Shown here: piece after piece, positions 1 through 64,000 of the stretch
Layout: each line of letters starts with the position of its first letter
Numbering within the stretch: position 1 is the first letter of the stretch
DNA from: Halalkalibacter suaedae
GTDB taxonomy: Bacteria > Bacillota > Bacilli > Bacillales > Bacillaceae_D
NCBI RefSeq assembly: GCF_017939705.1
Contig: NZ_JAGKSQ010000002.1
Location: forward strand, 124,001-188,000
Length of the DNA stretch: 64,000 nt
Direction of reading: 5' to 3'
Program-made: the position numbers and the translations under genes
The notes under the pieces: model-generated
What the model was told of the DNA's origin: nothing
Databases searched by the model: none
The model's input: the letters and a program-made list of their open reading frames with translations, nothing else

Positions 1-100
1 GTTAGAAGAAGAATTAAAAAAACGTGGATATAATGAAATAGCTTCTATTTTTTATTGCAGTTACTGTAATTCAGAGTTTTATATCGTTTTGAAGGACTAA
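1..100 (+). CDS. 3' end of a small zinc-ribbon-like protein (partial)
   Basis: The reading frame that begins at base 2 stays open to a TAA at 98-100 and gives 32 residues ending in ...IFYCSYCNSEFYIVLKD. The CxxC pair is the only recognisable element and suggests half of a zinc ribbon. The start lies outside the window, so length and function are unknown. It is the last gene before the sda promoter. Confidence 0.45.
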   Translation, partial: LEEELKKRGYNEIASIFYCSYCNSEFYIVLKD

Positions 101-126
101 AGGTAAGTTTGTGGATTCGATTTATT

Positions 127-155
127 TTTACAAATGATGCTAATATTTGTACAAT
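127..155 (+). promoter_or_regulatory. Sigma-A-type promoter of the sda-like gene
   Basis: A TTTACA -35 box at 127-132 and a TACAAT -10 box at 150-155 are separated by exactly 17 bases. A weak DnaA-box-like TGTGGATTC lies just upstream at 110-118 (7 of 9 to TGTGGATAA). DnaA control of sda is known in B. subtilis, but this single degenerate site is only suggestive. Confidence 0.45.
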
Positions 156-253
156 TCTGTATAAAAGTGTGATAACATAAAAACAACAAAGCTTGTCTTT
201 TTAGTGATTTGCATAATCAAGTGAAAAATGCTTCTCTAGGAGGATCTTTTACT

Positions 254-427
254 ATGGAAAATCATTCGAAATCAACATTCTGGGAAATTTCAAACGATGA
301 TTTGCTAGGGATTTATGAAAAAGCGATTTGTGTAGAAGAGATTAGTCCTCACTTTATTGATTTGCTTGTTGATGAACTAGAAAGAAGAAAGATAGCTATC
401 CAAGTTAGCAAAAGCTCAATGCCCTGA
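254..427 (+). CDS. sda: Sda-like sporulation checkpoint peptide
   Basis: This 57-residue protein has the core of the Sda family: ISNDDLLGIYEKA, then a spacer, then FIDLLVDELERRKI, matching the LSDELLIESYxKA...FIELIENEIKRR pattern of B. subtilis Sda. Sda folds as a helical hairpin and binds the dimerisation/phosphotransfer domain of sporulation histidine kinases, blocking phosphate flow to Spo0A after replication stress. The ATG at 254 is chosen because AGGAGG at 238-243 sits 10 bases upstream; an in-frame TTG at 209 has no ribosome site. It carries about ten residues beyond the usual 46, mostly at the N-terminus. It stands alone between its own promoter and a terminator that overlaps the stop codon. 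Confidence 0.75.
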   Translation: MENHSKSTFWEISNDDLLGIYEKAICVEEISPHFIDLLVDELERRKIAIQVSKSSMP

Positions 428-451
428 AGTCTAAAGGCATTGAGCTTTTTT
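411..451. terminator. Bidirectional terminator between sda and the thiC operon
   Basis: AAGCTCAATGCC at 412-423 pairs with GGCATTGAGCTT at 436-447 and is followed by a run of T on the + strand. The left arm overlaps the sda stop codon. On the - strand the hairpin follows the small gene at 453-617, whose stop is adjacent. Confidence 0.8.
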
Positions 452-452
452 A

Positions 453-617
453 TTAAAAATATGTGGAAACTTTATTGCATTTTATACATTGTTCATAAAG
501 TTGGTTGTTCTTGAAAACATGATCACACTCCTTTTGTTTCTGTTGAAGATAGGATTGCAAGGAAGCAATACGTGATTTCAAATGCTGTAGTTCTTTTTCA
601 ATTTCAGCTACTTCCAT
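453..617 (-). CDS. Small coiled-coil/CxxC protein downstream of thiC
   Basis: This 54-residue frame starts at an ATG (complement of 615-617) with GGAGGAAT about 4-10 bases upstream, only 21 bases after thiC, so it is probably cotranscribed and under the same TPP riboswitch. The N-terminal half (EVAEIEKELQHLKSRIASLQ) looks like an amphipathic coiled coil. The C-terminal half has CDHVF and CIKCNKV, a possible C-x-H...C-x2-C metal site. I do not recognise the family. No enzymatic thiamine function is implied; location in the operon is the only hint. It ends directly at the shared terminator. Confidence 0.6.
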   Translation of the reverse strand: MEVAEIEKELQHLKSRIASLQSYLQQKQKECDHVFKNNQLYEQCIKCNKVSTYF

Positions 618-638
618 ATAAATTCCTCCATTTCTCCT

Positions 639-2408
<1,770 letters not shown>

Positions 2409-2477
2409 CTAATCTCTCCCTTTAATTTAGTTTGTCGGGACCAGATTATAGACATACTGGTAGAGGAGTGTTTGCAT

Positions 2478-2515
2478 AATAAAAACCGGAACCCAAATAA
2501 GGTTGGACCCCGGTT
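2478..2515 (-). terminator. Attenuator hairpin of the thiC TPP riboswitch
   Basis: Read on the - strand, a 13-base-pair stem (using G-U pairs) between 2515-2503 and 2496-2484 is followed by a U-rich stretch. It lies between the TPP aptamer and thiC and is the expected expression platform. Confidence 0.8.
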
Positions 2516-2554
2516 ATCAATGCAGAAGTATGCTTACATTTATGTATAATCTAA

Positions 2555-2644
2555 CTTCCCCACGCTGGTATGATCCAGATCAGGTCCCAAGGGTCAAAGA
2601 ACTTCAAAGCGTTCCCCTCTCAGCCCAACTCATTGGACTCCCCT
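2555..2644 (-). ncRNA. TPP riboswitch (THI element) upstream of thiC
   Basis: On the - strand the conserved blocks are present in order: GGGGAGTCC, then the CTGAGAGGG element of the pyrimidine-sensing arm, then ACCTGATCTGGATCATACC of the pyrophosphate-sensing arm and GCGTGGGGAAG closing P1. This is a textbook TPP aptamer. It precedes a terminator hairpin and then thiC, so TPP binding should favour termination. Confidence 0.96.
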
Positions 2645-2817
2645 AGTTAAATGCTATTCAACTAATTAAAATTCTACCTTATTAGGATTAAAATGGAAAC
2701 AGTAAATTTGAAAAAAGAAATAATTTTAGAAAGAAATTTGAAAAAAATGATTTAAAGCTGATTTTTTTTGGGAGAATAGGTAATGTGTTGCAATTAGGAT
2801 AGGGAGGTTTGATGACC

Positions 2818-3456
2818 ATGTCATTAGAATGGTTTGATCGAGTAAGTGCAGAGCTTCAGGATAGTTTGGAATCAATATGTGAAGAGTATGATCAAGTTGG
2901 ACATTTGTCTATTGATAAGGCTGCGAAACACCCAAGAATAGAATTTTTTGTTGAAACGGAAGAAGAAAGAGAATATTTCTGTAGCTTGTTCTTTGACCCT
3001 CACAACAACGAATTCTATATTGAATCCTTTGATTTAGACCTTGATCTAACGTCAAGAACGATTCTAGAAGATATTGAAGATATTATTGATGTTGTTCATG
3101 AAAGCTTTCATGATTTCTTAGATGATGAAGATGAATACGACTATGAATTTGAAGATGAAGATGCGATTGAATATGATTTAGCAGATGATGAGGATGACAT
3201 TGAAACATATGATGTAGAATGGGAAACTCCAGAGGTAACTGCATATATAGACGAAGATGAGGATATTGAGATATCTTATAAATTCGGAATTATTCAAGAA
3301 ACTGGTGATGGAATACTACAACGGATTAACCGAATTAAAACAATCGACAATGAATTAATTAAGGATGAATTTAACTTTATTTTTAGTAAGGACGAGGCGA
3401 GTACAATCATTGCAATGATTGCCAGTCATATGGAGTCATTAAATAGTCTAGAGTAA
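2818..3456 (+). CDS. Very acidic protein of unknown function
   Basis: The 212-residue product is dominated by Asp and Glu; residues about 95-155 are nearly continuous acidic runs (DDEDEYDYEFEDEDAIEYD). N- and C-terminal thirds look folded, and the C-terminus is predicted helical (DEASTIIAMIASHMESL). There is no signal peptide or membrane segment. AGGGAGG at 2801-2807 favours the ATG at 2818 (spacing 10), though ATG 2812 or TTG 2809 are possible. It is expressed alone and is followed by a strong terminator before the helicase gene. I do not recognise the family. Confidence 0.75.
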   Translation: MSLEWFDRVSAELQDSLESICEEYDQVGHLSIDKAAKHPRIEFFVETEEEREYFCSLFFDPHNNEFYIESFDLDLDLTSRTILEDIEDIIDVVHESFHDFLDDEDEYDYEFEDEDAIEYDLADDEDDIETYDVEWETPEVTAYIDEDEDIEISYKFGIIQETGDGILQRINRIKTIDNELIKDEFNFIFSKDEASTIIAMIASHMESLNSLE

Positions 3457-3459
3457 TCG

Positions 3460-3502
3460 AAAAAGAATTCCTCTCCTTGTCTTTGGTAGGGGGATTCTTT
3501 TT
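3460..3502 (+). terminator. Terminator after the acidic-protein gene
   Basis: AAAAAGAATTCCTCTCC at 3460-3476 pairs imperfectly with the mirror arm ending GGATTCTTTTT at 3485-3502. It begins three bases after the stop codon and separates this gene from the helicase. Confidence 0.8.
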
Positions 3503-3588
3503 ACTACCTGTTTCGATAGTACGAATGAAAAAACTAGATGAAACATATGGTAAAATGGTTTTTATAGCTTCACGAAAGGAGGACGATC

Positions 3589-6123
3589 GTGAGTACATTG
3601 CCTATGGTTCATGCACAAGCCATCGAACAAACGAAAAAGAAACTATTGGAAGATATTGATCGCTTTGTTGAGGTCAAACCGTCCTTGCCCTCACTTGAAC
3701 ATTATAAAGAAGAAAGACAGCATTATTATGAACAGCTATGGTTAAATGTTTGGTTAAATAAAGCGACAAATAGCATCCCTAGAAAAGAAAAAAAGGGGTT
3801 TCTAAAAGATAGAGGCTACGTTGTTGAGGGAATCGATCGTAAGATAATCAACAAACTATTTCGAAATGAATTGAGAACATATAAACCCTTTCATGTTGAG
3901 CGTTGGCTTAACCATGTTAATACGAACAATCAATGGACTCATATCTATGAGAAAGCCAAAGCTGCATATCAAATTCGTCAAAAGGAAGAACAAGAGGCGA
4001 ATCGAAAAAGGATAATTCTTCATGAAATACAAAAGGCATATGATCAAGTTATTGAGAATGATGATGCGCTATTTTTCGTAGTTCGGCACGAAGTAAGCAA
4101 AAAAGTAGAAGTGGATTTAGCAAAGAGACAAAATCAATTGTCTTCACATACATATCAAAAAGATGAACAGATTGAGGAGCTATCTCAATCTATAAATTTT
4201 TCAACTTTTTTACAGAATTTAGCGAACGACACAACAGAGTATAAAAAAGCGTGGCAGTATGAGACGATGTTTGATCAGTATAATCAATTTATTGATCGAT
4301 TATTAGAACGGAGATTATTAAACGATGTCCTGACACAATTACCGATTTATGTTAGTGAACAATATTTCAGCCTTTTTGGAAAAGAGTTAACTGATTTACG
4401 AGTTAGAGACATCCTTAAAGAGCCGATGGTAGCACTTCGAACTAAATATGTACAACAATTTCAGAAGGAACTGCTCCCGCATCTAGTCCGATTGGCTAAA
4501 TTGCCATTTGATTTATATCAACACCAACAAATTTTTGAACATGACAAAAAAGAGCAAGAGCTGTTCAAGCTTGAAGAGAAAAAGCATAGAGAGAAAGAAA
4601 TAGAAAAAGAAGCAAGGATGATTGATGATATTTTTGGAAGAGAGTATCGACTTCATGCTGGTCGGAATATTCGTTACGTTCTTCACATAGGTGAAACGAA
4701 TACTGGAAAAACTCATTACGCCTTAGAAAAAATGAAGAAATCTGCAAGTGGAATTTATCTTGCGCCGCTTCGTTTACTAGCACTAGAAGTCTATGATAAG
4801 TTAAATAAAGAAGGTGTAAGCTGTTCATTAAAGACAGGTGAAGAAGAGAAAATAATTGAAGGTGCAACTCATTTCTCTAGCACTGTTGAAATGTTTTATG
4901 AAAAGGAATTTTTTGAAGTGATCGTCATTGATGAATCACAAATGATTGCTGATAAAGACCGTGGATTTTCCTGGTACAAGGCAATTACAAAAGCGAATGC
5001 TAATGAAGTGCACATAATTGGTAGCCGAAATGCCCAGTCGATGATCCTAGAATTATTAGGTGACTCAGATATTGAGATACGTGAATATAGGAGAGATATC
5101 CCTTTACAAGTAGAATCAAAGGAATTTTCGTTAAAGCAATCTAAAAAGGGAGATGCACTCGTTTGTTTTTCTCGTAAAAGGGTTTTGGAAACAGCTTCGC
5201 AGCTTCAAAAGAATGGCCATCAAGTAAGCATGATCTATGGCAGCATGCCACCAGAGACAAGGAAAAAACAGATGCAACGATTCATTGATGGAGAGACGAC
5301 AATGATTGTAGCCACAGATGCAATCGGAATGGGATTGAATTTACCTATTAGGCGAATTGTCTTTCTTGAAAATGAGAAATTCGATGGGATGAGAAGAAGA
5401 CGCTTAACTTCTCAGGAAATTAAGCAAATAGCAGGGCGTGCCGGAAGAAAAGGGATTTATAATATTGGAAAAGTTGCTTTTGTATCTGAGATTAATCTCA
5501 TGCGTCGGCTATTAGAGCAAGAGGATGAACCGATTTATACATTTGCAATCGCACCGACAAATTCTGTGTTCGAAAGATTCCAAAAATACTATAGAGATTT
5601 AGGCACCTTTTTTGATCTGTGGGATCGTTTTGAAAGCCCCAAAGGAACAAAGAAGGCTTCACTAACTGAGGAAAAAGAACTGTATGAATCGATAAGAGAT
5701 ACTGAAATTGAAGGTCGTCTGCCAATGATGGATCTGTACGGATTTCTTCATTTACCTTTTTCCACGAGAGAACCCGAGCTCATCAGACAGTGGCAAGAAA
5801 ATTTAATGGCTGTCGTTAATGGTAAGGAATTACCTGAGCCGACTTTGAAACGCGGAACCCTTGAGGAATTAGAGTTATCTTACAAAGCAATAGGCTTGCA
5901 TTTGTTGTTTTTGTACCGATTAGGACGAAGAACTGAAGCGATGTACTGGGAACGTTTACGAGGCGAGCTGAGCGACCGAGTACATGATTATTTAAGATAT
6001 GATAGTAAGAATTTAAAGAAAACTTGCAAATTTTGCGGGAAATCATTGTCATGGGAATTTGCTTATACGATGTGTAACTCCTGTCATAAAAAGAAGTATG
6101 TGAGAAATTCTCGTTTTAGTTAG
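3589..6123 (+). CDS. Suv3-like superfamily 2 RNA helicase with C-terminal zinc ribbon
   Basis: An 844-residue protein. Residues about 1-350 are charged, helix-rich and of unknown fold. The helicase core then begins: Walker A GETNTGKT (about 368-375), motif Ia APLRLLALEVYDKL, TGEE, DESQ Walker B (about 447-450), SRNAQ, motif V ATDAIGMGLNLP and motif VI QIAGRAGRKG (about 613-622). The TNTGKT plus PLRLLALE plus TGEE combination is characteristic of the Suv3 family (mitochondrial degradosome helicase) rather than DEAD-box or Ski2 enzymes. The C-terminus carries CKFC...CNSC (about 811-832), a likely zinc ribbon. GTG 3589 is chosen for AAAGGAGG 6 bases upstream. Likely substrate is structured RNA, by family. 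It is monocistronic. Confidence 0.85.
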   Translation: MSTLPMVHAQAIEQTKKKLLEDIDRFVEVKPSLPSLEHYKEERQHYYEQLWLNVWLNKATNSIPRKEKKGFLKDRGYVVEGIDRKIINKLFRNELRTYKPFHVERWLNHVNTNNQWTHIYEKAKAAYQIRQKEEQEANRKRIILHEIQKAYDQVIENDDALFFVVRHEVSKKVEVDLAKRQNQLSSHTYQKDEQIEELSQSINFSTFLQNLANDTTEYKKAWQYETMFDQYNQFIDRLLERRLLNDVLTQLPIYVSEQYFSLFGKELTDLRVRDILKEPMVALRTKYVQQFQKELLPHLVRLAKLPFDLYQHQQIFEHDKKEQELFKLEEKKHREKEIEKEARMIDDIFGREYRLHAGRNIRYVLHIGETNTGKTHYALEKMKKSASGIYLAPLRLLALEVYDKLNKEGVSCSLKTGEEEKIIEGATHFSSTVEMFYEKEFFEVIVIDESQMIADKDRGFSWYKAITKANANEVHIIGSRNAQSMILELLGDSDIEIREYRRDIPLQVESKEFSLKQSKKGDALVCFSRKRVLETASQLQKNGHQVSMIYGSMPPETRKKQMQRFIDGETTMIVATDAIGMGLNLPIRRIVFLENEKFDGMRRRRLTSQEIKQIAGRAGRKGIYNIGKVAFVSEINLMRRLLEQEDEPIYTFAIAPTNSVFERFQKYYRDLGTFFDLWDRFESPKGTKKASLTEEKELYESIRDTEIEGRLPMMDLYGFLHLPFSTREPELIRQWQENLMAVVNGKELPEPTLKRGTLEELELSYKAIGLHLLFLYRLGRRTEAMYWERLRGELSDRVHDYLRYDSKNLKKTCKFCGKSLSWEFAYTMCNSCHKKKYVRNSRFS

Positions 6124-6140
6124 TTATACGGGTAAATATA

Positions 6141-6194
6141 AAAAAGGCCACTGAAAAAGGTATAGTATATATCACCAATTTCAGTGGCCTTTAT
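6141..6194. terminator. Bidirectional terminator, helicase / small membrane protein
   Basis: AAAGGCCACTGAAA near 6143-6156 pairs with TTTCAGTGGCCTTT near 6179-6192, with A-rich and T-rich flanks. It lies between convergent genes and can serve both. Confidence 0.8.
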
Positions 6195-6222
6195 AGTACT
6201 GAGTCCTTACTTCTTCTTTTTA

Positions 6223-6336
6223 TTAGCTTTTCTTCATTATAATAATAAATGCGTTAATAAATTCAACTACCTGGTAGAAGAAAATACTAAGTGCACTCAT
6301 TGTCAAAAAGCTTACGAAAATATAGAGCCAGTACAT
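6223..6336 (-). CDS. 37-residue single-span membrane peptide
   Basis: An ATG (complement of 6334-6336) sits 8 bases from a perfect AGGAGG (complement of 6345-6350). The product MYWLYIFVSFLTMSALS... is mostly hydrophobic and ends with KKS, so it should be an integral membrane miniprotein with N-terminus outside or a hairpin. The ribosome site and the shared terminator 30 bases after the stop argue that it is a real gene. No known family is recognised. Confidence 0.55.
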   Translation of the reverse strand: MYWLYIFVSFLTMSALSIFFYQVVEFINAFIIIMKKS

Positions 6337-6362
6337 ATTCGTTTCCTCCTCTCCACGTATTG

Positions 6363-6674
6363 TTAGTGGGGTGAGTGGACACGAATCGAGCTGAAATTAT
6401 TAGATTGATAGAACACGGCTAGTAGAAAAAAGGGCAATATACTGTTTTTTTCGATAAAGGAAGTAGGAGCTATCTGATACGTTCGCTCGCTACTAACACC
6501 GAATATTGACCAAGATTCAATCAAGGCCCATTTGTCATTGTTTGAATTAGGGTGAGGTGTAGGTATTGTTTCTAGGACCCTTTCATCTGTGATCATTGTT
6601 TGTTGATCAATGCTCTGTTCTGTCAAAAAACTAAAGGATGAAAGTATAATCAACAAAGATATGATGAGTTTCAA
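6363..6674 (-). CDS. Small exported or membrane-anchored hypothetical protein
   Basis: The 103-residue frame starts at a TTG (complement of 6672-6674) with AAGGAA about 4 bases upstream. It has an N-terminal hydrophobic segment (KLIISLLIILSSFSFL) that could be a signal peptide or anchor, a polar middle, and a second hydrophobic patch (ILPFFLLAVFY) near the C-terminus. No lipobox or known motif is visible. It lies upstream of, and in line with, the 37-residue membrane gene, 26 bases away. The unusual start and lack of homology make it tentative. Confidence 0.4.
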   Translation of the reverse strand: MKLIISLLIILSSFSFLTEQSIDQQTMITDERVLETIPTPHPNSNNDKWALIESWSIFGVSSERTYQIAPTSFIEKNSILPFFLLAVFYQSNNFSSIRVHSPH

Positions 6675-6782
6675 TTGTTTCCTTCACTTCCTTCCTTTCG
6701 AAAATATATCGGAAGAAATACAAAAATAGAACATAAATACAAGTCCTAAATGGTTTGAAGGCTTTTGAAAATTTACCTCTTA

Positions 6783-6798
6783 TGCAGAAAATACTGCA
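6783..6798. promoter_or_regulatory. Inverted repeat upstream of the receptor/kinase operon
   Basis: TGCAG at 6783-6787 and CTGCA at 6794-6798 form a short dyad separated by 6 bases, about 110 bases upstream of the receptor gene. It may be an operator, but nothing identifies the regulator. Confidence 0.25.
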
Positions 6799-6813
6799 GT
6801 TTTGTAAAAAAAA

Positions 6814-6820
6814 TGTCGAA
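6814..6820 (+). promoter_or_regulatory. Possible Spo0A box upstream of the receptor/kinase operon
   Basis: TGTCGAA at 6814-6820 matches the 7-base 0A-box core exactly and lies 86 bases upstream of the receptor gene start. Seven-base matches occur by chance a few percent of the time in an interval this size on two strands, so this is only a candidate; it is of interest because the operon encodes a sporulation-type kinase. Confidence 0.3.
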
Positions 6821-6905
6821 AGATGTAGAGTAATCTCTAATTATAGTAGCAAAATATTAATTTATTAGGTATGATTAGACGAGAATAATAAGAGGAGGAA
6901 TTACT

Positions 6906-7907
6906 TTGCAACAATCGAAACAACTTAGGATCATTATATGGATTACAGGGATTGTTGTAACTGTCTTTTTAATCATTCTTTTCTTTAGTGTTAGCGGTAT
7001 TATGAAAGATGCAAAGGTAACTTCAGAGATTGAAGAAACAAATGTTGTTATTATTACGTCTGATGTTATTGCTGATCAAAGCTGGGGGAGCTTAGCATAT
7101 AAAGGCCAACTGAAGATACAAGAACAATTTCCGATAGCTGTCGAGTTATTCAGTGAAATTGATACCACAAACAAAACACAATTAGAAAAGATTGTTGACG
7201 ATGCGGTTAATTCTGGAACAGATGTTATTATAGGACATGGACGTGAATTTTCAGATTTATTTATTGAAATTGCTCCAAGTTACCAAGAAGTTCATTTTGT
7301 CACTGTTCATGGTTGGTTAAAACATTCCAATCAAGCTGTATATACTTTTGATCATGCCGAACTTGAGTATTTTGCTTCACTTGCAGCGAGTTTAAAAACA
7401 AAAACAAACAAAATTGGAATCATTGATGTTCACGAAAGTAACGAAAATCCGGAATTCGAACAAGCTTTAAAGTACTATTCAGAGGAATCGGAAATTTATT
7501 ATCGTTATGTGGAAGATAGAGACGATAGTCAAGGGGCTTTAAAGCAATTGGATGAGTTAATTGAATTAGGTGTAGATGTCGTATATCCAAAAGGCAATGC
7601 CTTTAATCGTGATGTCATTGATGCAGCAAAAAAAGAAGGCATTTATGTTATTGGTTATGTCGATGATCAATCTTATATGGCTCCGAATTATGTATTGACA
7701 AGTGTACTGAACGATGTAACGGAGATATATGTATCGATTATTGAAGATTATTTCAGTGAAGAGGGAATTCCTTCAGGCAAGGTGATGCTAACTGAGGAAG
7801 ATGGCGTCTACATGCTCGCACCGTTTGGTCCAATGTTTTCAGATTCAGAAGTGGAATTCATTGAAAATGAAATACTGAAGTTTGAAAAGGGCGAATTACG
7901 TTTTTAA
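6906..7907 (+). CDS. Membrane-anchored BMP/Med-type ligand-binding protein
   Basis: A 333-residue protein with one N-terminal transmembrane segment (residues about 8-28) and an extracytoplasmic BMP (PnrA/Med-like periplasmic-binding) domain: VVIITSDVIADQSWGSLAYKG at the domain start, GTDVIIGHG, VHFVTVHG, KTNKIGIIDVHES, GVDVVYPKGNAF and VIGYVDDQSYMAPNYVLTS. There is no lipobox, so it is tethered by the uncleaved helix, as in B. subtilis Med. TTG 6906 follows AGAGGAGG. The kinase gene starts 22 bases downstream and no ABC transporter genes are nearby, so it probably senses a ligand (nucleoside-like, judging by the family) rather than feeding an importer. Inference: it is the sensory partner of the kinase. 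Confidence 0.75.
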   Translation: MQQSKQLRIIIWITGIVVTVFLIILFFSVSGIMKDAKVTSEIEETNVVIITSDVIADQSWGSLAYKGQLKIQEQFPIAVELFSEIDTTNKTQLEKIVDDAVNSGTDVIIGHGREFSDLFIEIAPSYQEVHFVTVHGWLKHSNQAVYTFDHAELEYFASLAASLKTKTNKIGIIDVHESNENPEFEQALKYYSEESEIYYRYVEDRDDSQGALKQLDELIELGVDVVYPKGNAFNRDVIDAAKKEGIYVIGYVDDQSYMAPNYVLTSVLNDVTEIYVSIIEDYFSEEGIPSGKVMLTEEDGVYMLAPFGPMFSDSEVEFIENEILKFEKGELRF

Positions 7908-7929
7908 AAAAGAAAGGGGAAGGTCTGGA

Positions 7930-9723
7930 GTGATTTCATTTCTTAAGCAATTGTCTATTCGAAGTAAAATCCTTTCCGTCCTTCTCCTTATTACTCTTTT
8001 ATTGAGTGGTTTTTCTCTCATCCTTGTCCAATCAATTAGTGATGTTAATCAAGTTAGTCTAACAATAAGAGATGAACATGTCCCTTCAATTGTTTGGTTA
8101 ACCCATACAGAAACTGAGTTAATAGAAAAAGAGCAATTTGTTCGAAATGGAATTGTAAGCGATTTTTGTTGTCAATTTATTGATGGGTATAATGAGCTCG
8201 AGGAACAAATCGATATATCGGTTCCTTCGAGTTTAAATGCGATTACACGCGAAGTTGAACTTTTGGATTTCTTTATAAATAATGAAGTACAAGGGTTTCT
8301 TAGCCTTGGAGATATTGAAGCAGCGAAACGAATCCTAGATAAATATTACTTGCCTAGATTATTGTCTCTTAAAGAAGACCTTAATAACGAAAAGCAACTC
8401 GCATATACCTCTATTCAGGAAAACACCCATGAATTTACGAATATTATTGAAAGCTCATTATCTTTACTCGTGATCTTAACGATTGGTGCAATAATCTTAT
8501 CTATTTATTTTTCTTATCGAACTAGTGCGGGATTAACATTGCCAATTGAAAATCTTATTCACAAAGTAAACCGAATAGCAAAAGGCGAATATGGCCTAAC
8601 CATTTCTGACTCAGAAAAGCAGTTTGAGCTTAAGCAGCTTACGACGTCAATTAATCAAATGTCTCTTCGTTTAAAGGAATCCTTTGAGACAATCTTAATT
8701 GACAAAACCTATCGTGAACAAATCCTAAATTCACTCCCTGTTGGTATTATAACGATTGATGATAAGACGGATGAATTATTCTTAAATCATTCGGCTAAAT
8801 ACTTATTGCATGGGTCAGAGGAACAAATACGATCGATTGATACGATACCTGTCCCTTGTGTCAATAAAGATTTCTGGTCCATTCTTTCCTCAAAGAAAAT
8901 TTGTGAAAATGTCAGGGTTACCTATCAATCTGATCTCGAAAACCATAAACTACTAGTTTCGCAGTCTAAGCTACGTGATCAACATAATGAAGTTATTGGT
9001 AGAACCTTTTATTTTGTTGATATTACAGAAACTGAAAAGTTAGAAAATCGGATACACCAAACTGAAAAGTTGGCATTGGTAGGAGAAATGGCTGCTGGTG
9101 CTGCTCACGAAATAAGAAATCCGTTAGCGGTCATTCAAGGGTTTCTTATGCTAATGAATCAAAATATTGATTCTGATCAGCAGGAGATGTACCGCATGCC
9201 GTTATTAATGAAGGAATTGGAGCGAATTAATTTCATTATTGAGGAAATGCTTCTTCTCGCCAAACCTGGTGCACCATTGCTGAAATTGACGTATTTGGAA
9301 GACGTTATGAAGGATATTCTTCCATTAATACGGGAATCCTCAGAAGGGGAAAATGTTAATATCACTGTTGATCTAAAAAGGGTTCCTCTTTTACTTGATG
9401 CTAAGCAAATGAAACAGGTGCTATATAATCTTGTACGAAATAGTAGTGAATCAATGAATTTTCAAGGTGATATTCAGATTTATGCTAAAGTAGGGACTGA
9501 TTATGAAATTTATATTGAGGACCAAGGAAGCGGAATTTCAGCTGACAAACAAGCAACGATATTTGAACCATTTTCAACAACGAAGGAATCAGGGACTGGC
9601 TTAGGTTTAACGATCGTAAAGCGAATTATAGAAAACCATAATGGTCAGATAGACCTAATATCAAGCTCGAATAAAGGAACTGTATTTTGTATTAAATTAC
9701 CGATCGCAAACGAAAAAAAGTGA
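7930..9723 (+). CDS. Orphan sporulation-type sensor histidine kinase
   Basis: 597 residues from a GTG at 7930, preceded by AAAGGGGAAGG; an in-frame ATG at 7882 overlaps the upstream gene and lacks a ribosome site. Order: TM1 (about 10-30), an extracytoplasmic helical region of about 145 residues, TM2 (about 175-197), HAMP, a PAS-like domain (about 265-370), the H-box AAHEIRNPLAVIQGF with His about 394, then N box LYNLVRNSSESM, G1 DQGSGI, F FEPFSTTK and G2 GTGLGLTIV. The H-box resembles KinA/KinE-type kinases that feed Spo0F. No response regulator is adjacent. It is cotranscribed with the BMP-type receptor and ends at a strong terminator. Confidence 0.88.
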   Translation: MISFLKQLSIRSKILSVLLLITLLLSGFSLILVQSISDVNQVSLTIRDEHVPSIVWLTHTETELIEKEQFVRNGIVSDFCCQFIDGYNELEEQIDISVPSSLNAITREVELLDFFINNEVQGFLSLGDIEAAKRILDKYYLPRLLSLKEDLNNEKQLAYTSIQENTHEFTNIIESSLSLLVILTIGAIILSIYFSYRTSAGLTLPIENLIHKVNRIAKGEYGLTISDSEKQFELKQLTTSINQMSLRLKESFETILIDKTYREQILNSLPVGIITIDDKTDELFLNHSAKYLLHGSEEQIRSIDTIPVPCVNKDFWSILSSKKICENVRVTYQSDLENHKLLVSQSKLRDQHNEVIGRTFYFVDITETEKLENRIHQTEKLALVGEMAAGAAHEIRNPLAVIQGFLMLMNQNIDSDQQEMYRMPLLMKELERINFIIEEMLLLAKPGAPLLKLTYLEDVMKDILPLIRESSEGENVNITVDLKRVPLLLDAKQMKQVLYNLVRNSSESMNFQGDIQIYAKVGTDYEIYIEDQGSGISADKQATIFEPFSTTKESGTGLGLTIVKRIIENHNGQIDLISSSNKGTVFCIKLPIANEKK

Positions 9724-9744
9724 GTATTTCCTCACTTTTTTTCG
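9711..9744. terminator. Bidirectional terminator, kinase / MmcB-like gene
   Basis: CGAAAAAAAGTGAG and CTCACTTTTTTTCG form a perfect stem around a 6-base loop. It overlaps the 3' ends of both convergent genes. Confidence 0.9.
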
Positions 9745-10427
9745 TTTTTTAATAGTTGAATTTGTTCAATGAAGCTGTCGTTATATGAAGTGATTTTATG
9801 AACTCGTGCTTTGTTTAGTGGAATAGCTTCTTGACACTTTTTTTGCAAACAGCCAATCATCTCTTGATTTGTATGAATTAGATATTTATTTCTTTTTTTA
9901 CACGTTGGGCATGTTGCACTTATTAAATGGATATCGGCTTCCTTCGAAAAAGATCCTCCAGTTAGATCCTTGGTTTCTTTAGATAATTCTTGAAATAGAA
10001 CGGCATTGGTAGCAGCCTGAGCACTTCGCTTTACTAATGTTTCAAGTTTTAGCTGCGGCTTGTGATTTCTTGTCGGCTTCTTCTTGACAGTAATTGTATC
10101 AAATTCATCAATTTCAAGCAGTCCATAACCAGCAGGTACCTCTTCTACACTAAGTAAATTGCTTGGGGTCATAATATAAGCATAATCAGCGAGATTGTGG
10201 TACCCGTAATTCGCATGTAGGACCTCGTCACGGAGGAAGTCAGTTCTTGTTGCTTTGACTTCAATAATCCGTGACTCTTTTCTTTTTAAATTTATCCCAA
10301 CCGCATCTGCTTTTAATCGTTTTCTACGGACAAATAATTTGACTTCATTTGCACATAAGTCAGTCATTTTCTTTTTTAGCCAATAAAGTGCTTGTTTTTT
10401 TATATGTTTATGAACGTTGCTTTCCAT
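9732..10427 (-). CDS. MmcB-family nuclease-fold protein with zinc finger
   Basis: The 231-residue product has a PD-(D/E)xK-like core in residues about 30-110: ADAVGINLKRKESRIIEVKATRTDFLRDE followed by YIMTPSNLL, EVPAGYGLLEID. This D...(E)VK...R.DF...AGL pattern is that of PF06319 (MmcB, DNA repair linked in Caulobacter). The C-terminal third has CPTC...C...C (from about residue 168), a probable zinc finger. Start ATG at 10427 follows AAAGGA. It is cytoplasmic. The biochemical activity in Bacillaceae is unproven; nuclease action is inferred from fold. Confidence 0.75.
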   Translation of the reverse strand: MESNVHKHIKKQALYWLKKKMTDLCANEVKLFVRRKRLKADAVGINLKRKESRIIEVKATRTDFLRDEVLHANYGYHNLADYAYIMTPSNLLSVEEVPAGYGLLEIDEFDTITVKKKPTRNHKPQLKLETLVKRSAQAATNAVLFQELSKETKDLTGGSFSKEADIHLISATCPTCKKRNKYLIHTNQEMIGCLQKKCQEAIPLNKARVHKITSYNDSFIEQIQLLKNEKK

Positions 10428-10452
10428 TTTCGGTCCTTTCTAGACTTTTCAC

Positions 10453-11826
10453 TTACATCAAACCTAATTTATAGAAGAGATAGAGAGTAGTCGTTAAAAA
10501 AAGAGATAGGGTACAAACAAATGAAAGATTTTGACGAACAAGAATTCGCGGTGACTTGTTTGTTAAGCGGGATGCCATTAATACTTGACCTGAAAAAGGT
10601 GAAAGTAATGTTGCCATTGTCCAGGCTACTAGTAGTAAGAGTGCGAGATATACTGGTGACACTCCAAATTGTTCTGGCGACAAAGCACTTCCAATTCCAA
10701 TGACAATGATGACAGGGTGAATTGCAATTTGTGCTAAAAGAATTGCAAAAAGCACAAGAAGTAAACTCAACAGAAAAACAGATCCCAATGAAATTGTAAA
10801 TAAAAAAGAAGAGAAGTGATGTCCAAATTCGGTCAGAGAAAGTGCAAACCCAAAATAACCTGCACTGACAAATATGGCTAGTTCATTTTTAAGACGATAA
10901 AAAGCTGATTGTACTTGGGCAAAGACATCATGGCTGTAGCTTTTTACCTGCTTAGACATTAAGGCCCACACAAAAGGCAGAAAAATAGCAAGCATCGAAA
11001 CGACTGTTAGCATATTGACCGCTAATAGACTATCGAGCAAGAAAGAAAGGGTTACTAAAGTGAATCCGAATAAAAATAACGGCTTTAGTGATGGCTCGGA
11101 CGTCTGGATTTCTGTTTGGTAATGGTCGATGACTGGATCATTTTCAAACTCTATCTGATTTGTCATTAAGACTGAAATTCCAACATAAATGATTGCTAGC
11201 ATCATTCCATATAACCCGACATCGGTCCATGAAAGATCAAATAACACTAGCACCAATCCAACATTAACAAAATAAGGAGACCAAAGCATACAAAATGCGA
11301 AGCCTCTCATAATAATTAATGTAAGTTTTTGCTCTCGATAAGAGGAAAAGCTTTCTTCAGCAATTTTTTTAACAATCGCCATTGAGCCGAAATTTAATAA
11401 AATACCAATTGTAGCGGTAAGTAGGAAACTTAATCGATAAGGATGCCCCTGTTTTCGTTGCTCTTGATACTGTATTTTCTGTTTTAATAATGTTAAATAA
11501 CCGGCTGTTGACATAAACGTTCCTATTAATGGTATAAGCAGAAAAAGAGATAGCAAATTCAGATTTTTACCGAATCCTAGGATTACTTCTGTTGGGCTTG
11601 CTTGAACTAGGTAAAAACATATGGAACCAATTAATACAAGAACAGTAACAACTAATCGATTGATCGCTGAAATATATAATGTCGTAAAGACAAGTAAGGT
11701 TGCAGCTAGAATACTAGAAGATAAAAGAAGTAATTCGTTAGGGAAAAAAAGTTCAGTTAAGTATAGGAGTACCGTCACATAAGAAATGACTCCTAATACC
11801 CTTAATAATTGATTCGTTTCCTTCAC
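10453..11826 (-). CDS. Multi-span permease, ion-transporter-superfamily-like
   Basis: 457 residues with about 11-12 hydrophobic segments and a large central cytoplasmic loop (about 205-240). Two halves look related (LLSLFLLIPLIGTFMSTAGY and the C-terminal LLVAWTMATLLSPFSGQVLMA), and the sequence around ATLLSPFSGQ is reminiscent of dicarboxylate/citrate-type carriers. The substrate is unknown. The GTG at 11826 lies inside its own AGGAGGTG, so the true start is doubtful; a GTG 17 codons later with AGGAG 10 bases upstream is an alternative but would cut TM1. The gene lies upstream of the MmcB-like gene on the same strand, 25 bases away. Confidence 0.65.
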   Translation of the reverse strand: MKETNQLLRVLGVISYVTVLLYLTELFFPNELLLLSSSILAATLLVFTTLYISAINRLVVTVLVLIGSICFYLVQASPTEVILGFGKNLNLLSLFLLIPLIGTFMSTAGYLTLLKQKIQYQEQRKQGHPYRLSFLLTATIGILLNFGSMAIVKKIAEESFSSYREQKLTLIIMRGFAFCMLWSPYFVNVGLVLVLFDLSWTDVGLYGMMLAIIYVGISVLMTNQIEFENDPVIDHYQTEIQTSEPSLKPLFLFGFTLVTLSFLLDSLLAVNMLTVVSMLAIFLPFVWALMSKQVKSYSHDVFAQVQSAFYRLKNELAIFVSAGYFGFALSLTEFGHHFSSFLFTISLGSVFLLSLLLVLFAILLAQIAIHPVIIVIGIGSALSPEQFGVSPVYLALLLLVAWTMATLLSPFSGQVLMASRLTNKSPRILVRQNLSFVCTLSLFLTTTLYLFYKLGLM

Positions 11827-11860
11827 CTCCTAGGAATGACGTAACAGTAAGGCTGTCTTT

Positions 11861-12160
11861 TTATTTAGTTCGCTGTTCAATTTCTTTTGTGACGATAAAG
11901 GCGAGCTCTTCGTTACCAAATAATGATAAAACTCCGAGTACAGTATCGTCTGCAATTGGGCCGGCTTCTTCTTTCGAAACCGTTAGTGCCATTGCCTCTT
12001 GAAGCGACTTGTTTTCTATTTGGTTTGGATACGCTTGTTTATATAATTCCTCAGGAAGAAGGTCATTGTTAATGCACCACTGTGCGAAGACGAGGATCAT
12101 CATATGCTCATCTTGTTTAAATTGTTGTATGACTTGATTTTCAATTTCTTTTTTATCCAT
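11861..12160 (-). CDS. Small acidic cytosolic hypothetical protein
   Basis: 99 residues, helical, no signal peptide. ATG 12160 follows AAGGAG at good spacing. Features are an N-terminal charged helix (DKKEIENQVIQQFKQDEHMM), a Trp/Cys-containing segment (AQWCIN) and LPEELYKQAYPNQ. The family is not recognised. It is 34 bases upstream of the permease gene on the same strand and probably shares its transcript. Confidence 0.65.
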   Translation of the reverse strand: MDKKEIENQVIQQFKQDEHMMILVFAQWCINNDLLPEELYKQAYPNQIENKSLQEAMALTVSKEEAGPIADDTVLGVLSLFGNEELAFIVTKEIEQRTK

Positions 12161-12380
12161 CTTAAAAACTCCTTCTATTTTGAGCTTTACTCATTATAAC
12201 GAAAATTCGCTGAGAAGTAACGAAAATTGAGCAAATGAAACCACTAGGAATCTCAGTTAACATTGTAAATGAGAGATAGTATCAATAGGCTGTAGACGAA
12301 TTGGTACTTTCTGTTATAAAGTAAGAGAATAGTAGAATTGTAAGCGTAGTCATATATTAATCTAAAAAGGAGGTTTATTA

Positions 12381-13352
12381 ATGGATGTAACGATTATTCA
12401 AGAGTTAGCAAAAAAGCTAAAAGATAATATTCAACAGGTTATGGTGGGAAAGGATGACATTATTGACTACTTACTAGTGGCACTGATTTCTTCAGGGCAT
12501 GTACTTCTTGAGGATGTGCCTGGTACCGGTAAAACACTTTTGGCAAAATCCTTTGCAAAATCTCTTTCATGTTCTTTTAATAGAATTCAATTCACACCAG
12601 ATTTATTACCAACAGATGTAACAGGTCTGAACTTTTATAACCAAAAAGAAGGTGAATTCGTTTTTAGGGAGGGCCCAATTTTCTCCAATATTATTCTAGC
12701 AGATGAGGTTAATCGAGCGACGCCAAGAACTCAATCGAGTTTATTGGAATGTATGGAAGAAAAACAAGTAACGATCGATGGGGAAACGAGGCTATTACAA
12801 TTGCCGTTTATGATCATTGCTACACAAAATCCTGTTGAAAATCAGGGGACTTTTCCCTTACCTGAAGCTCAGTTAGACCGTTTTCTAGTAAAATTAGAAT
12901 TAGGCTATCCTACGAAAGAAGAAGGCATTGAGATCCTTAAACGTTTTAAGGAAACTAGTCCGATTGAAGAAATCTTTGCTGTTGCAAATACAAATGATGT
13001 ACTCAGAGCAAAGGATCTATTCTCTGATGTTTTTGTTAGCGACGATATCTATAAATATATTATCGATATTGTTGAGATGACAAGAAATCATCCTAATATT
13101 GAATTAGGGATAAGTCCTAGAGGGAGTCAAGCGTTACTTAAGGCAGTTCAAGTATATGCAGCCATTCATGGACGTAACTTTGTATTACCTGATGACGTCA
13201 AGACAATGCTAAAACCTGTCGCTGGTCATAGGCTTGTCGTTAGTCACAACTTCCGATTAAAAGACAATCCAGCCTCAGTTATTCTCGACCAAATTCTTTC
13301 TGAAATTACTGTACCAGCTGAAGAATATAGTACAAAGGGACACTATAACTAA
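12381..13352 (+). CDS. MoxR-family AAA+ ATPase (YeaC-like)
   Basis: 323 residues with Walker A GTGKT in EDVPGTGKTLLAKS (about 50-62), Walker B NIILADEVNRA, sensor-1 IIATQNPVENQGTFPLPEAQLDRF and a C-terminal lid with SPRGSQAL. This is the classic MoxR pattern. MoxR ATPases act as chaperones with von Willebrand-type or DUF58 partners. The start ATG follows AAAAAGGAGG. The stop codon overlaps the next ATG by one base, so it is translationally coupled to the DUF58 gene, as in B. subtilis yeaC-yeaD. Confidence 0.93.
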   Translation: MDVTIIQELAKKLKDNIQQVMVGKDDIIDYLLVALISSGHVLLEDVPGTGKTLLAKSFAKSLSCSFNRIQFTPDLLPTDVTGLNFYNQKEGEFVFREGPIFSNIILADEVNRATPRTQSSLLECMEEKQVTIDGETRLLQLPFMIIATQNPVENQGTFPLPEAQLDRFLVKLELGYPTKEEGIEILKRFKETSPIEEIFAVANTNDVLRAKDLFSDVFVSDDIYKYIIDIVEMTRNHPNIELGISPRGSQALLKAVQVYAAIHGRNFVLPDDVKTMLKPVAGHRLVVSHNFRLKDNPASVILDQILSEITVPAEEYSTKGHYN

Positions 13353-14440
13353 TGAATATTCCTTTTTTACTTTTTGTTGCACTCATTCTACTTTTCTTGC
13401 AAGGAATGATAGTGGTGAAATGGGGACTTTCAAAAATAGAATATTCTCGTAAATTTAGTCAGTCGGTCGCCTTTGAGGGTGAAATGATTGAGATGATTGA
13501 TGAGATTGCTAACCGAAAGTTATTACCAGTTCCTTGGCTTCGTTTAGAATCGAAAATTGATGAAAATCTGGTATTTGATCAAATTGAGGGGACAAACCGT
13601 GGCGACATGCACTTAACACTTTTTAGTTTAATGCCATTTCAAAAGATAAAAAGAAGACAGAAAGTTACTTGTGCGAAACGTGGTTATTATGGGTTTGAAA
13701 CTGTTTCAATATCGACGGGAGATTCAGTTGGCTTTGGTGAAACATTTCAAACGTCTTCTTCCTCTACTAACCTAACTGTTTATCCTAAGATCATTGATAT
13801 GGATGAAATCCCATTACCATCACAAAGTTGGCTTGGAGACATTATTACTAAAAGATGGATTATTGAAGATCCTTTTGTTATGTCTGGAATAAGAGAATAT
13901 ACCACTGGAGATCCAATGCATACGGTTAATTGGAAGGCGACTGCGAGAACGGGTTCATTGCAAGTGAGCAAGAAGGATTTCACTGCTGATCATCATTTAA
14001 TGATCTATTTAAATTTTGATCAAACCGAAGATAAATGGTTGCCTATTATCAATGAAGAAATACTTGAGCGTGGATTATCCTATGCTGCTTCAATTGCTCA
14101 TCATACTCTTTCTCAAGGAATCCCAACTGGATTTGGGTGTAATTCATATTTAGTAACATCTGAAGATAAAAAAAAGTCTGTCAAACTTTATCCTGCAACC
14201 GGAAAAGTACAATTGAATGTTCTTTTAGAACATATGGGAAAGGCTGCAATGGCTAATAGTTCTAGCTTCTATGAATTTTTGGAGGAGGAAGTTGAGAACC
14301 GATTGGAACAAACAGATATTCTTTTAATAACGTCAGCTGTTACGGAAAAAATGCAAGATCAGATCAATCTGTTGGAGCGGCGAGGAAATAAGATAGAAGT
14401 ACTTTGGCTTGAGGATTATACTCCTGAGAAAAGAAGGTGA
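13352..14440 (+). CDS. DUF58 protein (YeaD-like), MoxR partner
   Basis: 362 residues. An N-terminal hydrophobic helix (residues 2-22) anchors the protein; the DUF58 signature appears at GIREYTTGDPMHTVNWKATARTG (about 172-194), followed by LQVSKKDFT and a Rossmann-like region. DUF58 proteins contain a vWA-like fold and occur next to moxR. It overlaps the next gene by 4 bases (GTGA), supporting a three-gene operon. Role is inferred as an adaptor or client-presenting protein at the membrane. Confidence 0.88.
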   Translation: MNIPFLLFVALILLFLQGMIVVKWGLSKIEYSRKFSQSVAFEGEMIEMIDEIANRKLLPVPWLRLESKIDENLVFDQIEGTNRGDMHLTLFSLMPFQKIKRRQKVTCAKRGYYGFETVSISTGDSVGFGETFQTSSSSTNLTVYPKIIDMDEIPLPSQSWLGDIITKRWIIEDPFVMSGIREYTTGDPMHTVNWKATARTGSLQVSKKDFTADHHLMIYLNFDQTEDKWLPIINEEILERGLSYAASIAHHTLSQGIPTGFGCNSYLVTSEDKKKSVKLYPATGKVQLNVLLEHMGKAAMANSSSFYEFLEEEVENRLEQTDILLITSAVTEKMQDQINLLERRGNKIEVLWLEDYTPEKRR

Positions 14441-15777
14441 GCAGCATATTACATAAATGGAAACTTCATCGTCCTATTTTCTTTCAAGCATTTCTTGAGT
14501 TACTCATGTGCCTACCAATTCTTTTGTTTATCGGTTTAAGTGTGCTCTCTAAATCTTTTCTAACGTGGTGGATGTTAAGTTTACCATTAGTGTTCTTAAT
14601 CGGTTATGTGTTTCGGTTATCGGTGAAAGGTGCGAGATGGAAGTCAGTAGTTTTTGCTATAGTCTTTGGACTATCACTATCTCTCATTCCGATGTCAAAT
14701 TTAGTTTCGTTCTGTATTTTGTTTATCCTTTACATTTGCATTACCTATCGCGGTTCTTTATATGCAGAAAGAGATTATGATGAACTTTTTAAAATACAGT
14801 TTCTATGGGCGGGTGCTTTACCTGTTTATTTTGTCGGTGCTTTTTTTTATCAGTATTTCGACCGTTTAAAGCCGTTCTCGTTTTTAGTAACAAGTGCAGG
14901 GATAGCGATATTGATCATCACGTTATTTTTATCTAATAGTGAAATGCTTAAAAAAGCATCTTACTCTAAAGAAACAAGACCTACTATTAATAAAATGCTG
15001 AAAAGGCAAAATCGTCTCTATATCAGTCTTACGATTTTACTTATAATGATATTAACGAATCTTTCTATGATTAAAGAAGGGCTTTGGCTTCTTACAAAAA
15101 TGATCGTTAAAGGAATCGTCCTTTTTGTTTCAATTTTCAAAAGTGAGAAAGTGGAAGAAGAAAAAGTCCCTGAGATCAATCAACCAGTCATGCCTCCTGC
15201 CGAAGAAGAATCAAGATCTATGTTTGCTACTACATTACTTCAAATTATCGACTATGCACTATATGGATTGGTCATTTTATTTCTAGTTTTTATCGGTTAT
15301 CTTTTAATAAAAAAAGTGAAATTGTTTGTTCGAGATCTTTATGATAAATTCATAAGACTACTCAAGCGGATTGTCACACGCTCTGAAGGTACCGACGGGT
15401 TGAATCTATACACTGATGAAAAGGAAAACCTTGTGGATTTGAAAGAATGGAAGCAGCAATGGAGATCCCAACTTGAAAAATATATGTCTTCTTTTCTGAA
15501 AACGCGTGTAAATTGGGAGAAACTTACGAATAATGAAAAGGTGCGCTATGTTTATCGTCAAAAGCTAAAGAATCATCGTATTCAATCCGCAGTAACAAAG
15601 CTAAGTGATACTCCCCATGAAAAGATAACTAAATTAAGAGAGCAGTACCCAGAGGAGGATATAGGGTTAGACAAATTAGATAGACTCTATGGACAGGCGA
15701 GATATGGAAATGTTGAGCTTACAGAGCAAGAACTGAAAGCAATTTCCAGCTATTTTCATGAAAAAAACAATGAATAA
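14437..15777 (+). CDS. Membrane protein, third gene of the MoxR operon; no transglutaminase domain
   Basis: 446 residues with an N-terminal block of about six transmembrane segments (to about residue 215), a further membrane span near 270-292 and a C-terminal cytosolic region with charged helices (KEWKQQWRSQLEKYMSSFL, NNEKVRYVYRQKL, ELTEQELKAIS) that resembles the DUF4129 tail of YebA-type proteins. B. subtilis YebA, at the same place, is much longer because it has an external transglutaminase-like domain between these parts; here that domain is replaced by a short linker (EEEKVPEINQPVMPPAEEE). GTG 14437 overlaps the upstream stop. Function is unknown. Confidence 0.75.
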   Translation: MSSILHKWKLHRPIFFQAFLELLMCLPILLFIGLSVLSKSFLTWWMLSLPLVFLIGYVFRLSVKGARWKSVVFAIVFGLSLSLIPMSNLVSFCILFILYICITYRGSLYAERDYDELFKIQFLWAGALPVYFVGAFFYQYFDRLKPFSFLVTSAGIAILIITLFLSNSEMLKKASYSKETRPTINKMLKRQNRLYISLTILLIMILTNLSMIKEGLWLLTKMIVKGIVLFVSIFKSEKVEEEKVPEINQPVMPPAEEESRSMFATTLLQIIDYALYGLVILFLVFIGYLLIKKVKLFVRDLYDKFIRLLKRIVTRSEGTDGLNLYTDEKENLVDLKEWKQQWRSQLEKYMSSFLKTRVNWEKLTNNEKVRYVYRQKLKNHRIQSAVTKLSDTPHEKITKLREQYPEEDIGLDKLDRLYGQARYGNVELTEQELKAISSYFHEKNNE

Positions 15778-15872
15778 TCAAATTTTTTTAATAAATTCAA
15801 GCATCGTATAATTAATTTATTGCAAAAGTATGATAAAATAAAAAAATGCTAACAGAAAGAGGAGTGGTAGAG

Positions 15873-17279
15873 ATGAGCAAGCAACAAGTTGGTGTGATCG
15901 GATTAGCTGTTATGGGTCGCAACCTTGCCTTGAATATTGAAAGTAGAGGGTATACTGTTTCTGTATTTAACAGATCTCCTGAAAAGACGGAGGAAATGTT
16001 AAAAGAATCAGAAGGTAAAAATGTAGTTGGTACATATAGTGTCGAAGAGTTTGTTAATTCACTTGAAACACCTAGAAAGATCTTACTAATGGTTCAAGCT
16101 GGTTTTGCAACAGATGCAACAATTGAGCAATTATTACCACATCTTGAAAAAGGAGATATCCTAATTGATGGTGGAAATACGTTCTTCGAGGATACTCGTC
16201 GTCGTAATAAAGATCTAGCTGAATCAGGTATTCACTTTATTGGAACAGGTGTTTCTGGTGGTGAAGAGGGTGCTCTTAAAGGGCCTTCTATTATGCCTGG
16301 TGGACAGAAAGAAGCGTATGAGCTAGTTGCACCAATCTTCAAAGATATTGCTGCTAAAGTTGGCGATGACGCGTGTACAACATACATCGGTCCAGACGGT
16401 GCTGGTCATTATGTTAAAATGGTTCATAATGGAATTGAATATGGAGATATGCAATTAATTTGTGAGGCTTACCATTTGATGAAGGATGTTCTTGGATTAA
16501 GTGCTGAAGAACTTCATGAAACATTTAGCGAATGGAACGAGGGTGAGCTTGATAGCTACCTAATCGAAATTACAAAGGATATCTTCACGAAGAAGGATGA
16601 TGAAACGGGTAAGCCGTTAGTTGACCTTATTCTAGATACTGCTGGTCAAAAAGGAACAGGTAAATGGACAAGTCAAAGTGCACTTGATTTAGGTGTGCCA
16701 CTTTCTATTATTACTGAATCAGTATTCTCACGCTTCATTTCAGCAATGAAGGATGAGCGTGTGAAAGCAAGTAAGATTCTTAATGGTCCAAATCAAACAT
16801 TTGATGGTGACAAAAAAGAATTTGTTGAAAAAATCCGTAAAGCCCTTTACTTAAGCAAAATTTGTTCATATGCACAAGGATTTGCACAAATGAAGGTTGC
16901 TTCTGAAGAGTATGGCTGGGATTTAAATCTTGGTGAAATCTCTATGATTTTCAGAGGTGGTTGTATCATCCGAGCTCGCTTCCTACAAAATATTAAGGAA
17001 GCATATGATCGTGATACGAACTTAACGAATCTCCTTCTTGATCCTTATTTCAAGGATATCGTTGAGAATTATCAAGAAGCTGCTCGTGATGTTGTTGCTA
17101 CTGCAGTTAAGCTTGGAATCCCTGTACCAGGTCTTTCAAGTGCACTTGCATATTACGATAGCTACCGTACAGCTGTACTTCCAGCAAATTTACTTCAAGC
17201 ACAACGTGATTATTTCGGTGCACATACGTACAAACGTGTTGATAAAGAAGGGACTTTCCACACAAATTGGATGGAATAG
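15873..17279 (+). CDS. gndA: 6-phosphogluconate dehydrogenase, decarboxylating
   Basis: 468 residues. It oxidises 6-phosphogluconate to ribulose 5-phosphate and CO2 in the oxidative pentose-phosphate pathway. Motifs: nucleotide-binding [15 protein letters not shown] at the N-terminus, [10 protein letters not shown], the substrate signature [21 protein letters not shown], catalytic Lys in [16 protein letters not shown], and the C-terminal [11 protein letters not shown] and YDSYR. ATG 15873 is used because AAAGAGGAG precedes it; an ATG at 15846 has no ribosome site. It is followed by a terminator and is expressed alone. Confidence 0.97.
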
Positions 17280-17286
17280 TTTTAGA

Positions 17287-17327
17287 AAGAGGATTCCGGT
17301 GTACAAACTGGAATCCTCTTCTCATTT
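17287..17327 (+). terminator. Terminator after gndA
   Basis: AAGAGGATTCC at 17287-17297 pairs with GGAATCCTCTT at 17310-17320, followed by a T-rich stretch. Confidence 0.85.
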
Positions 17328-17394
17328 TAGAAGGAAATCAGCTCGATTTGTGGAATTAATGGTTGAGGTTAACGATGAAAGGAACGATGATCAT

Positions 17395-19083
17395 ATGGGA
17401 TTTTATAAAGAAGTTTTTGATTTTTCAAATAGAAATGTGTTGGAAAGCCAGTTTGTCGAGCTATTAAATGAAGAAATTATATCTGTTGAACAGCTTGAAA
17501 CATGGCTGAAAAAACAATCTGCTCTTTATGATGGTATAGAAGAAGGGATCTCTGGTCATTATATTGATTTCCAGTGCCATAGTAATTCAAAAGAGGCAAA
17601 GGAAAAATTCGAATACGATCAACAACAGGTTGAGCCACTCGTAAAAAAATACGTATCGCTACTTGATGAGAAATTCTTGAGTACCGAAGCACGTCATCAA
17701 TTGAATGAAGAATATTATCAATTATTTATTAAAAGTAAGCAAAACTCAAAGGAGTTATTCCGAGAGGAGAACATCAATCTTGAAGTGAAAGAGGATGAAC
17801 TGGCAACAAGTTATTTTGAAATCACCGGCTCACAGACTGTTCAATGGAATGGGGAGGAGTTAACACTTTCACAATTGTCACCATACCTACAGGATTCAAA
17901 TCGTGACATCAGGAAACAAGCGTTAACATTAATGGCAGAATCATTTATAGAAAAAGAAAATGAGCTTCAAGACATCATGGATCAGCTTATTGCTATTCGT
18001 CAGCAAAAGGCGGAGAATGCTGGTTTAGATAATTATCGTGATTATATGTTTAAGAAGTATGAGAGATTTGATTATACACCTGCTGACTGCAAAAGACTGG
18101 CTGAAGCGATTCAAACGCATGTGAAACCATTAAAGGAAAAGCTACAAAGAAAGCATCAAAGTGAATTAGCTGTAGATACATATCGACCTTGGGACAGAGC
18201 AGGAGTACGAGTAGGCCAAACACCTCTGAAACCATTTGAGAACACAGATGAATTAGTAGAGAAATCTGCTACGATTTTTAATAATCTTGATCCTCGTTTT
18301 GCAGAGTTATTAACTACAATGAATAATAAGCAAATGCTAGACTTAAATAGCCGAAAAGGAAAAGCACCAGGGGGATTTTGTTCACCACTACCTGTTTCTG
18401 AGCTATCTTTTATATTTATGAATGCTTCAAGAACTCATGATGATATGATTACATTATTGCATGAGATGGGACACTGCATACATAATGACTTGAAGAAAGA
18501 GTTGCCATTAAATGATTACCGCGAAACCCCAATGGAATCTTCAGAACTTGCTAGTATGTCAATGGAATTGTTAACGATGGATCAGTGGCAAATATTCTAT
18601 CAAAATGAACAGGATCTCAAGCGAGCAAAAATTGAGCAACTAAAAGGAATCATTGAATTTCTTCCACAAGGTATGGTGATTGACCAATTCCAGCACTGGT
18701 TATACGAAAACCCTACTCATACAGCAGAGCAAAGAAATGAAAAATACCGTGAACTCATGCATTCAATTGATTCAGAAACGGTTGATTGGACTGGATATGA
18801 AAAATGGGCTAAAACCAACTGGTTAAAGGTCCTTCATATTTTTGAAGTACCTTTCTATTATATTGAATACGTTATTGCACAGCTTGGGGCTGTTCAATTG
18901 TATAAACAATACCGTGAAAATCCAGATGAAGCATTAACTAACTATAAACATGCACTAAGCCTAGGAGCATCTAAATCATTACCAGAAATTTACGAAGCTG
19001 CAGGAATAAAATTCGATTTTTCTGAGGAAATGATTAAGGAATTAATGATATTCCTTGAGGGAGAATTAGATAAATTAGTTTAG
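17395..19083 (+). CDS. M3 family oligoendopeptidase
   Basis: 562 residues with the gluzincin motif HEMGHCIH (His about 356 and 360, Glu 357) and the third zinc ligand Glu in MESSELASMSMELL, both as in M3/PepF enzymes. It cleaves short peptides in the cytoplasm; there is no signal peptide. The ATG at 17395 is chosen for AAAGGAA 10 bases upstream; the open frame extends back to 17038 only because it shadows gndA. It is separated from gndA by a terminator and followed by an intergenic palindromic repeat. Confidence 0.92.
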   Translation: MGFYKEVFDFSNRNVLESQFVELLNEEIISVEQLETWLKKQSALYDGIEEGISGHYIDFQCHSNSKEAKEKFEYDQQQVEPLVKKYVSLLDEKFLSTEARHQLNEEYYQLFIKSKQNSKELFREENINLEVKEDELATSYFEITGSQTVQWNGEELTLSQLSPYLQDSNRDIRKQALTLMAESFIEKENELQDIMDQLIAIRQQKAENAGLDNYRDYMFKKYERFDYTPADCKRLAEAIQTHVKPLKEKLQRKHQSELAVDTYRPWDRAGVRVGQTPLKPFENTDELVEKSATIFNNLDPRFAELLTTMNNKQMLDLNSRKGKAPGGFCSPLPVSELSFIFMNASRTHDDMITLLHEMGHCIHNDLKKELPLNDYRETPMESSELASMSMELLTMDQWQIFYQNEQDLKRAKIEQLKGIIEFLPQGMVIDQFQHWLYENPTHTAEQRNEKYRELMHSIDSETVDWTGYEKWAKTNWLKVLHIFEVPFYYIEYVIAQLGAVQLYKQYRENPDEALTNYKHALSLGASKSLPEIYEAAGIKFDFSEEMIKELMIFLEGELDKLV

Positions 19084-19158
19084 TGTTATGACAAATGAAA
19101 GGATCAGACTAGGACATTACTAACGTGGCTGAGTGGAACTCCGAATAAAGCAATCATG

Positions 19159-19278
19159 TAGCGGATGAAATATACGTAGACTCCTGCGGGATTGTAAAAG
19201 CCAAAGGTGAGGCCCCACAGGCGAAGCCGAGGAGGCTCACCGGCTTCCCGCGGAAAGCGAAGTATATTTCAGTAGCGG
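19159..19278 (-). repeat. Modular palindromic intergenic repeat, copy A
   Basis: This 120-base element is nearly identical, in reverse orientation, to 60880-60998. Its ends carry AGCGG / CCGCT, an outer arm pair TGAAATATAC and GTATATTTCA, a middle pair around CTGCGGGA and TCCCGCGG, and an inner GGTGAGGCC / GGCTCACC hairpin. It can fold over its entire length. It lies between the oligopeptidase gene and the small gene at 19381. Confidence 0.85.
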
Positions 19279-19380
19279 TGTCACATACACTCTATCTTTT
19301 GTTTCGTTCGGGGTTTTGGTTTGGTTCAAAAACTTTTTTCCCGGTTTGTTTTTTCTTTTGCCTTGATGTATGTAAAAAAC

Positions 19381-19647
19381 TTAGTGTAAAAGCTTTGGAG
19401 GATCCTGTTGGTCATCTTCATTTCTTGTTGTGCCAATACCTTCTTCTGCAACTTTTAATTTGAACGACTCATACAAATAAAGGGCGAACATTTCATACCG
19501 TTCATGTGTCGATAAACTGTCGATAAGTGTGTTCACATCTGAAACACTAAAATCCTCTAAAATTCCTTCGACGATAATAATCGCATCTTCTTCAAAACCG
19601 GTTAAGTGATTTTTATACATCTCATATAGCTCGTCAGCAAATTTCAT
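19381..19647 (-). CDS. Small hypothetical protein, possibly DUF6154
   Basis: 88 residues from the ATG at 19647, which has AGAGAGG 8 bases upstream; a GTG three codons earlier overlaps the ribosome site. The N-terminal half (KFADELYEMYKNHLTGFEEDA) followed by a helical segment and ALYLYESFK resembles what I remember of the Bacillus DUF6154 family; this is from memory and unverified. It is cytoplasmic, function unknown. Confidence 0.65.
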   Translation of the reverse strand: MKFADELYEMYKNHLTGFEEDAIIIVEGILEDFSVSDVNTLIDSLSTHERYEMFALYLYESFKLKVAEEGIGTTRNEDDQQDPPKLLH

Positions 19648-20043
19648 TCTTTTCACCTCTCTCTTTGTATTTTAGATTTAGTAAGATTCATGTTTTTTAT
19701 TCAGTTTTTTAACCTAATAGACCATTACTTACCATTGAAAAGGATCAGACGATGATGTAATATCATTTATACGAGCTACATTGTACGTGATGAATACACG
19801 TTTCAACCTTTATTTGTACTAAAGGAGTTTATTATAGAAATAGCCAAATCAGGCCTTCACTATGTAGAGGAAGATTGACCTATTTCTGCAAACACCGACT
19901 TAAGAAGTGGTGGTTTGAAACTCTATTTAAGTAACGGCAAAAGTGGCTTAAAACAAAACAAAGTCAGGTCCAATCGGATCTGACTTTGTTTTTGGTTAGT
20001 TTCTTAAAAGTAACTGTGTTGAACCTATTAGCAAGTAAGTATA
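19648..20043. other. Gene-poor stretch between two small minus-strand genes
   Basis: Apart from the terminator hairpin at 19957-19996 I see no supported gene. The sequence GAAAAGGATCAGAC near 19737 echoes GAAAGGATCAGAC near 19095. An open stretch following AAAGGAG at 19820 has no start codon and an internal stop, so it is not called. Confidence 0.4.
19957..19996. terminator. Strong bidirectional hairpin terminator
   Basis: AACAAAGTCAGGTCC pairs with GGATCTGACTTTGTT around a short loop, with U-rich tails on both strands. On the - strand it follows the 49-codon gene at 20044-20193 by about 50 bases. Confidence 0.85.
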
Positions 20044-20193
20044 TTAACTAGGATCGTGTTCATCAAATACAAGTCTTGTCACTGTTGTTGAGTCTCCTTC
20101 TCGAATTTCTTCTTCTGTTGCGTCTTGACCATAAGAATCTTCTTCATCGATCGTTGGGGCAACTTTTTGATTCGGCTCTGTTTTTTTAGTCAT
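20044..20193 (-). CDS. 49-residue acidic miniprotein
   Basis: Starts at an ATG (complement of 20191-20193) about 6 bases after AGGAGGG. The product begins MTKKTEPNQKVAPTIDEED and is rich in Asp, Glu and Thr, with no hydrophobic segment; it is probably disordered. The ribosome site, codon structure and downstream terminator support it. Similar short acidic proteins are common in Bacillaceae; no family is assigned. Confidence 0.65.
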   Translation of the reverse strand: MTKKTEPNQKVAPTIDEEDSYGQDATEEEIREGDSTTVTRLVFDEHDPS

Positions 20194-20229
20194 CTTTACA
20201 TCCCTCCTGTCTTTATTATGTCTAAAGAA

Positions 20230-20253
20230 TGCGTAATTAAAAATTTTTACGCA
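20230..20253. promoter_or_regulatory. Inverted repeat between divergent genes
   Basis: TGCGTAA at 20230-20236 and TTACGCA at 20247-20253 form a perfect 7-base dyad with an AT-rich centre, in the interval between the miniprotein gene and clpE. It could be an operator; the factor is unknown. Confidence 0.25.
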
Positions 20254-20299
20254 AAATTACTAGTAGAAATCGGATTATTTGAAAAATAAGACTTAATAC

Positions 20300-20328
20300 T
20301 TGAAAAGTCAAAGAAGGTCAAATATAAT
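20300..20328 (+). promoter_or_regulatory. clpE promoter with an embedded CtsR operator
   Basis: TTGAAA (-35, 20300-20305) and TATAAT (-10, 20323-20328) are 17 bases apart. The entire spacer, 20306-20322, is AGTCAAA-GAA-GGTCAAA, a perfect match to the CtsR heptad repeat (A/G)GTCAAANAN(A/G)GTCAAA. CtsR binding would therefore directly block RNA polymerase; heat or proteotoxic stress relieves it. Confidence 0.92.
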
Positions 20329-20439
20329 AGGAAAACATAGAGGGAATATACTTCTATCGTAAATAAAAATCTTTTAAAACTATACAAATCTATAGAATCT
20401 AACGTTATAAGCCAAATAGGCTTTTTCTTTTAATTGATT

Positions 20440-20456
20440 GATCAAATATAGTCAAA
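20440..20456 (+). promoter_or_regulatory. Second CtsR box, in the clpE leader
   Basis: GATCAAA-TAT-AGTCAAA differs from the CtsR consensus at one position and ends 25 bases before the clpE start. Another AGTCAAA/GTCAAA half-site overlaps it. Multiple CtsR sites are known for clpE in Bacillus. Confidence 0.7.
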
Positions 20457-20481
20457 GTCAAACAGAGAGGATTGAAGGTAA

Positions 20482-22620
20482 ATGTTATGTCAAAAATGTC
20501 AAAAAAACGATGCGAATGTAAAAATGAATATAATGATAAATTCTTCAAGGAAACAAGTTTTACTATGTTCGGAGTGCTACGATCAGACGACGAATCAACA
20601 TTCAATGGGATCATTTAATTTCGACGAATTTTTCAAAGGATTTGTACATTCAAAAACAAATCACTCGATAAATGGTATGAACCAGCAAGTAAAAGAAGCT
20701 CCTACTAATGTTGCTGGAGGAGGATTCCTTGATCAGCATGGACGTAACTTATCAGAAGAAGCAAGACAAGGTAGGATCGATGCTGTTATTGGTCGAGACA
20801 AAGAAATTGAGCGTGTAATTGAAGTGTTAAATCGACGTACAAAAAACAATCCTGTCTTAATAGGTGAGGCTGGTGTTGGGAAAACCGCTATTGCTGAAGG
20901 ATTTGCACGTAAAATCGTTGAAGGTGAAGTACCAGCTAAACTTTTAAATAAAGAAGTCTATGTTCTTGATATTAGTTCACTTGTTGCTGGGACGAGCTAC
21001 CGGGGACAGTTTGAAGAAAAAGTGCAGCAATTAGTCAATGAGCTTAAACAACGCGAGAACGTTATTCTTTTTATTGATGAGCTTCATATGGTAGTCGGTG
21101 CTGGCGGTTCGTCTGAAGGATCAATGGATGCTGGGAATATTCTTAAACCAGCATTAGCAAGGGGGGAATTCCAGCTTGTTGGTGCAACGACATTGAAGGA
21201 GTATCGTCTAATTGAAAAAGACCCTGCACTTGAGCGTCGTTTTCAGCCAGTTATTGTGAAAGAGCCAACAACAACAGAAGCATATGAAATTCTTAAAGGC
21301 ATTCGACCAATATATGAAAGTTATCACAATGTAACATACTCTGATGATGTATTAAGAGCGTGCGTCACTTTGTCTGATCGCTATATTCAAGATCGCTACC
21401 TACCAGATAAAGCAATTGACTTATTAGATGAAGCTGGTTCCAAGCTCAATTTAACCCAAGTTGAAGCAGATAAAGGCAAACTTCAAAAGCGTTATGAACA
21501 GATACGTCTTGAAAAGGAACAAGCGACAGCAATTGAAGATTATGAGAAGGCGGCTACTCTTCGTAATGAGGAGATGACAATACTAAAACAAATTGAAGCA
21601 GACAGAATTGAACCTGCTACTGAAGTGACAGTTGAACATATTCAAGACATTATCGAACAAAGCACAGGGGTTCCTGTTAAAAAACTTCAAAAATCTGAAC
21701 AATTAAAGATGAAAGATCTACAAAATCAACTAGCAAATAGGGTAATTGGGCAACCAAAAGCAATTGAAAAAGTAGCTAAAGCGATTCTACGAGCACGTGT
21801 AGGATTGAAACCTAAAAAGCGACCAACAGCGTCATTCCTCTTCATAGGACCAACCGGGACTGGTAAGACAGAATTGACCAAAACACTCGCTACTGAATTA
21901 TTTGGAAGCAAGGACTCAATGATTCGTCTAGATATGAGTGAGTATATGGAAAAGCATTCTGTTTCGAAGTTAATCGGATCACCTCCTGGATATGTTGGTC
22001 ATGAGGAGGCTGGGCAATTAACTGAACAGGTAAGAAGAAATCCGTATTCAATTATTTTGTTAGATGAAATTGAAAAGGCCCATCCAGACGTCTTAAATAT
22101 GTTTTTGCAGATTATGGATGATGGTCGTTTAACGGATAGTCGAGGTAGAGTCGTTCATTTTCATGAGACAGTTATCATTATGACGTCAAATGCTGGAGTG
22201 ACTGACAAGAAGATAGCAGCAATTGGCTTCAATGACAAAGGGAAAACGGTTCTTGCAACGGAGAGTATTTTAGATGGCTTAAGAGATTATTTCAAACCGG
22301 AGTTCTTAAATCGTATTGACTCAATCATTGAATTCGATCATTTAGAAAGAGACGATTTAGTTAAAATTATCGACATTATGCTTGAGGACTTAAAAGTTGC
22401 ATTAGAAGAGCAGGAATTAACAATTGAAATCACGGATTCTGCAAAAGAAAAAATTGCTGAATTAGGCTATCATCAGGCATTTGGAGCACGTCCGTTAAGA
22501 CGAGCTATACAAGAATACGTTGAAGATCAGATTACAGAGCACTTAATTAATAGTGATCAAAAAATCAATCATTTCACCGTAAGTGTTGTAAATGATCAAA
22601 TTACAGTAAATCATAGCTAG
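20482..22620 (+). CDS. clpE: ATP-dependent Clp protease ATPase subunit ClpE
   Basis: 712 residues. The N-terminal zinc finger (C3, C6, C29, C32) is diagnostic for ClpE. Two AAA+ modules follow: Walker A GEAGVGKT (about 129-136) with FIDELH, and GPTGTGKT (about 456-463) with [12 protein letters not shown]; between them is a UVR-like coiled region ([15 protein letters not shown]). ClpE unfolds heat-damaged proteins for ClpP and in B. subtilis also targets CtsR. The promoter is CtsR-controlled and a terminator follows, so it is monocistronic. Confidence 0.97.
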
Positions 22621-22652
22621 AAAAAGCGGAGCCTCGGTTCTGCTTTTTCTTT
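22621..22652 (+). terminator. Terminator after clpE
   Basis: AAAAAGCGGA and TTCTGCTTTTT form a stem (one G-U pair) followed by CTTTTT, beginning right after the stop codon. Confidence 0.8.
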
Positions 22653-22743
22653 TTAGAATGATATGATGATAATTGCTCATTTACTGTTTATAGTGTACCC
22701 TTTTTAAGTGACAAACTAATGGAATCATTTGCTGGAGGAATAC

Positions 22744-23574
22744 ATGCGTATTTTTAGAATTTTAAATAATAATGCAGTTGTCGTGATTGATGGACCGCAA
22801 GAAAAGATTGTGATGGGCAATGGGATTGCCTTTCAAAAAAGAAAAAATGATATCATACCAAAAGATAAAATAGAAAAAATCTTTCTATTACACGAACAAT
22901 CATCTGAAAAGTTCCAACAATTACTGACAACTCTACCAGAAAAACATATTGAACTTGCTGAGAAGATCATTAGCTATGCAGAAGGGTACTTAGAGGAACC
23001 GTTACACGATCATATCCACATTGCTTTAACAGACCATCTCTCCTTTGCAATAGAGCGTATTGAGCAAGGTATACCAATTCAAAATAAGCTAACAAATGAA
23101 ATTAAACTCCTATATAAAAAGGAATTTGAAGTAGGGCTTTGGGCAAGAGAGGCTATCAAGAAAGAACTAGCTGTTGATATTCCTTTTGATGAAGTCGCAC
23201 ATATTGCTCTGCATATTCATACTGCAAAATTAGGCGGGCACTCAATGGGGGAATCGTTAGAAAAGGCGACAATTTTAAGAGATTTCATTGAACAGATTGA
23301 AAAGATAATGAATATCAAGATTGAAGAAACAAGTATTAATTATCAAAGATTAGTGACTCATTTACGCTTTGCACTTAATAGGATGGAGCAAGGTAACGAT
23401 TTCGAGCCAATTGATCCGGATATGTATGAATTAATTAAGAATAAGTATGAGTTAGCTTATAATTGTGCGAGTGAGGTTGCTTCTTACTTAAGGGAAGAGT
23501 ATGGTCTTACATTTCCGCCCTCTGAAATAGCCTATATCTCACTTCATATTCAAAGATTAGTTAAGGAAAAATAG
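22744..23574 (+). CDS. sacT: BglG/SacT-family transcription antiterminator
   Basis: 276 residues: an N-terminal RNA-binding CAT domain (MRIFRILNNNAVVVID...MGNGIAFQKRKND, about 1-55) and two PRD regulatory domains with the conserved histidines in LHDHIHIALTDHLSFA (about 94), HIALHIHTA (about 158), LVTHLRFALNR (about 207) and AYISLHIQRL (about 266). Such proteins bind a RAT RNA site and prevent termination when sugar is present, under PTS phosphorylation. ATG 22744 follows TGGAGG. A RAT/terminator and the sucrose PTS gene lie directly downstream, which identifies sucrose as the inducer. Confidence 0.93.
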   Translation: MRIFRILNNNAVVVIDGPQEKIVMGNGIAFQKRKNDIIPKDKIEKIFLLHEQSSEKFQQLLTTLPEKHIELAEKIISYAEGYLEEPLHDHIHIALTDHLSFAIERIEQGIPIQNKLTNEIKLLYKKEFEVGLWAREAIKKELAVDIPFDEVAHIALHIHTAKLGGHSMGESLEKATILRDFIEQIEKIMNIKIEETSINYQRLVTHLRFALNRMEQGNDFEPIDPDMYELIKNKYELAYNCASEVASYLREEYGLTFPPSEIAYISLHIQRLVKEK

Positions 23575-23584
23575 ATTATTTCTA

Positions 23585-23613
23585 TTGACGATACCGTTTT
23601 CATTGTGTAATAT
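23585..23613 (+). promoter_or_regulatory. Promoter of the sacP operon
   Basis: TTGACG (23585-23590) and TAATAT (23608-23613) with a 17-base spacer, 24 bases upstream of the RAT sequence. It lies just after the sacT stop, giving the structural genes their own antiterminated promoter. Confidence 0.7.
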
Positions 23614-23636
23614 ACAAATTAACAAATTTAATATTG

Positions 23637-23668
23637 TAGGATTGTAACTGGTAATGCAGGCAAGACCT
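23637..23668 (+). promoter_or_regulatory. RAT (ribonucleic antiterminator) site
   Basis: GGATTGTAACTGGTAATGCA followed by GGCAAGACC matches the RAT sequence of the B. subtilis sacPA/sacB leaders. Its 3' end overlaps the 5' arm of the terminator starting at 23662, so binding of the antiterminator would exclude terminator folding. Confidence 0.92.
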
Positions 23669-23746
23669 AAAATGTATAAGGCGACATAGGTAGTTCGTTT
23701 TGAACTACCTATGTGTACTTTATATATTTTAGGTCTTTTTTTATAT
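23662..23746 (+). terminator. Conditional terminator of the sac operon (nested hairpin)
   Basis: An 18-base-pair outer stem (23662-23679 with 23720-23737) carries a second perfect 12-base-pair stem inside (23685-23696 CATAGGTAGTTC with 23702-23713), followed by T7. The outer arm overlaps the RAT site. Confidence 0.92.
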
Positions 23747-23767
23747 TTTTAAATAGGGGGATATACG

Positions 23768-25141
23768 ATGAATCATCAAGAAATAGCGGAAAGGCTTGTC
23801 GAACTATTAGGTGGAAAAGATAATATTGTAAGTGCAACACATTGTGCAACTCGGCTTCGTCTCGTTATTGAGGACGAAGGGCAGATTAACAAAGAGGAAA
23901 TAGAAGAGTTGGATGGAGTAAAAGGAGCCTTTTCTAGCTCTGGACAATTCCAGGTTATTTTCGGTACAGGTACAGTAAATAAGGTGTTCGCTAAATTCGG
24001 ACCACTTGTTGGAGTGACATCTGACGAGGAACCGAAATCAACTACCTCCCATAATGAGGTAGCGAAAAGAAAGATGAACCCATTTGCTAGATTTGCTAGA
24101 ACTCTTTCAAATATATTTGTTCCAATTATTCCAGCGATTGTTGCAGCTGGTATGCTAATGGGACTACTCGGAATGATGAAAACGTATAATTGGGTTGATG
24201 CAGATAGTGGGTTATTTATTCTGTTAGACATGTTTTCTTCAGCTTCCTTTATCATTCTGCCAATCTTAATTGGCTTTAGTGCAGCAAAAGAATTTGGCGG
24301 GAATTCCTACCTAGGAGCTGTAATTGGTGGGATCATGACACATCCAGCCTTGTTAAATCCGTGGGGTCTGAGCGATGCTCAACCTGAGACTCTTGATTTT
24401 CTTGGGTTTGGTGTAGAGATGCTAGGATATCAGGGAACAGTTATCCCAGTATTATTAACGGTTTACCTTATGGCGAAGATTGAAAAGGGATTACGTAAAA
24501 TCGTACCAAATGTCGTTGATTTATTATTAACTCCTTTTTTAACGGTGATTTTTACAGGGTTTATCGCAATGCTTGTTGTCGGTCCATTAGGTCGCATTCT
24601 TGGTAATGGAATTACAACCGTTTTAGATGTAGTTTATAGTACTGCCGGACCTGTTGCTGGTCTATTATTTGGAGGGCTCTATTCAACGATCGTATTAACA
24701 GGTGTTCATCATAGTTTCCATGCAATAGAAGCAGAGGTTCTCCTTGCTGCTGGTGGAAACTACTTACTTCCAATATGGGCAATGGCGAATGTCGCACAAG
24801 GTGGTGCCACTCTAGCTGTATTTTTCAAAACGAAAAATAAGAAAATTAAGGGAATTGCCCTTCCTGCGTCAGTTTCTGCATTCTTAGGAATTACAGAACC
24901 AGCGATTTTCGGTGTAAACTTAAGATATCGTCGTCCTTTCATTGGGGCTGCCATTGGTGGGGCTCTTGGTGGAGCATATGTTGTCTTTACACAAGTGATG
25001 GCGAACGGGATTGGTTTAACGGGAATTCCTATGTTTGCGATCGCTCAAGATCCGCTTAACTATGGGATTGGATTCTTGATTGCCTTAGCGGGTGCTTTTG
25101 TTGCAACATTGTTACTTGGATGGAAAGAAGAAACGAAATAG
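23768..25141 (+). CDS. sacP: PTS sucrose-specific EIIBC component
   Basis: 457 residues. The N-terminal EIIB domain has the phosphocysteine motif ATHCATRLRL (Cys about 26); a long EIIC domain with about ten membrane segments follows from residue 105 and includes LTGVHHSFHAIEAE and GITEPAIFGVNLRYRRPF, typical of the sucrose/glucoside family. There is no EIIA domain, so phosphate must come from an EIIA elsewhere, as for B. subtilis SacP. It imports sucrose as sucrose-6-phosphate. ATG follows AGGGGG. It heads the sacP-kinase-sacA operon. Confidence 0.95.
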   Translation: MNHQEIAERLVELLGGKDNIVSATHCATRLRLVIEDEGQINKEEIEELDGVKGAFSSSGQFQVIFGTGTVNKVFAKFGPLVGVTSDEEPKSTTSHNEVAKRKMNPFARFARTLSNIFVPIIPAIVAAGMLMGLLGMMKTYNWVDADSGLFILLDMFSSASFIILPILIGFSAAKEFGGNSYLGAVIGGIMTHPALLNPWGLSDAQPETLDFLGFGVEMLGYQGTVIPVLLTVYLMAKIEKGLRKIVPNVVDLLLTPFLTVIFTGFIAMLVVGPLGRILGNGITTVLDVVYSTAGPVAGLLFGGLYSTIVLTGVHHSFHAIEAEVLLAAGGNYLLPIWAMANVAQGGATLAVFFKTKNKKIKGIALPASVSAFLGITEPAIFGVNLRYRRPFIGAAIGGALGGAYVVFTQVMANGIGLTGIPMFAIAQDPLNYGIGFLIALAGAFVATLLLGWKEETK

Positions 25142-25155
25142 TATTTTAAAAAAGC

Positions 25156-25203
25156 AATCCTTATTAGTGTATTAATTGCTAATAAGGATTTGTTCGTTAT
25201 TTT
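25156..25203 (+). terminator. Hairpin between sacP and fructokinase genes
   Basis: AATCCTTATTAG at 25156-25167 pairs perfectly with CTAATAAGGATT at 25179-25190, followed by a T-rich but interrupted tail. It may be a partial terminator or processing/stability hairpin that lowers expression of the downstream genes relative to the permease. Confidence 0.6.
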
Positions 25204-25249
25204 CAGCAGGAAGTATCCTTGTATTTAAGAGAGTTAGGGAGGAATATAT

Positions 25250-26215
25250 ATGAAAAATGGAATTATTTCTTTAGGTGAAGCACTGATCGATTTTATCCCA
25301 ATGGATGAAACAAATCAAACCTATCAAAAAAGTCCAGGCGGAGCCCCAGCAAATGTGGCAGTTGGCGTTTCACGCTTAGGAGTGAATTCATCATTTATCG
25401 GTAAAGTTGGGGATGATTTGCTTGGGAAATTCTTGAAAGAAACGCTCAATCAGTATCAGGTTAAAACGAAGCAGATGAGCTTTTCAAAAGACATTCGTAC
25501 AGGCGTGGTTTTTGTTACTAACGGAGAAGAAGGGGAACGAAGCTTTGACTTTTACATTAATCCGAGTGCTGATCGTTTTTTCGAAGCAAATGAGATTGAT
25601 GTTGATCATCTAACGGGCCATAAAATATTACATTTTGGGTCTATTTCATTAATTAGTAGTCCAACAAAAGAGGCTACTCAATTTGCTGTAAAATTAGCTA
25701 AAGAAAATGGAATGCTAATATCGTATGATCCTAACCTGCGTTTAAGTCTATGGGAATCGGAAGAACATGCTCGCCAGACAATTAAATCTATGCTTAGCGA
25801 AGCTGATATTCTAAAAATTTCTGAAGAAGAGCTTGAGTTTATTACAGGAGAAAAAGATATACAAAAAGGAATGGATCAATTAGCTGATTATCAGATTTCA
25901 CTAGTTCTAGTCACACTTGGTGCAGATGGGAGCTATGTAGTTACAGATAATGGTCATCATCATGTTTCAGCGATGAAGGTAAACGCAGTTGACACGACTG
26001 GGGCAGGAGATGCCTTTGTTTCTGGAATATTGTATTCAGTTCATCAGTATGAAGGTGACATCAAAACACTACCTCTTGAAAAGGCTGTAGAGATGGCTCA
26101 ATTTGCTTCGGTGTCAGGTGCTCTTGCGGCATCTACAAAAGGAGCGATGACAGCTCTTCCTACACTAGATGAAGTAAAGCAGCTTCAGAAAAAGGGTGAA
26201 GATCATGTCAACTGA
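25250..26215 (+). CDS. Fructokinase, PfkB family
   Basis: 321 residues with the PfkB N-terminal signature SPGGAPANVAVGVSRLG (about 29-45), the sugar-binding GKVGDD and the catalytic anion-hole DTTGAGDAFVSGILYS (Asp base about 251). It phosphorylates the fructose released by SacA. The start follows AGGGAGG. It overlaps sacA by 11 bases, so translation is coupled; the gene corresponds in role to scrK/sacK. Confidence 0.93.
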   Translation: MKNGIISLGEALIDFIPMDETNQTYQKSPGGAPANVAVGVSRLGVNSSFIGKVGDDLLGKFLKETLNQYQVKTKQMSFSKDIRTGVVFVTNGEEGERSFDFYINPSADRFFEANEIDVDHLTGHKILHFGSISLISSPTKEATQFAVKLAKENGMLISYDPNLRLSLWESEEHARQTIKSMLSEADILKISEEELEFITGEKDIQKGMDQLADYQISLVLVTLGADGSYVVTDNGHHHVSAMKVNAVDTTGAGDAFVSGILYSVHQYEGDIKTLPLEKAVEMAQFASVSGALAASTKGAMTALPTLDEVKQLQKKGEDHVN

Positions 26216-27662
26216 TGGCCACTTACGCAGTGAGGTATATAAGATTGTTACTAAGACAAATGACGTAATAAGTGAAGATCCTTATCGCCTTAGCTACCAT
26301 CTGATGCCACCTGTAGGATTATTAAATGATCCGAATGGATTTATTCAATATAAAGGTGTCTATCATCTTTTTTATCAATGGATGCCATTTAAAACCGGAC
26401 ATGGTGCTAAATTTTGGGGACATTACTCTTCAACTGATCTTGTACATTGGAAACATGAAGAGATCGCTTTAACTCCTTCTGAATGGTATGAAAAAAATGG
26501 GTGCTATTCAGGTAGTGCAATTGAAAGCAATGGGGAGATGTACGTTTTTTACACTGGAAATGTCAAGGATGAGCAAGGAAACCGTGAAACCTACCAATGC
26601 TTGGCGGTATCAAAGGACGGATTCCATTTTGAAAAAAAAGGTCCTGTCGTTGAATTACCAGCTGAATATACAGCACATTTTCGAGATCCAAAGGTATGGA
26701 AACAAGATGATCATTACTTTATGGTCGTTGGTGCACAAACTACTGATATCAAGGGTGCAGTTGCACTTCTGAGGTCAAATGATATGTTGACATGGAATCA
26801 TCTTGGTGTGATAGCAGGTGGTGGAGAGGGACTATTAGCTGATTTTGGTTATATGTTTGAATGCCCAGACTTGTTTCATCTACAAGGGAAAGACGTCTTG
26901 ATTTTCTCGCCGCAGGGACTAGAAGCCACAGGGCTAAACTATCAAAATGTGTATCAGTCAGGTTACGTAATGGGTCACTTTAATTCTCAAGAAGGCTCAT
27001 ATAATCATGGTCCGTTTCAAGAGTTAGACCGTGGTTTCGACTTTTATGCACCACAGACAACCACTGATGAGAAAGGTCGGCGAATTCTATTTGCGTGGAT
27101 GAGTGTGCCAGATCAAAATGAACAAGAACACCCGACCATTAAGTATCATTGGTTGCATAATATGACGCTTCCACGAGAGCTAAAAGTGATAAATAATAAG
27201 GTGTTTCAAGTTCCAGTTAAAGAACTCGAGCAGCTTCGAGTAGGAGAGGTCTTCGAACATGATGTCAAGTTAAATGCTGAGAATCGAGAGTTTGAAGAGG
27301 TGAACGGAAAGACAATTGAAATCGTCCTAGAAAAGATAGATGTGAGCTCTGGATTTTTTAGTATGTCAGTTGGTGAGGCTGCAAAGATAATCTATTCTCC
27401 AAAGCAAGGACTGTTTACATTAGAACGTCAAAGCTATGTTGACGGCGTCACGGAGATCCGTCAATGTTTGTTAAACCATCTAGATTCGATGAGGATTTAT
27501 CTAGATACTTCTTCTATTGAAATCTTTATAAACGGCGGAGAAGAAACATTTACGGCACGTTTTTATCCTGTTCCTTCAAATAACTCCGTTCGATTTTCTT
27601 CATCTGAGAAAAGCACTTTTATGATAAAGAAATGGAAATTAGCCGATAATTTAGTTTGTTAG
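26205..27662 (+). CDS. sacA: Sucrose-6-phosphate hydrolase (GH32)
   Basis: 485 residues. GH32 motifs: GLLNDPNG with the nucleophile Asp (about 42), the transition-state-stabilising HFRDPKV (about residue 161-167) and the acid/base Glu in FECPDLF (about 220). A C-terminal beta-sandwich is present. It hydrolyses sucrose-6-phosphate to glucose-6-phosphate and fructose in the cytoplasm; no signal peptide. ATG 26205 with AAAGGG upstream is preferred to GTG 26196. Confidence 0.95.
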   Translation: MSTDGHLRSEVYKIVTKTNDVISEDPYRLSYHLMPPVGLLNDPNGFIQYKGVYHLFYQWMPFKTGHGAKFWGHYSSTDLVHWKHEEIALTPSEWYEKNGCYSGSAIESNGEMYVFYTGNVKDEQGNRETYQCLAVSKDGFHFEKKGPVVELPAEYTAHFRDPKVWKQDDHYFMVVGAQTTDIKGAVALLRSNDMLTWNHLGVIAGGGEGLLADFGYMFECPDLFHLQGKDVLIFSPQGLEATGLNYQNVYQSGYVMGHFNSQEGSYNHGPFQELDRGFDFYAPQTTTDEKGRRILFAWMSVPDQNEQEHPTIKYHWLHNMTLPRELKVINNKVFQVPVKELEQLRVGEVFEHDVKLNAENREFEEVNGKTIEIVLEKIDVSSGFFSMSVGEAAKIIYSPKQGLFTLERQSYVDGVTEIRQCLLNHLDSMRIYLDTSSIEIFINGGEETFTARFYPVPSNNSVRFSSSEKSTFMIKKWKLADNLVC

Positions 27663-27668
27663 TAATTC

Positions 27669-27704
27669 AAGCCAGTTGATCTTAAACGATTAACTGGCTT
27701 TTTG
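27669..27704 (+). terminator. Terminator after sacA
   Basis: AAGCCAGTTGATC pairs with GATTAACTGGCTT and is followed by TTTTG. It closes the sucrose operon. Confidence 0.85.
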
Positions 27705-27790
27705 AAATTATTTAGGGGAAAATGGTTAAAACCTCCATTCCTGATTAGAAAATAATGATAATATAGACTTAGATGAAAGGAGCTAAAAAG

Positions 27791-28708
27791 ATGAAAAAGA
27801 TTACACTTGGAACAAGTAATGTAGAAGCTGGAGAAATAGCACTTGGTTGCATGAGAATGGACAAGCTTTCAAAAACAGAGGCAGCTAAAGTGATAGAAAA
27901 TGCATTAGAAGTTGGAGTCGATTTATTCGATCATGCAGATATTTACGGGAAAGGCATGTCTGAAGAAGTATTTGCAGATGCATTAGAGTTCGTTTCTGCA
28001 AGTCGTGATCAATTGATTCTGCAAACAAAATGCGGAATACGTAATGGTTTTTTTGATTTCTCGAAAGAACATATTATTGATTCTGTTGAGGGAAGTTTAC
28101 GACGTCTTAAAACGGACTATATAGATATTCTGTTATTACATCGTCCGGATGCTTTAATGGAGCCAGAAGAGGTTGCTGAAGCATTTACTAAATTAAAGAA
28201 AAGTGGCAAGGTTCAATATTTTGGTGTGAGCAATCAGAATCCGATGCAAATAGAACGGTTGAAAAAGTATCTAGATCAAGATCTTATTATTAATCAATTA
28301 CAATTAAGTCTAATGCATACACCGATGATAGATGCTGGTTTCAATGTAAATATGGCGAATGCTCCTGCAATTGTTCGTGATAGTAATATTCTCGATTATA
28401 GCCAATTACATCAAATGACGGTTCAAGCATGGTCACCATTTCAGTACGGCATGATAGAGGGCGTCTTTATCGGAAACGAGCAATATCCTGAAGTGAACGT
28501 GAAATTAACGGAGATTGCTGAAAAGAAAGGTGTAAGTGAGTCTGCCATTGCAATTGCTTGGATCTTACGCCACCCTGCAAGAATGCAACCGGTCGTCGGT
28601 TCAATGAACCCAGATCGCCTCAAAGAAATCGCAAAGGCATCAAATGTTAAATTAACAAGAGAAGAGTGGTATGAGCTGTATCGTGCTGCTGGCAATAAAT
28701 TACCGTAA
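27791..28708 (+). CDS. Aldo/keto reductase
   Basis: 305 residues with the AKR barrel pattern: LGCMRMD at strand 1, catalytic Asp and Tyr in FDHADIYGKG, Lys in LQTKCGI, His in LLLHRPDAL, and a C-terminal NADPH-binding GSMNPDRLKEIAKA. It resembles the YcsN/YdhF group. ATG 27791 follows AAAGGAG; an earlier ATG at 27773 lies before that site. The next gene starts 15 bases later, so the two are an operon. Substrate is unknown. Confidence 0.9.
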   Translation: MKKITLGTSNVEAGEIALGCMRMDKLSKTEAAKVIENALEVGVDLFDHADIYGKGMSEEVFADALEFVSASRDQLILQTKCGIRNGFFDFSKEHIIDSVEGSLRRLKTDYIDILLLHRPDALMEPEEVAEAFTKLKKSGKVQYFGVSNQNPMQIERLKKYLDQDLIINQLQLSLMHTPMIDAGFNVNMANAPAIVRDSNILDYSQLHQMTVQAWSPFQYGMIEGVFIGNEQYPEVNVKLTEIAEKKGVSESAIAIAWILRHPARMQPVVGSMNPDRLKEIAKASNVKLTREEWYELYRAAGNKLP

Positions 28709-28723
28709 AGTAGGGGATGGCGA

Positions 28724-29311
28724 ATGGACGATCGGTTAATGAAGCAAATTGAATTCATTGTTGAAATTGATAAATTAAAGAGCATTTATCGGCAATCCTT
28801 CATCATGGATGGTAGTAGACAGGAAAATGATGCTGAGCATACATGGCATTTGTCGATGATGGCAATCATTTTGCTTGAACATGCGAATGAAAGTTTGAGT
28901 ATAGTTCGTGTATTAAAAATGTTGTTCATTCATGATATTGTCGAAATTGATGCTGGTGATACCTTCGCGTATGATACTACCGGGTATCTAGATAAATTTG
29001 AACGTGAGAAAGCAGCTGCAGAACGGATATATGGTTTGTTACCGATAGATCAAAGAGATGAATTGTTTGCTTTATGGATCGAGTTTGAAGAGGGAAATAC
29101 TGCAGAAGCTCAATTTGCTGCGGCAGTTGATCGCTTACAACCATTACTACATAATTTCTATACTGAAGGTAAATCCTGGAGAAAGCATGGGATTACAAGA
29201 GAAATGGTGCTTGATAGAAATAAGCATATTGCACTGGGTTCTAAGAAACTTTGGAATTATGCTCAAAAGCTGATTGATGAAGCTGTTGAGAAGGGGTACT
29301 TAGCTAAATAA
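28724..29311 (+). CDS. HD-domain phosphohydrolase (YfbR/HDDC2-like)
   Basis: 195 residues. The metal-binding HD pattern is H in AEHTWHLSMM (about 39-48), the HD dyad in LFIHDIVEIDAGD (about 68-80) and Asp in AAVDRLQPLLHN (about 137). This arrangement is that of the YfbR/HDDC2 nucleotidase branch, so hydrolysis of nucleoside monophosphates is likely. It follows the aldo/keto reductase gene in the same transcript and ends in a strong terminator. Confidence 0.88.
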   Translation: MDDRLMKQIEFIVEIDKLKSIYRQSFIMDGSRQENDAEHTWHLSMMAIILLEHANESLSIVRVLKMLFIHDIVEIDAGDTFAYDTTGYLDKFEREKAAAERIYGLLPIDQRDELFALWIEFEEGNTAEAQFAAAVDRLQPLLHNFYTEGKSWRKHGITREMVLDRNKHIALGSKKLWNYAQKLIDEAVEKGYLAK

Positions 29312-29312
29312 T

Positions 29313-29358
29313 AAAAAAAGATGCTGTAAAGGGCTCACCTTTGCAGCATCTTTTTTTA
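29313..29358 (+). terminator. Terminator after the HD-domain gene
   Basis: AAAAAAAGATGCTGTAAAGG pairs with CCTTTGCAGCATCTTTTTTT; long stem with T-run, directly after the stop codon. Confidence 0.92.
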
Positions 29359-29409
29359 TGTCTTTGGTACATACTAATGTTTAAAGTTAGAGTGAAAAGA
29401 GGTGAGAGC

Positions 29410-29580
29410 ATGAAGAGCAAGCAGAAAGATCCTCAATTTCAAAGCGGGGAAGACGTAAAAAAAGAAAGAAAAGGACTGTATGGTCTTGATGATGATCAGA
29501 GCCTTCTTTCCGTAAATTTTGCAACAACTGAAAATATATATTTAAATGAACATTACCAAGAAGATTCGAATGAGGAATAG
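29410..29580 (+). CDS. 56-residue hydrophilic hypothetical protein
   Basis: ATG 29410 follows AAGAGGTGAG. The product (MKSKQKDPQFQSGEDVKKER...) is charged, contains GLYGLDDD in the middle and ends in acidic residues; it is probably disordered. The GLYG element recalls some short Bacillus proteins (DUF4021-like), from memory only. It has its own terminator downstream. Confidence 0.55.
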   Translation: MKSKQKDPQFQSGEDVKKERKGLYGLDDDQSLLSVNFATTENIYLNEHYQEDSNEE

Positions 29581-29633
29581 CTGATAATTACTCGTTGGAT
29601 ATAGTCGGAATTTTTGTGAATTAATAAACTATT

Positions 29634-29681
29634 AAAGCCAGAGGAGTTCAAGATAATTTTCGAACTCTTCTGGCTTTTTAG
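29634..29681 (+). terminator. Terminator after the 56-codon gene
   Basis: AAAGCCAGAGGAGTTC pairs with GAACTCTTCTGGCTTT (one G-U), with a T-run at the end. Confidence 0.85.
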
Positions 29682-29740
29682 TGAAAAATACTCTGAAAAA
29701 GCTATACGAAAGGAGTATTATCTGATATCATAGTTAATAA

Positions 29741-29755
29741 TGATAATTATTCTCA
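29741..29755 (+). promoter_or_regulatory. Fur box upstream of the DUF1450 gene
   Basis: TGATAATTATTCTCA matches the 7-1-7 Fur consensus TGATAATNATTATCA at 13 of 14 defined positions and is flanked by further ATGATAAT-like sequence. It lies 34 bases upstream of the start codon, a normal repressor position. Confidence 0.8.
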
Positions 29756-29789
29756 TTGTCATCGAGAACTACATAGGGGTGATGAAGTG

Positions 29790-30008
29790 ATGCAGAAAAT
29801 ATACTTTTGTAAAGATAATGATAATACGAAGAAATTATATAAATTATTAAAAGAAAAATACCCCGATATGAAGATAAAAAGAAAAGATTGTTTAGGAAAA
29901 TGTAAAACCTGTAAGCATTGTCCATTTTCCGTTTTAGATGGGAAGTTGTTGAAATGCGAAACAATTAAAGAATTAAACAAGGAAATAATTGATCGAATCG
30001 CAAATTAA
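29790..30008 (+). CDS. DUF1450 (YuzB-like) cysteine-rich protein, Fur-controlled
   Basis: 72 residues. The core CLGKCKTCKHCPFSVLDG (about 33-50), followed by a helical EL..EI segment, matches the DUF1450/YuzB pattern CLGxCxxCxxxPxxxxxG. With Cys8 and Cys55 there are six cysteines, suggesting an iron-sulfur cluster or thioredoxin-fold ferredoxin-like protein. AGGGGTG upstream selects ATG 29790. A good Fur box overlaps the promoter region, linking it to iron starvation. It is shorter and more basic than YuzB. Confidence 0.75.
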   Translation: MQKIYFCKDNDNTKKLYKLLKEKYPDMKIKRKDCLGKCKTCKHCPFSVLDGKLLKCETIKELNKEIIDRIAN

Positions 30009-30063
30009 TTAATATAGGGATGAAAACAAAACCTCATGCTAAAGCTAAGTTGAGGTGATTGAA

Positions 30064-30270
30064 ATGAAGGAAAAACAACAAACATTTAAGATGCCAAATC
30101 AAGCAAATGTCGGTGGAGAGATAGGTGTGCGAACGGATCTAGATCCACTACATCCATCTGCAACTATTGATCGATATGCCGGAGACTCCGTCGACGAGCA
30201 TAAGGAACTAGAAAAAGCTAATGAACATTTTGCAGACGAGGAATTGTCACAGCAAAATAATAATTTATAA
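30064..30270 (+). CDS. 68-residue hydrophilic hypothetical protein
   Basis: ATG 30064 follows GAGGTG at 30052-30057. The product is polar (KMPNQANVGGEIGVRTDLD...), with an acidic C-terminal half and Asn-rich end; it looks disordered, like many small spore- or stress-related Bacillus proteins. No family is assigned. It is followed directly by palindromic repeat copy C. Confidence 0.55.
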   Translation: MKEKQQTFKMPNQANVGGEIGVRTDLDPLHPSATIDRYAGDSVDEHKELEKANEHFADEELSQQNNNL

Positions 30271-30295
30271 GAGGCTAGGACAAGAGTGATTTGAA

Positions 30296-30410
30296 TCCGC
30301 TACCGGGATGGGGGCACGCTTTCCGCAGGCGGGCGTGGAACTAACCGGCTCCGCCGGTGGATTTCCACCTGCCCTCCCCTCCTGCAGGAGTCGGCCCCCA
30401 TCCCGTCCGC
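30296..30410 (+). repeat. Modular palindromic intergenic repeat, copy C (divergent)
   Basis: Same layout as copies A and B but with a different outer arm: CCGCTA-CCGGGATGGGGGC ... GCCCCCATCCCG-TCCGC. The conserved CTTTCCGC and GCAGGAGTC blocks are in the same relative positions as in copy B, and a new internal pair (CCGGC...GCCGG) forms the apex. It is preceded by GAGGCTAGGACAAGAGTGAT at 30271-30290. Confidence 0.8.
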
Positions 30411-30539
30411 TTTTTTAGAGGAGACATGGGGATTTACTTCCTCTTTAACGATCCTTATATGAATTAAATTGGCGACATAGATGAATGGGTTATGATGTCA
30501 AAAATGTTGGAAGATAAGCGGATGAGAGGTGTGGATTGA

Positions 30540-30581
30540 CTAATACAAAAAAGACAGCTGTTGCTGTCTTTTTTGTATTAG
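30540..30581. terminator. Perfect 19-bp hairpin, terminator-like on both strands
   Basis: A 19-base arm beginning CTAATACAAAAAAGACAGC is followed by TGTT and its exact complement. No gene end is next to it on the + strand, so it may end a transcript through repeat C or act as an insulator. Confidence 0.75.
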
Positions 30582-30714
30582 GGCGTGTTGGCATTATAAG
30601 CCGTTTTGAATGTATAACTTATTCAGATACTCAACTGATCTCTATTCTATTTTTATTATACAAAAAGCTTATAAGGAGAATTCTCGGTTTTGATAAACTA
30701 TTCTTGAAAAGCAC
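30582..30714. other. Short interval between two hairpins, no supported gene
   Basis: An open frame crosses this interval on the + strand but it runs through both flanking hairpins and has no ribosome site, so it is not called. Confidence 0.4.
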
Positions 30715-30741
30715 AAAGACGGCCGTAGCCGTCTTTTGTTT
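30715..30741. terminator. Terminator downstream of sspH
   Basis: AAAGACGGC and GCCGTCTTT enclose a 4-base loop. On the - strand it overlaps the sspH stop; the better U-tract is on the + strand. Confidence 0.7.
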
Positions 30742-30919
30742 AATGTTCAATTAAATTATCTAAATTTACTTCAAGTTCATTTTGCGGTTCATCTAGTGGG
30801 AAGATTCGAGCTGTCTCACTATGTTCAATGACATGTTGTATATATACTTGTTTATCTAAATATGTGACATTAGCCATAACAGGTGATTGTGCAATTTCTT
30901 GAGCACGTAACAGGTTCAA
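30740..30919 (-). CDS. sspH: Small acid-soluble spore protein, H type
   Basis: 59 residues from a TTG (complement of 30917-30919). The sequence NLLRAQEIAQSPVMANVTY...VYIQHV...TARIFPLDEPQNE.EV aligns along its whole length with SspH-family proteins (RAKEI..SP...NVTY...VYIQHV...ARIYPLD.P), including the start position. These are minor core spore proteins made in the forespore. A sigma-G-like promoter lies just upstream and AGGAAG provides a ribosome site at spacing 10. Confidence 0.85.
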   Translation of the reverse strand: MNLLRAQEIAQSPVMANVTYLDKQVYIQHVIEHSETARIFPLDEPQNELEVNLDNLIEH

Positions 30920-30953
30920 GACCTTTCACTTCCTTTCATTATTGGTTCTTTGT

Positions 30954-30983
30954 TATTTTGTGCTTCGGAAACTGTTCTATACA
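30954..30983 (-). promoter_or_regulatory. Putative sigma-G promoter of sspH
   Basis: On the - strand TGTATA (-35) and CAAAATA (-10) are separated by 17 bases, close to the forespore consensus TGNATA / CATNNTA. Position and gene identity support it. Confidence 0.45.
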
Positions 30984-30987
30984 GTAC

Positions 30988-31941
30988 TTAGTTTCTCAGA
31001 ATAATGTAAATAAGATAAAGGATGTAAGCAAGTGTTAATATAAGACCTTCAATCTTACCAATTGTGTATTTAGTTCTGGAAAAAATAAACAAAATAATCG
31101 TTAATCCGAGTAATAAGATGACATCAATAAACATTTTATTATTTACTGCTAATGGGGAAATAACAGATGAAATTCCAATAACAAATAGTATGTTGAAAAT
31201 CGAGCTACCGACAATATTACCAAGAGCCATTTCACTTTGTTTTTTCATTGCAGCTGTTATTGATGTTATTAGTTCAGGCAAGGATGAACCGATAGCCACG
31301 ATCGTTAAACCAACCAATGTTTCACTCATTCCAAAGCGATAGGCGATAACGGTACTATTTTCTACGACAAAGTAACCACCTAGAATAATCGCTGCCAAAC
31401 CACCAATCGTCAACAAAGTACTTTTGCCTATGGGTTGTTTTTCAATGTTTTCTTCAATAGAGGTATTTTGTTCTCGGCTATTTCTAGCTGCTTCAATAAC
31501 GTAGTACATGAAAATTGAAAAGAAAAGTAAAAAGATGATGCCATCACTTCTTGTAATCGTATTTCCTACAATATTTTGCATTATATCATTCATTAGTACA
31601 TATAGAACGATTGTCGCTAAAAAAGCAAAGGGAATTTCTTTTCGAATCGTTGTGCTTTCAACCTTTAATGGAAAGATAATTGCGGTAAGTCCAACAACTA
31701 AAGACATATTTAACAAGTTACTACCAACAATATTTCCTATCGTTACGTCAGCATTTCCTTCCAGTGCTGCGATAATACTAATTGTTGCTTCAGGAGCACC
31801 TGTACCAAATGCGACGACTGTCAAACCTATAATGAGAGGAGAGATACGAAAGCTTGTCGCAATCGCAGAAGAGCCATCAATAAAATAATCCGCTCCCTTA
31901 ATTAATAATACAAACCCGAGCAATAATAGAAGATATACCAT
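30988..31941 (-). CDS. CaCA-family sodium/calcium exchanger (YrbG-like)
   Basis: 317 residues, about ten membrane segments in two homologous halves. The alpha repeats are visible: GTGAPEATISIIAA with GNIVGSNLLN in the first half and GSSLPELITSITAA with GNIVGSSIFN in the second; the acidic residue after the GT/GS-x-P pattern binds cation. It probably exports calcium in exchange for sodium or protons. ATG 31941 is preferred because GAAGG lies 8 bases upstream; the GTG three codons earlier overlaps that site. Confidence 0.9.
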   Translation of the reverse strand: MVYLLLLLGFVLLIKGADYFIDGSSAIATSFRISPLIIGLTVVAFGTGAPEATISIIAALEGNADVTIGNIVGSNLLNMSLVVGLTAIIFPLKVESTTIRKEIPFAFLATIVLYVLMNDIMQNIVGNTITRSDGIIFLLFFSIFMYYVIEAARNSREQNTSIEENIEKQPIGKSTLLTIGGLAAIILGGYFVVENSTVIAYRFGMSETLVGLTIVAIGSSLPELITSITAAMKKQSEMALGNIVGSSIFNILFVIGISSVISPLAVNNKMFIDVILLLGLTIILFIFSRTKYTIGKIEGLILTLAYILYLIYIILRN

Positions 31942-32107
31942 TTTATGCACCTTCCTTCTATAGTTACTTTATACTTTGCCCACAAAAAGAATGATTAACC
32001 TAAAATGAACCATTTTATATATTGTGTGAATGTAGTGAATTTAAAAAGAAAAATAGTGAATTAGTGAATGAATAATGGAATTCAACATATAGTTCAGTAT
32101 CATTTAG

Positions 32108-32135
32108 TTGACACATTTAACAAATCTGATATAGT
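32108..32135 (+). promoter_or_regulatory. Promoter of the MarR-MMPL operon
   Basis: TTGACA (32108-32113) and TATAGT (32130-32135), spacer 16. The downstream palindrome lies where the transcript would start. Confidence 0.65.
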
Positions 32136-32149
32136 TAATCTCATTAATA

Positions 32150-32164
32150 GTTCAACTGTTGAAC
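32150..32164. promoter_or_regulatory. Operator palindrome for the MarR regulator
   Basis: GTTCAAC-T-GTTGAAC is a perfect 7-1-7 inverted repeat just downstream of the promoter and 19 bases upstream of the regulator start. MarR-family proteins typically bind such dyads and repress their own operon. Confidence 0.75.
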
Positions 32165-32183
32165 AGTTTGAGGGGTGAATTAA

Positions 32184-32654
32184 TTGCGGGAAGAGCAAGT
32201 ACGGGAGTTAATTGATCGTTACATAGCGGTTACCTTTTCAGTTACGAGAAAAGCGGATAGTTTGGTTAAAGCTGAAATTGGCTCTGACTTAACGAATGAT
32301 CAACAATATACGTTACGGTATATTAATCGAGTAAAAGAGTGTACCTCGAGTGAACTTGCAGATATCTTTGATGTCAAGAAAAGTGCAATCACTGCTAATA
32401 TCAATCGATTATGGAAAAAAGGTCTAATTAAACGCACGCGTGATGAACAAGATCGGAGAGTGGTGTACTTAACCTTAACAGATGAAGGACAAAGATTATT
32501 TTTACAAACAGAGGAGCGTGTTCAGGCACTAGTTGGATCAATCATAAATCAGTTAGATATCAAGGAGATCGAATCATTTATTGAAACTTATGAGAAGTTG
32601 AATCAAGTGTTAGACAACGTTAATGGAGGAGTAAAAAGTGAATTTTATTATTAA
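32184..32654 (+). CDS. MarR-family transcriptional regulator
   Basis: 156 residues with a winged-helix core: SSELADIFDVKKSAITANINRLWKKGLIKRTRDEQDRRVVYLTLTDEG region (about 52-97), the DxRR wing motif and flanking dimerisation helices. TTG start follows GAGGGGTG. It overlaps the MMPL gene by 17 bases; the operator palindrome upstream suggests autorepression. The pair matches ydgG-ydgH of B. subtilis in layout. Inducer unknown. Confidence 0.88.
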   Translation: MREEQVRELIDRYIAVTFSVTRKADSLVKAEIGSDLTNDQQYTLRYINRVKECTSSELADIFDVKKSAITANINRLWKKGLIKRTRDEQDRRVVYLTLTDEGQRLFLQTEERVQALVGSIINQLDIKEIESFIETYEKLNQVLDNVNGGVKSEFYY

Positions 32655-35600
32655 ACATAAGTATTTTGTCTTGGTAGCTTGGCTTATTGTTGCTATTGGC
32701 TTATTTATCACGGCCCCAAATATGGCGGACCTTGTTCGTGAAAAGGGGCAACTAAACGTTCCAACTGAATATTCTTCAGCTTTAGCCGGGGATCTCCTAA
32801 AGGAAATGAGAGAAAACGAAGGAACCGGCGATCAATCTCAAGTGGTCGTAGTCTTTCATAATGAAAAAGGTTTAACGCAAGAGGATATCGCTGATGCTGA
32901 AAGCGGAATTGCCATTCTTGAGGACCGGCGAGATAAACTAGGAATCTCTGAAATTATGACTCACTTTTCACAGGAAGAATTAAGGGAGAGCCTTGTTTCA
33001 GAGGATGGAAAGACGATTATGGCACCAATAACTCTTGATTGGAATAATCGTGAAAAAGCAGATGTAACTGATGATTTGTATGGTGCACTTGATTCAATTG
33101 AAGTGGAACATTACTACACAGGTGAATGGATGATTGATGAGGACTTAGTGAATAGTTCTCAAGAAGGCCTAAAGAAAACAGAGGGAATTACTGTTGTCTT
33201 CATATTAATCGTTTTATTTTTAGTATTTAAATCCGCGATTGCTCCAATTATCCCATTAGTAACGGTTGGATTTACTTATATTGCTTCTCAATCAATTGTT
33301 TCTTTTTTAGTGGATAGATTTGATTTCCCTATCTCAAGTTATACGCAAATGTTTTTAGTCGCAATACTATTCGGTATTGGGACAGATTATTGCATTCTAT
33401 TATTAAGTCGTTTTAAAGAAGAAATGTCACATCGTGAATCGGTTACTGAATCGATTGTGGAAACGTATAGAAATGCAGGAAGAACGGTATTCTTTAGTGG
33501 TCTTGCTGTGTTAGTTGGTTTTAGTGTCATTGGTTTTTCTCAATTTAAACTATTTCAATCTGCGGTAGGTGTAGCAGTAGGTGTAGCTATGCTACTAGTA
33601 GCATTATTTACAATTGTACCGTTTTTTATGGCTGTACTCGGACCAAAGCTCTTCTGGCCATCAAAAGGATCTGCAGAACATGGTGAGAATAAACTTTGGG
33701 GTCTTGCAGGTAAGTTCTCAATGGGTCGACCATTAATATCACTACTTGTTGTCGCTGCCATTTGTGTACCTTTTTTACTTACTTATGATGGAGATCTTTC
33801 CTTTAATTCATTAGAAGAAGTCAGTGGAGATGTGAAGTCGGTTAAAGCATTTAATATTATCGCTGATAGCTTTGGCCCAGGGGAATCGATGTCTACACAA
33901 ATAGTGTTGAAAAATGATGAGGAATTGGATTCTGCTGAATATATTCAATTAGCTGAATCCATTTCAGATGAAGTTAAAAAAGTCGATTTAGTAAAAACGG
34001 TTCGTTCTGTTACTAGACCGACTGGTGAGCCGATCGAGGATTTTACCGTAGCAAAGCAAACTGAAATGCTCGGAGAAGGTCTTGGTGAAGGAAACGATGG
34101 AATTAATGAGATAAGCTCTGGCTTACAGGAAGCGAGTAATCAGTTAGCTAATTCCCAACCTGAACTTGAAAGTGCAACTGGAGGCATTAACGAACTAATT
34201 TCTGGTACAAATGAGGTCAAAACTGGCGTCACTCAAATCCAAACGAATCTAGCAAGAATTGAAGATGGAATTCGCCAAGGATCTGCTGGCTCTACAGAAA
34301 TTAAAGACGGATTGCAACAATTAAAAGCAGGTGCAGAAACACTGGCCGCAGGACAACGTGAATTATTAGCGGGCTATACAGAAATTCAAACAACTCTTGC
34401 TACATTAAATAATGAATACTCAACTGTTGGTACTGGGTTAACGGAATTAAATAAGGCCATTTCACAAATTACTGAGGAGGATTTTGGTAATCTTGAAAAT
34501 GAGTATCAAGGATTACCAGAAGATCCAATCTATCAAAAAGTCAAAGGATCAGTTCAGGCGGCCCAACAACAATTACCTCTGTTAGCTGGCGGTCTTGAAG
34601 AGCTCAATGCCGGATTATCTAGTGTAACGAGTGGAATGGGAGAAGCAAACCGCTCATTTAATGAGATTGTTTCTGGACAGCAGGAATTAGTTACTGGACT
34701 AACGGAAATTATTAGTGGAATTGAAAAGCAACAAGTTGGGTTAGAGCAGTTAGCAGATGGTCAAGGACAAATTAATGCCAATTTACCATCAATCACCAAT
34801 GGTTTGACAGGTATAAATGCAGGGCAACAACAGATGTTGGATGGTTTTGGTGATCTTGGGGGACAATTATCTGAGTTAACAGAAGGGTTGACCTTAAGTG
34901 CGGATGGACTTCTGCAAGTCCATGATGGATTAACCGATGCAGAGGTATTCTTATCGGAATTATCAAACGAGGCTGATGGCTTTTATTTACCAGATGAAGT
35001 GGTTAAAAGCGAGGAATTTGCTAAAGTATTAGACACATATATGTCAGCCGATCGTAAAGTTATGACAATGGATGTTATTTTCGAAGCAAATCCTTATTCA
35101 AATGAAGCAATTAGTCAGATTGATGAAATAGAGGATGCGATTTCTAGAGCAACTACGGAAACAAAGCTTGAGAATGCTGTTGTGGCAATTGGTGGAATTA
35201 CGAGTACTAATGCTGATCTAAAGGCGATGTCTTCAAAGGATTATTCAAGAACAGTCGTTTTGATGTTAGTAGGAATATCGATTATTTTAGTCTTTTTATT
35301 CCGCTCAATTATTATGTCACTTTATTTAATCGGTTCTCTCATTTTAACCTTCTATACAGCGATGGCTATTAATGAAGCAATCTATGTGAACTTGCTTGGT
35401 TATACAGGGATAAGCTGGGCTGTACCATTCTTTGCGTTCGTTATTCTTATTGCATTAGGTGTTGATTACAGTATCTTCCTTATGGACCGATTTAATGAAT
35501 TTAAAAAGGTTTCCGTGGAAGAAGCCTTGTTACTCGCTATGCGTAAAATGGGAACAGTAATTCTTTCTGCGGCAGTGATCCTTGGTGGCACATTTGCAGC

Positions 35601-35754
35601 AATGATGCCGTCGGGTATGTTGTCACTATTACAAATAGCATCAATTGTTATTACAGGTCTTGCCTTGTATGCAATGATCATTTTACCGTTATTTGTACCG
35701 GTAATGGTTAAGCTTTTTGGCCAGGCAAATTGGTGGCCATTCAAACGAGTTTAA
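32638..35754 (+). CDS. MMPL-family (RND-type) export protein
   Basis: 1038 residues with two RND-like halves. Each has six-span blocks and the MMPL signature GIGTDYCILLLSRFKEE (about 249-265) and GVDYSIFLMDRFNEF (about 942). Between them lies a long extracytoplasmic region (about 460-800) made of YhgE/Pip-like repeats of the type L..G...L..G..., predicted as a long coiled coil. MMPL proteins export lipids, antimicrobials or wall precursors. GTG 32638 follows GGAGGA. It is repressed, by inference, by the upstream MarR protein. Confidence 0.92.
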   Translation: MNFIIKHKYFVLVAWLIVAIGLFITAPNMADLVREKGQLNVPTEYSSALAGDLLKEMRENEGTGDQSQVVVVFHNEKGLTQEDIADAESGIAILEDRRDKLGISEIMTHFSQEELRESLVSEDGKTIMAPITLDWNNREKADVTDDLYGALDSIEVEHYYTGEWMIDEDLVNSSQEGLKKTEGITVVFILIVLFLVFKSAIAPIIPLVTVGFTYIASQSIVSFLVDRFDFPISSYTQMFLVAILFGIGTDYCILLLSRFKEEMSHRESVTESIVETYRNAGRTVFFSGLAVLVGFSVIGFSQFKLFQSAVGVAVGVAMLLVALFTIVPFFMAVLGPKLFWPSKGSAEHGENKLWGLAGKFSMGRPLISLLVVAAICVPFLLTYDGDLSFNSLEEVSGDVKSVKAFNIIADSFGPGESMSTQIVLKNDEELDSAEYIQLAESISDEVKKVDLVKTVRSVTRPTGEPIEDFTVAKQTEMLGEGLGEGNDGINEISSGLQEASNQLANSQPELESATGGINELISGTNEVKTGVTQIQTNLARIEDGIRQGSAGSTEIKDGLQQLKAGAETLAAGQRELLAGYTEIQTTLATLNNEYSTVGTGLTELNKAISQITEEDFGNLENEYQGLPEDPIYQKVKGSVQAAQQQLPLLAGGLEELNAGLSSVTSGMGEANRSFNEIVSGQQELVTGLTEIISGIEKQQVGLEQLADGQGQINANLPSITNGLTGINAGQQQMLDGFGDLGGQLSELTEGLTLSADGLLQVHDGLTDAEVFLSELSNEADGFYLPDEVVKSEEFAKVLDTYMSADRKVMTMDVIFEANPYSNEAISQIDEIEDAISRATTETKLENAVVAIGGITSTNADLKAMSSKDYSRTVVLMLVGISIILVFLFRSIIMSLYLIGSLILTFYTAMAINEAIYVNLLGYTGISWAVPFFAFVILIALGVDYSIFLMDRFNEFKKVSVEEALLLAMRKMGTVILSAAVILGGTFAAMMPSGMLSLLQIASIVITGLALYAMIILPLFVPVMVKLFGQANWWPFKRV

Positions 35755-35759
35755 TGACT

Positions 35760-35800
35760 GAAAGGAGTCTCTTAATTTTACCAGAGACTCCTTTCTTTTC
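35760..35800. terminator. Bidirectional terminator, MMPL / DUF1292 genes
   Basis: GAAAGGAGTCTC and GAGACTCCTTTC form a perfect 12-bp stem between convergent genes. Confidence 0.88.
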
Positions 35801-36044
35801 ATTCTGCCGGATTTGCTTGAACCGCAATTTCATAAGCAACAAGTACAGATTCTTTCTCCTCTTCTGTAATTCCAACAAGATATTGCTCGCTTTCTTCGTT
35901 TTCAACCTTCATTAATACTGTCTCTTCACCGTCTCTTAAAAGAGCAAACGTATCGTCATTCATATCAAAAAGAGCCTCAACTGAAAAGTCAGTTTCATTA
36001 CCGCTTTCATCAGAAATTGTAATAACATCTCTTATTGGTTCCAT
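35799..36044 (-). CDS. DUF1292 protein (YrzB-like)
   Basis: 81 residues, acidic, with the DUF1292 pattern: ITISDESGNETDFSVEALFDMNDDTFALL followed by VLMKVENEE...YLVGITEEEKESVLVAYE. These short cytosolic proteins are common in Firmicutes and of unknown role. ATG follows GGGGGAG. Monocistronic. Confidence 0.75.
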   Translation of the reverse strand: MEPIRDVITISDESGNETDFSVEALFDMNDDTFALLRDGEETVLMKVENEESEQYLVGITEEEKESVLVAYEIAVQANPAE

Positions 36045-36153
36045 TTTTTCTCCCCCATGTTTCTGACTTCTCTCTATTTTCCCCTCACTTAAAAGTAATT
36101 ATTTTTATTATTTGAGGAAACGTATTAGGTAACTTGTCAAAAGGAGGATAACT

Positions 36154-37599
36154 ATGAAAAGATGGCTATTTATTTGTTGGCTTATGGTTGTTTTTAGTGG
36201 ATCAACCACCGCTTTGGCAGAGCAAACGAATGTAACATGGGCCAGGCAAATTGATAAATTAACGCAGCATAAATACTTAGAACATGCACAAGTTGGTATT
36301 AGTATCAGATCTGCAGAAAATGGAAAGATCCTCTATCAGAATAATGGGGATAACAGATTACATCCTGCCTCAAATTTGAAATTAATCACTTCTGCAATGG
36401 CCCTAGAACTTCTCGGCGTGGAACATAGGTTCGAAACTGAATTTAGAACAGATGGAGAACAACATTGGAGTATATTGGATGGTGACCTATATATCAAAGG
36501 AGGTGGGGATCCGAGTCTGACAATGACAGACATTGAAGACATGGTTCTAGCATTAAAATCTCAAGGGATTAAGGTTTTAAAAGGGGACTTGATTGCTGAT
36601 GATTCAAGGTACGACTCGATCAGACATTCAAAAGATTTACCTTGGTCAGATGAAGAAACGTATTATGGTAGTGCAATTTCTGCTTTAACTGTGGCTGCTG
36701 AGGAAGGTAGTGACACTGGTACAGTGGCTGTCGAAGTAAATTCTTCTGAACATGTTGGTGGAAAGGCAAATATACGATTAGTGCCAGCTTACGGAACGAT
36801 GTCTATCGTTAATAATACTAAAATGGTTTCAGAAGATAATATCGAGACGATCGCAATAACTAGAGAACATGGGGAAGAGACATTATATATTTCTGGGGAG
36901 TTCCCTAAAAACCATGAAGCCATTCAACAAATAATTAGTGTATGGAACCCAACCGATTATGTAATAAGGCTTGTAGATCAAGCATTAAAAAAACATAACA
37001 TCATACATTTAGGACATTCACTAAGAAAAAAGACTCCTTCTCAATCTGATGTTTTGATTTCTCATCAATCAGAACCCTTAGGGAAACTAATCGTTCCATT
37101 GATGAAGTACAGTAACAATTCTTATGCGGAGATTTTTGTTAAAGAGATCGGAAAGGTTTGCGGTCGCAACGGTAGTTGGCAGAAAGGAATAGAGCTTGAA
37201 AAAGAAAAGCTACAACAATTAGGAATAGATACAGATAAGATAGTTATCCGTGATGGTTCTGGTCTTTCTCATATCAATTTAGTAACAGCTAATACTGTAA
37301 CAAACCTCCTATTTGAGATTCAAAAGTATCCTTGGTTTCATACTTATTTGGAAGCTCTGCCCATTGCGGGTGTTCAAAGAAAAGAGATAGGGGGCACATT
37401 ACGTCATCGCCTAGGTAAAACGAAAGGTAGGGTCCAAGCGAAAACAGGAACCATCTCCACGGTTACAGCCTTATCCGGCTATCTTAAAACTGATCATGAA
37501 GATGACTTGGTCTTTTCCATTATATTTAATAATGTATTAGATGAGGAAAAAGCCAAAAAGATTGAGGATGAAATTGTTTCTATACTTGTTCATTCATAA
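36154..37599 (+). CDS. dacC: D-Ala-D-Ala carboxypeptidase/endopeptidase (S13, PBP4-type)
   Basis: 481 residues with a cleavable signal peptide (MKRWLFICWLMVVFSGS...ALA). The serine DD-peptidase motifs are all present: SNLK (Ser about 73, Lys 76), SNN (about 320-322) and KTG (about 430-432), with the long S13 insert between SxxK and SxN. It trims peptidoglycan peptides outside the membrane. Length matches DacC of B. subtilis, which is expressed in stationary phase. ATG follows AAAGGAGG. Confidence 0.9.
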   Translation: MKRWLFICWLMVVFSGSTTALAEQTNVTWARQIDKLTQHKYLEHAQVGISIRSAENGKILYQNNGDNRLHPASNLKLITSAMALELLGVEHRFETEFRTDGEQHWSILDGDLYIKGGGDPSLTMTDIEDMVLALKSQGIKVLKGDLIADDSRYDSIRHSKDLPWSDEETYYGSAISALTVAAEEGSDTGTVAVEVNSSEHVGGKANIRLVPAYGTMSIVNNTKMVSEDNIETIAITREHGEETLYISGEFPKNHEAIQQIISVWNPTDYVIRLVDQALKKHNIIHLGHSLRKKTPSQSDVLISHQSEPLGKLIVPLMKYSNNSYAEIFVKEIGKVCGRNGSWQKGIELEKEKLQQLGIDTDKIVIRDGSGLSHINLVTANTVTNLLFEIQKYPWFHTYLEALPIAGVQRKEIGGTLRHRLGKTKGRVQAKTGTISTVTALSGYLKTDHEDDLVFSIIFNNVLDEEKAKKIEDEIVSILVHS

Positions 37600-37743
37600 A
37601 TTAAATAATAACCTGCTTCCCAATTGCTTTAATTTAATAATAAACTTTTTATATACACGAAAAAACGGTTATGCGATAATTAGAAATGCTCTGACTAGTC
37701 AGTTATTTAAGGGCGATTAATTCTAGGTGAAAGAGGGAGACAT

Positions 37744-38058
37744 ATGTCTGAATTTCAACAAGCAACAATCGTGAAGAAAGCAAATATTTATTTTGAAGGT
37801 AAGGTGACAAGTCGAACGGTAATATTAGAAAATGGAACAAAAGTGACGTTGGGTATTATGCTACCTGGTGAATATGAATTTTCAACTAGTGTGAAAGAGG
37901 AAATGGAAATTCAGGCTGGAAGACTACAATATAAATTAGCCAACGAACAATGGCAAACAATAGATGGTAGTGGCGTTTTTTATGTTCCTGCTAATGAGAC
38001 ATTCCAACTAAAGGTTGAGGAAGTTGTTGATTATTGTTGCTCGTATTTTAATGAATAA
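37744..38058 (+). CDS. ppnP: Pyrimidine/purine nucleoside phosphorylase PpnP
   Basis: 104 residues with the compact cupin pattern of the PpnP (YaiE, DUF1255) family: VKKANIYFEGKVTSRTV, GTKVTLGIMLPGEYEF, EIQAGRLQYKL and FYVPANETFQLKV. It reversibly cleaves nucleosides with phosphate. ATG follows AGAGGGAG. It stands alone. Confidence 0.88.
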   Translation: MSEFQQATIVKKANIYFEGKVTSRTVILENGTKVTLGIMLPGEYEFSTSVKEEMEIQAGRLQYKLANEQWQTIDGSGVFYVPANETFQLKVEEVVDYCCSYFNE

Positions 38059-38155
38059 TTTCGGTTTTTCGTTTGTTTTCCCGATAGATTGGGTACGATA
38101 AAGAGGATATAGTATATCTTTGAATGGTAGCAATCGTTTGTGGAGGATGATTAAT

Positions 38156-38974
38156 ATGAAATTAACACCAGAACAGCGTATACAATTACATGAGTTTAAT
38201 AATTTAACGAAAACGCTGAGCTTTAATATGTACGATGTTTGCTATACAAAAACAAAAGAAGAGCGTGAAGCCTACATTGGATATATTGATGAGCAATATA
38301 ATGCGGATCGATTAACACATATTTTAAAAAATGTGACTGAAATTATTGGAGCACATGTGCTAAATGTTGCAAAGCAAGATTATGTACCACAAGGTGCAAG
38401 TGTAACAATTCTTGTTTCAGAGGGTCCTGTGGTTGAGGTTCCGACTGAATCATATGAAGAATCTCCTGGACCATTACCTGATTCAGTTGTGATGCAACTA
38501 GATAAAAGTCATATTACAGTACATACTTATCCAGAATATCATCCAGTAGAAGGAATTAGTACATTTCGTGCAGATATTGATGTTTCTACTTGTGGAGAAA
38601 TCTCTCCATTAAAAGCACTTAATTACCTTATTCATTCATTTGAAACAGATATAATGACGATGGACTATCGTGTTCGAGGATTTACTAGGGATGTGAAAGG
38701 CCATAAATTATTCATTGACCATGAAATTAACTCCATTCAAAATTATATTCCTGATGAAGTTAAAGAATACTATGATATGATTGATGTGAATATTTACCAG
38801 GAAAATATCTTTCATACGAAATGTAAATTAAAAAACTTTGATTTAGATAATTACCTATTTGGCTATAAAAAAAATACCCTTGATCAAAAAGAAATTGATG
38901 AGATTACCGAGAAGTTAACAATAGAAATGGATGAGATTTTCTATGGCAAAAACATTAATACTACTAATCAGTAA
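38156..38974 (+). CDS. speD: S-adenosylmethionine decarboxylase, long (E. coli-type) form
   Basis: 272 residues. The processing site is in [13 protein letters not shown], with Ser about 118 becoming the pyruvoyl group; [20 protein letters not shown] and [10 protein letters not shown] follow, as in E. coli SpeD. It makes decarboxylated SAM for spermidine synthesis. B. subtilis itself has a shorter (about 126-residue) form, so this is the class 1A type. ATG 38156 follows TGGAGG; the frame is open further upstream without a ribosome site. No speE is nearby. Confidence 0.93.
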
Positions 38975-38988
38975 CAGCTTTGCTTAAG

Positions 38989-39040
38989 AAAAAACAGTTT
39001 GGAGTCTATTTTTACGAGAACTCCAAACTGTTTTTTATTT
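38989..39040. terminator. Bidirectional terminator, speD / SASP
   Basis: AAAAAACAGTTTGGAGT pairs exactly with ACTCCAAACTGTTTTTT around a 14-base loop, between convergent genes. Confidence 0.92.
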
Positions 39041-39043
39041 TAA

Positions 39044-39232
39044 TTAAAATTGTTTTTCTGCCATTTGTACAAGACGTTTAGTAATCTCTCCGCCTACAGA
39101 TCCATTTGCACGTGAGGTAGCATCAGCGCCAAGTTGAACACCAAACTCTTGTGCAATTTCGTATTTCATTTGCTCTAAGGCACTTTCTACTCCAGGTACT
39201 AATAATTGATTTGAATTGTTGTTGCTTGCCAT
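39044..39232 (-). CDS. Alpha/beta-type small acid-soluble spore protein
   Basis: 62 residues with both SASP signatures: LKYEIAQE-like [11 protein letters not shown] and the C-terminal [14 protein letters not shown], plus [14 protein letters not shown]. The GPR protease site lies at YEIAQEFG. These proteins coat spore DNA and protect it from UV. AAGAGGTGAT gives a good ribosome site, and a sigma-G-type promoter lies upstream. It proves that the organism forms endospores. Confidence 0.96.
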
Positions 39233-39263
39233 GATGTATCACCTCTTTCCTTTGTTATAATTG

Positions 39264-39293
39264 TAGTATGTGAGGGTATAAGAATACTATGCG
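39264..39293 (-). promoter_or_regulatory. Sigma-G promoter of the SASP gene
   Basis: On the - strand the -10 CATACTA matches CATNNTA exactly and the -35 CGCATA differs from TGCATA at one base, with a 17-base spacer. Confidence 0.7.
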
Positions 39294-39423
39294 AATATAA
39301 GCGAAGAACTTTTTACCAAATGTACGAGACTTTATATTGAACAAAAAGAAAAGATCGCTTAAAATTCAAATAAGTAAATTTCTCTTTGAACTTAATTTGT
39401 CTAAACAAGATAGGGGGACATAT

Positions 39424-40539
39424 ATGTACAATAATAAGACATTACATATGATCATAAGGTTATTAATTGTCTCCATTCTTGCTATTGTAGGATGGTTTGT
39501 TTTTTATTCCTTTATTAAACTTACCTTTCCTTTTTTAATTGCAGCTCTACTAGCGATCTTCATTAATCCTATTGTTTCATTTCTCGAAAAGAAAGCACGA
39601 ATTCCTAGACCACTTGCCGTCTTAATTGGGATCATTTTCATGTTTGGGATTGTGGGGGGGATTCTCACCCTAGTTATTTGGAAAGTTATAGACGGTATTC
39701 GTTACCTGTCACAATTAATACCTGCTCAAATTGAGAGTACATCAAGTGCAGTCCAAACATACTTTAACGAAGAAATCCTTCCTTTATGGTATCAAGGAAT
39801 GGGGTTTATAGATAACCTTAACACAACACAGCGGACAGCGTTGGAAGATGGAATTGAACAGATTGGTGTTCAATTTGCGGCTATTCTAGGAGCAATCGGT
39901 CAAACGCTAGCCAATAGTCTTTCAAATGTTGTCAGTGTCCTGCCTTTAACATTAACTGTATTAATTTTTATTTTATTAGCTCTGTATTTTATCAGCAAAG
40001 ATTGGAACAGATTTAGAGCAAGCCTTAGAAAAAAGCTACCACCAAGTTTATTGAAAAGCACATCTCATGTTGTTTCAGATTTGAAGACGAAAGTGGTTGG
40101 GTTTGCTTATGCACAATTAATACTAATTAGCATTACAGCTGGTGTTAACTTGATTGGATTTATCATCCTCAAAGTAGAACACCCACTAACAATAGCATTG
40201 ATTGTCGGCTTGGTTGATCTCTTGCCATACTTGGGGACTGGAATCATCTTAGTTCCTTGGGCGATATTTAGTTTACTAACAGGTGAAGCATTTTTTGGAA
40301 TTGGGCTCCTTATTCTTTATGGAATAACGATCCTGCTTAGACAATTAGTTGAGCCAAAAGTTCTTTCATCTAATTTAGGGTTAAATCCTCTTGCAACACT
40401 TATTTCATTATTTGTTGGATTACAGCTCTTTGGTATCATTGGATTAATCATTGGACCGGTTGGCCTCGTTGTTTTTCAATCGTTATACAAAGCAAAAGCG
40501 TTAGACGGTATATGGCGATTTATAAAAGGTGAGATTTAG
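39424..40539 (+). CDS. ytvI: AI-2E family membrane protein, YtvI-like
   Basis: 371 residues, the same length as B. subtilis YtvI as I recall it, with about eight membrane segments and the AI-2E family features PFLIAALLAIFINPIVSFLEKK near the start, a central amphipathic region and LVDLLPYLGTGIILVPW and LGLNPLATLISLFVGLQLFG in the second half. YtvI is a sporulation membrane protein of unknown transport role. ATG 39424 follows AGGGGGAC; the frame is open to a TTG at 39337 but without a ribosome site. Confidence 0.82.
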   Translation: MYNNKTLHMIIRLLIVSILAIVGWFVFYSFIKLTFPFLIAALLAIFINPIVSFLEKKARIPRPLAVLIGIIFMFGIVGGILTLVIWKVIDGIRYLSQLIPAQIESTSSAVQTYFNEEILPLWYQGMGFIDNLNTTQRTALEDGIEQIGVQFAAILGAIGQTLANSLSNVVSVLPLTLTVLIFILLALYFISKDWNRFRASLRKKLPPSLLKSTSHVVSDLKTKVVGFAYAQLILISITAGVNLIGFIILKVEHPLTIALIVGLVDLLPYLGTGIILVPWAIFSLLTGEAFFGIGLLILYGITILLRQLVEPKVLSSNLGLNPLATLISLFVGLQLFGIIGLIIGPVGLVVFQSLYKAKALDGIWRFIKGEI

Positions 40540-40624
40540 AGAGGTGAAAATGTAATGGTGAATGTTTAATAACCAACTAGTTGTGAAATAACAATGAGTA
40601 TAGCTGATTTTCAAGGAGGACATC

Positions 40625-41347
40625 ATGAAAAGGATCTTATGTCTATTTTTAATGTTCTTATTGGTTGGGTGTGCTCAGGAAGAAACAGAACCGGTACAGA
40701 CAGAAGAACAAGATACGGAACAAGAGGAACAGGAAACTCAAAGTGAAAGAGAAAACGAAGAAGACAATGGAGTAAGTGAAGAAGATAATCAAGAGGCATC
40801 TGGGTCGACGAACCAACAGGAAGATGAAGGAGAAGCGGCATTAAGTTTTGATTCAGCAGAGGAATTAGCCGCTGCTGCTGTAAATTGGTTGGATAGTAGA
40901 GATTTTGAAACGCTTAGTCATCATATTCATCCGGAAGAAGGGGTACGATTTTCTCCTTACGCATATGTTGACGTTGACAATGATGTAGTTTTTACTCAAG
41001 AAGAACTAAGAAATATTAAAAATGATTCTTCTACGTATTTGTGGGGGCACTGGGACGGTAGCGGTGAACCGATTGAAATGACTTTTGATGAATACTACGA
41101 ACGCTTTATTTACGATGAAGAATACGTAAATGCAGAAGAAGTTGGAATTGATACAAGACTTGGACAAGGGACAACAGTTGATAATAGCAAAGAGGTGTAT
41201 CCTGATTCGAAAATTATTGAATATCATTTTCCTGGATTTGAGCAGGAATATGAAGGATTGGATTGGAGAAGTTTGCGTATCGTTATGGAAACAATTGATA
41301 ATCAGTGGTATATTAAAGGATTCATTCATGATGAGTGGACAATCTAA
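40625..41347 (+). CDS. Lipoprotein of unknown function
   Basis: 240 residues. A lipoprotein signal peptide with lipobox LVGC (Cys16) is followed by a long Glu/Gln/Thr/Asp-rich linker (about 17-75) and a folded C-terminal domain (about 78-240: AAAVNWLDSRDFETLSHHIHPEEGVRFSPYAYVD...). The linker suggests the domain sits beyond the cell wall mesh. I do not recognise the domain family. AGGAGG precedes the ATG and a strong terminator follows. Confidence 0.82.
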   Translation: MKRILCLFLMFLLVGCAQEETEPVQTEEQDTEQEEQETQSERENEEDNGVSEEDNQEASGSTNQQEDEGEAALSFDSAEELAAAAVNWLDSRDFETLSHHIHPEEGVRFSPYAYVDVDNDVVFTQEELRNIKNDSSTYLWGHWDGSGEPIEMTFDEYYERFIYDEEYVNAEEVGIDTRLGQGTTVDNSKEVYPDSKIIEYHFPGFEQEYEGLDWRSLRIVMETIDNQWYIKGFIHDEWTI

Positions 41348-41350
41348 ATG

Positions 41351-41394
41351 AAAAAGTGCTGTTAAAGGTTGTAACCTTTAACAGCACTTTTTTA
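41351..41394. terminator. Bidirectional terminator with 20-bp stem
   Basis: AAAAAGTGCTGTTAAAGGTT pairs perfectly with AACCTTTAACAGCACTTTTT around GT. It lies between convergent genes. Confidence 0.93.
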
Positions 41395-41399
41395 TACGA

Positions 41400-41561
41400 T
41401 TAAGACGGATTATGTTGACTTTCTTCGTATGCGATAAGAATAACGTCTTTTTCAGTTTCGTTCTTGATCTCAGCTTCTAAGCCTTTGACTCGTTCGACCA
41501 ATTCAGAGCTTAACTGAGCTGTTGTAAAACGGTCATTATCAAGTGGTTCTAGTTCTTTCAT
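41400..41561 (-). CDS. 53-residue acidic helical miniprotein
   Basis: ATG (complement of 41559-41561) preceded by GGGGGCG at 8 bases. The product MKELEPLDNDRFTTAQLSSE continues as a charged helix (ELVERVKGLEAEIKNETEKDV) and ends EESQHNPS. Likely a helical or coiled-coil peptide; no family recognised. It uses the strong shared terminator. Confidence 0.55.
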   Translation of the reverse strand: MKELEPLDNDRFTTAQLSSELVERVKGLEAEIKNETEKDVILIAYEESQHNPS

Positions 41562-41606
41562 TAGTGAACGCCCCCTTGTTTATAGGGTTACATTAAAAAC
41601 AATCTT

Positions 41607-42323
41607 CTATTCCAGGAGTGCTTCTTGATAATCCATGGTCATCTTCGTAATCTCTTTTAACTCACGTAGCTCCGTCAGTAAAGGAAGCTGGTTACTAACA
41701 TCTGCCCCTCTTAAAAGGAAAGTATAATGCATTTTAGTATCAAGTGATTCTATATTTGATTTTATTACAGTTATTTTCTGATCGCTTAGTATATTTATAA
41801 TTGAATTAAATGTAGTTTCCTGCTCAACTACGTAAATCGATAGGAGAGAAGTTTTTTTGGATTCTTTCCATTTCAATTTATGTTCCAATGAGTTTAATGT
41901 TAGCAAAGTTAAAAAAACAATAAACGTCGTAATTATTGCTTCATAATACATACCTACTCCGACAACGAGTCCGATTGCGGCTACTAGCCAAATTGAGGCA
42001 GCTGTTGTCAAACCCTGAACACCACGTCTACCTTGAACAAGAATTGTTCCCGCACCTAAAAAGCCAATTCCGCTAACGACATATGACGGAATACGTGCAG
42101 GGTCTATCATTGAAACACCTTCATTTTCGGCTATGAATTCACTAAAACCATTTAAAGATAATAACATTAACAAGCAAGAACCTAAACCAACAAGGATGTG
42201 AGTTCGTAAACCAGCTGGTCTATTTTTAATTTCACGTTCTAACCCAATAAGTCCACTTAAGAAAATAATTGTGACAAGCCTTATAGCAGTTTCAAGCATT
42301 TCTTCGTTGAAAAAAGTATCCAT
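41607..42323 (-). CDS. MgtC/SapB family membrane protein
   Basis: 238 residues. Four to five membrane segments in the N-terminal half contain the family motifs SGLIGLEREIKNRPAGLRTHILVGLGS and YVVSGIGFLGAGTI..GRRGVQGLTTAASIWLVAAIGL. The C-terminal about 90 residues form an ACT-like cytosolic domain. MgtC proteins modulate magnesium homeostasis and membrane potential. ATG 42323 follows GGAGGT. Confidence 0.92.
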   Translation of the reverse strand: MDTFFNEEMLETAIRLVTIIFLSGLIGLEREIKNRPAGLRTHILVGLGSCLLMLLSLNGFSEFIAENEGVSMIDPARIPSYVVSGIGFLGAGTILVQGRRGVQGLTTAASIWLVAAIGLVVGVGMYYEAIITTFIVFLTLLTLNSLEHKLKWKESKKTSLLSIYVVEQETTFNSIINILSDQKITVIKSNIESLDTKMHYTFLLRGADVSNQLPLLTELRELKEITKMTMDYQEALLE

Positions 42324-42553
42324 TTTAGACCTCCATAAAAAATTAGTTCTCTCTAGAATATTTGATTACGACGGATATGTATACATCTAATAGATGATTT
42401 GATACCTTTTATAACAAAGAAATTTCCTTGTGTTGTTGCAAAAACTAATTAAATTAGTTTAAAGTTAATCTAAGAAGATAAGAGTGATGGATTAAAAATT
42501 GAGAACTATACAATTAAAATCAATTACCATTTAGGTAGGGGTGGAATAAATAA

Positions 42554-43138
42554 ATGTCACCAAGAGTTGGACTTGAGATGAGTCAAATTTTAAAGACAGC
42601 GGCCGAAATGATTGATAGTGAAGGTAATCATGAGTTAACTTTGACGAAACTTGCTCAAAAGTTGGCAATCAAGCCACCTTCCTTATATAATCATATAACT
42701 AATTTACAGGATCTAAGAAATCGTCTTTCATTATATGGGTTACGGATGTTGTATGATGACATGCTAATGGCTACTACTGAAACAGAACCTGATCAATTAA
42801 GAGCACTCGCAAGAGCATATATCACTTTTGCACGAAACCATCCTGGATTATACGAAGTGACATTAAAGGCTCCTGAAAAGTTAAATGATATAAAAAATGA
42901 AGAAATCGGAAAGCAAATTATTGATTTAGTTATAAAATGCCTCAAACCATATAAGTTATCCTATGAAGAGTCTATTCATGCAGTGAGAGTATTTCGGAGC
43001 ACACTTCACGGATTTGCATCACTTGAACGGCAAGGTGGATTTGGGATAGAGCTTAGCATTGACGAGAGTATTGAATTTTTCTTGAAAACGTATGTAACCG
43101 GTATTAAGGTGATTTTTAGAAGTGAACCAAGTGTCTGA
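42554..43138 (+). CDS. TetR-family regulator with WHG-type C-terminal domain
   Basis: 194 residues. The N-terminal helix-turn-helix is ILKTAAEMIDSEG..ELTLTKLAQKLAIKPPSLYNHITN (about 10-50). The C-terminal domain (RALARAYITFARNHPGLYEVTL, then HGFASLERQGGFG) matches the TetR_C_33/WHG group. The ligand and targets are unknown; it lies alone, divergent to the mgtC-like gene, 230 bases away. ATG follows TAGGTAGGGG. Confidence 0.87.
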   Translation: MSPRVGLEMSQILKTAAEMIDSEGNHELTLTKLAQKLAIKPPSLYNHITNLQDLRNRLSLYGLRMLYDDMLMATTETEPDQLRALARAYITFARNHPGLYEVTLKAPEKLNDIKNEEIGKQIIDLVIKCLKPYKLSYEESIHAVRVFRSTLHGFASLERQGGFGIELSIDESIEFFLKTYVTGIKVIFRSEPSV

Positions 43139-43185
43139 TCACTTTTTTCTGGGAATTTACATGATCCAAAGAGGCTGAGACAGGT

Positions 43186-43224
43186 GAGGCCACTACAAGA
43201 GTACCTTTTTCAGTGGCCTCTTTT
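43186..43224 (+). terminator. Terminator after the TetR gene
   Basis: GAGGCCACT and AGTGGCCTC form a 9-bp stem with a 17-base loop and TTTT tail. The sequence GAGGCTGAGACA at 43171-43182 just before it is the same lead-in that precedes repeat copies B and C. Confidence 0.7.
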
Positions 43225-43276
43225 GAATTGTATCAATACAGTCTTCATATATTATAAGCTATGTAAACAGTCATGG

Positions 43277-44104
43277 TTAATACCAGCTTTTTAAGAGAGC
43301 TATTTCCTCAGGATGTGATGCTGTTTCATTCTTGGGTGTTTCTAAAATAAGAGGAATTTGATTACAAACCTTAGAACGCAAGATGGTTTGTAATTGAGTT
43401 GTTGCGATATGACCAGTAGAAAGATTAGCATGTCTGTCTTTTCTCGAAGAAACTGGATACTTAGAATTATTAAAATGAATCAAATCCAAATGGGAGAAAA
43501 AGTCGAGTTCAATTCCTTTCGTCTCCAATTCAAGCCAATTATCACCTGTCCATATGCCACTAGCAAAGGCATGACATGTATCGAAACAAAATCCTATTTG
43601 ATGGGGATAATCAGATAGTTCTCTAATTTGTACCATCTCTTCAATCGTAATTCCCATATCAGAGCTCACGCCAGCATTGTTTTCGATTAGCAATCTAGCC
43701 GAGCCTTGCCAATGGGTGAGGACATTATTTATCATTGCTATCATTTTTGTATAACCCTCCAGTGGTTCCAGCTGTTTCGATGATCCGAAATGGACAACTA
43801 CCCCGATCGACCCACATGATTCTGCTATTTCAAGATCATTTAAGAGTGATTGTATAACTTGTTGTTGGGCTACATTATTCTCAGGGATTAAATTGGTTGG
43901 ATACGAGCTATGTGCAACAGAGACGATGTCGTTTTCAATACAAAAATCCCTACATTGTTTAGTGTCCAATGGATTAAACTCTTTAATTGATAAACTTCTT
44001 GGATTTTTAGGGAAGTACTGAAACGCGTTACCCCCCATTTTGCTTATTGTTTTTGCTGCGCCAAAATAACCATTAGCAATACTCACATGACTTCCAATAA
44101 ACAT
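43277..44104 (-). CDS. nfo: Endonuclease IV-type AP endonuclease
   Basis: 275 residues, TIM barrel, with family motifs GSHVS at the N-terminus, FQYFPKNPRS, VAHSSYPTNL, VVHFGSS, LLIENNAG (metal Glu), GFCFDTCHAFASG, LIHFNNSK and DRHANLSTGHI. These supply the trinuclear zinc site. It cuts at abasic sites in DNA repair. ATG 44104 follows GGGAGGAAC; a longer frame upstream overlaps the intergenic region. It lies 61 bases downstream of a phosphodiesterase gene, probably in one operon. Confidence 0.88.
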   Translation of the reverse strand: MFIGSHVSIANGYFGAAKTISKMGGNAFQYFPKNPRSLSIKEFNPLDTKQCRDFCIENDIVSVAHSSYPTNLIPENNVAQQQVIQSLLNDLEIAESCGSIGVVVHFGSSKQLEPLEGYTKMIAMINNVLTHWQGSARLLIENNAGVSSDMGITIEEMVQIRELSDYPHQIGFCFDTCHAFASGIWTGDNWLELETKGIELDFFSHLDLIHFNNSKYPVSSRKDRHANLSTGHIATTQLQTILRSKVCNQIPLILETPKNETASHPEEIALLKSWY

Positions 44105-44165
44105 TTCTGTTCCTCCCTTCATACGTGTAGTATGGAGCAAGAAGAACAGAGGTACTCGATAAATA

Positions 44166-44660
44166 TTATTTCTTCTCAAAAAACACATGTTCCGTTGTGA
44201 TTGTTTTGTTAATCGTTAACTTTCCATAAGAATAATATGGTTGTCTCCTTTTATCTGTTAGAGAGCCTGGATTAAAAAGCACTATACCATCGATATTCTT
44301 AATTAAGGGGATATGAGAATGACCGAAAATAATGAGGTCGACTTCCGTACCTTGAAAAGCTTTCAGTGCTCTTTTTTCTGTTGTTGTCCCTTTTCCATGA
44401 CCATGAACCACTCCAATTTTAAATCCATTGATAGCTAATAGTAATTTATCTGGTAGAAAGGTTAGTAATTCATCATTATCGACATTACCAATTACTCCTT
44501 TCACTTCGGAATATTGTGAGAGCTCCTTATATACTTCAATGGACTGCCAATCACCTGCATGGACAATCAAATCTGCTTTTAACAGTTCTGATTTTAATAT
44601 TGGTGGTAATAGCTTAGCTTTATTAGGAATATGAGTATCGGAAATAACAATAACATTCAT
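44166..44660 (-). CDS. YfcE/MJ0936-type metallophosphodiesterase
   Basis: 164 residues with the calcineurin-like motifs in order: ISDTHI (about 6-11), HAGDW (about 38), GNVDND (about 60), VVHGHG (about 87) and FGHSHIP (about 117). Such small enzymes hydrolyse phosphodiesters, sometimes cyclic nucleotides. ATG 44660 follows AGGGTGA. It is upstream of the endonuclease IV gene in the same direction. Confidence 0.88.
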   Translation of the reverse strand: MNVIVISDTHIPNKAKLLPPILKSELLKADLIVHAGDWQSIEVYKELSQYSEVKGVIGNVDNDELLTFLPDKLLLAINGFKIGVVHGHGKGTTTEKRALKAFQGTEVDLIIFGHSHIPLIKNIDGIVLFNPGSLTDKRRQPYYSYGKLTINKTITTEHVFFEKK

Positions 44661-44804
44661 TAAATCACCCTTTTTAACTATTTTCTTGAACAATTTTTTT
44701 GGGAAAAGGCGAAGTTTAATAATATAAGTTTGGCTGTTACAAAATAGTGGAATGTTATTAATAGATATTAGCTTAACTCGAAATACAAATCAATGGAGGT
44801 TATC

Positions 44805-46184
44805 ATGTCTAGCCAAACAGGAGCAATTGTTCAAAAGTCGTTAGAAGCATTACTTGAGGACACATCTTTTTTGCCGGATTTAGTTGGTGCTACTCGTAAC
44901 CAAGCCTTTACTTCTCTCGCGGCGATTCTTTCCACCCCTAATAAAGTGTATAAATCATTTCTTCGAGTACCATTAGATAATGGTGAGGTTGTTCGTATAC
45001 CTTCTTTTCGTGTTCAACACAATAATGCACTTGGTCCTTATAAAGGTGGTATTCGCTTTCACGAATCAGTTAATGAAGAGGAAGTTATTAATTTAGCTGC
45101 ATTAATGACGTTAAAAAATGCACTGCATGATGTTCCTTATGGAGGTGGGAAAGGCGGTGTCATTATTAATCCAAGAGAACTATCGTCTAAGGAGCTTCAT
45201 CTTGTTTGTAGAAAATATGTACAATATTTCAGTGACAGTATAGGACCAGATAAAGATATCCCAGCCCCTGATGTAGGTTCAGGAGAACGGGAAATGGATT
45301 GGATGATGGCGGAATATAAAAACATCAGACCTGGACAACCTTATCGAGGGAGTTTCACAGGGAAAAGTATTGAAAACGGAGGCTCATTGGGGAGAAGAGA
45401 AGCTACTGGAAAAGGTGTCTATTTTACTTTTCGTTATATGCTGCACGATTTTCTAAAAGAACAAAGAGCGTTTTTAGCAAACACATCAAATGTATTTGCA
45501 GAAACCCTTTTGGGATATGAAGAGCAACCATTATCGGTTGCCGTCCAAGGATTCGGAAATGTAGGTTCAGTTGCCGCACTAGAAGCATACCATTGTGCGT
45601 ACTTGCAAAACAAAGTAGTTAGTGTCAGTGACCGCAATGTTATGCTTTACAACTCGGAAGGATTGGATATCCCCTCTTTAATCCAATATACAAGTCAACA
45701 TCATGGTGATTTACCAGAAACAGAGCAAGCGTTAGATGAGATAGGAGTAAAAGCAACTATTCATAAAAATACTGATATCTTAACAATGGATGTGGATGTT
45801 TTAATTTTAGCTGCACTTGAAGATCAAATCCATCAAGGGAATATGGAGCAAATAAAAGCCAAAATTCTTGTAGAGGGTGCCAATGCTCCCGTTACAGGCG
45901 AAGCAGATCACTATTTAAATGAAAAAGGAGTCATTATTATCCCAGACATTCTAGCCAATGCTGGTGGTGTGATTGTGTCATACTTCGAATGGCTACAAGG
46001 GAGAGAAACTCAGTTCTATAAAGAAGAAGAAGTATTTAAATTGCTATTCGATAAAATGAAAGCAACAATGGACTCCATTCTTCCTCAATTTTTTGGTGAT
46101 CCTTATCCACTAAGACAAAATTGCTATATCCACTCCGTTATGAAATTATCTTCCGTATTATTTAAACAAGGGAAGCTCTATTAA
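44805..46184 (+). CDS. Glutamate/leucine dehydrogenase-family enzyme
   Basis: 459 residues with the ELFV dehydrogenase signatures: GPYKGGIRFH, VPYGGGKGGVI (catalytic Lys in the GGGKGG loop), PAPDVGSGEREMDWMM and the NAD-binding VAVQGFGNVGS, then VLVEGANAPVT-like and ANAGGVIVSYFEW. It likely deaminates glutamate to 2-oxoglutarate. It is about 30 residues longer than GudB/RocG; the surplus lies before the Rossmann domain (FLKEQRAFLANTSNVFAETL). ATG 44805 follows TGGAGG. Monocistronic with its own terminator. Confidence 0.88.
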   Translation: MSSQTGAIVQKSLEALLEDTSFLPDLVGATRNQAFTSLAAILSTPNKVYKSFLRVPLDNGEVVRIPSFRVQHNNALGPYKGGIRFHESVNEEEVINLAALMTLKNALHDVPYGGGKGGVIINPRELSSKELHLVCRKYVQYFSDSIGPDKDIPAPDVGSGEREMDWMMAEYKNIRPGQPYRGSFTGKSIENGGSLGRREATGKGVYFTFRYMLHDFLKEQRAFLANTSNVFAETLLGYEEQPLSVAVQGFGNVGSVAALEAYHCAYLQNKVVSVSDRNVMLYNSEGLDIPSLIQYTSQHHGDLPETEQALDEIGVKATIHKNTDILTMDVDVLILAALEDQIHQGNMEQIKAKILVEGANAPVTGEADHYLNEKGVIIIPDILANAGGVIVSYFEWLQGRETQFYKEEEVFKLLFDKMKATMDSILPQFFGDPYPLRQNCYIHSVMKLSSVLFKQGKLY

Positions 46185-46196
46185 TATAAGTAGTGA

Positions 46197-46248
46197 AAAA
46201 AACAACATGCTACCTAGGTGAATGTCGGTAGCATGTTGTTTATTTTTT
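46197..46248. terminator. Bidirectional terminator, dehydrogenase / AbrB-type gene
   Basis: AACAACATGCTACC and GGTAGCATGTTGTT form a 14-bp stem, with a T-run on the + strand. Confidence 0.88.
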
Positions 46249-46269
46249 AGTCAATCTAAGAGAAATAGA

Positions 46270-47313
46270 CTATGTGTTAATTTCCCTTGAGAAATACCAT
46301 TTTAAAGCTGGAGGAACTAAGATAATTATTATAAGAATTCTAGTTAACTGAAGAGAGCTGACTATTGCTGGATCTGCTCCAACGATTGATGCAGTCAGTA
46401 CCATTTCAATTAATCCACCAGGGGCGACGCTCAAAATGGCTGTCGGAAGTGTTAGCGAAGTGAGGGAAGCTAATAACGCTCCTAGTCCAAAGGAGACTAT
46501 GATTAAAGCAATAGCAACACCAAAATAAACAAATCCATATTTTCCACCTGCACGGATATCTTGAAAAGAGATGTTTTTCCCTAAACCAATACCTACAGCT
46601 GTTTGAGCACCTAATACTAAGTAGTTAGGTACATTAAGTAATTCAATCGGACTTATATGTAGGAACGCTGTAATAGCCAGAGGTACGATCACAATTCCAG
46701 CCGGAATTTTATCCTTTAGTATGAATCCTCCAATTGCTGGAATGAGAAACCAGAGCATTTGCCAATCCAGTGTGGAATATGGATTGTTTTCAACGATTAT
46801 ATAATCAGTTACTTGATTTGGAAAGAAATAAATAATAACTGCTGGCACAGTAAATAGGACAGTTAACAACCGAATCGTTTGAAAAATAACAACATAGGAT
46901 GATTTCGCATGAAGAGCTTCGCTTGCAATGACCATTTCTGTTAACCCACCAGGAATGGAACCAAAAACACTTGTCATTTTGTCAACATTAATCCAACGAG
47001 TAACAAAAATACTAATAACAATGCTCGTCAAGATTAAAATGACTGTTAACATAGTATAAGGAACCAAATATGGCCACACAGATGTCACTGTGTCTATTGT
47101 AAAGTACATCCCAAAATATATCCCAAGTATGATTAGACCAATATTCTTAATGAGGTTTGGCCAATAAATTGTTCGTTTAGTTGTTCCTTGCCATATCATA
47201 ATAAAGGTTAATGCCCCGAGGACCCATGGTAAGGGGAGATTCAAATGGTTAAATAAATATCCACCAAGCAAACCAATTATGATTGTCTCAATTAATCGTA
47301 AACTAGATAACAT
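46270..47313 (-). CDS. AbrB-family (PF05145) membrane protein
   Basis: 347 residues, about ten membrane segments in two duplicated halves; the repeats SIPGGLTEMVIAS (about residue 120) and APGGLIEMVLTA (about 295) show the duplication. This is the membrane AbrB/ammonia-monooxygenase-like family, unrelated to the transition-state DNA-binding protein AbrB. Its transport substrate is not known. It is a single gene. Confidence 0.85.
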   Translation of the reverse strand: MLSSLRLIETIIIGLLGGYLFNHLNLPLPWVLGALTFIMIWQGTTKRTIYWPNLIKNIGLIILGIYFGMYFTIDTVTSVWPYLVPYTMLTVILILTSIVISIFVTRWINVDKMTSVFGSIPGGLTEMVIASEALHAKSSYVVIFQTIRLLTVLFTVPAVIIYFFPNQVTDYIIVENNPYSTLDWQMLWFLIPAIGGFILKDKIPAGIVIVPLAITAFLHISPIELLNVPNYLVLGAQTAVGIGLGKNISFQDIRAGGKYGFVYFGVAIALIIVSFGLGALLASLTSLTLPTAILSVAPGGLIEMVLTASIVGADPAIVSSLQLTRILIIIILVPPALKWYFSREINT

Positions 47314-47439
47314 CGTTAAGCCCCCTAGCCCTTATACTTTCTTAAATTAAATTGTATCATATATTTGTTTCGTCTTTCTAAATAAAGATTTTTTCATATG
47401 TATGGTAGGATAGATTGAGACGAGTAAGGAGGAAAGAAT

Positions 47440-47565
47440 ATGTTAAAAAAATGGTGGGTTTGGTTATTAATAATATTGTTCATTGTTATTAATTTAATTG
47501 TAACGGACTTAAGCCCGGATCGAAATAATCGAAATCCGATTGATACAAATATTTCTACCCATTAA
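47440..47565 (+). CDS. 41-residue single-span membrane miniprotein
   Basis: ATG 47440 is preceded by AAGGAGGAAAGA. The product has a positively charged start (MLKKWWVW), a membrane helix (about 8-22) and a polar external tail (LSPDRNNRNPIDTN). The excellent ribosome site supports expression. No family recognised. Confidence 0.6.
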   Translation: MLKKWWVWLLIILFIVINLIVTDLSPDRNNRNPIDTNISTH

Positions 47566-47722
47566 AATGGAATTGATCTATAGATAATGTCATTCTTTGG
47601 ACTCCTCATCTGTTACAAACTTCTGACTTTTGTCGTATTTTTGGATATTTCATCGAATTATACGTCCTTTCAATGTATAATAAAGAACGTTAACGCAGTA
47701 GCGGGTAGAGGAGGAATATTAT

Positions 47723-48103
47723 ATGATGGGATGGACGTTAATACTGTTAGTAAGTGCGGCCGTTTTGTTGCTGATCTTATCATTTTTCAAAGAGAAGCGG
47801 TCTGTAGCCGAAAGAGAAATTGAACAATTTTCAATTTCTATGATGGAGGAGGTTCAGCAGCTTCAACGGCAAATTCGTACAATTGAATTAGATTCAGAGA
47901 TTCTTGCACAAGAAGTTGGTCTACAATCAAAGTCTAATGATCAACGAATCTTGTTAAGGGAGATCCTTGATTTATATAAGCGTGGTTACTCAATTGAAGG
48001 AATTGCATTGGAAACGAAGCAAACTGAAAATGAAATTAAGCTTTTATTAACTCCATATATGGTTACCAAGTCTGAAGGGAGACAAGTAGCAAATGACAGC
48101 TAA
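47723..48103 (+). CDS. Membrane-anchored coiled-coil protein
   Basis: 126 residues: an N-terminal membrane helix (about 5-21), then a coiled coil (SVAEREIEQFSISMMEEVQQ continuing to about residue 62), then a helix-turn-helix-like end (ILDLYKRGYSIEGIALETKQTENEIKLLL). The overall layout resembles SwrB/YlxL-type or similar anchored proteins. GAGGAGG precedes ATG 47723. It overlaps the next gene by 11 bases, so the two are translationally coupled. Confidence 0.75.
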   Translation: MMGWTLILLVSAAVLLLILSFFKEKRSVAEREIEQFSISMMEEVQQLQRQIRTIELDSEILAQEVGLQSKSNDQRILLREILDLYKRGYSIEGIALETKQTENEIKLLLTPYMVTKSEGRQVANDS

Positions 48104-48596
48104 TTCAATTCGAAGCTTTGCTAGTGGTCTGCTGCTTGCTGCCTGCCTATGTGGTGCTGTCTACTTTCTGGGGCCAAGTGGTGAAGCTAAAAGTACAGAA
48201 GAGGTTCAACCTATCGCATCTACAGACGAACTGAAGGCGAAATTAACAGAAGAAGGATATGTTACAATCACGACTGAAGAATGGTCAGCGACTACTGATG
48301 CCCTAAAAGCACTTCAAGAAATTGAAGATGATAGTTCTGCGGCTGAGGTAGAGGGTGAAGAGAACGTCGCAAGTATAGAAAAAGAGGTCATTATTTACCG
48401 AACGATTCTAACTGTTACACCGGGTATGACAAGCATCGATGTCGGTGAAGCATTAGTACGTGCAAATATTATTAACAAGGCTATTGATTTTTTTAATGAA
48501 GTTGAAAAGCAAGGACTTGCTAATGAGTTAAAGCCAGGTACGTTTGAAGTAGATAGTGAAATGAGTTTGCAAGAGGTTATCTCTATTATTTTTTAA
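48093..48596 (+). CDS. Membrane protein with MltG-like LysM domain, no lytic domain
   Basis: 167 residues: an N-terminal membrane anchor (about 8-27), an acidic linker (about 30-105) and a C-terminal domain VIIYRTILTVTPGMTSIDVG...LKPGTFEVDSEMSLQEVISII that resembles the LysM-like N-terminal domain of MltG (YceG), where the ending motif is L.pGTY.v...ms..ei. The catalytic transglycosylase part of MltG is absent. ATG overlaps the upstream gene. It is followed by a terminator. Role at the cell wall is inferred. Confidence 0.72.
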   Translation: MTANSIRSFASGLLLAACLCGAVYFLGPSGEAKSTEEVQPIASTDELKAKLTEEGYVTITTEEWSATTDALKALQEIEDDSSAAEVEGEENVASIEKEVIIYRTILTVTPGMTSIDVGEALVRANIINKAIDFFNEVEKQGLANELKPGTFEVDSEMSLQEVISIIF

Positions 48597-48600
48597 GTGT

Positions 48601-48625
48601 AACAGCCGAATTGGCTGTTTTTTTG
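48601..48625 (+). terminator. Terminator after the LysM-like gene
   Basis: AACAGCC and GGCTGTT around a 5-base loop, followed by TTTTTTG. Confidence 0.82.
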
Positions 48626-48705
48626 TTTTTTGCGGAAAATATCCTATAGGTGAAACAAATTTCCTTTTCATCTCGTACATAAAGAAAGAAGAGGAGGGGC
48701 TACAT

Positions 48706-49647
48706 TTGATTGACTTATTAAATAAGGAATTACAAGAAGTAAAAGAACAATTGTGGTTGAAACGCAAGTGGGGTGAGCATTTAGAACGTTCTTCGAAGCT
48801 CCTAAAAGAAGAGCAGCTTAAACAAACTAGATTACAGCAACAATTACTTAAAGAGAAAAAAGATGTTGAACGCTTAGAAGGGATTAGCATTGCGAATCTC
48901 TTTGCTACCTTATCTGGAAGGAAATTAGAGAAGGTAGATCAAGAACAACAAGAATTACTTGCTGCTGAATTAAAATATCAAGAAGCAGCTGAAACAGTAA
49001 ACGATCTTCTAGAAGAAATGTCAGATCTTGAAGGGAAATTAAAATCAGTCCAAGATGCACAAGACAAGTACGATCAATTGTTGAGTAAAAAAGAAGCATA
49101 TATTCATAGTGAGGATTCAGTCCTCAGTCATCAGCTCTATGCATTACTTGATAGTGAGTCAGATTTGCATGCTACTTTAAAAGAATACGCGGAAGCGATT
49201 AATGCTGGAAGTCGTGCGGTTGCTTTACTCAAAAGGGCTTTAGATTCCTTGGATCAAGCAAAGGATTGGTCGACATGGGATATGTTTGGTGGTGGAGCGA
49301 TTTCAACTGCAATTAAACATAGTCATATTGATGATTCAAAAAATGAAATTCATAAAGCTCAACGAGCACTTAGGCATTTTCAAGAGGAGCTAAAAGATAT
49401 TACTAATTATGTTGACAATCAAATTGAATTAAGTAGCCTGTTAACTTTTGCCGATTTCTTCTTTGATGGTTTTATTGTAGATTGGTTTGTTCATGGAAAG
49501 ATTCAAGATTCTTACGATCAAACGAAAGCAACTTTTGAGGAAACGATTAGAATCCATCAGCAACTGTTAGAACAAAAAGGAATTGTTGAAAATAAATTAA
49601 AACTGGCACAGGAAGAACGAATTTTGTTTTTAGAATCAATCAACTGA
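48706..49647 (+). CDS. Long coiled-coil cytosolic protein of unknown function
   Basis: 313 residues. Residues about 1-125 are a nearly continuous heptad coiled coil interrupted by LEGISIANLFATLSGRKLEK (about 56-75); residues 126-225 form a helical middle with SHIDDSKNEIHKAQRAL; and FADFFFDGFIVDWFVHGKI (about 248-266) is an aromatic amphipathic or membrane-associated segment. No family is recognised. TTG 48706 follows GAGGAGGGG. It ends before a bidirectional terminator. Confidence 0.75.
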   Translation: MIDLLNKELQEVKEQLWLKRKWGEHLERSSKLLKEEQLKQTRLQQQLLKEKKDVERLEGISIANLFATLSGRKLEKVDQEQQELLAAELKYQEAAETVNDLLEEMSDLEGKLKSVQDAQDKYDQLLSKKEAYIHSEDSVLSHQLYALLDSESDLHATLKEYAEAINAGSRAVALLKRALDSLDQAKDWSTWDMFGGGAISTAIKHSHIDDSKNEIHKAQRALRHFQEELKDITNYVDNQIELSSLLTFADFFFDGFIVDWFVHGKIQDSYDQTKATFEETIRIHQQLLEQKGIVENKLKLAQEERILFLESIN

Positions 49648-49708
49648 TTTTTAACAGGCTGAGGAACTTGCTGATTTCTCCCCATAAATACTCTACTAAA
49701 TCCTAAAC

Positions 49709-49752
49709 AAAACAAGCCTTTGAGAGTAGAGGTTCCCAAAGGCTTGTTTATG
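49709..49752. terminator. Bidirectional terminator, coiled-coil / PRC-barrel genes
   Basis: AACAAGCCTTTG (49711-49722) and CAAAGGCTTGTT (49737-49748) form a perfect 12-bp stem between convergent genes. Confidence 0.88.
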
Positions 49753-49763
49753 TCTAAAAAGTA

Positions 49764-50534
49764 CTATTTCCAGTAAGGCATATTTTCATAATGTGCATAA
49801 AGACTTTCTTCATCTTCTCTTGTTAGGTTTGAATAGTCTTCATAATGTGGAGCATTGTCAATTTTGTTTTTTTCTACATCAATCGTTATTGTTTTATCAA
49901 GTGCATTGATTTCTTCAACTGCACTTGGTAAAAGAATGATATGTTCTTTTTGTAAGAAGCCACCGACATTGATTTCAAGATATCGTATGTCCCACGTTTG
50001 GTGATCTAGTAAGAAGTCAGACACTTTTCCGATTTCTCCGTCTTTTACATGGACTTCATATCCTTTAATCTCATTCATACTTCTTAAGCTAACTTCTTGT
50101 TCAATCCGGTCTTGAACTGGGTCACTCGTTGATTCATCTTCTAGATGATTAACTGGAGGGACTAGTGGAACTGCTGCCTGCTGTGCTGAAGTTGGATTCC
50201 CCATCGCTCCAGCCCAATAAACTGGCCAGCCATAGTAGTTATTTAACCTTAATTCAAATTGCCTAGAAACCGGTGCATCTTCATCAGGCTTTGGACTGTT
50301 TTTAATTTGTTCTTTTGTTAAATTAAGTTCAATTTGTTGTTCTTCAACATCTAAGGAAGTGAAGGACTCCGGACTAAGAAGAACCTTTCCCCCGAAAAAC
50401 CAAGTTCTAGTGTCTCCAACAAAATAACGTACCTTAAAGGAATCTGAATCAAAATAAAAATCGTCAATTGAGCCCAATTCGTCATCTGTTGCTTTCATAG
50501 AAAACTTTTCAAGTCTACTAGATTGAATAATCAT
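49764..50534 (-). CDS. PRC-barrel domain protein
   Basis: 256 residues with two PRC-barrel-like units: one at about 5-75 (LEKFSMKATDDELGSIDDFYFD...VRYFVGDT) and one at about 165-235 (NEIKGYEVHVKDGEIGKVSDFLLDHQTWDIRYLEIN). The link between them is rich in charged and aromatic residues (YYGWPVYWAG). PRC barrels bind protein or nucleic-acid partners; such two-domain proteins are common in Bacillaceae without known role. ATG follows AGGAGAGG. Confidence 0.82.
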   Translation of the reverse strand: MIIQSSRLEKFSMKATDDELGSIDDFYFDSDSFKVRYFVGDTRTWFFGGKVLLSPESFTSLDVEEQQIELNLTKEQIKNSPKPDEDAPVSRQFELRLNNYYGWPVYWAGAMGNPTSAQQAAVPLVPPVNHLEDESTSDPVQDRIEQEVSLRSMNEIKGYEVHVKDGEIGKVSDFLLDHQTWDIRYLEINVGGFLQKEHIILLPSAVEEINALDKTITIDVEKNKIDNAPHYEDYSNLTREDEESLYAHYENMPYWK

Positions 50535-50604
50535 TTTGATATCCTCTCCTTTTCATCGTCTAGTTATCTATTCCCAAATAGTAGCCTATTAAACATACGT
50601 ACTA

Positions 50605-50641
50605 AAAAAGCAAGGATACTCGTATGGTATCCTTGCTTTTT
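50605..50641 (-). terminator. Terminator of the nitroreductase gene
   Basis: AAAAAGCAAGGATAC and GTATCCTTGCTTTTT form a perfect 15-bp stem directly after the - strand stop codon. Confidence 0.92.
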
Positions 50642-50642
50642 G

Positions 50643-51392
50643 TTATATATCTCTACAAGGGAAACCTTGTTGCTTTAGCATTGCTGCGACATCAGGGTAA
50701 TTTCCATTGTAATGATTCCCGTTGTAGAATCCAGCGATTCGTTTAGTCCAAGGCGTTTCTTTCCCGCCACGTTCTTTCTGAAAGCCCTGGAAGCTCAAGT
50801 TATATTTTTCAACCGCTTGTTTTTGTTCCTTATTGTAAATCTCTTTATGGTAAAACGTCTCAAGAGGTAATCGTAAATTAACACCTGGATCCTTTTCTCC
50901 GTAACCGATACAAAGACCGGAAATGGGAATAACATATTTCGGTAATTCAAGTAAGTCAATAACTTGAAGAGGATTTTTGCGAATGCCGCCAATAGGTACT
51001 GTTCCGAGTTGGTATGATTCGGCTGCAGCAATAGCATTACCTAGTGCAATGCCAACATCAGTGGCACCAACAATGACACTATCGACATCCTCAACTGCGT
51101 TGAAATCTGTTCCTTCAATCTCACTTGCTAATTTAGCACGGTGAAAGTCAGCACAAAAAATTAAAAAAACAGGTGCTTGCCTAATATGATCCTGATTGCC
51201 GCATAGCTCTGCTAGTTGATTTTTTCTTGTCGTGTCTTGGACTGCAATGACTGATACTTGTTGACCATGAATCCAACTCGGACCTGATTGGGCTGCAGTA
51301 ATGATTGCTGAGAGCTCTTCTTCTTTCAGTGGTTTGTTTGAATAATGACGAAACGAACGATGATTTTTTAATGTTTTTATAACCTCATTCAT
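50643..51392 (-). CDS. nfrA: NADPH-dependent FMN nitroreductase (NfrA type)
   Basis: 249 residues, full length for NfrA. Features are the FMN-binding HRSFRHYSNKPL (about 11-22), AAQSGPSWIHGQQVSVIAV, FLIFCADFHR and the C-terminal GGKETPWTKRIAGFYNGNHY region. It reduces nitroaromatics and FMN with NADPH; in B. subtilis it is stress-induced through Spx. ATG 51392 follows GAGGAGGG. Confidence 0.9.
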   Translation of the reverse strand: MNEVIKTLKNHRSFRHYSNKPLKEEELSAIITAAQSGPSWIHGQQVSVIAVQDTTRKNQLAELCGNQDHIRQAPVFLIFCADFHRAKLASEIEGTDFNAVEDVDSVIVGATDVGIALGNAIAAAESYQLGTVPIGGIRKNPLQVIDLLELPKYVIPISGLCIGYGEKDPGVNLRLPLETFYHKEIYNKEQKQAVEKYNLSFQGFQKERGGKETPWTKRIAGFYNGNHYNGNYPDVAAMLKQQGFPCRDI

Positions 51393-51565
51393 ACTAGAAT
51401 CCCTCCTCTAATTTGTTAAAAAGTGTACTAAAGATCATTTTCAATTTCAAGGAATGCGGTTTATGTATTTAATTGAGTGGCAAAGGCCCAACTAAAGTGA
51501 CTATAGACACTTGTCATTCTCCATTTCCATATACTAATCATAATTCAAAAAAAGGGGAGATATAT

Positions 51566-52459
51566 ATGTCAACTGAAAAAGGTGGCCCAAAGCTATATTC
51601 TGATTCGTTATGTGTAGATGAAGTCAATCAAGATGTTTATTATTCGAATAGCTTTCTCAATTTTTTAAACCATCAATTAACTAAGCTAGCAAAACAGCAA
51701 GCGGATCGTCTTCATTGTTTAATTGATCGTTATGATCGTTTTCACAAGCAGCAAGCTTCAGACTTACAGAAACAGCGTCATACGGTTGGAAATGTTTTAG
51801 ATGAAATGAAAAATCAGAAACAAGCTCAAGATTTGTTAAGTGAGCAAGTAATTGAGCAACAAGAAATGTCTAAATATATTGATGAACAACTTGATAAAAT
51901 GAATGAAGCATTTACTGTTTTACAAGAAAATAATGAAGAGTGGACATTAATTACAAAGGATTTATTTCAGCAAACAAGTAGCTATGAGGGAATTCATGAG
52001 GAACTATCTTCTCAGATTTCCAATCAAACAAACCAATTTAATGATTTTGAAGAATTAACGAAAGAGTGGCGGAATCAGATCGAGCAGCAAATCAAGTCGC
52101 TTAAGCAGCATATTACTACATCGAATGCTCTCTATGTTGCGACAACTAGTAGAAATCAATCACTAAGGAGCTCACACGTAGAAACAGACCGTGCGATTTC
52201 AAATCTTAATACTAATCATTCTGTGAGTACGAATCGGATTGCGGAAGGACCTTTTGTTGATTTATTTCGAGAACTCCCTGTTAATTTTCCTATTCATCAG
52301 GTCTATATTAATGGCAGTACGATTGAAGCAGGAAAGTTCTTAAATATTAGTCAAGACGGAAGCATTGCTCATTTTATAGATGATTTAGATATCAAGACAT
52401 TTGATTGTACAAAAATTGATGGTGTGAAATGGGGGCAGGCTGAACAGGGTGAAAAATAG
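51566..52459 (+). CDS. Coiled-coil protein with C-terminal domain shared with the 52647 gene
   Basis: 297 residues. Residues about 30-200 form a Gln/Glu/Lys-rich coiled coil. The last about 65 residues (FVDLFRELPVNFPIHQVYIN...SIAHFIDDLDIKTFDCTKIDGVKWG) align with the small protein at 52647-52907. AAAGGGGAGATA precedes the ATG at 51566; the longer frame upstream has no ribosome site. CATATACT at 51529-51536 might be part of a mother-cell-type promoter, but this is not firm. It is convergent to the related gene with a nested palindrome between. No family recognised. Confidence 0.7.
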   Translation: MSTEKGGPKLYSDSLCVDEVNQDVYYSNSFLNFLNHQLTKLAKQQADRLHCLIDRYDRFHKQQASDLQKQRHTVGNVLDEMKNQKQAQDLLSEQVIEQQEMSKYIDEQLDKMNEAFTVLQENNEEWTLITKDLFQQTSSYEGIHEELSSQISNQTNQFNDFEELTKEWRNQIEQQIKSLKQHITTSNALYVATTSRNQSLRSSHVETDRAISNLNTNHSVSTNRIAEGPFVDLFRELPVNFPIHQVYINGSTIEAGKFLNISQDGSIAHFIDDLDIKTFDCTKIDGVKWGQAEQGEK

Positions 52460-52500
52460 TGTAGCTGTTGACTCTGTATCAAATTACTAAAAAGTAATGA

Positions 52501-52583
52501 CAATGGTTTCGTCGCTACTTGACTTGAGAGGAGAATCTCGCTCCCCTCAAGCCTTTTAAAAAACGTAGCGACTAAACCCGTTG
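52501..52583. repeat. Nested imperfect palindrome between the two related genes
   Basis: An outer pair (52501-52518 with 52565-52583, sharing GTCGCTAC/GTAGCGAC) encloses an inner pair (52524-52533 TTGAGAGGAG with 52541-52550). No clear T-run follows the inner arms, so it is not an ordinary terminator. It could be a cruciform, RNA structure or remnant mobile repeat. Confidence 0.65.
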
Positions 52584-52646
52584 CTTTGGTTGTTGTAACA
52601 AAAGGTTAAAAACATTCCTTTGTGTAATTCATCATTTCTTATCTTA

Positions 52647-52907
52647 TTAGTCGACGTCTGCCTCACCAAATGCAATAAGGTCGATGCTATCAACGTTAAT
52701 CACATAAACCTGGCCTGCTTCGTCAATAAAGTAAGCTAGACAGTCACACAAATTAGAAAACGCTGCAAGTGGAACAAGGCCACCGTTTACATACACACCT
52801 GCTACTGCTGAGTTTGGTGGAAGCTTTCTTAAAATATCCTCAATTCCTTTACATTTCTTGTGATCGTGCTTGTGATCATGCTTATAATCGTGCTTGTATT
52901 CTGACAT
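52647..52907 (-). CDS. His-rich small protein sharing a domain with the 51566 gene
   Basis: 86 residues. The N-terminus is a repeat of KHDHKHD-type (residues about 4-17, seven acidic/basic His dipeptides), a probable metal-binding tail. The C-terminal domain (IEDILRKLPPNSAVAGVYVNGG...LAYFIDEAGQVYVINVDSIDLIAFG) aligns with the C-terminus of the 51566 product. ATG (complement of 52905-52907) follows AAAGGGG. CATACTTTA on the - strand near 52971 resembles a sigma-K -10 but lacks a matched -35. A role in spore or envelope structures is only a guess. Confidence 0.65.
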   Translation of the reverse strand: MSEYKHDYKHDHKHDHKKCKGIEDILRKLPPNSAVAGVYVNGGLVPLAAFSNLCDCLAYFIDEAGQVYVINVDSIDLIAFGEADVD

Positions 52908-53090
52908 TATACATTTCCCCTTTACATATTTTTTCTCTGTTTGTCAGAGATAATTATAAAGTATGGGGATTACGTTAAAATGAATGGACGAATTCAATGG
53001 AAATAAAAAAAAGGCTGATAAACTAGCTTAGGTAAAGACATTCTATTTTAATAAAATGTTGTAATATAATAATAGAAAAGGAGTGATCAA

Positions 53091-54107
53091 ATGATAGATT
53101 TACGAAGTGATACAGTTACAAAACCGACGAAAGCTATGAGAGAGGCAATGTTTCATGCTGAAGTTGGTGATGATGTTTACAAAGAGGATCCGACCGTCAC
53201 TAGACTTGAACAAATGGCTGCTGAGAAATTAGGAAAAGAATCTGCCCTTTTTGTTACGAGTGGTACGCAAGGGAATCAGATTGCTGTGTTAACGCATTGT
53301 CTACCTGGTAATGAGGTTTTGCTTGAGAAGGATTCTCATATTTTCTATTATGAAGGTGGAGCTATTTCGGCATTTGCTGGTGTTCAAACGAGAACGATCT
53401 CCGGAAATAAGGGTGCGATGGAGCCAAGTGAAGTGCAATCAGCTATTCGTGGTGATGACATTCATGAACCTGAAACGGGTCTAATATGTCTGGAGAACAC
53501 TCATAATCGTGCCGGTGGTGCTATTGTTTCAGTTGAAAACATGAGACAGATTTACGAGGTTGCTCAAAAGGCGAATGTTCCGGTCCATCTAGACGGAGCT
53601 CGGTTGTTTAATGCGGCAGTTGCTAAAGGCTGTGCGATTACCGAATTTACAAAGTATACAAGCTCAGTACAAATTTGTTTGTCAAAAGGTCTTGGTGCTC
53701 CAATCGGATCTATTATAGCAGGCGATCAGACATTTATTGAGAAAGCAAGAAAATGGAGAAAGAGACTTGGAGGTGGGTTACGCCAAGTCGGAACGATCGC
53801 TGCACCTGGAATTATCGCCTTATCTGATATGGTTGATCGTTTAGCGATGGATCATGAACTTGCGAAAAAGCTAGCCAATGGTATCCGTAATATTAGTGGG
53901 TTTGAAGTTGTCAACGATGTAGATACAAATATCGTCCTTATTGATGTGAAAGGAAAACAACTAACTTCGGCCAAAGTAATTGACCAACTTAAGAAGAGAG
54001 GAATCTTAGCTGTTTCATTTGGCCCAACGGTTATAAGACTCACAACTCATTATGATGTAAAGAATGAAGAGATTGATCAAACACTAGCTGTTTTTAACCA
54101 ACTTTAA
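53091..54107 (+). CDS. Threonine aldolase, low-specificity
   Basis: 338 residues, PLP fold-type I. Motifs: DLRSDTVTKPT at the start, VGDDVY, LFVTSGTQGNQ, LENTHNRAGG, PVHLDGARLFNAA and the PLP Lys in CLSKGLGAPIGS (Lys about 199). It cleaves L-threonine (or allo-threonine) to glycine and acetaldehyde. ATG follows AAAAGGAG. Monocistronic with a terminator. Confidence 0.93.
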   Translation: MIDLRSDTVTKPTKAMREAMFHAEVGDDVYKEDPTVTRLEQMAAEKLGKESALFVTSGTQGNQIAVLTHCLPGNEVLLEKDSHIFYYEGGAISAFAGVQTRTISGNKGAMEPSEVQSAIRGDDIHEPETGLICLENTHNRAGGAIVSVENMRQIYEVAQKANVPVHLDGARLFNAAVAKGCAITEFTKYTSSVQICLSKGLGAPIGSIIAGDQTFIEKARKWRKRLGGGLRQVGTIAAPGIIALSDMVDRLAMDHELAKKLANGIRNISGFEVVNDVDTNIVLIDVKGKQLTSAKVIDQLKKRGILAVSFGPTVIRLTTHYDVKNEEIDQTLAVFNQL

Positions 54108-54128
54108 ATATTATTTATCTGACACTAC

Positions 54129-54174
54129 AAAGGCTACTAATTAGGGAAATCACCCTCATTTAGTAGCTTTTTTC
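54129..54174 (+). terminator. Terminator after the threonine aldolase gene
   Basis: AAAGGCTACTAA pairs with TTAGTAGCTTTT, with a 20-base loop and T-run. Confidence 0.8.
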
Positions 54175-54244
54175 TTTAAGCTGAATACAGTAGCTGTTTT
54201 GATCATAGGTTGAAGTATCAAATACTGACTATAAGGAGACCTAA

Positions 54245-54889
54245 ATGAACAGACGTGAGACAGATAATGAGCATCGATTAATTGTAATCGGAGAAGGGGA
54301 GGTTTCAAGCCCTCCTGATCAAGTACATCTCCTCTTAGGTGTAATTACAGAAAATGAACAGGTGACTAAGGCTCAAAAAGAGAATGCTGATACCATTTCG
54401 GTGATTGTCAATGAAATAAAGAAAATGGGTGTAGGGGAAGAATCGATTCAAACAGCGACATACCGAGTCTCTCCTGAGTATGATTATATTGAGGGTGTGC
54501 AAATTTTTCGGGGCTACCGAGTCGTTCATTTATTGAAAATAGAAGTAAACCAAGTTAATCTAGCAGGACAGTTGATCGATATTGCAGTTGAAAATGGAGC
54601 CAATTCGATTGCTTCTATTGACTTTCTAGTGAATGATTCAGCTTCTCTTTATGAAGATGCATTAGTTCAAGCAATTGAGCAGGCACACCAAAAGGCAGAA
54701 CGAATGGTTTCGTCATTTGGAGGTAAGCTTCTGCCACTCCCTGTCAAACTAGTGGAGCTTACAGAGAGTACTTATAACCACAGGAATGAACCAATGGTCC
54801 TATCTGCATTTGATAGTGCTAGTACGCCTATTCAGTCAGGAGAATCAACGATAAAAGCTAGAGTTGAGATTCACTTTCGATACGAGTAA
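54245..54889 (+). CDS. SIMPL-domain (DUF541) protein
   Basis: 214 residues with the SIMPL pattern: IVIGEGEVSSPPDQVHLLLGVITE at the N-terminus, ALNVTKAQKEN-like TKAQKENADTISVI, EESIQTATYRVSPEYDY and the RVEIHFRYE end. No signal peptide is seen, so it is cytosolic here, unlike the periplasmic E. coli homologue. Function is unknown; the family was named for binding kinase signalling. ATG follows ATAAGGAG. Confidence 0.85.
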   Translation: MNRRETDNEHRLIVIGEGEVSSPPDQVHLLLGVITENEQVTKAQKENADTISVIVNEIKKMGVGEESIQTATYRVSPEYDYIEGVQIFRGYRVVHLLKIEVNQVNLAGQLIDIAVENGANSIASIDFLVNDSASLYEDALVQAIEQAHQKAERMVSSFGGKLLPLPVKLVELTESTYNHRNEPMVLSAFDSASTPIQSGESTIKARVEIHFRYE

Positions 54890-54929
54890 ATTGACATATA
54901 TGTTGAAGACCCTTGTTCAAGGAGTAAGT

Positions 54930-54963
54930 AAAAAAATGACCCCTTATTCAACGGAATAAGGGG
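54930..54963 (-). terminator. Terminator of the siderophore ATPase gene
   Basis: CCCCTTATTC and GAATAAGGGG form a 10-bp stem with a T-run on the - strand, just downstream of the - strand stop. Confidence 0.88.
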
Positions 54964-54965
54964 AT

Positions 54966-55793
54966 TTAGGCATTAACAGCGTTATTATATTTATTTTGCT
55001 TCAAAATACACCGACCTTTTCCATTCGGGATGCACATAGGTGTTCCGAATAGTGGGTCCGTTGCCACTTGGCATTCCATATTAAACACAGCCCTTACCAT
55101 CTCTGCATTAATGACATCCTCAGGTTTTCCTTCAGCAAATACTTTGCCATTCTTTATTGAAATAATGTGATGAGCATAGCGACAAGCTAGATTCAAATCG
55201 TGTAATACCATGACAATTGTTCGATTTTCCTTTTCATTTAATTCAAAAAGAAGATCGAGAATTTCAATTTGATGTGTCATATCTAAATACGTTGTTGGCT
55301 CGTCGAGTAAAATAATATCAGTATCTTGAGCAAGAGTCATCGCAATCCAAGCACGTTGTCTTTGCCCACCTGATAATTGATCAACTGCTTTGTCTTTATA
55401 TTCGGTAAGTCTTGTTGCTTCTAATGCATGATTTACTTTATTCTCATCATCTGCCGACCACTGTTTGAAAATCGATTGGTGGGGGTATCTACCTTGTTTG
55501 ACTAGCTGATAAACAGTAAGACCTTCAGGTGCAATCGGTGATTGAGGTAAGACAGCCATTTTTTTGGCAAGTTCCTTTGTTTGGATGGAGGTTATTTGCT
55601 TTCCTTCTATTATTACAGTTCCAGATGTAGGTTTTAATAACCGAGCAACTGATCGTAAAAGGGTCGACTTCCCACAACCATTTCCTCCGATAAAGACGGA
55701 TATCTGTCCTTTAGGAATCGTTACATTAAGATCATCGATAATTAGAGACTCACCATATCCAATTGATAATGCTTGAGTTTCGATGGAATTCAT
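54966..55793 (-). CDS. Siderophore ABC transporter ATPase (FecE/YusV type)
   Basis: 275 residues: Walker A GGNGCGKST, Q-loop LPQSPIAPEGLTV, signature LSGGQRQRAWIA, Walker B DIILLDEPTTYLD and switch His in VLHDLN. The sequence matches iron-siderophore/vitamin B12 ATPases (FhuC/YusV). In B. subtilis YusV serves several siderophore permeases; here too the gene is alone, without permease or binding protein, and a Fur box precedes it. ATG 55793 follows AAAGGAG. Confidence 0.92.
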   Translation of the reverse strand: MNSIETQALSIGYGESLIIDDLNVTIPKGQISVFIGGNGCGKSTLLRSVARLLKPTSGTVIIEGKQITSIQTKELAKKMAVLPQSPIAPEGLTVYQLVKQGRYPHQSIFKQWSADDENKVNHALEATRLTEYKDKAVDQLSGGQRQRAWIAMTLAQDTDIILLDEPTTYLDMTHQIEILDLLFELNEKENRTIVMVLHDLNLACRYAHHIISIKNGKVFAEGKPEDVINAEMVRAVFNMECQVATDPLFGTPMCIPNGKGRCILKQNKYNNAVNA

Positions 55794-55829
55794 TATCTCG
55801 CTCCTTTACGAACAATTAATTAACAATAA

Positions 55830-55844
55830 CGATATTCATTCTCA
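55830..55844 (-). promoter_or_regulatory. Fur box upstream of the siderophore ATPase gene
   Basis: On the - strand TGAGAATGAATATCG matches TGATAATNATTATCA at 11 of 14 positions and lies about 35 bases upstream of the start codon. Iron-repressed expression is expected. Confidence 0.72.
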
Positions 55845-56029
55845 ATTAGTTTACGTTGTCTCATTCCCTTTTGTCAAGGTATTCCTTTATTGAGTGAGTC
55901 GTTTCCTCGAATCTACTCAAAGGGACTTTTTCTGTGGCCTCATTTGTTCATTATACTTGTCTGTTTTTGTTGAACAATGATGTCTTTTATTTAGTTCATT
56001 TTTTTTCTGTAAATAATGTCACAAAACAC

Positions 56030-56059
56030 TTGTATAGACGAGAATAACAGATGTAAAAT
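56030..56059 (+). promoter_or_regulatory. Possible promoter of the small gene at 56095
   Basis: TTGTAT at 56030-56035 and TAAAAT at 56054-56059, spacer 18, about 36 bases before the start codon. Confidence 0.35.
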
Positions 56060-56094
56060 CCTAGAAACACGAGCTATAGAAAGGGGTGGGAAGG

Positions 56095-56310
56095 GTGTTA
56101 GAAAAATATTTACAGGAGTCCTTTGGTATAACGAAGTTCGACGTCTTAATATCGCCACTGACAAATAAGAAGACAACGATTCAACAGCTGTTGCGGACAT
56201 TTGAAGAAAATGGCCGTACAGATAATGTATTTAACAAGCTTCAAAAGATTCAAGTTTTGGGAAGGAAGGGTGTGATTGTCTATTTAACGAAAATGTCTGA
56301 TCATCAATAG
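56095..56310 (+). CDS. Small basic hypothetical protein
   Basis: 71 residues. GTG 56095 with AAAGGGG 8 bases upstream is preferred to the GTG at 56086 that overlaps this site. The sequence (KYLQESFGITKFDVLISPLTNKKTTIQQLL...KIQVLGRKGVIVYLTKMS) looks like a small alpha/beta fold; no family recognised. A hairpin follows. Confidence 0.6.
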   Translation: MLEKYLQESFGITKFDVLISPLTNKKTTIQQLLRTFEENGRTDNVFNKLQKIQVLGRKGVIVYLTKMSDHQ

Positions 56311-56326
56311 TCCATTTATAATAGTA

Positions 56327-56367
56327 AAGGGATGAATCAAAGTCATACTTTGATTCATCCCTTATCT
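56327..56367. terminator. Hairpin after the 56095 gene
   Basis: AAGGGATGAATCAAAGT and ACTTTGATTCATCCCTT form a perfect 17-bp stem with a 3-base loop between convergent genes; the U-tract is weak. Confidence 0.7.
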
Positions 56368-56386
56368 TTGTACATATCACTAATCG

Positions 56387-56518
56387 TTACTCTTTTTCTT
56401 CCTTTTTGACTCGGATCATTGCTTTTCTTTTTTCATCCGACTTTGCTTCTTTTTTTAGTTCTTTTTTTAGTTCCTTTTTGGGATTTTCCTGTCTAGCATA
56501 CCAAGAGATGATTTTCAT
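56387..56518 (-). CDS. 43-residue lysine-rich miniprotein
   Basis: ATG (complement of 56516-56518) is preceded by AGGTGGG at 8 bases. The product begins MKIISWYARQENP and continues with KKELKKELKKEAK, then AMIRVKKEEKE, i.e. a highly basic helix after a short aromatic start. It could bind nucleic acid or be a membrane-active or ribosome-associated peptide; no family is known to me. Confidence 0.55.
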   Translation of the reverse strand: MKIISWYARQENPKKELKKELKKEAKSDEKRKAMIRVKKEEKE

Positions 56519-56606
56519 TCTAACACCCACCTATTTAATAATTTGATGCTTTGTCCATCTATATGTCTCAAAACTCAAATTATGTCATAGATTTGTTCTA
56601 TTAGGT

Positions 56607-57005
56607 TTAATAGAGCATCGTTTGGTCATGATAATATTTAAATTCTAACAAGTTATTTGCTGGATCGATCAAAAAGAATGTAATATGTTCCTCTTGTTTG
56701 CCTTTGAAACGTGTCATGATCTCTTGAAAGAAAGGTAACTTGTTCTTTTCAGCCATCATTAGTAGTTGATCGAACTCTTTTTTATCAGTAAAGGTAATAC
56801 CGAAATGTCTTGGATACATTTGAGGTTTTGCATCAATCGACTCTGGGTTTAAATGACAAACGACCTGGTCCCCAAAAAAGTTGAATGTCACTCGGTCATC
56901 ATATCTTCTTGCTAGCTCACAGCCTAATTGCTCATAAAAATCCACCGTTTCATCTAATTCCTTACAAGGAATGGCTAAGTGGAAAACTTTGTTTTGCTCT
57001 CTCAT
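56607..57005 (-). CDS. VOC (glyoxalase/dioxygenase) superfamily protein
   Basis: 132 residues, single VOC module: VFHLAIPCKELDETVDFYEQLGCEL at the start with His about 9, RHFGITF (about 66) and FFLIDPANNLLEFKYY (Glu about 121), giving the H/H/E metal ligands. ATGA overlap links it to the phosphosulfolactate synthase gene. It may act on a sulfolactate-related or unrelated metabolite. Confidence 0.85.
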   Translation of the reverse strand: MREQNKVFHLAIPCKELDETVDFYEQLGCELARRYDDRVTFNFFGDQVVCHLNPESIDAKPQMYPRHFGITFTDKKEFDQLLMMAEKNKLPFFQEIMTRFKGKQEEHITFFLIDPANNLLEFKYYHDQTMLY

Positions 57006-57790
57006 ATTTTCTCCTCCTGTTCGGCTAAGTAAAAGGTATCTGAACGTAAACCAAGTCTTAGGGTTTCAAGCGAAATAATATCAGTAAAGGGGATATTTCC
57101 TACGTTTACGTTTGGACCTACTTTTTTAATGAAATGGGTTTGCATCTTTTTAGTTGGAGCTTCAAAGATCATATTGTTTAGATCTAAGTCAGAAGAAACG
57201 ATCTGTTCAACAATGTCGTCACGAATCTCACCATTGCGTTGACAAATACCCGATGTTCCGCTTTCTCTTGCTTCTGTAATTACTTTTGTTGAGCCAGCTT
57301 CGAAATCTTCGTAAATATATTCAATCCATTCAGATGTACAGAGTGTTTCTGATTTATCGACATCCTTACTGCCAACTTCACTTAATACTAGAAAGTCTTT
57401 CGAAAAATCTTTGATGAATGAAGCTTTTTCAGTATTTGTTATATCAATTGTTCCATTTGAAATTTCGACATAATTACAATAGTAGCTTTTACAATACTGG
57501 TAGAATTGCTCTACTTTGTTTTGACTTAGAAATTTCTCGAATAAGGTTCCTCCAAAAAAATAGTGAATGTTGGCTTCAAGGAGGCATTCCATTTTCTTTT
57601 GCAAATCGACTGATACTAGTGAGGTTCCCCACCCGAATTTCACGAAATCGACAAGATGTCCATGACTTGTGATTGTGTCCTTAAACTGGTTAAGTGAGAT
57701 CCCATTATCAATGAGGAGTGTTAGTCCTTTGGATCGAGGCTTAAGATCTCGGCTGGGCAGTGTTAATTCAGTTAAAAGTAGGTTATTCAT
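57002..57790 (-). CDS. yitD: Phosphosulfolactate synthase (ComA/YitD family)
   Basis: 262 residues, TIM barrel. Signatures: GLTLLIDNGISLNQFKDTI (about 23-41), VDFVKFGWGTSLV, NIHYFFGGTLFEKFL, YVEISNGTIDI and FLVLSEVGSKD. ComA adds sulfite to phosphoenolpyruvate to give 2-phosphosulfolactate. It overlaps the phosphatase gene upstream by 4 bases and the VOC gene downstream by 4. In B. subtilis YitD belongs to the yitBCD set, expressed in the mother cell, and spores contain 3-sulfolactate. Confidence 0.9.
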   Translation of the reverse strand: MNNLLLTELTLPSRDLKPRSKGLTLLIDNGISLNQFKDTITSHGHLVDFVKFGWGTSLVSVDLQKKMECLLEANIHYFFGGTLFEKFLSQNKVEQFYQYCKSYYCNYVEISNGTIDITNTEKASFIKDFSKDFLVLSEVGSKDVDKSETLCTSEWIEYIYEDFEAGSTKVITEARESGTSGICQRNGEIRDDIVEQIVSSDLDLNNMIFEAPTKKMQTHFIKKVGPNVNVGNIPFTDIISLETLRLGLRSDTFYLAEQEEKI

Positions 57791-58482
57791 AGGTCAATCC
57801 TCACTATCTTTGGTATATTTTTTTGTTGCTTCACACCCATCACAAATGGCGTGTGTACCTCCTTTGTACAATAATCAATATCCAGTTTGTTAAAGAGGTT
57901 ATTTTTTGGGTCGAAAAATTTCTGGGCAACATGTGCCTGCTTAATACGGTTAATAACGGTTTCAGGTGGTAGAGCTTGATCTTCAAGAATGATTCCTCTT
58001 ATATACTCCGCACATGCTAAATCATCATCACCAGTCGGATGGGATGCAATAATGTTCATTGAGATGTTTTCTTTCTGTATTTTCTCAATGAGATGGTTGA
58101 TATAATTAGCAGTTGTTCTTGCATTTGAAAAACCGGTCACGAATACATGGTCAGCGTGTAAGGAGTTGAGAGTCGCCTTTACGCCGTTGGTTGTTTTTTG
58201 TACCAATGTTCTACCTTGAACGTTCGTTGTTATGCTTGCAGGGGAATTATCGAGATCAAACCCAGGGACGCCAACCCCATTTACCTCCCCGGCTAAAAGC
58301 AGATCTGGTTGACTCCGCTTTAAACGGAAAGCCTCTTCAGTGGCTTTGGCTAACCAAATTTCATATACTCCGTGAATAAAAGCGTAATGGGCAACTGTAA
58401 AAGCACGGATGACATCAATAATGACATTGATATCAGCTTTCGGAACGGTTAGGTCATTGCCTTGGTAAATTGAAATGTTCAT
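57787..58482 (-). CDS. yitC: 2-phosphosulfolactate phosphatase (ComB/YitC family)
   Basis: 231 residues with ComB-family blocks: VIIDVIRAFTVAHYAF near residue 20-36, LLAGEVNGVGVPGFDLDNSP, TTNGVKATLNSLHADHVFVTGFSNARTTANY and ASHPTGDDDLACAEYIRG. It dephosphorylates phosphosulfolactate to sulfolactate. ATG follows GGGAGAGAG. It heads the - strand operon yitC-yitD-VOC; yitB is not present. Confidence 0.9.
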   Translation of the reverse strand: MNISIYQGNDLTVPKADINVIIDVIRAFTVAHYAFIHGVYEIWLAKATEEAFRLKRSQPDLLLAGEVNGVGVPGFDLDNSPASITTNVQGRTLVQKTTNGVKATLNSLHADHVFVTGFSNARTTANYINHLIEKIQKENISMNIIASHPTGDDDLACAEYIRGIILEDQALPPETVINRIKQAHVAQKFFDPKNNLFNKLDIDYCTKEVHTPFVMGVKQQKNIPKIVRIDL

Positions 58483-58651
58483 AATCTCTCTCCCATGTAA
58501 AACGATGTCAGGTTAGCGTATTCGCCTATTGTCGTTGTTGTTACTGCCTATCAGAAAATTAGGCAGTGGTTTAATTTGTAGTAAAAATGGATTGATGAGC
58601 GGGTGCTAGTATGGTACAAAGAGATAAGAGATAATTAAATATGATTCACTA

Positions 58652-58731
58652 CTAGGGGTGCGTGATTAGCTGAGAGAGACGTTCTGTCTTAACCCTTATA
58701 ACCTGATCTAGTTCATACTAGCGTAGGGAAG
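58652..58731 (+). ncRNA. TPP riboswitch upstream of ylmB-tenA
   Basis: Aptamer elements in order: CTAGGGGTGC, GCTGAGAGAG, AACCCTTATAACCTGATCTAG and TTCATACTAGCGTAGGGAAG. The second TPP element of the window; it controls the pyrimidine salvage genes that follow. Confidence 0.93.
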
Positions 58732-58772
58732 AAGTGTGTCCATTATTCGTTACAACGACTAGTATTTGGGAC

Positions 58773-58810
58773 AAGAACCACTTCTTTTGGAGAAGTGGTT
58801 TTCTTTATTT
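58773..58810 (+). terminator. Expression-platform terminator of the second TPP riboswitch
   Basis: AACCACTTCT pairs with AGAAGTGGTT, followed by TTCTTTATTTT. AAGAAGTG at the aptamer's 3' end (58729-58736) is complementary to CACTTCTT in the terminator arm (58779-58786), a plausible antiterminator. Confidence 0.88.
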
Positions 58811-58823
58811 TAGGGAGGAATTT

Positions 58824-60095
58824 ATGGATAAATTAAAGTTTCTTATTAATCAAGTAGATCAACGAAAAGACGAAATGATTGAATTAGTAAAAACATTAAT
58901 TAGCTATCAGACTCCTGCACCACCAGCACGCAACACAGCAGAAGCTCAAGCCTTTATTGCTAGTTTTTTGAAAAGGCATGGGTTTGAGATTGACATGTGG
59001 GATGTGTATCCGGGAGATCCCAATGTCGTAGGGACGTTAAAGGGGAGTCAGTCCACTGAATACAAAAGTTTAATTTTGAATGGGCATATTGATGTTGCTG
59101 AGGTGAACCCTGAGGAGAAGTGGGAGGGGAATCCGTTCACACCAATTGTTAGGGACGACTGTATTATTGGTCGTGGGGCAGCGGATATGAAGGGTGGTCT
59201 AGCCGGAGCTTTGTTTGCTATTAAGTTGCTTCACGAAGCAAATATTGAGTTACCTGGTGATCTCTTTTTTCAGTCAGTTATTGGGGAAGAGGTAGGAGAG
59301 GCTGGTACACTTCAATGCTGCAATCGAGGCTACAAAGCTGACTTTGCTGTTGTTGTTGATACGAGTGATTTACATATTCAAGGACAAGGTGGCGTAATTA
59401 CTGGCTGGATTACGCTAAAAAGTGATCAAACCTATCATGATGCCACTAGAAGAAGCATGATTCACGCAGGAGGCAAGCTTGTAGCGGCAAGTGCAATTGA
59501 AAAAATGATGAAGATTATTGACGGATTACAGGAGCTTGAGCGTCATTGGGCAATTACCAAGAGCTATCCTGGCATTCCGGCAGGTGCGAACACGATTAAT
59601 CCAGCTGTTATTGAGGGTGGACGCCATGCAGCGTTTGTTGCAGATGAATGTCGTCTATGGATTACGGTTCATTTTTATCCGGATGAGACACATGAACAAG
59701 TCGCAAAAGAAGTGGAAGAGCATATAAAAAATGTTGCTCAAGGCGATATCTGGTTACGAGACCATCCTCCAATTTTTACTTGGGGTGGAAGCTCGATGAT
59801 TGAGGAGCGTGGCGAGATCTTTCCGTCACTTGAAGTTGATCCATTCAATCCTGCGGTAACGTTACTAGCTGCTGCACATAAGCAAGTTAGTGGAAAAGAG
59901 GTAGTCCAAGATGTTTCACCAACTGTTACAGATGGTGGTTGGTTTGGTGATGCTGGGGTTCCAGCAGTGATCTATGGACCTGGTAACTTAATGAACGCCC
60001 ATTCGGTAAATGAACAAGTGTCAATTGAACAGCTCGTTGAATTTACTAAGGTCCTTGTTTCGTTTATTTATCAGTGGAGCCACCAAGAAAAATAG
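58824..60095 (+). CDS. ylmB: Formylaminopyrimidine deformylase-type M20 hydrolase (YlmB)
   Basis: 423 residues, M20 metallopeptidase fold: metal motifs LNGHIDVAEV, GRGAADMKGG, GEEVGEAG and the C-terminal NAHSVNEQVSI; a dimerisation domain in between. YlmB deformylates or hydrolyses base-degraded thiamine (formyl-aminopyrimidine), feeding TenA. The TPP riboswitch and the tenA neighbour identify it among M20 enzymes. ATG 58824 follows AGGGAGG. Confidence 0.92.
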   Translation: MDKLKFLINQVDQRKDEMIELVKTLISYQTPAPPARNTAEAQAFIASFLKRHGFEIDMWDVYPGDPNVVGTLKGSQSTEYKSLILNGHIDVAEVNPEEKWEGNPFTPIVRDDCIIGRGAADMKGGLAGALFAIKLLHEANIELPGDLFFQSVIGEEVGEAGTLQCCNRGYKADFAVVVDTSDLHIQGQGGVITGWITLKSDQTYHDATRRSMIHAGGKLVAASAIEKMMKIIDGLQELERHWAITKSYPGIPAGANTINPAVIEGGRHAAFVADECRLWITVHFYPDETHEQVAKEVEEHIKNVAQGDIWLRDHPPIFTWGGSSMIEERGEIFPSLEVDPFNPAVTLLAAAHKQVSGKEVVQDVSPTVTDGGWFGDAGVPAVIYGPGNLMNAHSVNEQVSIEQLVEFTKVLVSFIYQWSHQEK

Positions 60096-60106
60096 AGAGG
60101 ATGTTA

Positions 60107-60787
60107 ATGATGATGAAATTTAGTGAACGTTTATATGATAAGCTGCAACCGATCTGGAGACAAAATCATGATCATCCATTTGTACGTGGAATTGGTGATG
60201 GCACGCTAGAACGCGAGAAATTCCGTTTCTTCATGATTCAAGATTACTTATACTTGATTGATTATGCCAAATTATTCGCACTCGGTGCAATGAAGGCAGA
60301 TACAGTTGAAACAATGGGTAAATTTGCCGGATTACTTAATTCGACTCTCAATGAAGAAATGTCATTACATCGTCAGTATGCCGCGAAATTTGGAATTACT
60401 GAAGATGAATTTGAACAAGCCAAACCAGCACCAACGACGCTTGCTTATACGCATTATATGCTTCATGTTGGCCAGAATGGTACACTTGCGGATCTTGTTG
60501 CAGCTGTCCTCCCGTGCATGTGGAGTTACTGGGAAATAGGCAAAGAGCTTAGTCAGATTCCTGGGGCAAGCGATCACGAGTTTTATGGTGAGTGGATTAA
60601 AATGTACTCCTCAAGTGAATTTGGAGAACTTGCTGAGTGGTGCATTGATTTACTTGATCAACTAACAGAAAATAAGCCTGAGGCTGAGCTTGTAAAACTT
60701 GAAGAGATTTTCTTGAATACGACTCGCTTTGAGTATATGTTTTGGGAAATGTCGTATCGTCTTGAAATGTGGCCAACAGATGAGTAA
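60107..60787 (+). CDS. tenA: Aminopyrimidine aminohydrolase TenA
   Basis: 226 residues, all-helical TenA fold: HPFVRGIGDGTLEREKFRFFMIQDYLYL (about 20-48), FAGLLNSTLNEEMSLH, PTTLAYTHYM, VLPCMWSYWEIG (catalytic Cys about 135) and ARFEYMFWEMSYRLE-like TRFEYMFWEMSYRLEMW. It hydrolyses aminopyrimidine to hydroxymethylpyrimidine. Three ATGs are possible (60107, 60110, 60113); 60107 lies 6 bases after AGAGAGG. It is downstream of ylmB in the same TPP-controlled transcript. Confidence 0.93.
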   Translation: MMMKFSERLYDKLQPIWRQNHDHPFVRGIGDGTLEREKFRFFMIQDYLYLIDYAKLFALGAMKADTVETMGKFAGLLNSTLNEEMSLHRQYAAKFGITEDEFEQAKPAPTTLAYTHYMLHVGQNGTLADLVAAVLPCMWSYWEIGKELSQIPGASDHEFYGEWIKMYSSSEFGELAEWCIDLLDQLTENKPEAELVKLEEIFLNTTRFEYMFWEMSYRLEMWPTDE

Positions 60788-60879
60788 GATTGCTTTATAA
60801 TTTAGTTGACTTGTAGAGGCTGAGACAAAAGTGATGTAACTAATAGAAAATCCGAACAAGGGTGGTTGGCGGAAGTAAA

Positions 60880-60998
60880 CCGCTCCTGAAATATACTTCG
60901 CTTTCCGCGGGAAGCCGGTGAGCCTCCTCGGCTACGCCTGTGGGGTCTCACCTTTGGCTTTATCATCCCGCAGGAGTCTACGTATATTTCATCCGCTA
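60880..60998 (+). repeat. Modular palindromic intergenic repeat, copy B
   Basis: Nearly identical to copy A in reverse orientation (single-base differences only). Preceded by the lead-in GAGGCTGAGACAAAAGTGAT at 60816-60835 as in copy C. It lies between tenA and the YolD-like gene's promoter. Confidence 0.85.
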
Positions 60999-61058
60999 AA
61001 TTATTGCATTGTTCGGTATTTCAGTTAAAAACTTTAGATATCCTAGTCTTATTTTGGA

Positions 61059-61087
61059 TTGAATAAGAACGTATATTCGCATATAAT
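61059..61087 (+). promoter_or_regulatory. Promoter of the YolD-like gene
   Basis: TTGAAT (61059-61064) and TATAAT (61082-61087), spacer 17, flanked by two LexA boxes. Confidence 0.8.
61067..61078. promoter_or_regulatory. LexA (DinR) box 1
   Basis: GAACGTATATTC, one mismatch from GAACNNNNGTTC, within the promoter spacer. Confidence 0.78.
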
Positions 61088-61089
61088 AA

Positions 61090-61101
61090 GAACATACATT
61101 C
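61090..61101. promoter_or_regulatory. LexA (DinR) box 2
   Basis: GAACATACATTC, one mismatch from GAACNNNNGTTC, immediately after the -10 box. Spaced 23 bases from box 1. Confidence 0.75.
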
Positions 61102-61119
61102 TTATAAGGGGTTGATTAG

Positions 61120-61473
61120 ATGCACCATGTCAGACAGGAGGATTTGCTTCAACGTGGGAATAAGCTTTGGGAGATGCGTTTTATTTTGCCGGAACATAAG
61201 GCTGCGTTACTTCATTTAAACGAAGTAGAAAAAGAGGTTCCTTGCCCAGATCTTGATGAACAGGAGCTTGCTGAAATAGGTATTGTTGTTATGGATGCTC
61301 TTCGACATGAGTTAACTGTACATATTGTTTATTGGGAGAAAGGTTTCCTTAAAGATGTAGACGCAACTGTACAGAATGTAGATCAGCAAACAAATCGGAT
61401 TAAACTGTTGGTTGGTGAGGATGAAGTGAAATATATTCATGTTAAGCAATTAAAGACAGTAGATCGACTATAG
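61120..61473 (+). CDS. YolD-like protein, SOS-controlled
   Basis: 117 residues with the YolD-like core: RGNKLWEMRFILPEHKAALLHL (the 'R....M..PEH...L' pattern), a linker ending LDEQELAEIG, and a C-terminal beta sheet (HELTVHIVYWEKGFLKDVDATVQNVD). YolD-like proteins usually precede a UvrX/YqjW-type Y-family polymerase; here no polymerase follows (the next gene is a GNAT). TPP genes and repeat B lie upstream. The ATG follows AAGGGG. Two LexA boxes flank the promoter. Confidence 0.85.
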   Translation: MHHVRQEDLLQRGNKLWEMRFILPEHKAALLHLNEVEKEVPCPDLDEQELAEIGIVVMDALRHELTVHIVYWEKGFLKDVDATVQNVDQQTNRIKLLVGEDEVKYIHVKQLKTVDRL

Positions 61474-61569
61474 TGAATACAGTCACGCTAGATTGTCTCG
61501 ATTTAAAAAATATTCTTGTATTTACTCATTCCAAGTATAAAATAAAAATAACAAAACTAGCTTGGGGGA

Positions 61570-62016
61570 ATGACAGTGAACGTCAGTAGAGCAAGTACAA
61601 AAGATGCGGAAGGAATAGCAGGCTTATTCAATCAGTATCGTCTATTCTACAAACAACCTTCCAATATCGAGGCAGCGAAGCAATATATCACAACTAGAAT
61701 CGAAAGAAATGAGTCAGTTATTTTCATGGTAAGGGAAAAGGGAGTTGTACATGGCTTTGTGCAGCTATATCCTTCTTTTTCATCTATCTCGTTAAGACGA
61801 ACATGGATCTTAAATGATTTGTATGTAGAAGAGAGTGCACGAAGACGAGGTATTGGACAATCTCTATTGGATAAGGTAAGGCAGTTCGCATTAGAAACAG
61901 AGGCAGCCTCTATCAGCTTACAGACGGCACCAACAAATCAAACAGCACAAGCCCTTTATGAAAGAAATGGCTATATAGTAGATCAAACCTATTTAAATTA
62001 TTCGCTATCTTTGTAG
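61570..62016 (+). CDS. GNAT-family N-acetyltransferase
   Basis: 148 residues with the acetyl-CoA-binding signature LYVEESARRRGIGQSLLDKV (about 86-105) and the usual N- and C-terminal strands. Substrate is unknown. ATG 61570 has GGGGGA too close; the GTG at 61576 is an alternative start at normal spacing. Confidence 0.88.
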   Translation: MTVNVSRASTKDAEGIAGLFNQYRLFYKQPSNIEAAKQYITTRIERNESVIFMVREKGVVHGFVQLYPSFSSISLRRTWILNDLYVEESARRRGIGQSLLDKVRQFALETEAASISLQTAPTNQTAQALYERNGYIVDQTYLNYSLSL

Positions 62017-62116
62017 GAAAGATTCGAATTACTTCTAGTTTTGTCACATGCTTGATTTCGCTATTCTATTCATAGTAGTCTTTCCATAGACTGCTAAGTT
62101 ATAGGAGATGAGAGCT

Positions 62117-62755
62117 GTGAATAACAAACGATTAATTGCTATACTTGGAATAATTGTGTTAGGAGTAAGTGGATATTATATCATCGGTTCATTCGGCGAA
62201 GAAGAGCTGTCATTTCAAGAGGATGTCGTCCATGCCCAAGTCAGTGAAGGTGAAGTCACAGAGCTTTCAACTGAGGAGAGTAGTGATGAAGCAAGGGTCG
62301 AAGGGGTAGTAGAAGAATACCAATTAACTGATGCAGAAGCAGACATTAAGGTGGCCTATCAGGTCGGACAAGAACAAGAGGTAAAGAGGATCATTGCGAG
62401 CCAACATGAATATTTAAATAATTTAGCTGGCTGGGGAAAAGTAGAATCTATCAATTTCGAACAACTTATAGATGATCGGGATTGGAACCAATTGCAGCAG
62501 GATATAAAATGGTTGTATGAAGAAGGGTTTGCACCATCTGCCATTTTGAATGATATGAGTCATGCTAGCCAGTTTCACACACTTGCTCTAACAGGAGATC
62601 AGATGTCAATTCGTTATCTGCATCGTATTTTTCATGATTTGGACGCTAAGATTAATCAGATCGATGTCGAACAGATTTGGAATGTGACCGATGCGTTTGG
62701 GACAGAGCAAGAGCAAACTGATGTGCAGGAGTACTTAAACAGTTCAACAAATTAA
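62117..62755 (+). CDS. Membrane-anchored hypothetical protein
   Basis: 212 residues from GTG 62117 (AGGAG 9 bases upstream; the ATG at 62108 overlaps the ribosome site). A membrane anchor (about 5-24) is followed by an acidic linker (about 28-75) and a helical C-terminal domain with NNLAGWGKVESINFEQLI and SHASQFHTLALTGDQMSIRYLHRIFHDLD. The family is not recognised. A weak terminator follows. Confidence 0.65.
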   Translation: MNNKRLIAILGIIVLGVSGYYIIGSFGEEELSFQEDVVHAQVSEGEVTELSTEESSDEARVEGVVEEYQLTDAEADIKVAYQVGQEQEVKRIIASQHEYLNNLAGWGKVESINFEQLIDDRDWNQLQQDIKWLYEEGFAPSAILNDMSHASQFHTLALTGDQMSIRYLHRIFHDLDAKINQIDVEQIWNVTDAFGTEQEQTDVQEYLNSSTN

Positions 62756-62765
62756 TTTTTAGGTT

Positions 62766-62814
62766 AGAGAGGTTGATTACAGGACTAGTTGTCCATTTGA
62801 ATCAACCTCTTTCT
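62766..62814 (+). terminator. Terminator after the 62117 gene
   Basis: AGAGGTTGATT (62768-62778) and AATCAACCTCT (62800-62810) form an 11-bp stem with a short T-rich tail. Confidence 0.65.
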
Positions 62815-62864
62815 GCGATTTATGGTAGAATGGATGACATTCAATGAATAAGGGTTTGATTAAG

Positions 62865-63929
62865 ATGAAAGTGTTAAAAAAGAGCAAATTTGTTGGTGAA
62901 AGAATGATAAAGACAGCTGTGGCTGTTTTTATTACTGCACATCTATGCTATTTGTTAGAACTGCCTGTTGCTTTTGCTGTAATTATTGCGATTGTTACAA
63001 TTGAGCCTACGGCATCGGATTCAATCAAAAAAGGATTGATCAGATTTCCTGCTGCTTTAATAGGTGCGGGATTGGCGATGACATTTACTTATTTCTTTGG
63101 ACAAACACCGTTAACGTATACTCTTTCAGGATTTTTGACGTTATTTCTCTGTCATAAGCTGAAATTACAGGACGGTGCACTCATTGCAACAATTACAGCA
63201 GTAGCAATGATTCAACTCACTCAAGATCACTTCCTCCTCTCTTTTCTCGAGAGAGCTGGAACAACAACACTCGGATTACTCGTGTCCACCTTCGTGAATT
63301 TCTTTATTCTACCAGCGAAATTCTCAGGTGTTATTAGTAAACGAAATGAACAATTGTTTGAAAAGACAGCGAACCTGTTGCAAATGCGGGTTGAGGAACT
63401 AATTGTTGAACAAAAAGGACATTCAAAGCAAACAGAGAAAGCATATCGCCATATCACGGGAGAAATAGCAAAATCATTCAGACTTTGTGATTATCAAAGA
63501 GAAGAGTGGAAATACCATCGTCATTCCAGAAAAGAGTTACGTGAGTTTCTTTATGAAGTTAAGAAGTTAGAATATCTCCAACAAATTCATTATCATATTG
63601 GTCATTTAATTTCAGTGTCAATTAGAGATAAGGTCCTATCTTGTTCTGATCAAGAGCTCTTACTTTCAACGATCCAATCGACTGTTCGATTATTGAAACA
63701 CCCAACGGAAATGATTACAACAGAGCATATTGAATCGATTAGAGAGTTAGATGAACATTTTTGGAGAACGAATGAAGAAAGTGAATCATCGTTAATGCAA
63801 AAATATCATCATCACTTTTCAGTTGAAACCGTCATTTTATTTGTTGTTCTTTCTATTCACGATGTCTTAGAAGAGATTGAGCGTATTCATCAACATGGAC
63901 AAGCACATGAGGAGGAGTTAGCAAAATGA
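62865..63929 (+). CDS. Aromatic acid exporter family (DUF939, YqjA-like) membrane protein
   Basis: 354 residues. The N-terminal half (about 15-150) has five to six membrane segments with the ArAE_1 signature IKTAVAVFITAHLCYLLELP and AIVTIEPTASDSIKKGLIR; the C-terminal half is a soluble helical domain. ATG 62865 with AAGGG upstream is preferred to ATG 62844. It overlaps the next gene by 4 bases (ATGA). Substrate unknown. Confidence 0.85.
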   Translation: MKVLKKSKFVGERMIKTAVAVFITAHLCYLLELPVAFAVIIAIVTIEPTASDSIKKGLIRFPAALIGAGLAMTFTYFFGQTPLTYTLSGFLTLFLCHKLKLQDGALIATITAVAMIQLTQDHFLLSFLERAGTTTLGLLVSTFVNFFILPAKFSGVISKRNEQLFEKTANLLQMRVEELIVEQKGHSKQTEKAYRHITGEIAKSFRLCDYQREEWKYHRHSRKELREFLYEVKKLEYLQQIHYHIGHLISVSIRDKVLSCSDQELLLSTIQSTVRLLKHPTEMITTEHIESIRELDEHFWRTNEESESSLMQKYHHHFSVETVILFVVLSIHDVLEEIERIHQHGQAHEEELAK

Positions 63930-64000
63930 TTGAAATGTATGAAGGAAACGATTTTTGGGCTTCCCCGTCCGAATATAAGCCAGGAGAACAATTAACAATT
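63926..64000 (+). CDS. 5' end of a gene coupled to the exporter gene (partial)
   Basis: ATG 63926 overlaps the exporter stop (ATGA) and follows GAGGAGGAG. The first 25 residues (MIEMYEGNDFWASPSEYKP...) run off the window edge. The coupling suggests a partner of the exporter; family not recognised. Confidence 0.6.
   Translation, partial: MIEMYEGNDFWASPSEYKPGEQLTI

Follow-up and report, generated by a model that had tools for sequence, protein, structure and literature searches.

Several bacterial sensory systems join a protein of binding-protein fold that has no transporter of its own to a histidine kinase with an extracytoplasmic domain, encoded by the adjoining gene. These include XylFII-LytS, TorT-TorS and CuaD-CuaS, which have response regulators and control uptake or respiration genes. 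TorS-type and chemoreceptor-type sensors are helical, and binding proteins engage some transducers with helical sensors, both chemoreceptors and kinases (PMC6321045; PMC10384115). The sporulation kinases KinA-E are orphans of the HisKA class with a G-F-x-x-L interface; KinB is membrane-bound, and its operon also holds the gene for a helper protein, kapB (PMC5733473). Here we describe a two-gene locus of Halalkalibacter suaedae that resembles the first group in its layout and helical kinase sensor, and KinA-E, KinB above all, in its orphan status, HisKA class, interface and membrane-bound kinase. Unlike XylFII-LytS, TorT-TorS and CuaD-CuaS, the pair has no linked response regulator, and it combines a sporulation-class kinase with a predicted 0A-box promoter and a BMP/Med-family receptor that carries an uncleaved helix.

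The locus lies within a 64,000-nucleotide stretch of contig NZ_JAGKSQ010000002.1, hereafter the window. The first ORF (6906..7907, forward strand; TTG start, strong RBS aagaggagga, 333 aa) was assigned by Pfam (Bmp PF02608, E 2.4e-43) and an AlphaFold model as a Med-like, membrane-tethered BMP receptor. The second (7930..9723, forward strand; GTG start, 597 aa) was assigned by Pfam, alignment and tree as an orphan histidine kinase with HAMP, PAS, HisKA and HATPase_c domains. The two are separated by 22 nt on the same strand, with no transporter or response regulator genes nearby, the closest response regulator in the genome being 103 kb away; the preliminary description had likewise given a 22-base gap in one operon without an ABC transporter or response regulator. 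Hydropathy shows one transmembrane segment in the BMP protein, at its N terminus, and two in the kinase. The former (about residues 9-30; 6930..6995, forward strand) falls in a modelled helix of residues 2-40, has no conserved lipobox in the orthologues, and precedes the extracytoplasmic BMP domain (residues 45-327; 7038..7886, forward strand) delimited by PF02608 and the model, so that the uncleaved N-terminal helix and BMP domain read earlier from the letters are both borne out. An external helical sensor, HAMP and PAS had also been proposed for the kinase, and Pfam, hydropathy and AlphaFold agree: an all-helical sensor of about 137 residues (residues 36-172; 8035..8445, forward strand) lies between its two transmembrane helices and is modelled as a helical bundle (pLDDT 87.5). 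The phospho-acceptor His393, in AAHEIRNPLAVIQGF, is encoded at 9106..9108 (forward strand; PF00512 and alignment). An A-tract/GTGAG...CTCAC/T-tract hairpin at 9713..9742 (no strand assigned), read from the sequence, is the likely terminator of the two-gene unit; this palindrome was missed by a promoter/terminator consensus scan that performed no better than on shuffles. Divergent from the operon is a 103-aa ORF at window 6363-6674 (reverse strand) with a signal-peptide-like start.

Across the 84,980 species genomes scanned, the same kinase was found directly downstream of the BMP orthologue at 60 of 60 loci, comprising 59 intact pairs and one with a frameshifted BMP gene (median gap 22 nt). 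Among 40 relatives, a set that overlaps the scan, the kinase sensor domain occurred in 15 genomes and the BMP orthologue adjoined it in all 15; relatives without the sensor were also without the BMP orthologue. The pair is thus carried by many spore formers from soil and soda lakes, in many genera of Bacillaceae, among them Halalkalibacter, Metabacillus, Priestia, Rossellomorea, Evansella, Domibacillus, Salipaludibacillus, Gracilibacillus, Aquibacillus, Halalkalibacterium and Alkalicoccus. Both Priestia megaterium and the alkaliphile Halalkalibacterium halodurans carry the pair, and none of the 60 loci recovered from the 84,980 genomes belongs to the B. subtilis group. The flanks vary between genomes and, where inspected, hold unrelated housekeeping genes. 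When stretches of up to 13 kb around the 60 loci were inspected, only three contained a response regulator, and in none of these did it adjoin the pair. The preliminary description had named in advance, as evidence against its reading, a response regulator after the kinase in homologous operons or a pair that is not conserved elsewhere; the former was absent from all 60 loci checked, and all 60 keep the pair. Based on the conserved pair, the differing flanks and the lack of an adjoining response regulator, we conclude that the functional unit, as delimited by comparative genomics, is exactly two genes. Broken genes were also seen: the BMP gene of Bacillus sp. JCM 19034 is split by frameshifts, and the kinase gene is split in one genome of the same genus (G012), each representing either a draft error or decay.

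Among solved structures, the one nearest to the BMP receptor in both sequence and fold is 2hqb, the 'transcriptional activator of comK gene' of B. halodurans, namely its Med protein; it is also the best PDB match for the receptor model (pLDDT 92.9). The earlier assignment to the BMP (nucleoside-binding) family holds, with Med as the nearest characterised relative that was overlooked there. Both Med and the pair's receptor are orphan surface BMP proteins, but Med is a lipoprotein encoded upstream of comZ, whereas the pair's receptor has an uncleaved helix and is tied to a kinase gene. No cysteine occurs at a conserved lipobox position in the 60 BMP orthologues, and the true Med of the same genome has one; from this alignment we conclude that the receptor is tethered by its helix and not by lipid. 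The H. suaedae genome holds four BMP genes. One (L065) is the true med, encoding a lipoprotein and followed by comZ and fabH, so that lipobox and downstream comZ, both absent at the pair, are both present there. Another (L066), judged by gene position and length, seems to head an ABC transporter operon, and a third (L064) encodes an orphan lipoprotein and is followed by a chemoreceptor gene. Because a separate true med exists among the four, comparison of the sequences identifies the pair's receptor as a Med paralogue rather than Med. It could be argued that the receptor acts alone in competence, as a regulator resembling Med, and is merely co-transcribed with a sporulation kinase: no characterised protein is closer to it than Med, which is found at the cell surface and regulates comK (PMC12892991). 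We regard this as very improbable given the linkage at 60 of 60 loci amid varied surroundings, the med-comZ locus elsewhere in the same genome, and the correlation of BMP divergence with that of the kinase sensor domain described below.

The receptor shares its fold and Pfam family with the nucleoside-binding proteins PnrA and BmpD but has changed pocket residues and no transporter. With the nucleoside contacts of BmpD as the pocket reference (PMC7093131), one stacking Phe is kept as an aromatic, W60 (60/60), the second is replaced by Arg205 (57/60), Asn28 by Gly61 (60/60) and Phe76/Arg77 by Arg113/Glu114, while the first Asp of GVDxDQ becomes a hydrophobic Leu, Ile or Val in the pair's receptors. 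The features that mark PnrA and BmpD, two stacking Phe and the ribose and base contacts, are thus not found in the receptor in this alignment. That the receptor is an ordinary nucleoside sensor, binding purine nucleosides like PnrA and BmpD, would accord with its family, its fold and the retained W60; we nevertheless rate it as improbable in view of Arg205, Gly61, Arg113/Glu114 and the hydrophobic GVDxDQ position, and of the canonical residues being kept instead in BMP proteins linked to MCP or GGDEF partners. The nucleosides proposed as ligand in the preliminary description are not supported: the rebuilt pocket makes an ordinary nucleoside unlikely, and a charged ligand is our guess.

These MCP- and GGDEF-linked proteins represent a second association of BMP proteins with transducers. 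In H. suaedae, the orphan BMP lipoprotein gene mentioned above and the transmembrane sensor gene next to it occupy L064:4995-7630 on contig C22 (about 390 kb; relatives L221-L234). All 15 orthologues of this BMP protein (14 genomes, 8 genera) are linked to a membrane protein, the sensor of which is shared and the output of which is an MCP in 12 and a GGDEF diguanylate cyclase in 3. By sequence, this BMP type keeps the canonical nucleoside-pocket residues, and its pairs may be nucleoside chemoreceptors. The repeated pairing of orphan BMP proteins with transducers of differing outputs independently supports a receptor role in the kinase pair. Homology between the kinase sensor and the MCP/GGDEF sensors was considered, but hhalign covered only 34 columns at 79% probability, and common descent is not claimed.

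Foldseek with the kinase sensor model returned weak matches, none with E below 0.001. A second structural look listed Tsr and NarQ together with ligand domains of chemoreceptors (Z 10-13), a range possible for any helical bundle. Distances between BMP proteins correlate with those between sensor domains once PAS and catalytic core are removed (partial r 0.24, permutation p 0.004; 0.09 for BMP versus PAS), a co-divergence that is supportive of coupling, though modest and not decisive. In the alignment of 60 orthologues, 36 sensors contain exactly the adjacent pair C80-C81 (8167..8172, forward strand) and the other 24 contain no cysteine, an all-or-none pattern that is the pattern of a disulfide.

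Orphan status together with a PAS domain is the signature of candidate Spo0 kinases (Davidson et al., PMC6136694), and the kinase described here is an orphan gene with a PAS domain. Among the 38 HisKA matches in its genome, kinases with catalytic-core scores near this kinase are all orphans except one, which lies 3.2 kb from a response regulator, and kinases paired with response regulators score below the orphans. The tree contained a single named sporulation kinase, KinB 3d36 of Geobacillus, with published specificity residues used for the other members of KinA-E. A split with SH-aLRT 99 holds KinB and nearly every orphan kinase that the genome encodes, in keeping with the orphan sporulation-type kinase first proposed; within this class, the pair's kinase and its orthologues form a deep clade of their own on a long early branch. 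NCBIfam models, KinD included, matched far below their cut-offs, and the kinase was therefore left without a specific name. In KinA-E the specificity residues read T-[AVSG]-G-F-Q-[LI], and G-F at +11/+12 in Bacillaceae kinases indicates Spo0F as target, clostridial direct Spo0A kinases carrying other residues (PMC6136694). This kinase has AVGFML, and its clade mostly [AT]VGF[ST]L; compared with TVGFQL of KinB, V, G, F and L are equal (4/6). The Gln at +14 typical of verified Spo0F kinases occurs in none of the 60 orthologues, and +7 is mostly Ala. For the H-box of the Spo0F-feeding type suggested previously the picture is mixed, with only four of six residues KinB-like and the invariant Gln absent. 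In comparison to KinA-E and KinB, the pair's kinase stands apart by its clade, the replaced Gln, a helper of binding-protein fold and a promoter with predicted Spo0A boxes. We consider Spo0F, on these residues, the most likely partner, though not a proven one.

0A boxes have been reported for spo0F and kinC as well (PMC12090719). Upstream of the BMP-kinase operon, a perfect box, TGTCGAA (6814..6820, forward strand), forms a predicted Spo0A site 92 nt from the BMP start. A second, degenerate box, TGTAGAG (6824..6830), follows 10 bp downstream in the same orientation, and a putative sigma-A -10 hexamer, TATGAT, is located at 6870..6875 (forward strand) without a -35 hexamer. A lone 7-mer in one genome was not taken as evidence; conservation across operons was. 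In the 250 nt that precede the BMP start, on either strand, perfect TGTCGAA is present in 43 of 59 operons and missing from 16, compared with 3.8% of random segments and 10.8% (22/203) of the regions upstream of other genes at the same loci (binomial p 6e-29, the orthologues not being independent). It is the top enriched 7-mer upstream of the operons (16-fold) and occurs in 15 of 22 genus-level groups. In most of the 59 operons the box sits at about -84 to -109 relative to the BMP start. In 23 of the 42 operons that were aligned, a heptamer agreeing with TGTCGAA in 5/7 positions or more follows at exactly +10, with weaker repeats at +20 and +30, and a TATAAT-like hexamer usually lies 53-57 bp downstream of the box with no recognisable -35 hexamer. 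The frequency of the box relative to other genes (11%) and the spacing to TATAAT make direct control by Spo0A likely, and the 0A box and feedback loop suggested earlier as a possibility are strongly supported by this sequence conservation. Combined with the linkage at 60 of 60 loci, the enrichment settles that the pair reflects more than chance.

The arrangement of 0A boxes upstream of a -10 hexamer is that expected of Spo0A-activated sigma-A promoters such as spoIIG. The boxes are neutral as to whether the loop is positive or negative, and kinases of this class can act as phosphatases too. The pair might then be a direct Spo0A kinase or phosphatase, or might act as a brake, draining phosphate from the relay under negative feedback driven by Spo0A. 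This seems to us highly doubtful, as the G-F at +11/+12 points to Spo0F in Bacillaceae while clostridial direct Spo0A kinases have other residues (PMC6136694), and a box upstream of -10 without a -35 suits activation.

In H. suaedae, spo0F adjoins fbaA, and Spo0A is also present. Spo0F was found at strict E in 11 of 14 pair-bearing genomes; Gracilibacillus, Aquibacillus and Saliterribacillus (L195, L196, L197, L200, L202) have a strongly diverged Spo0F, about 35-43% identical to that of H. suaedae and still beside fbaA. Spo0A was found in all six pair-bearing genomes checked. Since both proteins are common in this family anyway, their co-occurrence with the pair is by itself weak evidence. SpoIVA was found in 19 of 22 pair-bearing genomes and not in a Salisediminibacterium, a MAG and an Alkalicoccus (L120, L122, L123), which have probably lost sporulation. 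These three keep the pair, Spo0F and Spo0A, and the perfect 0A box is missing there. Their retention of the pair fits a phosphorelay input with outputs wider than spores and not a pure sporulation device; sporulation as the sole output, the earlier expectation, is accordingly not supported. The same genomes bear on a further alternative, in which receptor and kinase work as proposed but the target is another orphan receiver, with Spo0A only timing expression. The clade-specific residues (Ser/Thr/Asn for Gln, a changed +10 residue), the long early branch of the clade and persistence without spoIVA would suit such a receiver. We consider it unlikely, if deserving of attention, as the specificity residues equal those of KinB at 4/6, none of the genomes links a receiver gene to the pair, and the spoIVA-less genomes retain Spo0F too. 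The Sda homologue noticed in the window (287-409) is real, with 29.7 bits against a cut-off of 22.6, and weak, being the lowest-scoring of four Sda-family matches in the genome.

A Spo0A-controlled sensor of Bacillaceae, composed of a solute-binding protein and a kinase and feeding the Spo0 phosphorelay, is the best explanation of these data and one that we hold to be reasonably probable. It builds on what the sequences display: the parts, the obligatory linkage, the orphan status, the kinase class, the 0A boxes and their spacing, and the presence of Spo0F and Spo0A. In this proposal, the BMP receptor would be held outside the membrane by its uncleaved N-terminal helix and would dock on the extracytoplasmic, four-helix-bundle-like domain of the kinase. 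Ligand binding would alter the bundle, in whichever direction, and HAMP and PAS would pass the change to the HisKA core. The kinase, having no regulator of its own, would most likely phosphorylate Spo0F, and the signal would enter the Spo0F-Spo0B-Spo0A phosphorelay. Spo0A~P on the tandem 0A boxes would activate the operon, producing a positive feedback loop. The ligand-sensing phosphorelay input of the preliminary description thus gains from the linkage, the kinase class and the 0A box, and loses its nucleoside ligand, its certain Spo0F target and its sporulation-only output.

No described BMP-kinase or BMP-chemoreceptor pair was found in the open literature, of which our coverage is incomplete. 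The comparative evidence indicates that the receptor-kinase unit is real, conserved and apparently undescribed, that its control by Spo0A is likely direct, and that a route into the phosphorelay is probable. A broader view is more tentative, and we offer it as a possibility: BMP proteins may form a general class of tethered receptors that serve helical membrane transducers with swappable outputs (histidine kinase, chemoreceptor, diguanylate cyclase), of which the kinase version, itself under direct feedback from Spo0A, would report a specific extracellular ligand to the Spo0 phosphorelay, and Med may use such a partner. If the main reading is right, relatives of the competence protein Med would be tied to sensor partners, suggesting BMP proteins as modular receptors. 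What sporulation kinases sense is a long-standing question, KinA for instance having no confirmed signal or ligand to date (PMC5552956). The pair is a good candidate for bringing an outside signal into the sporulation decision, and a receptor evolutionarily bound to a sporulation-class kinase provides a concrete place to seek a ligand.
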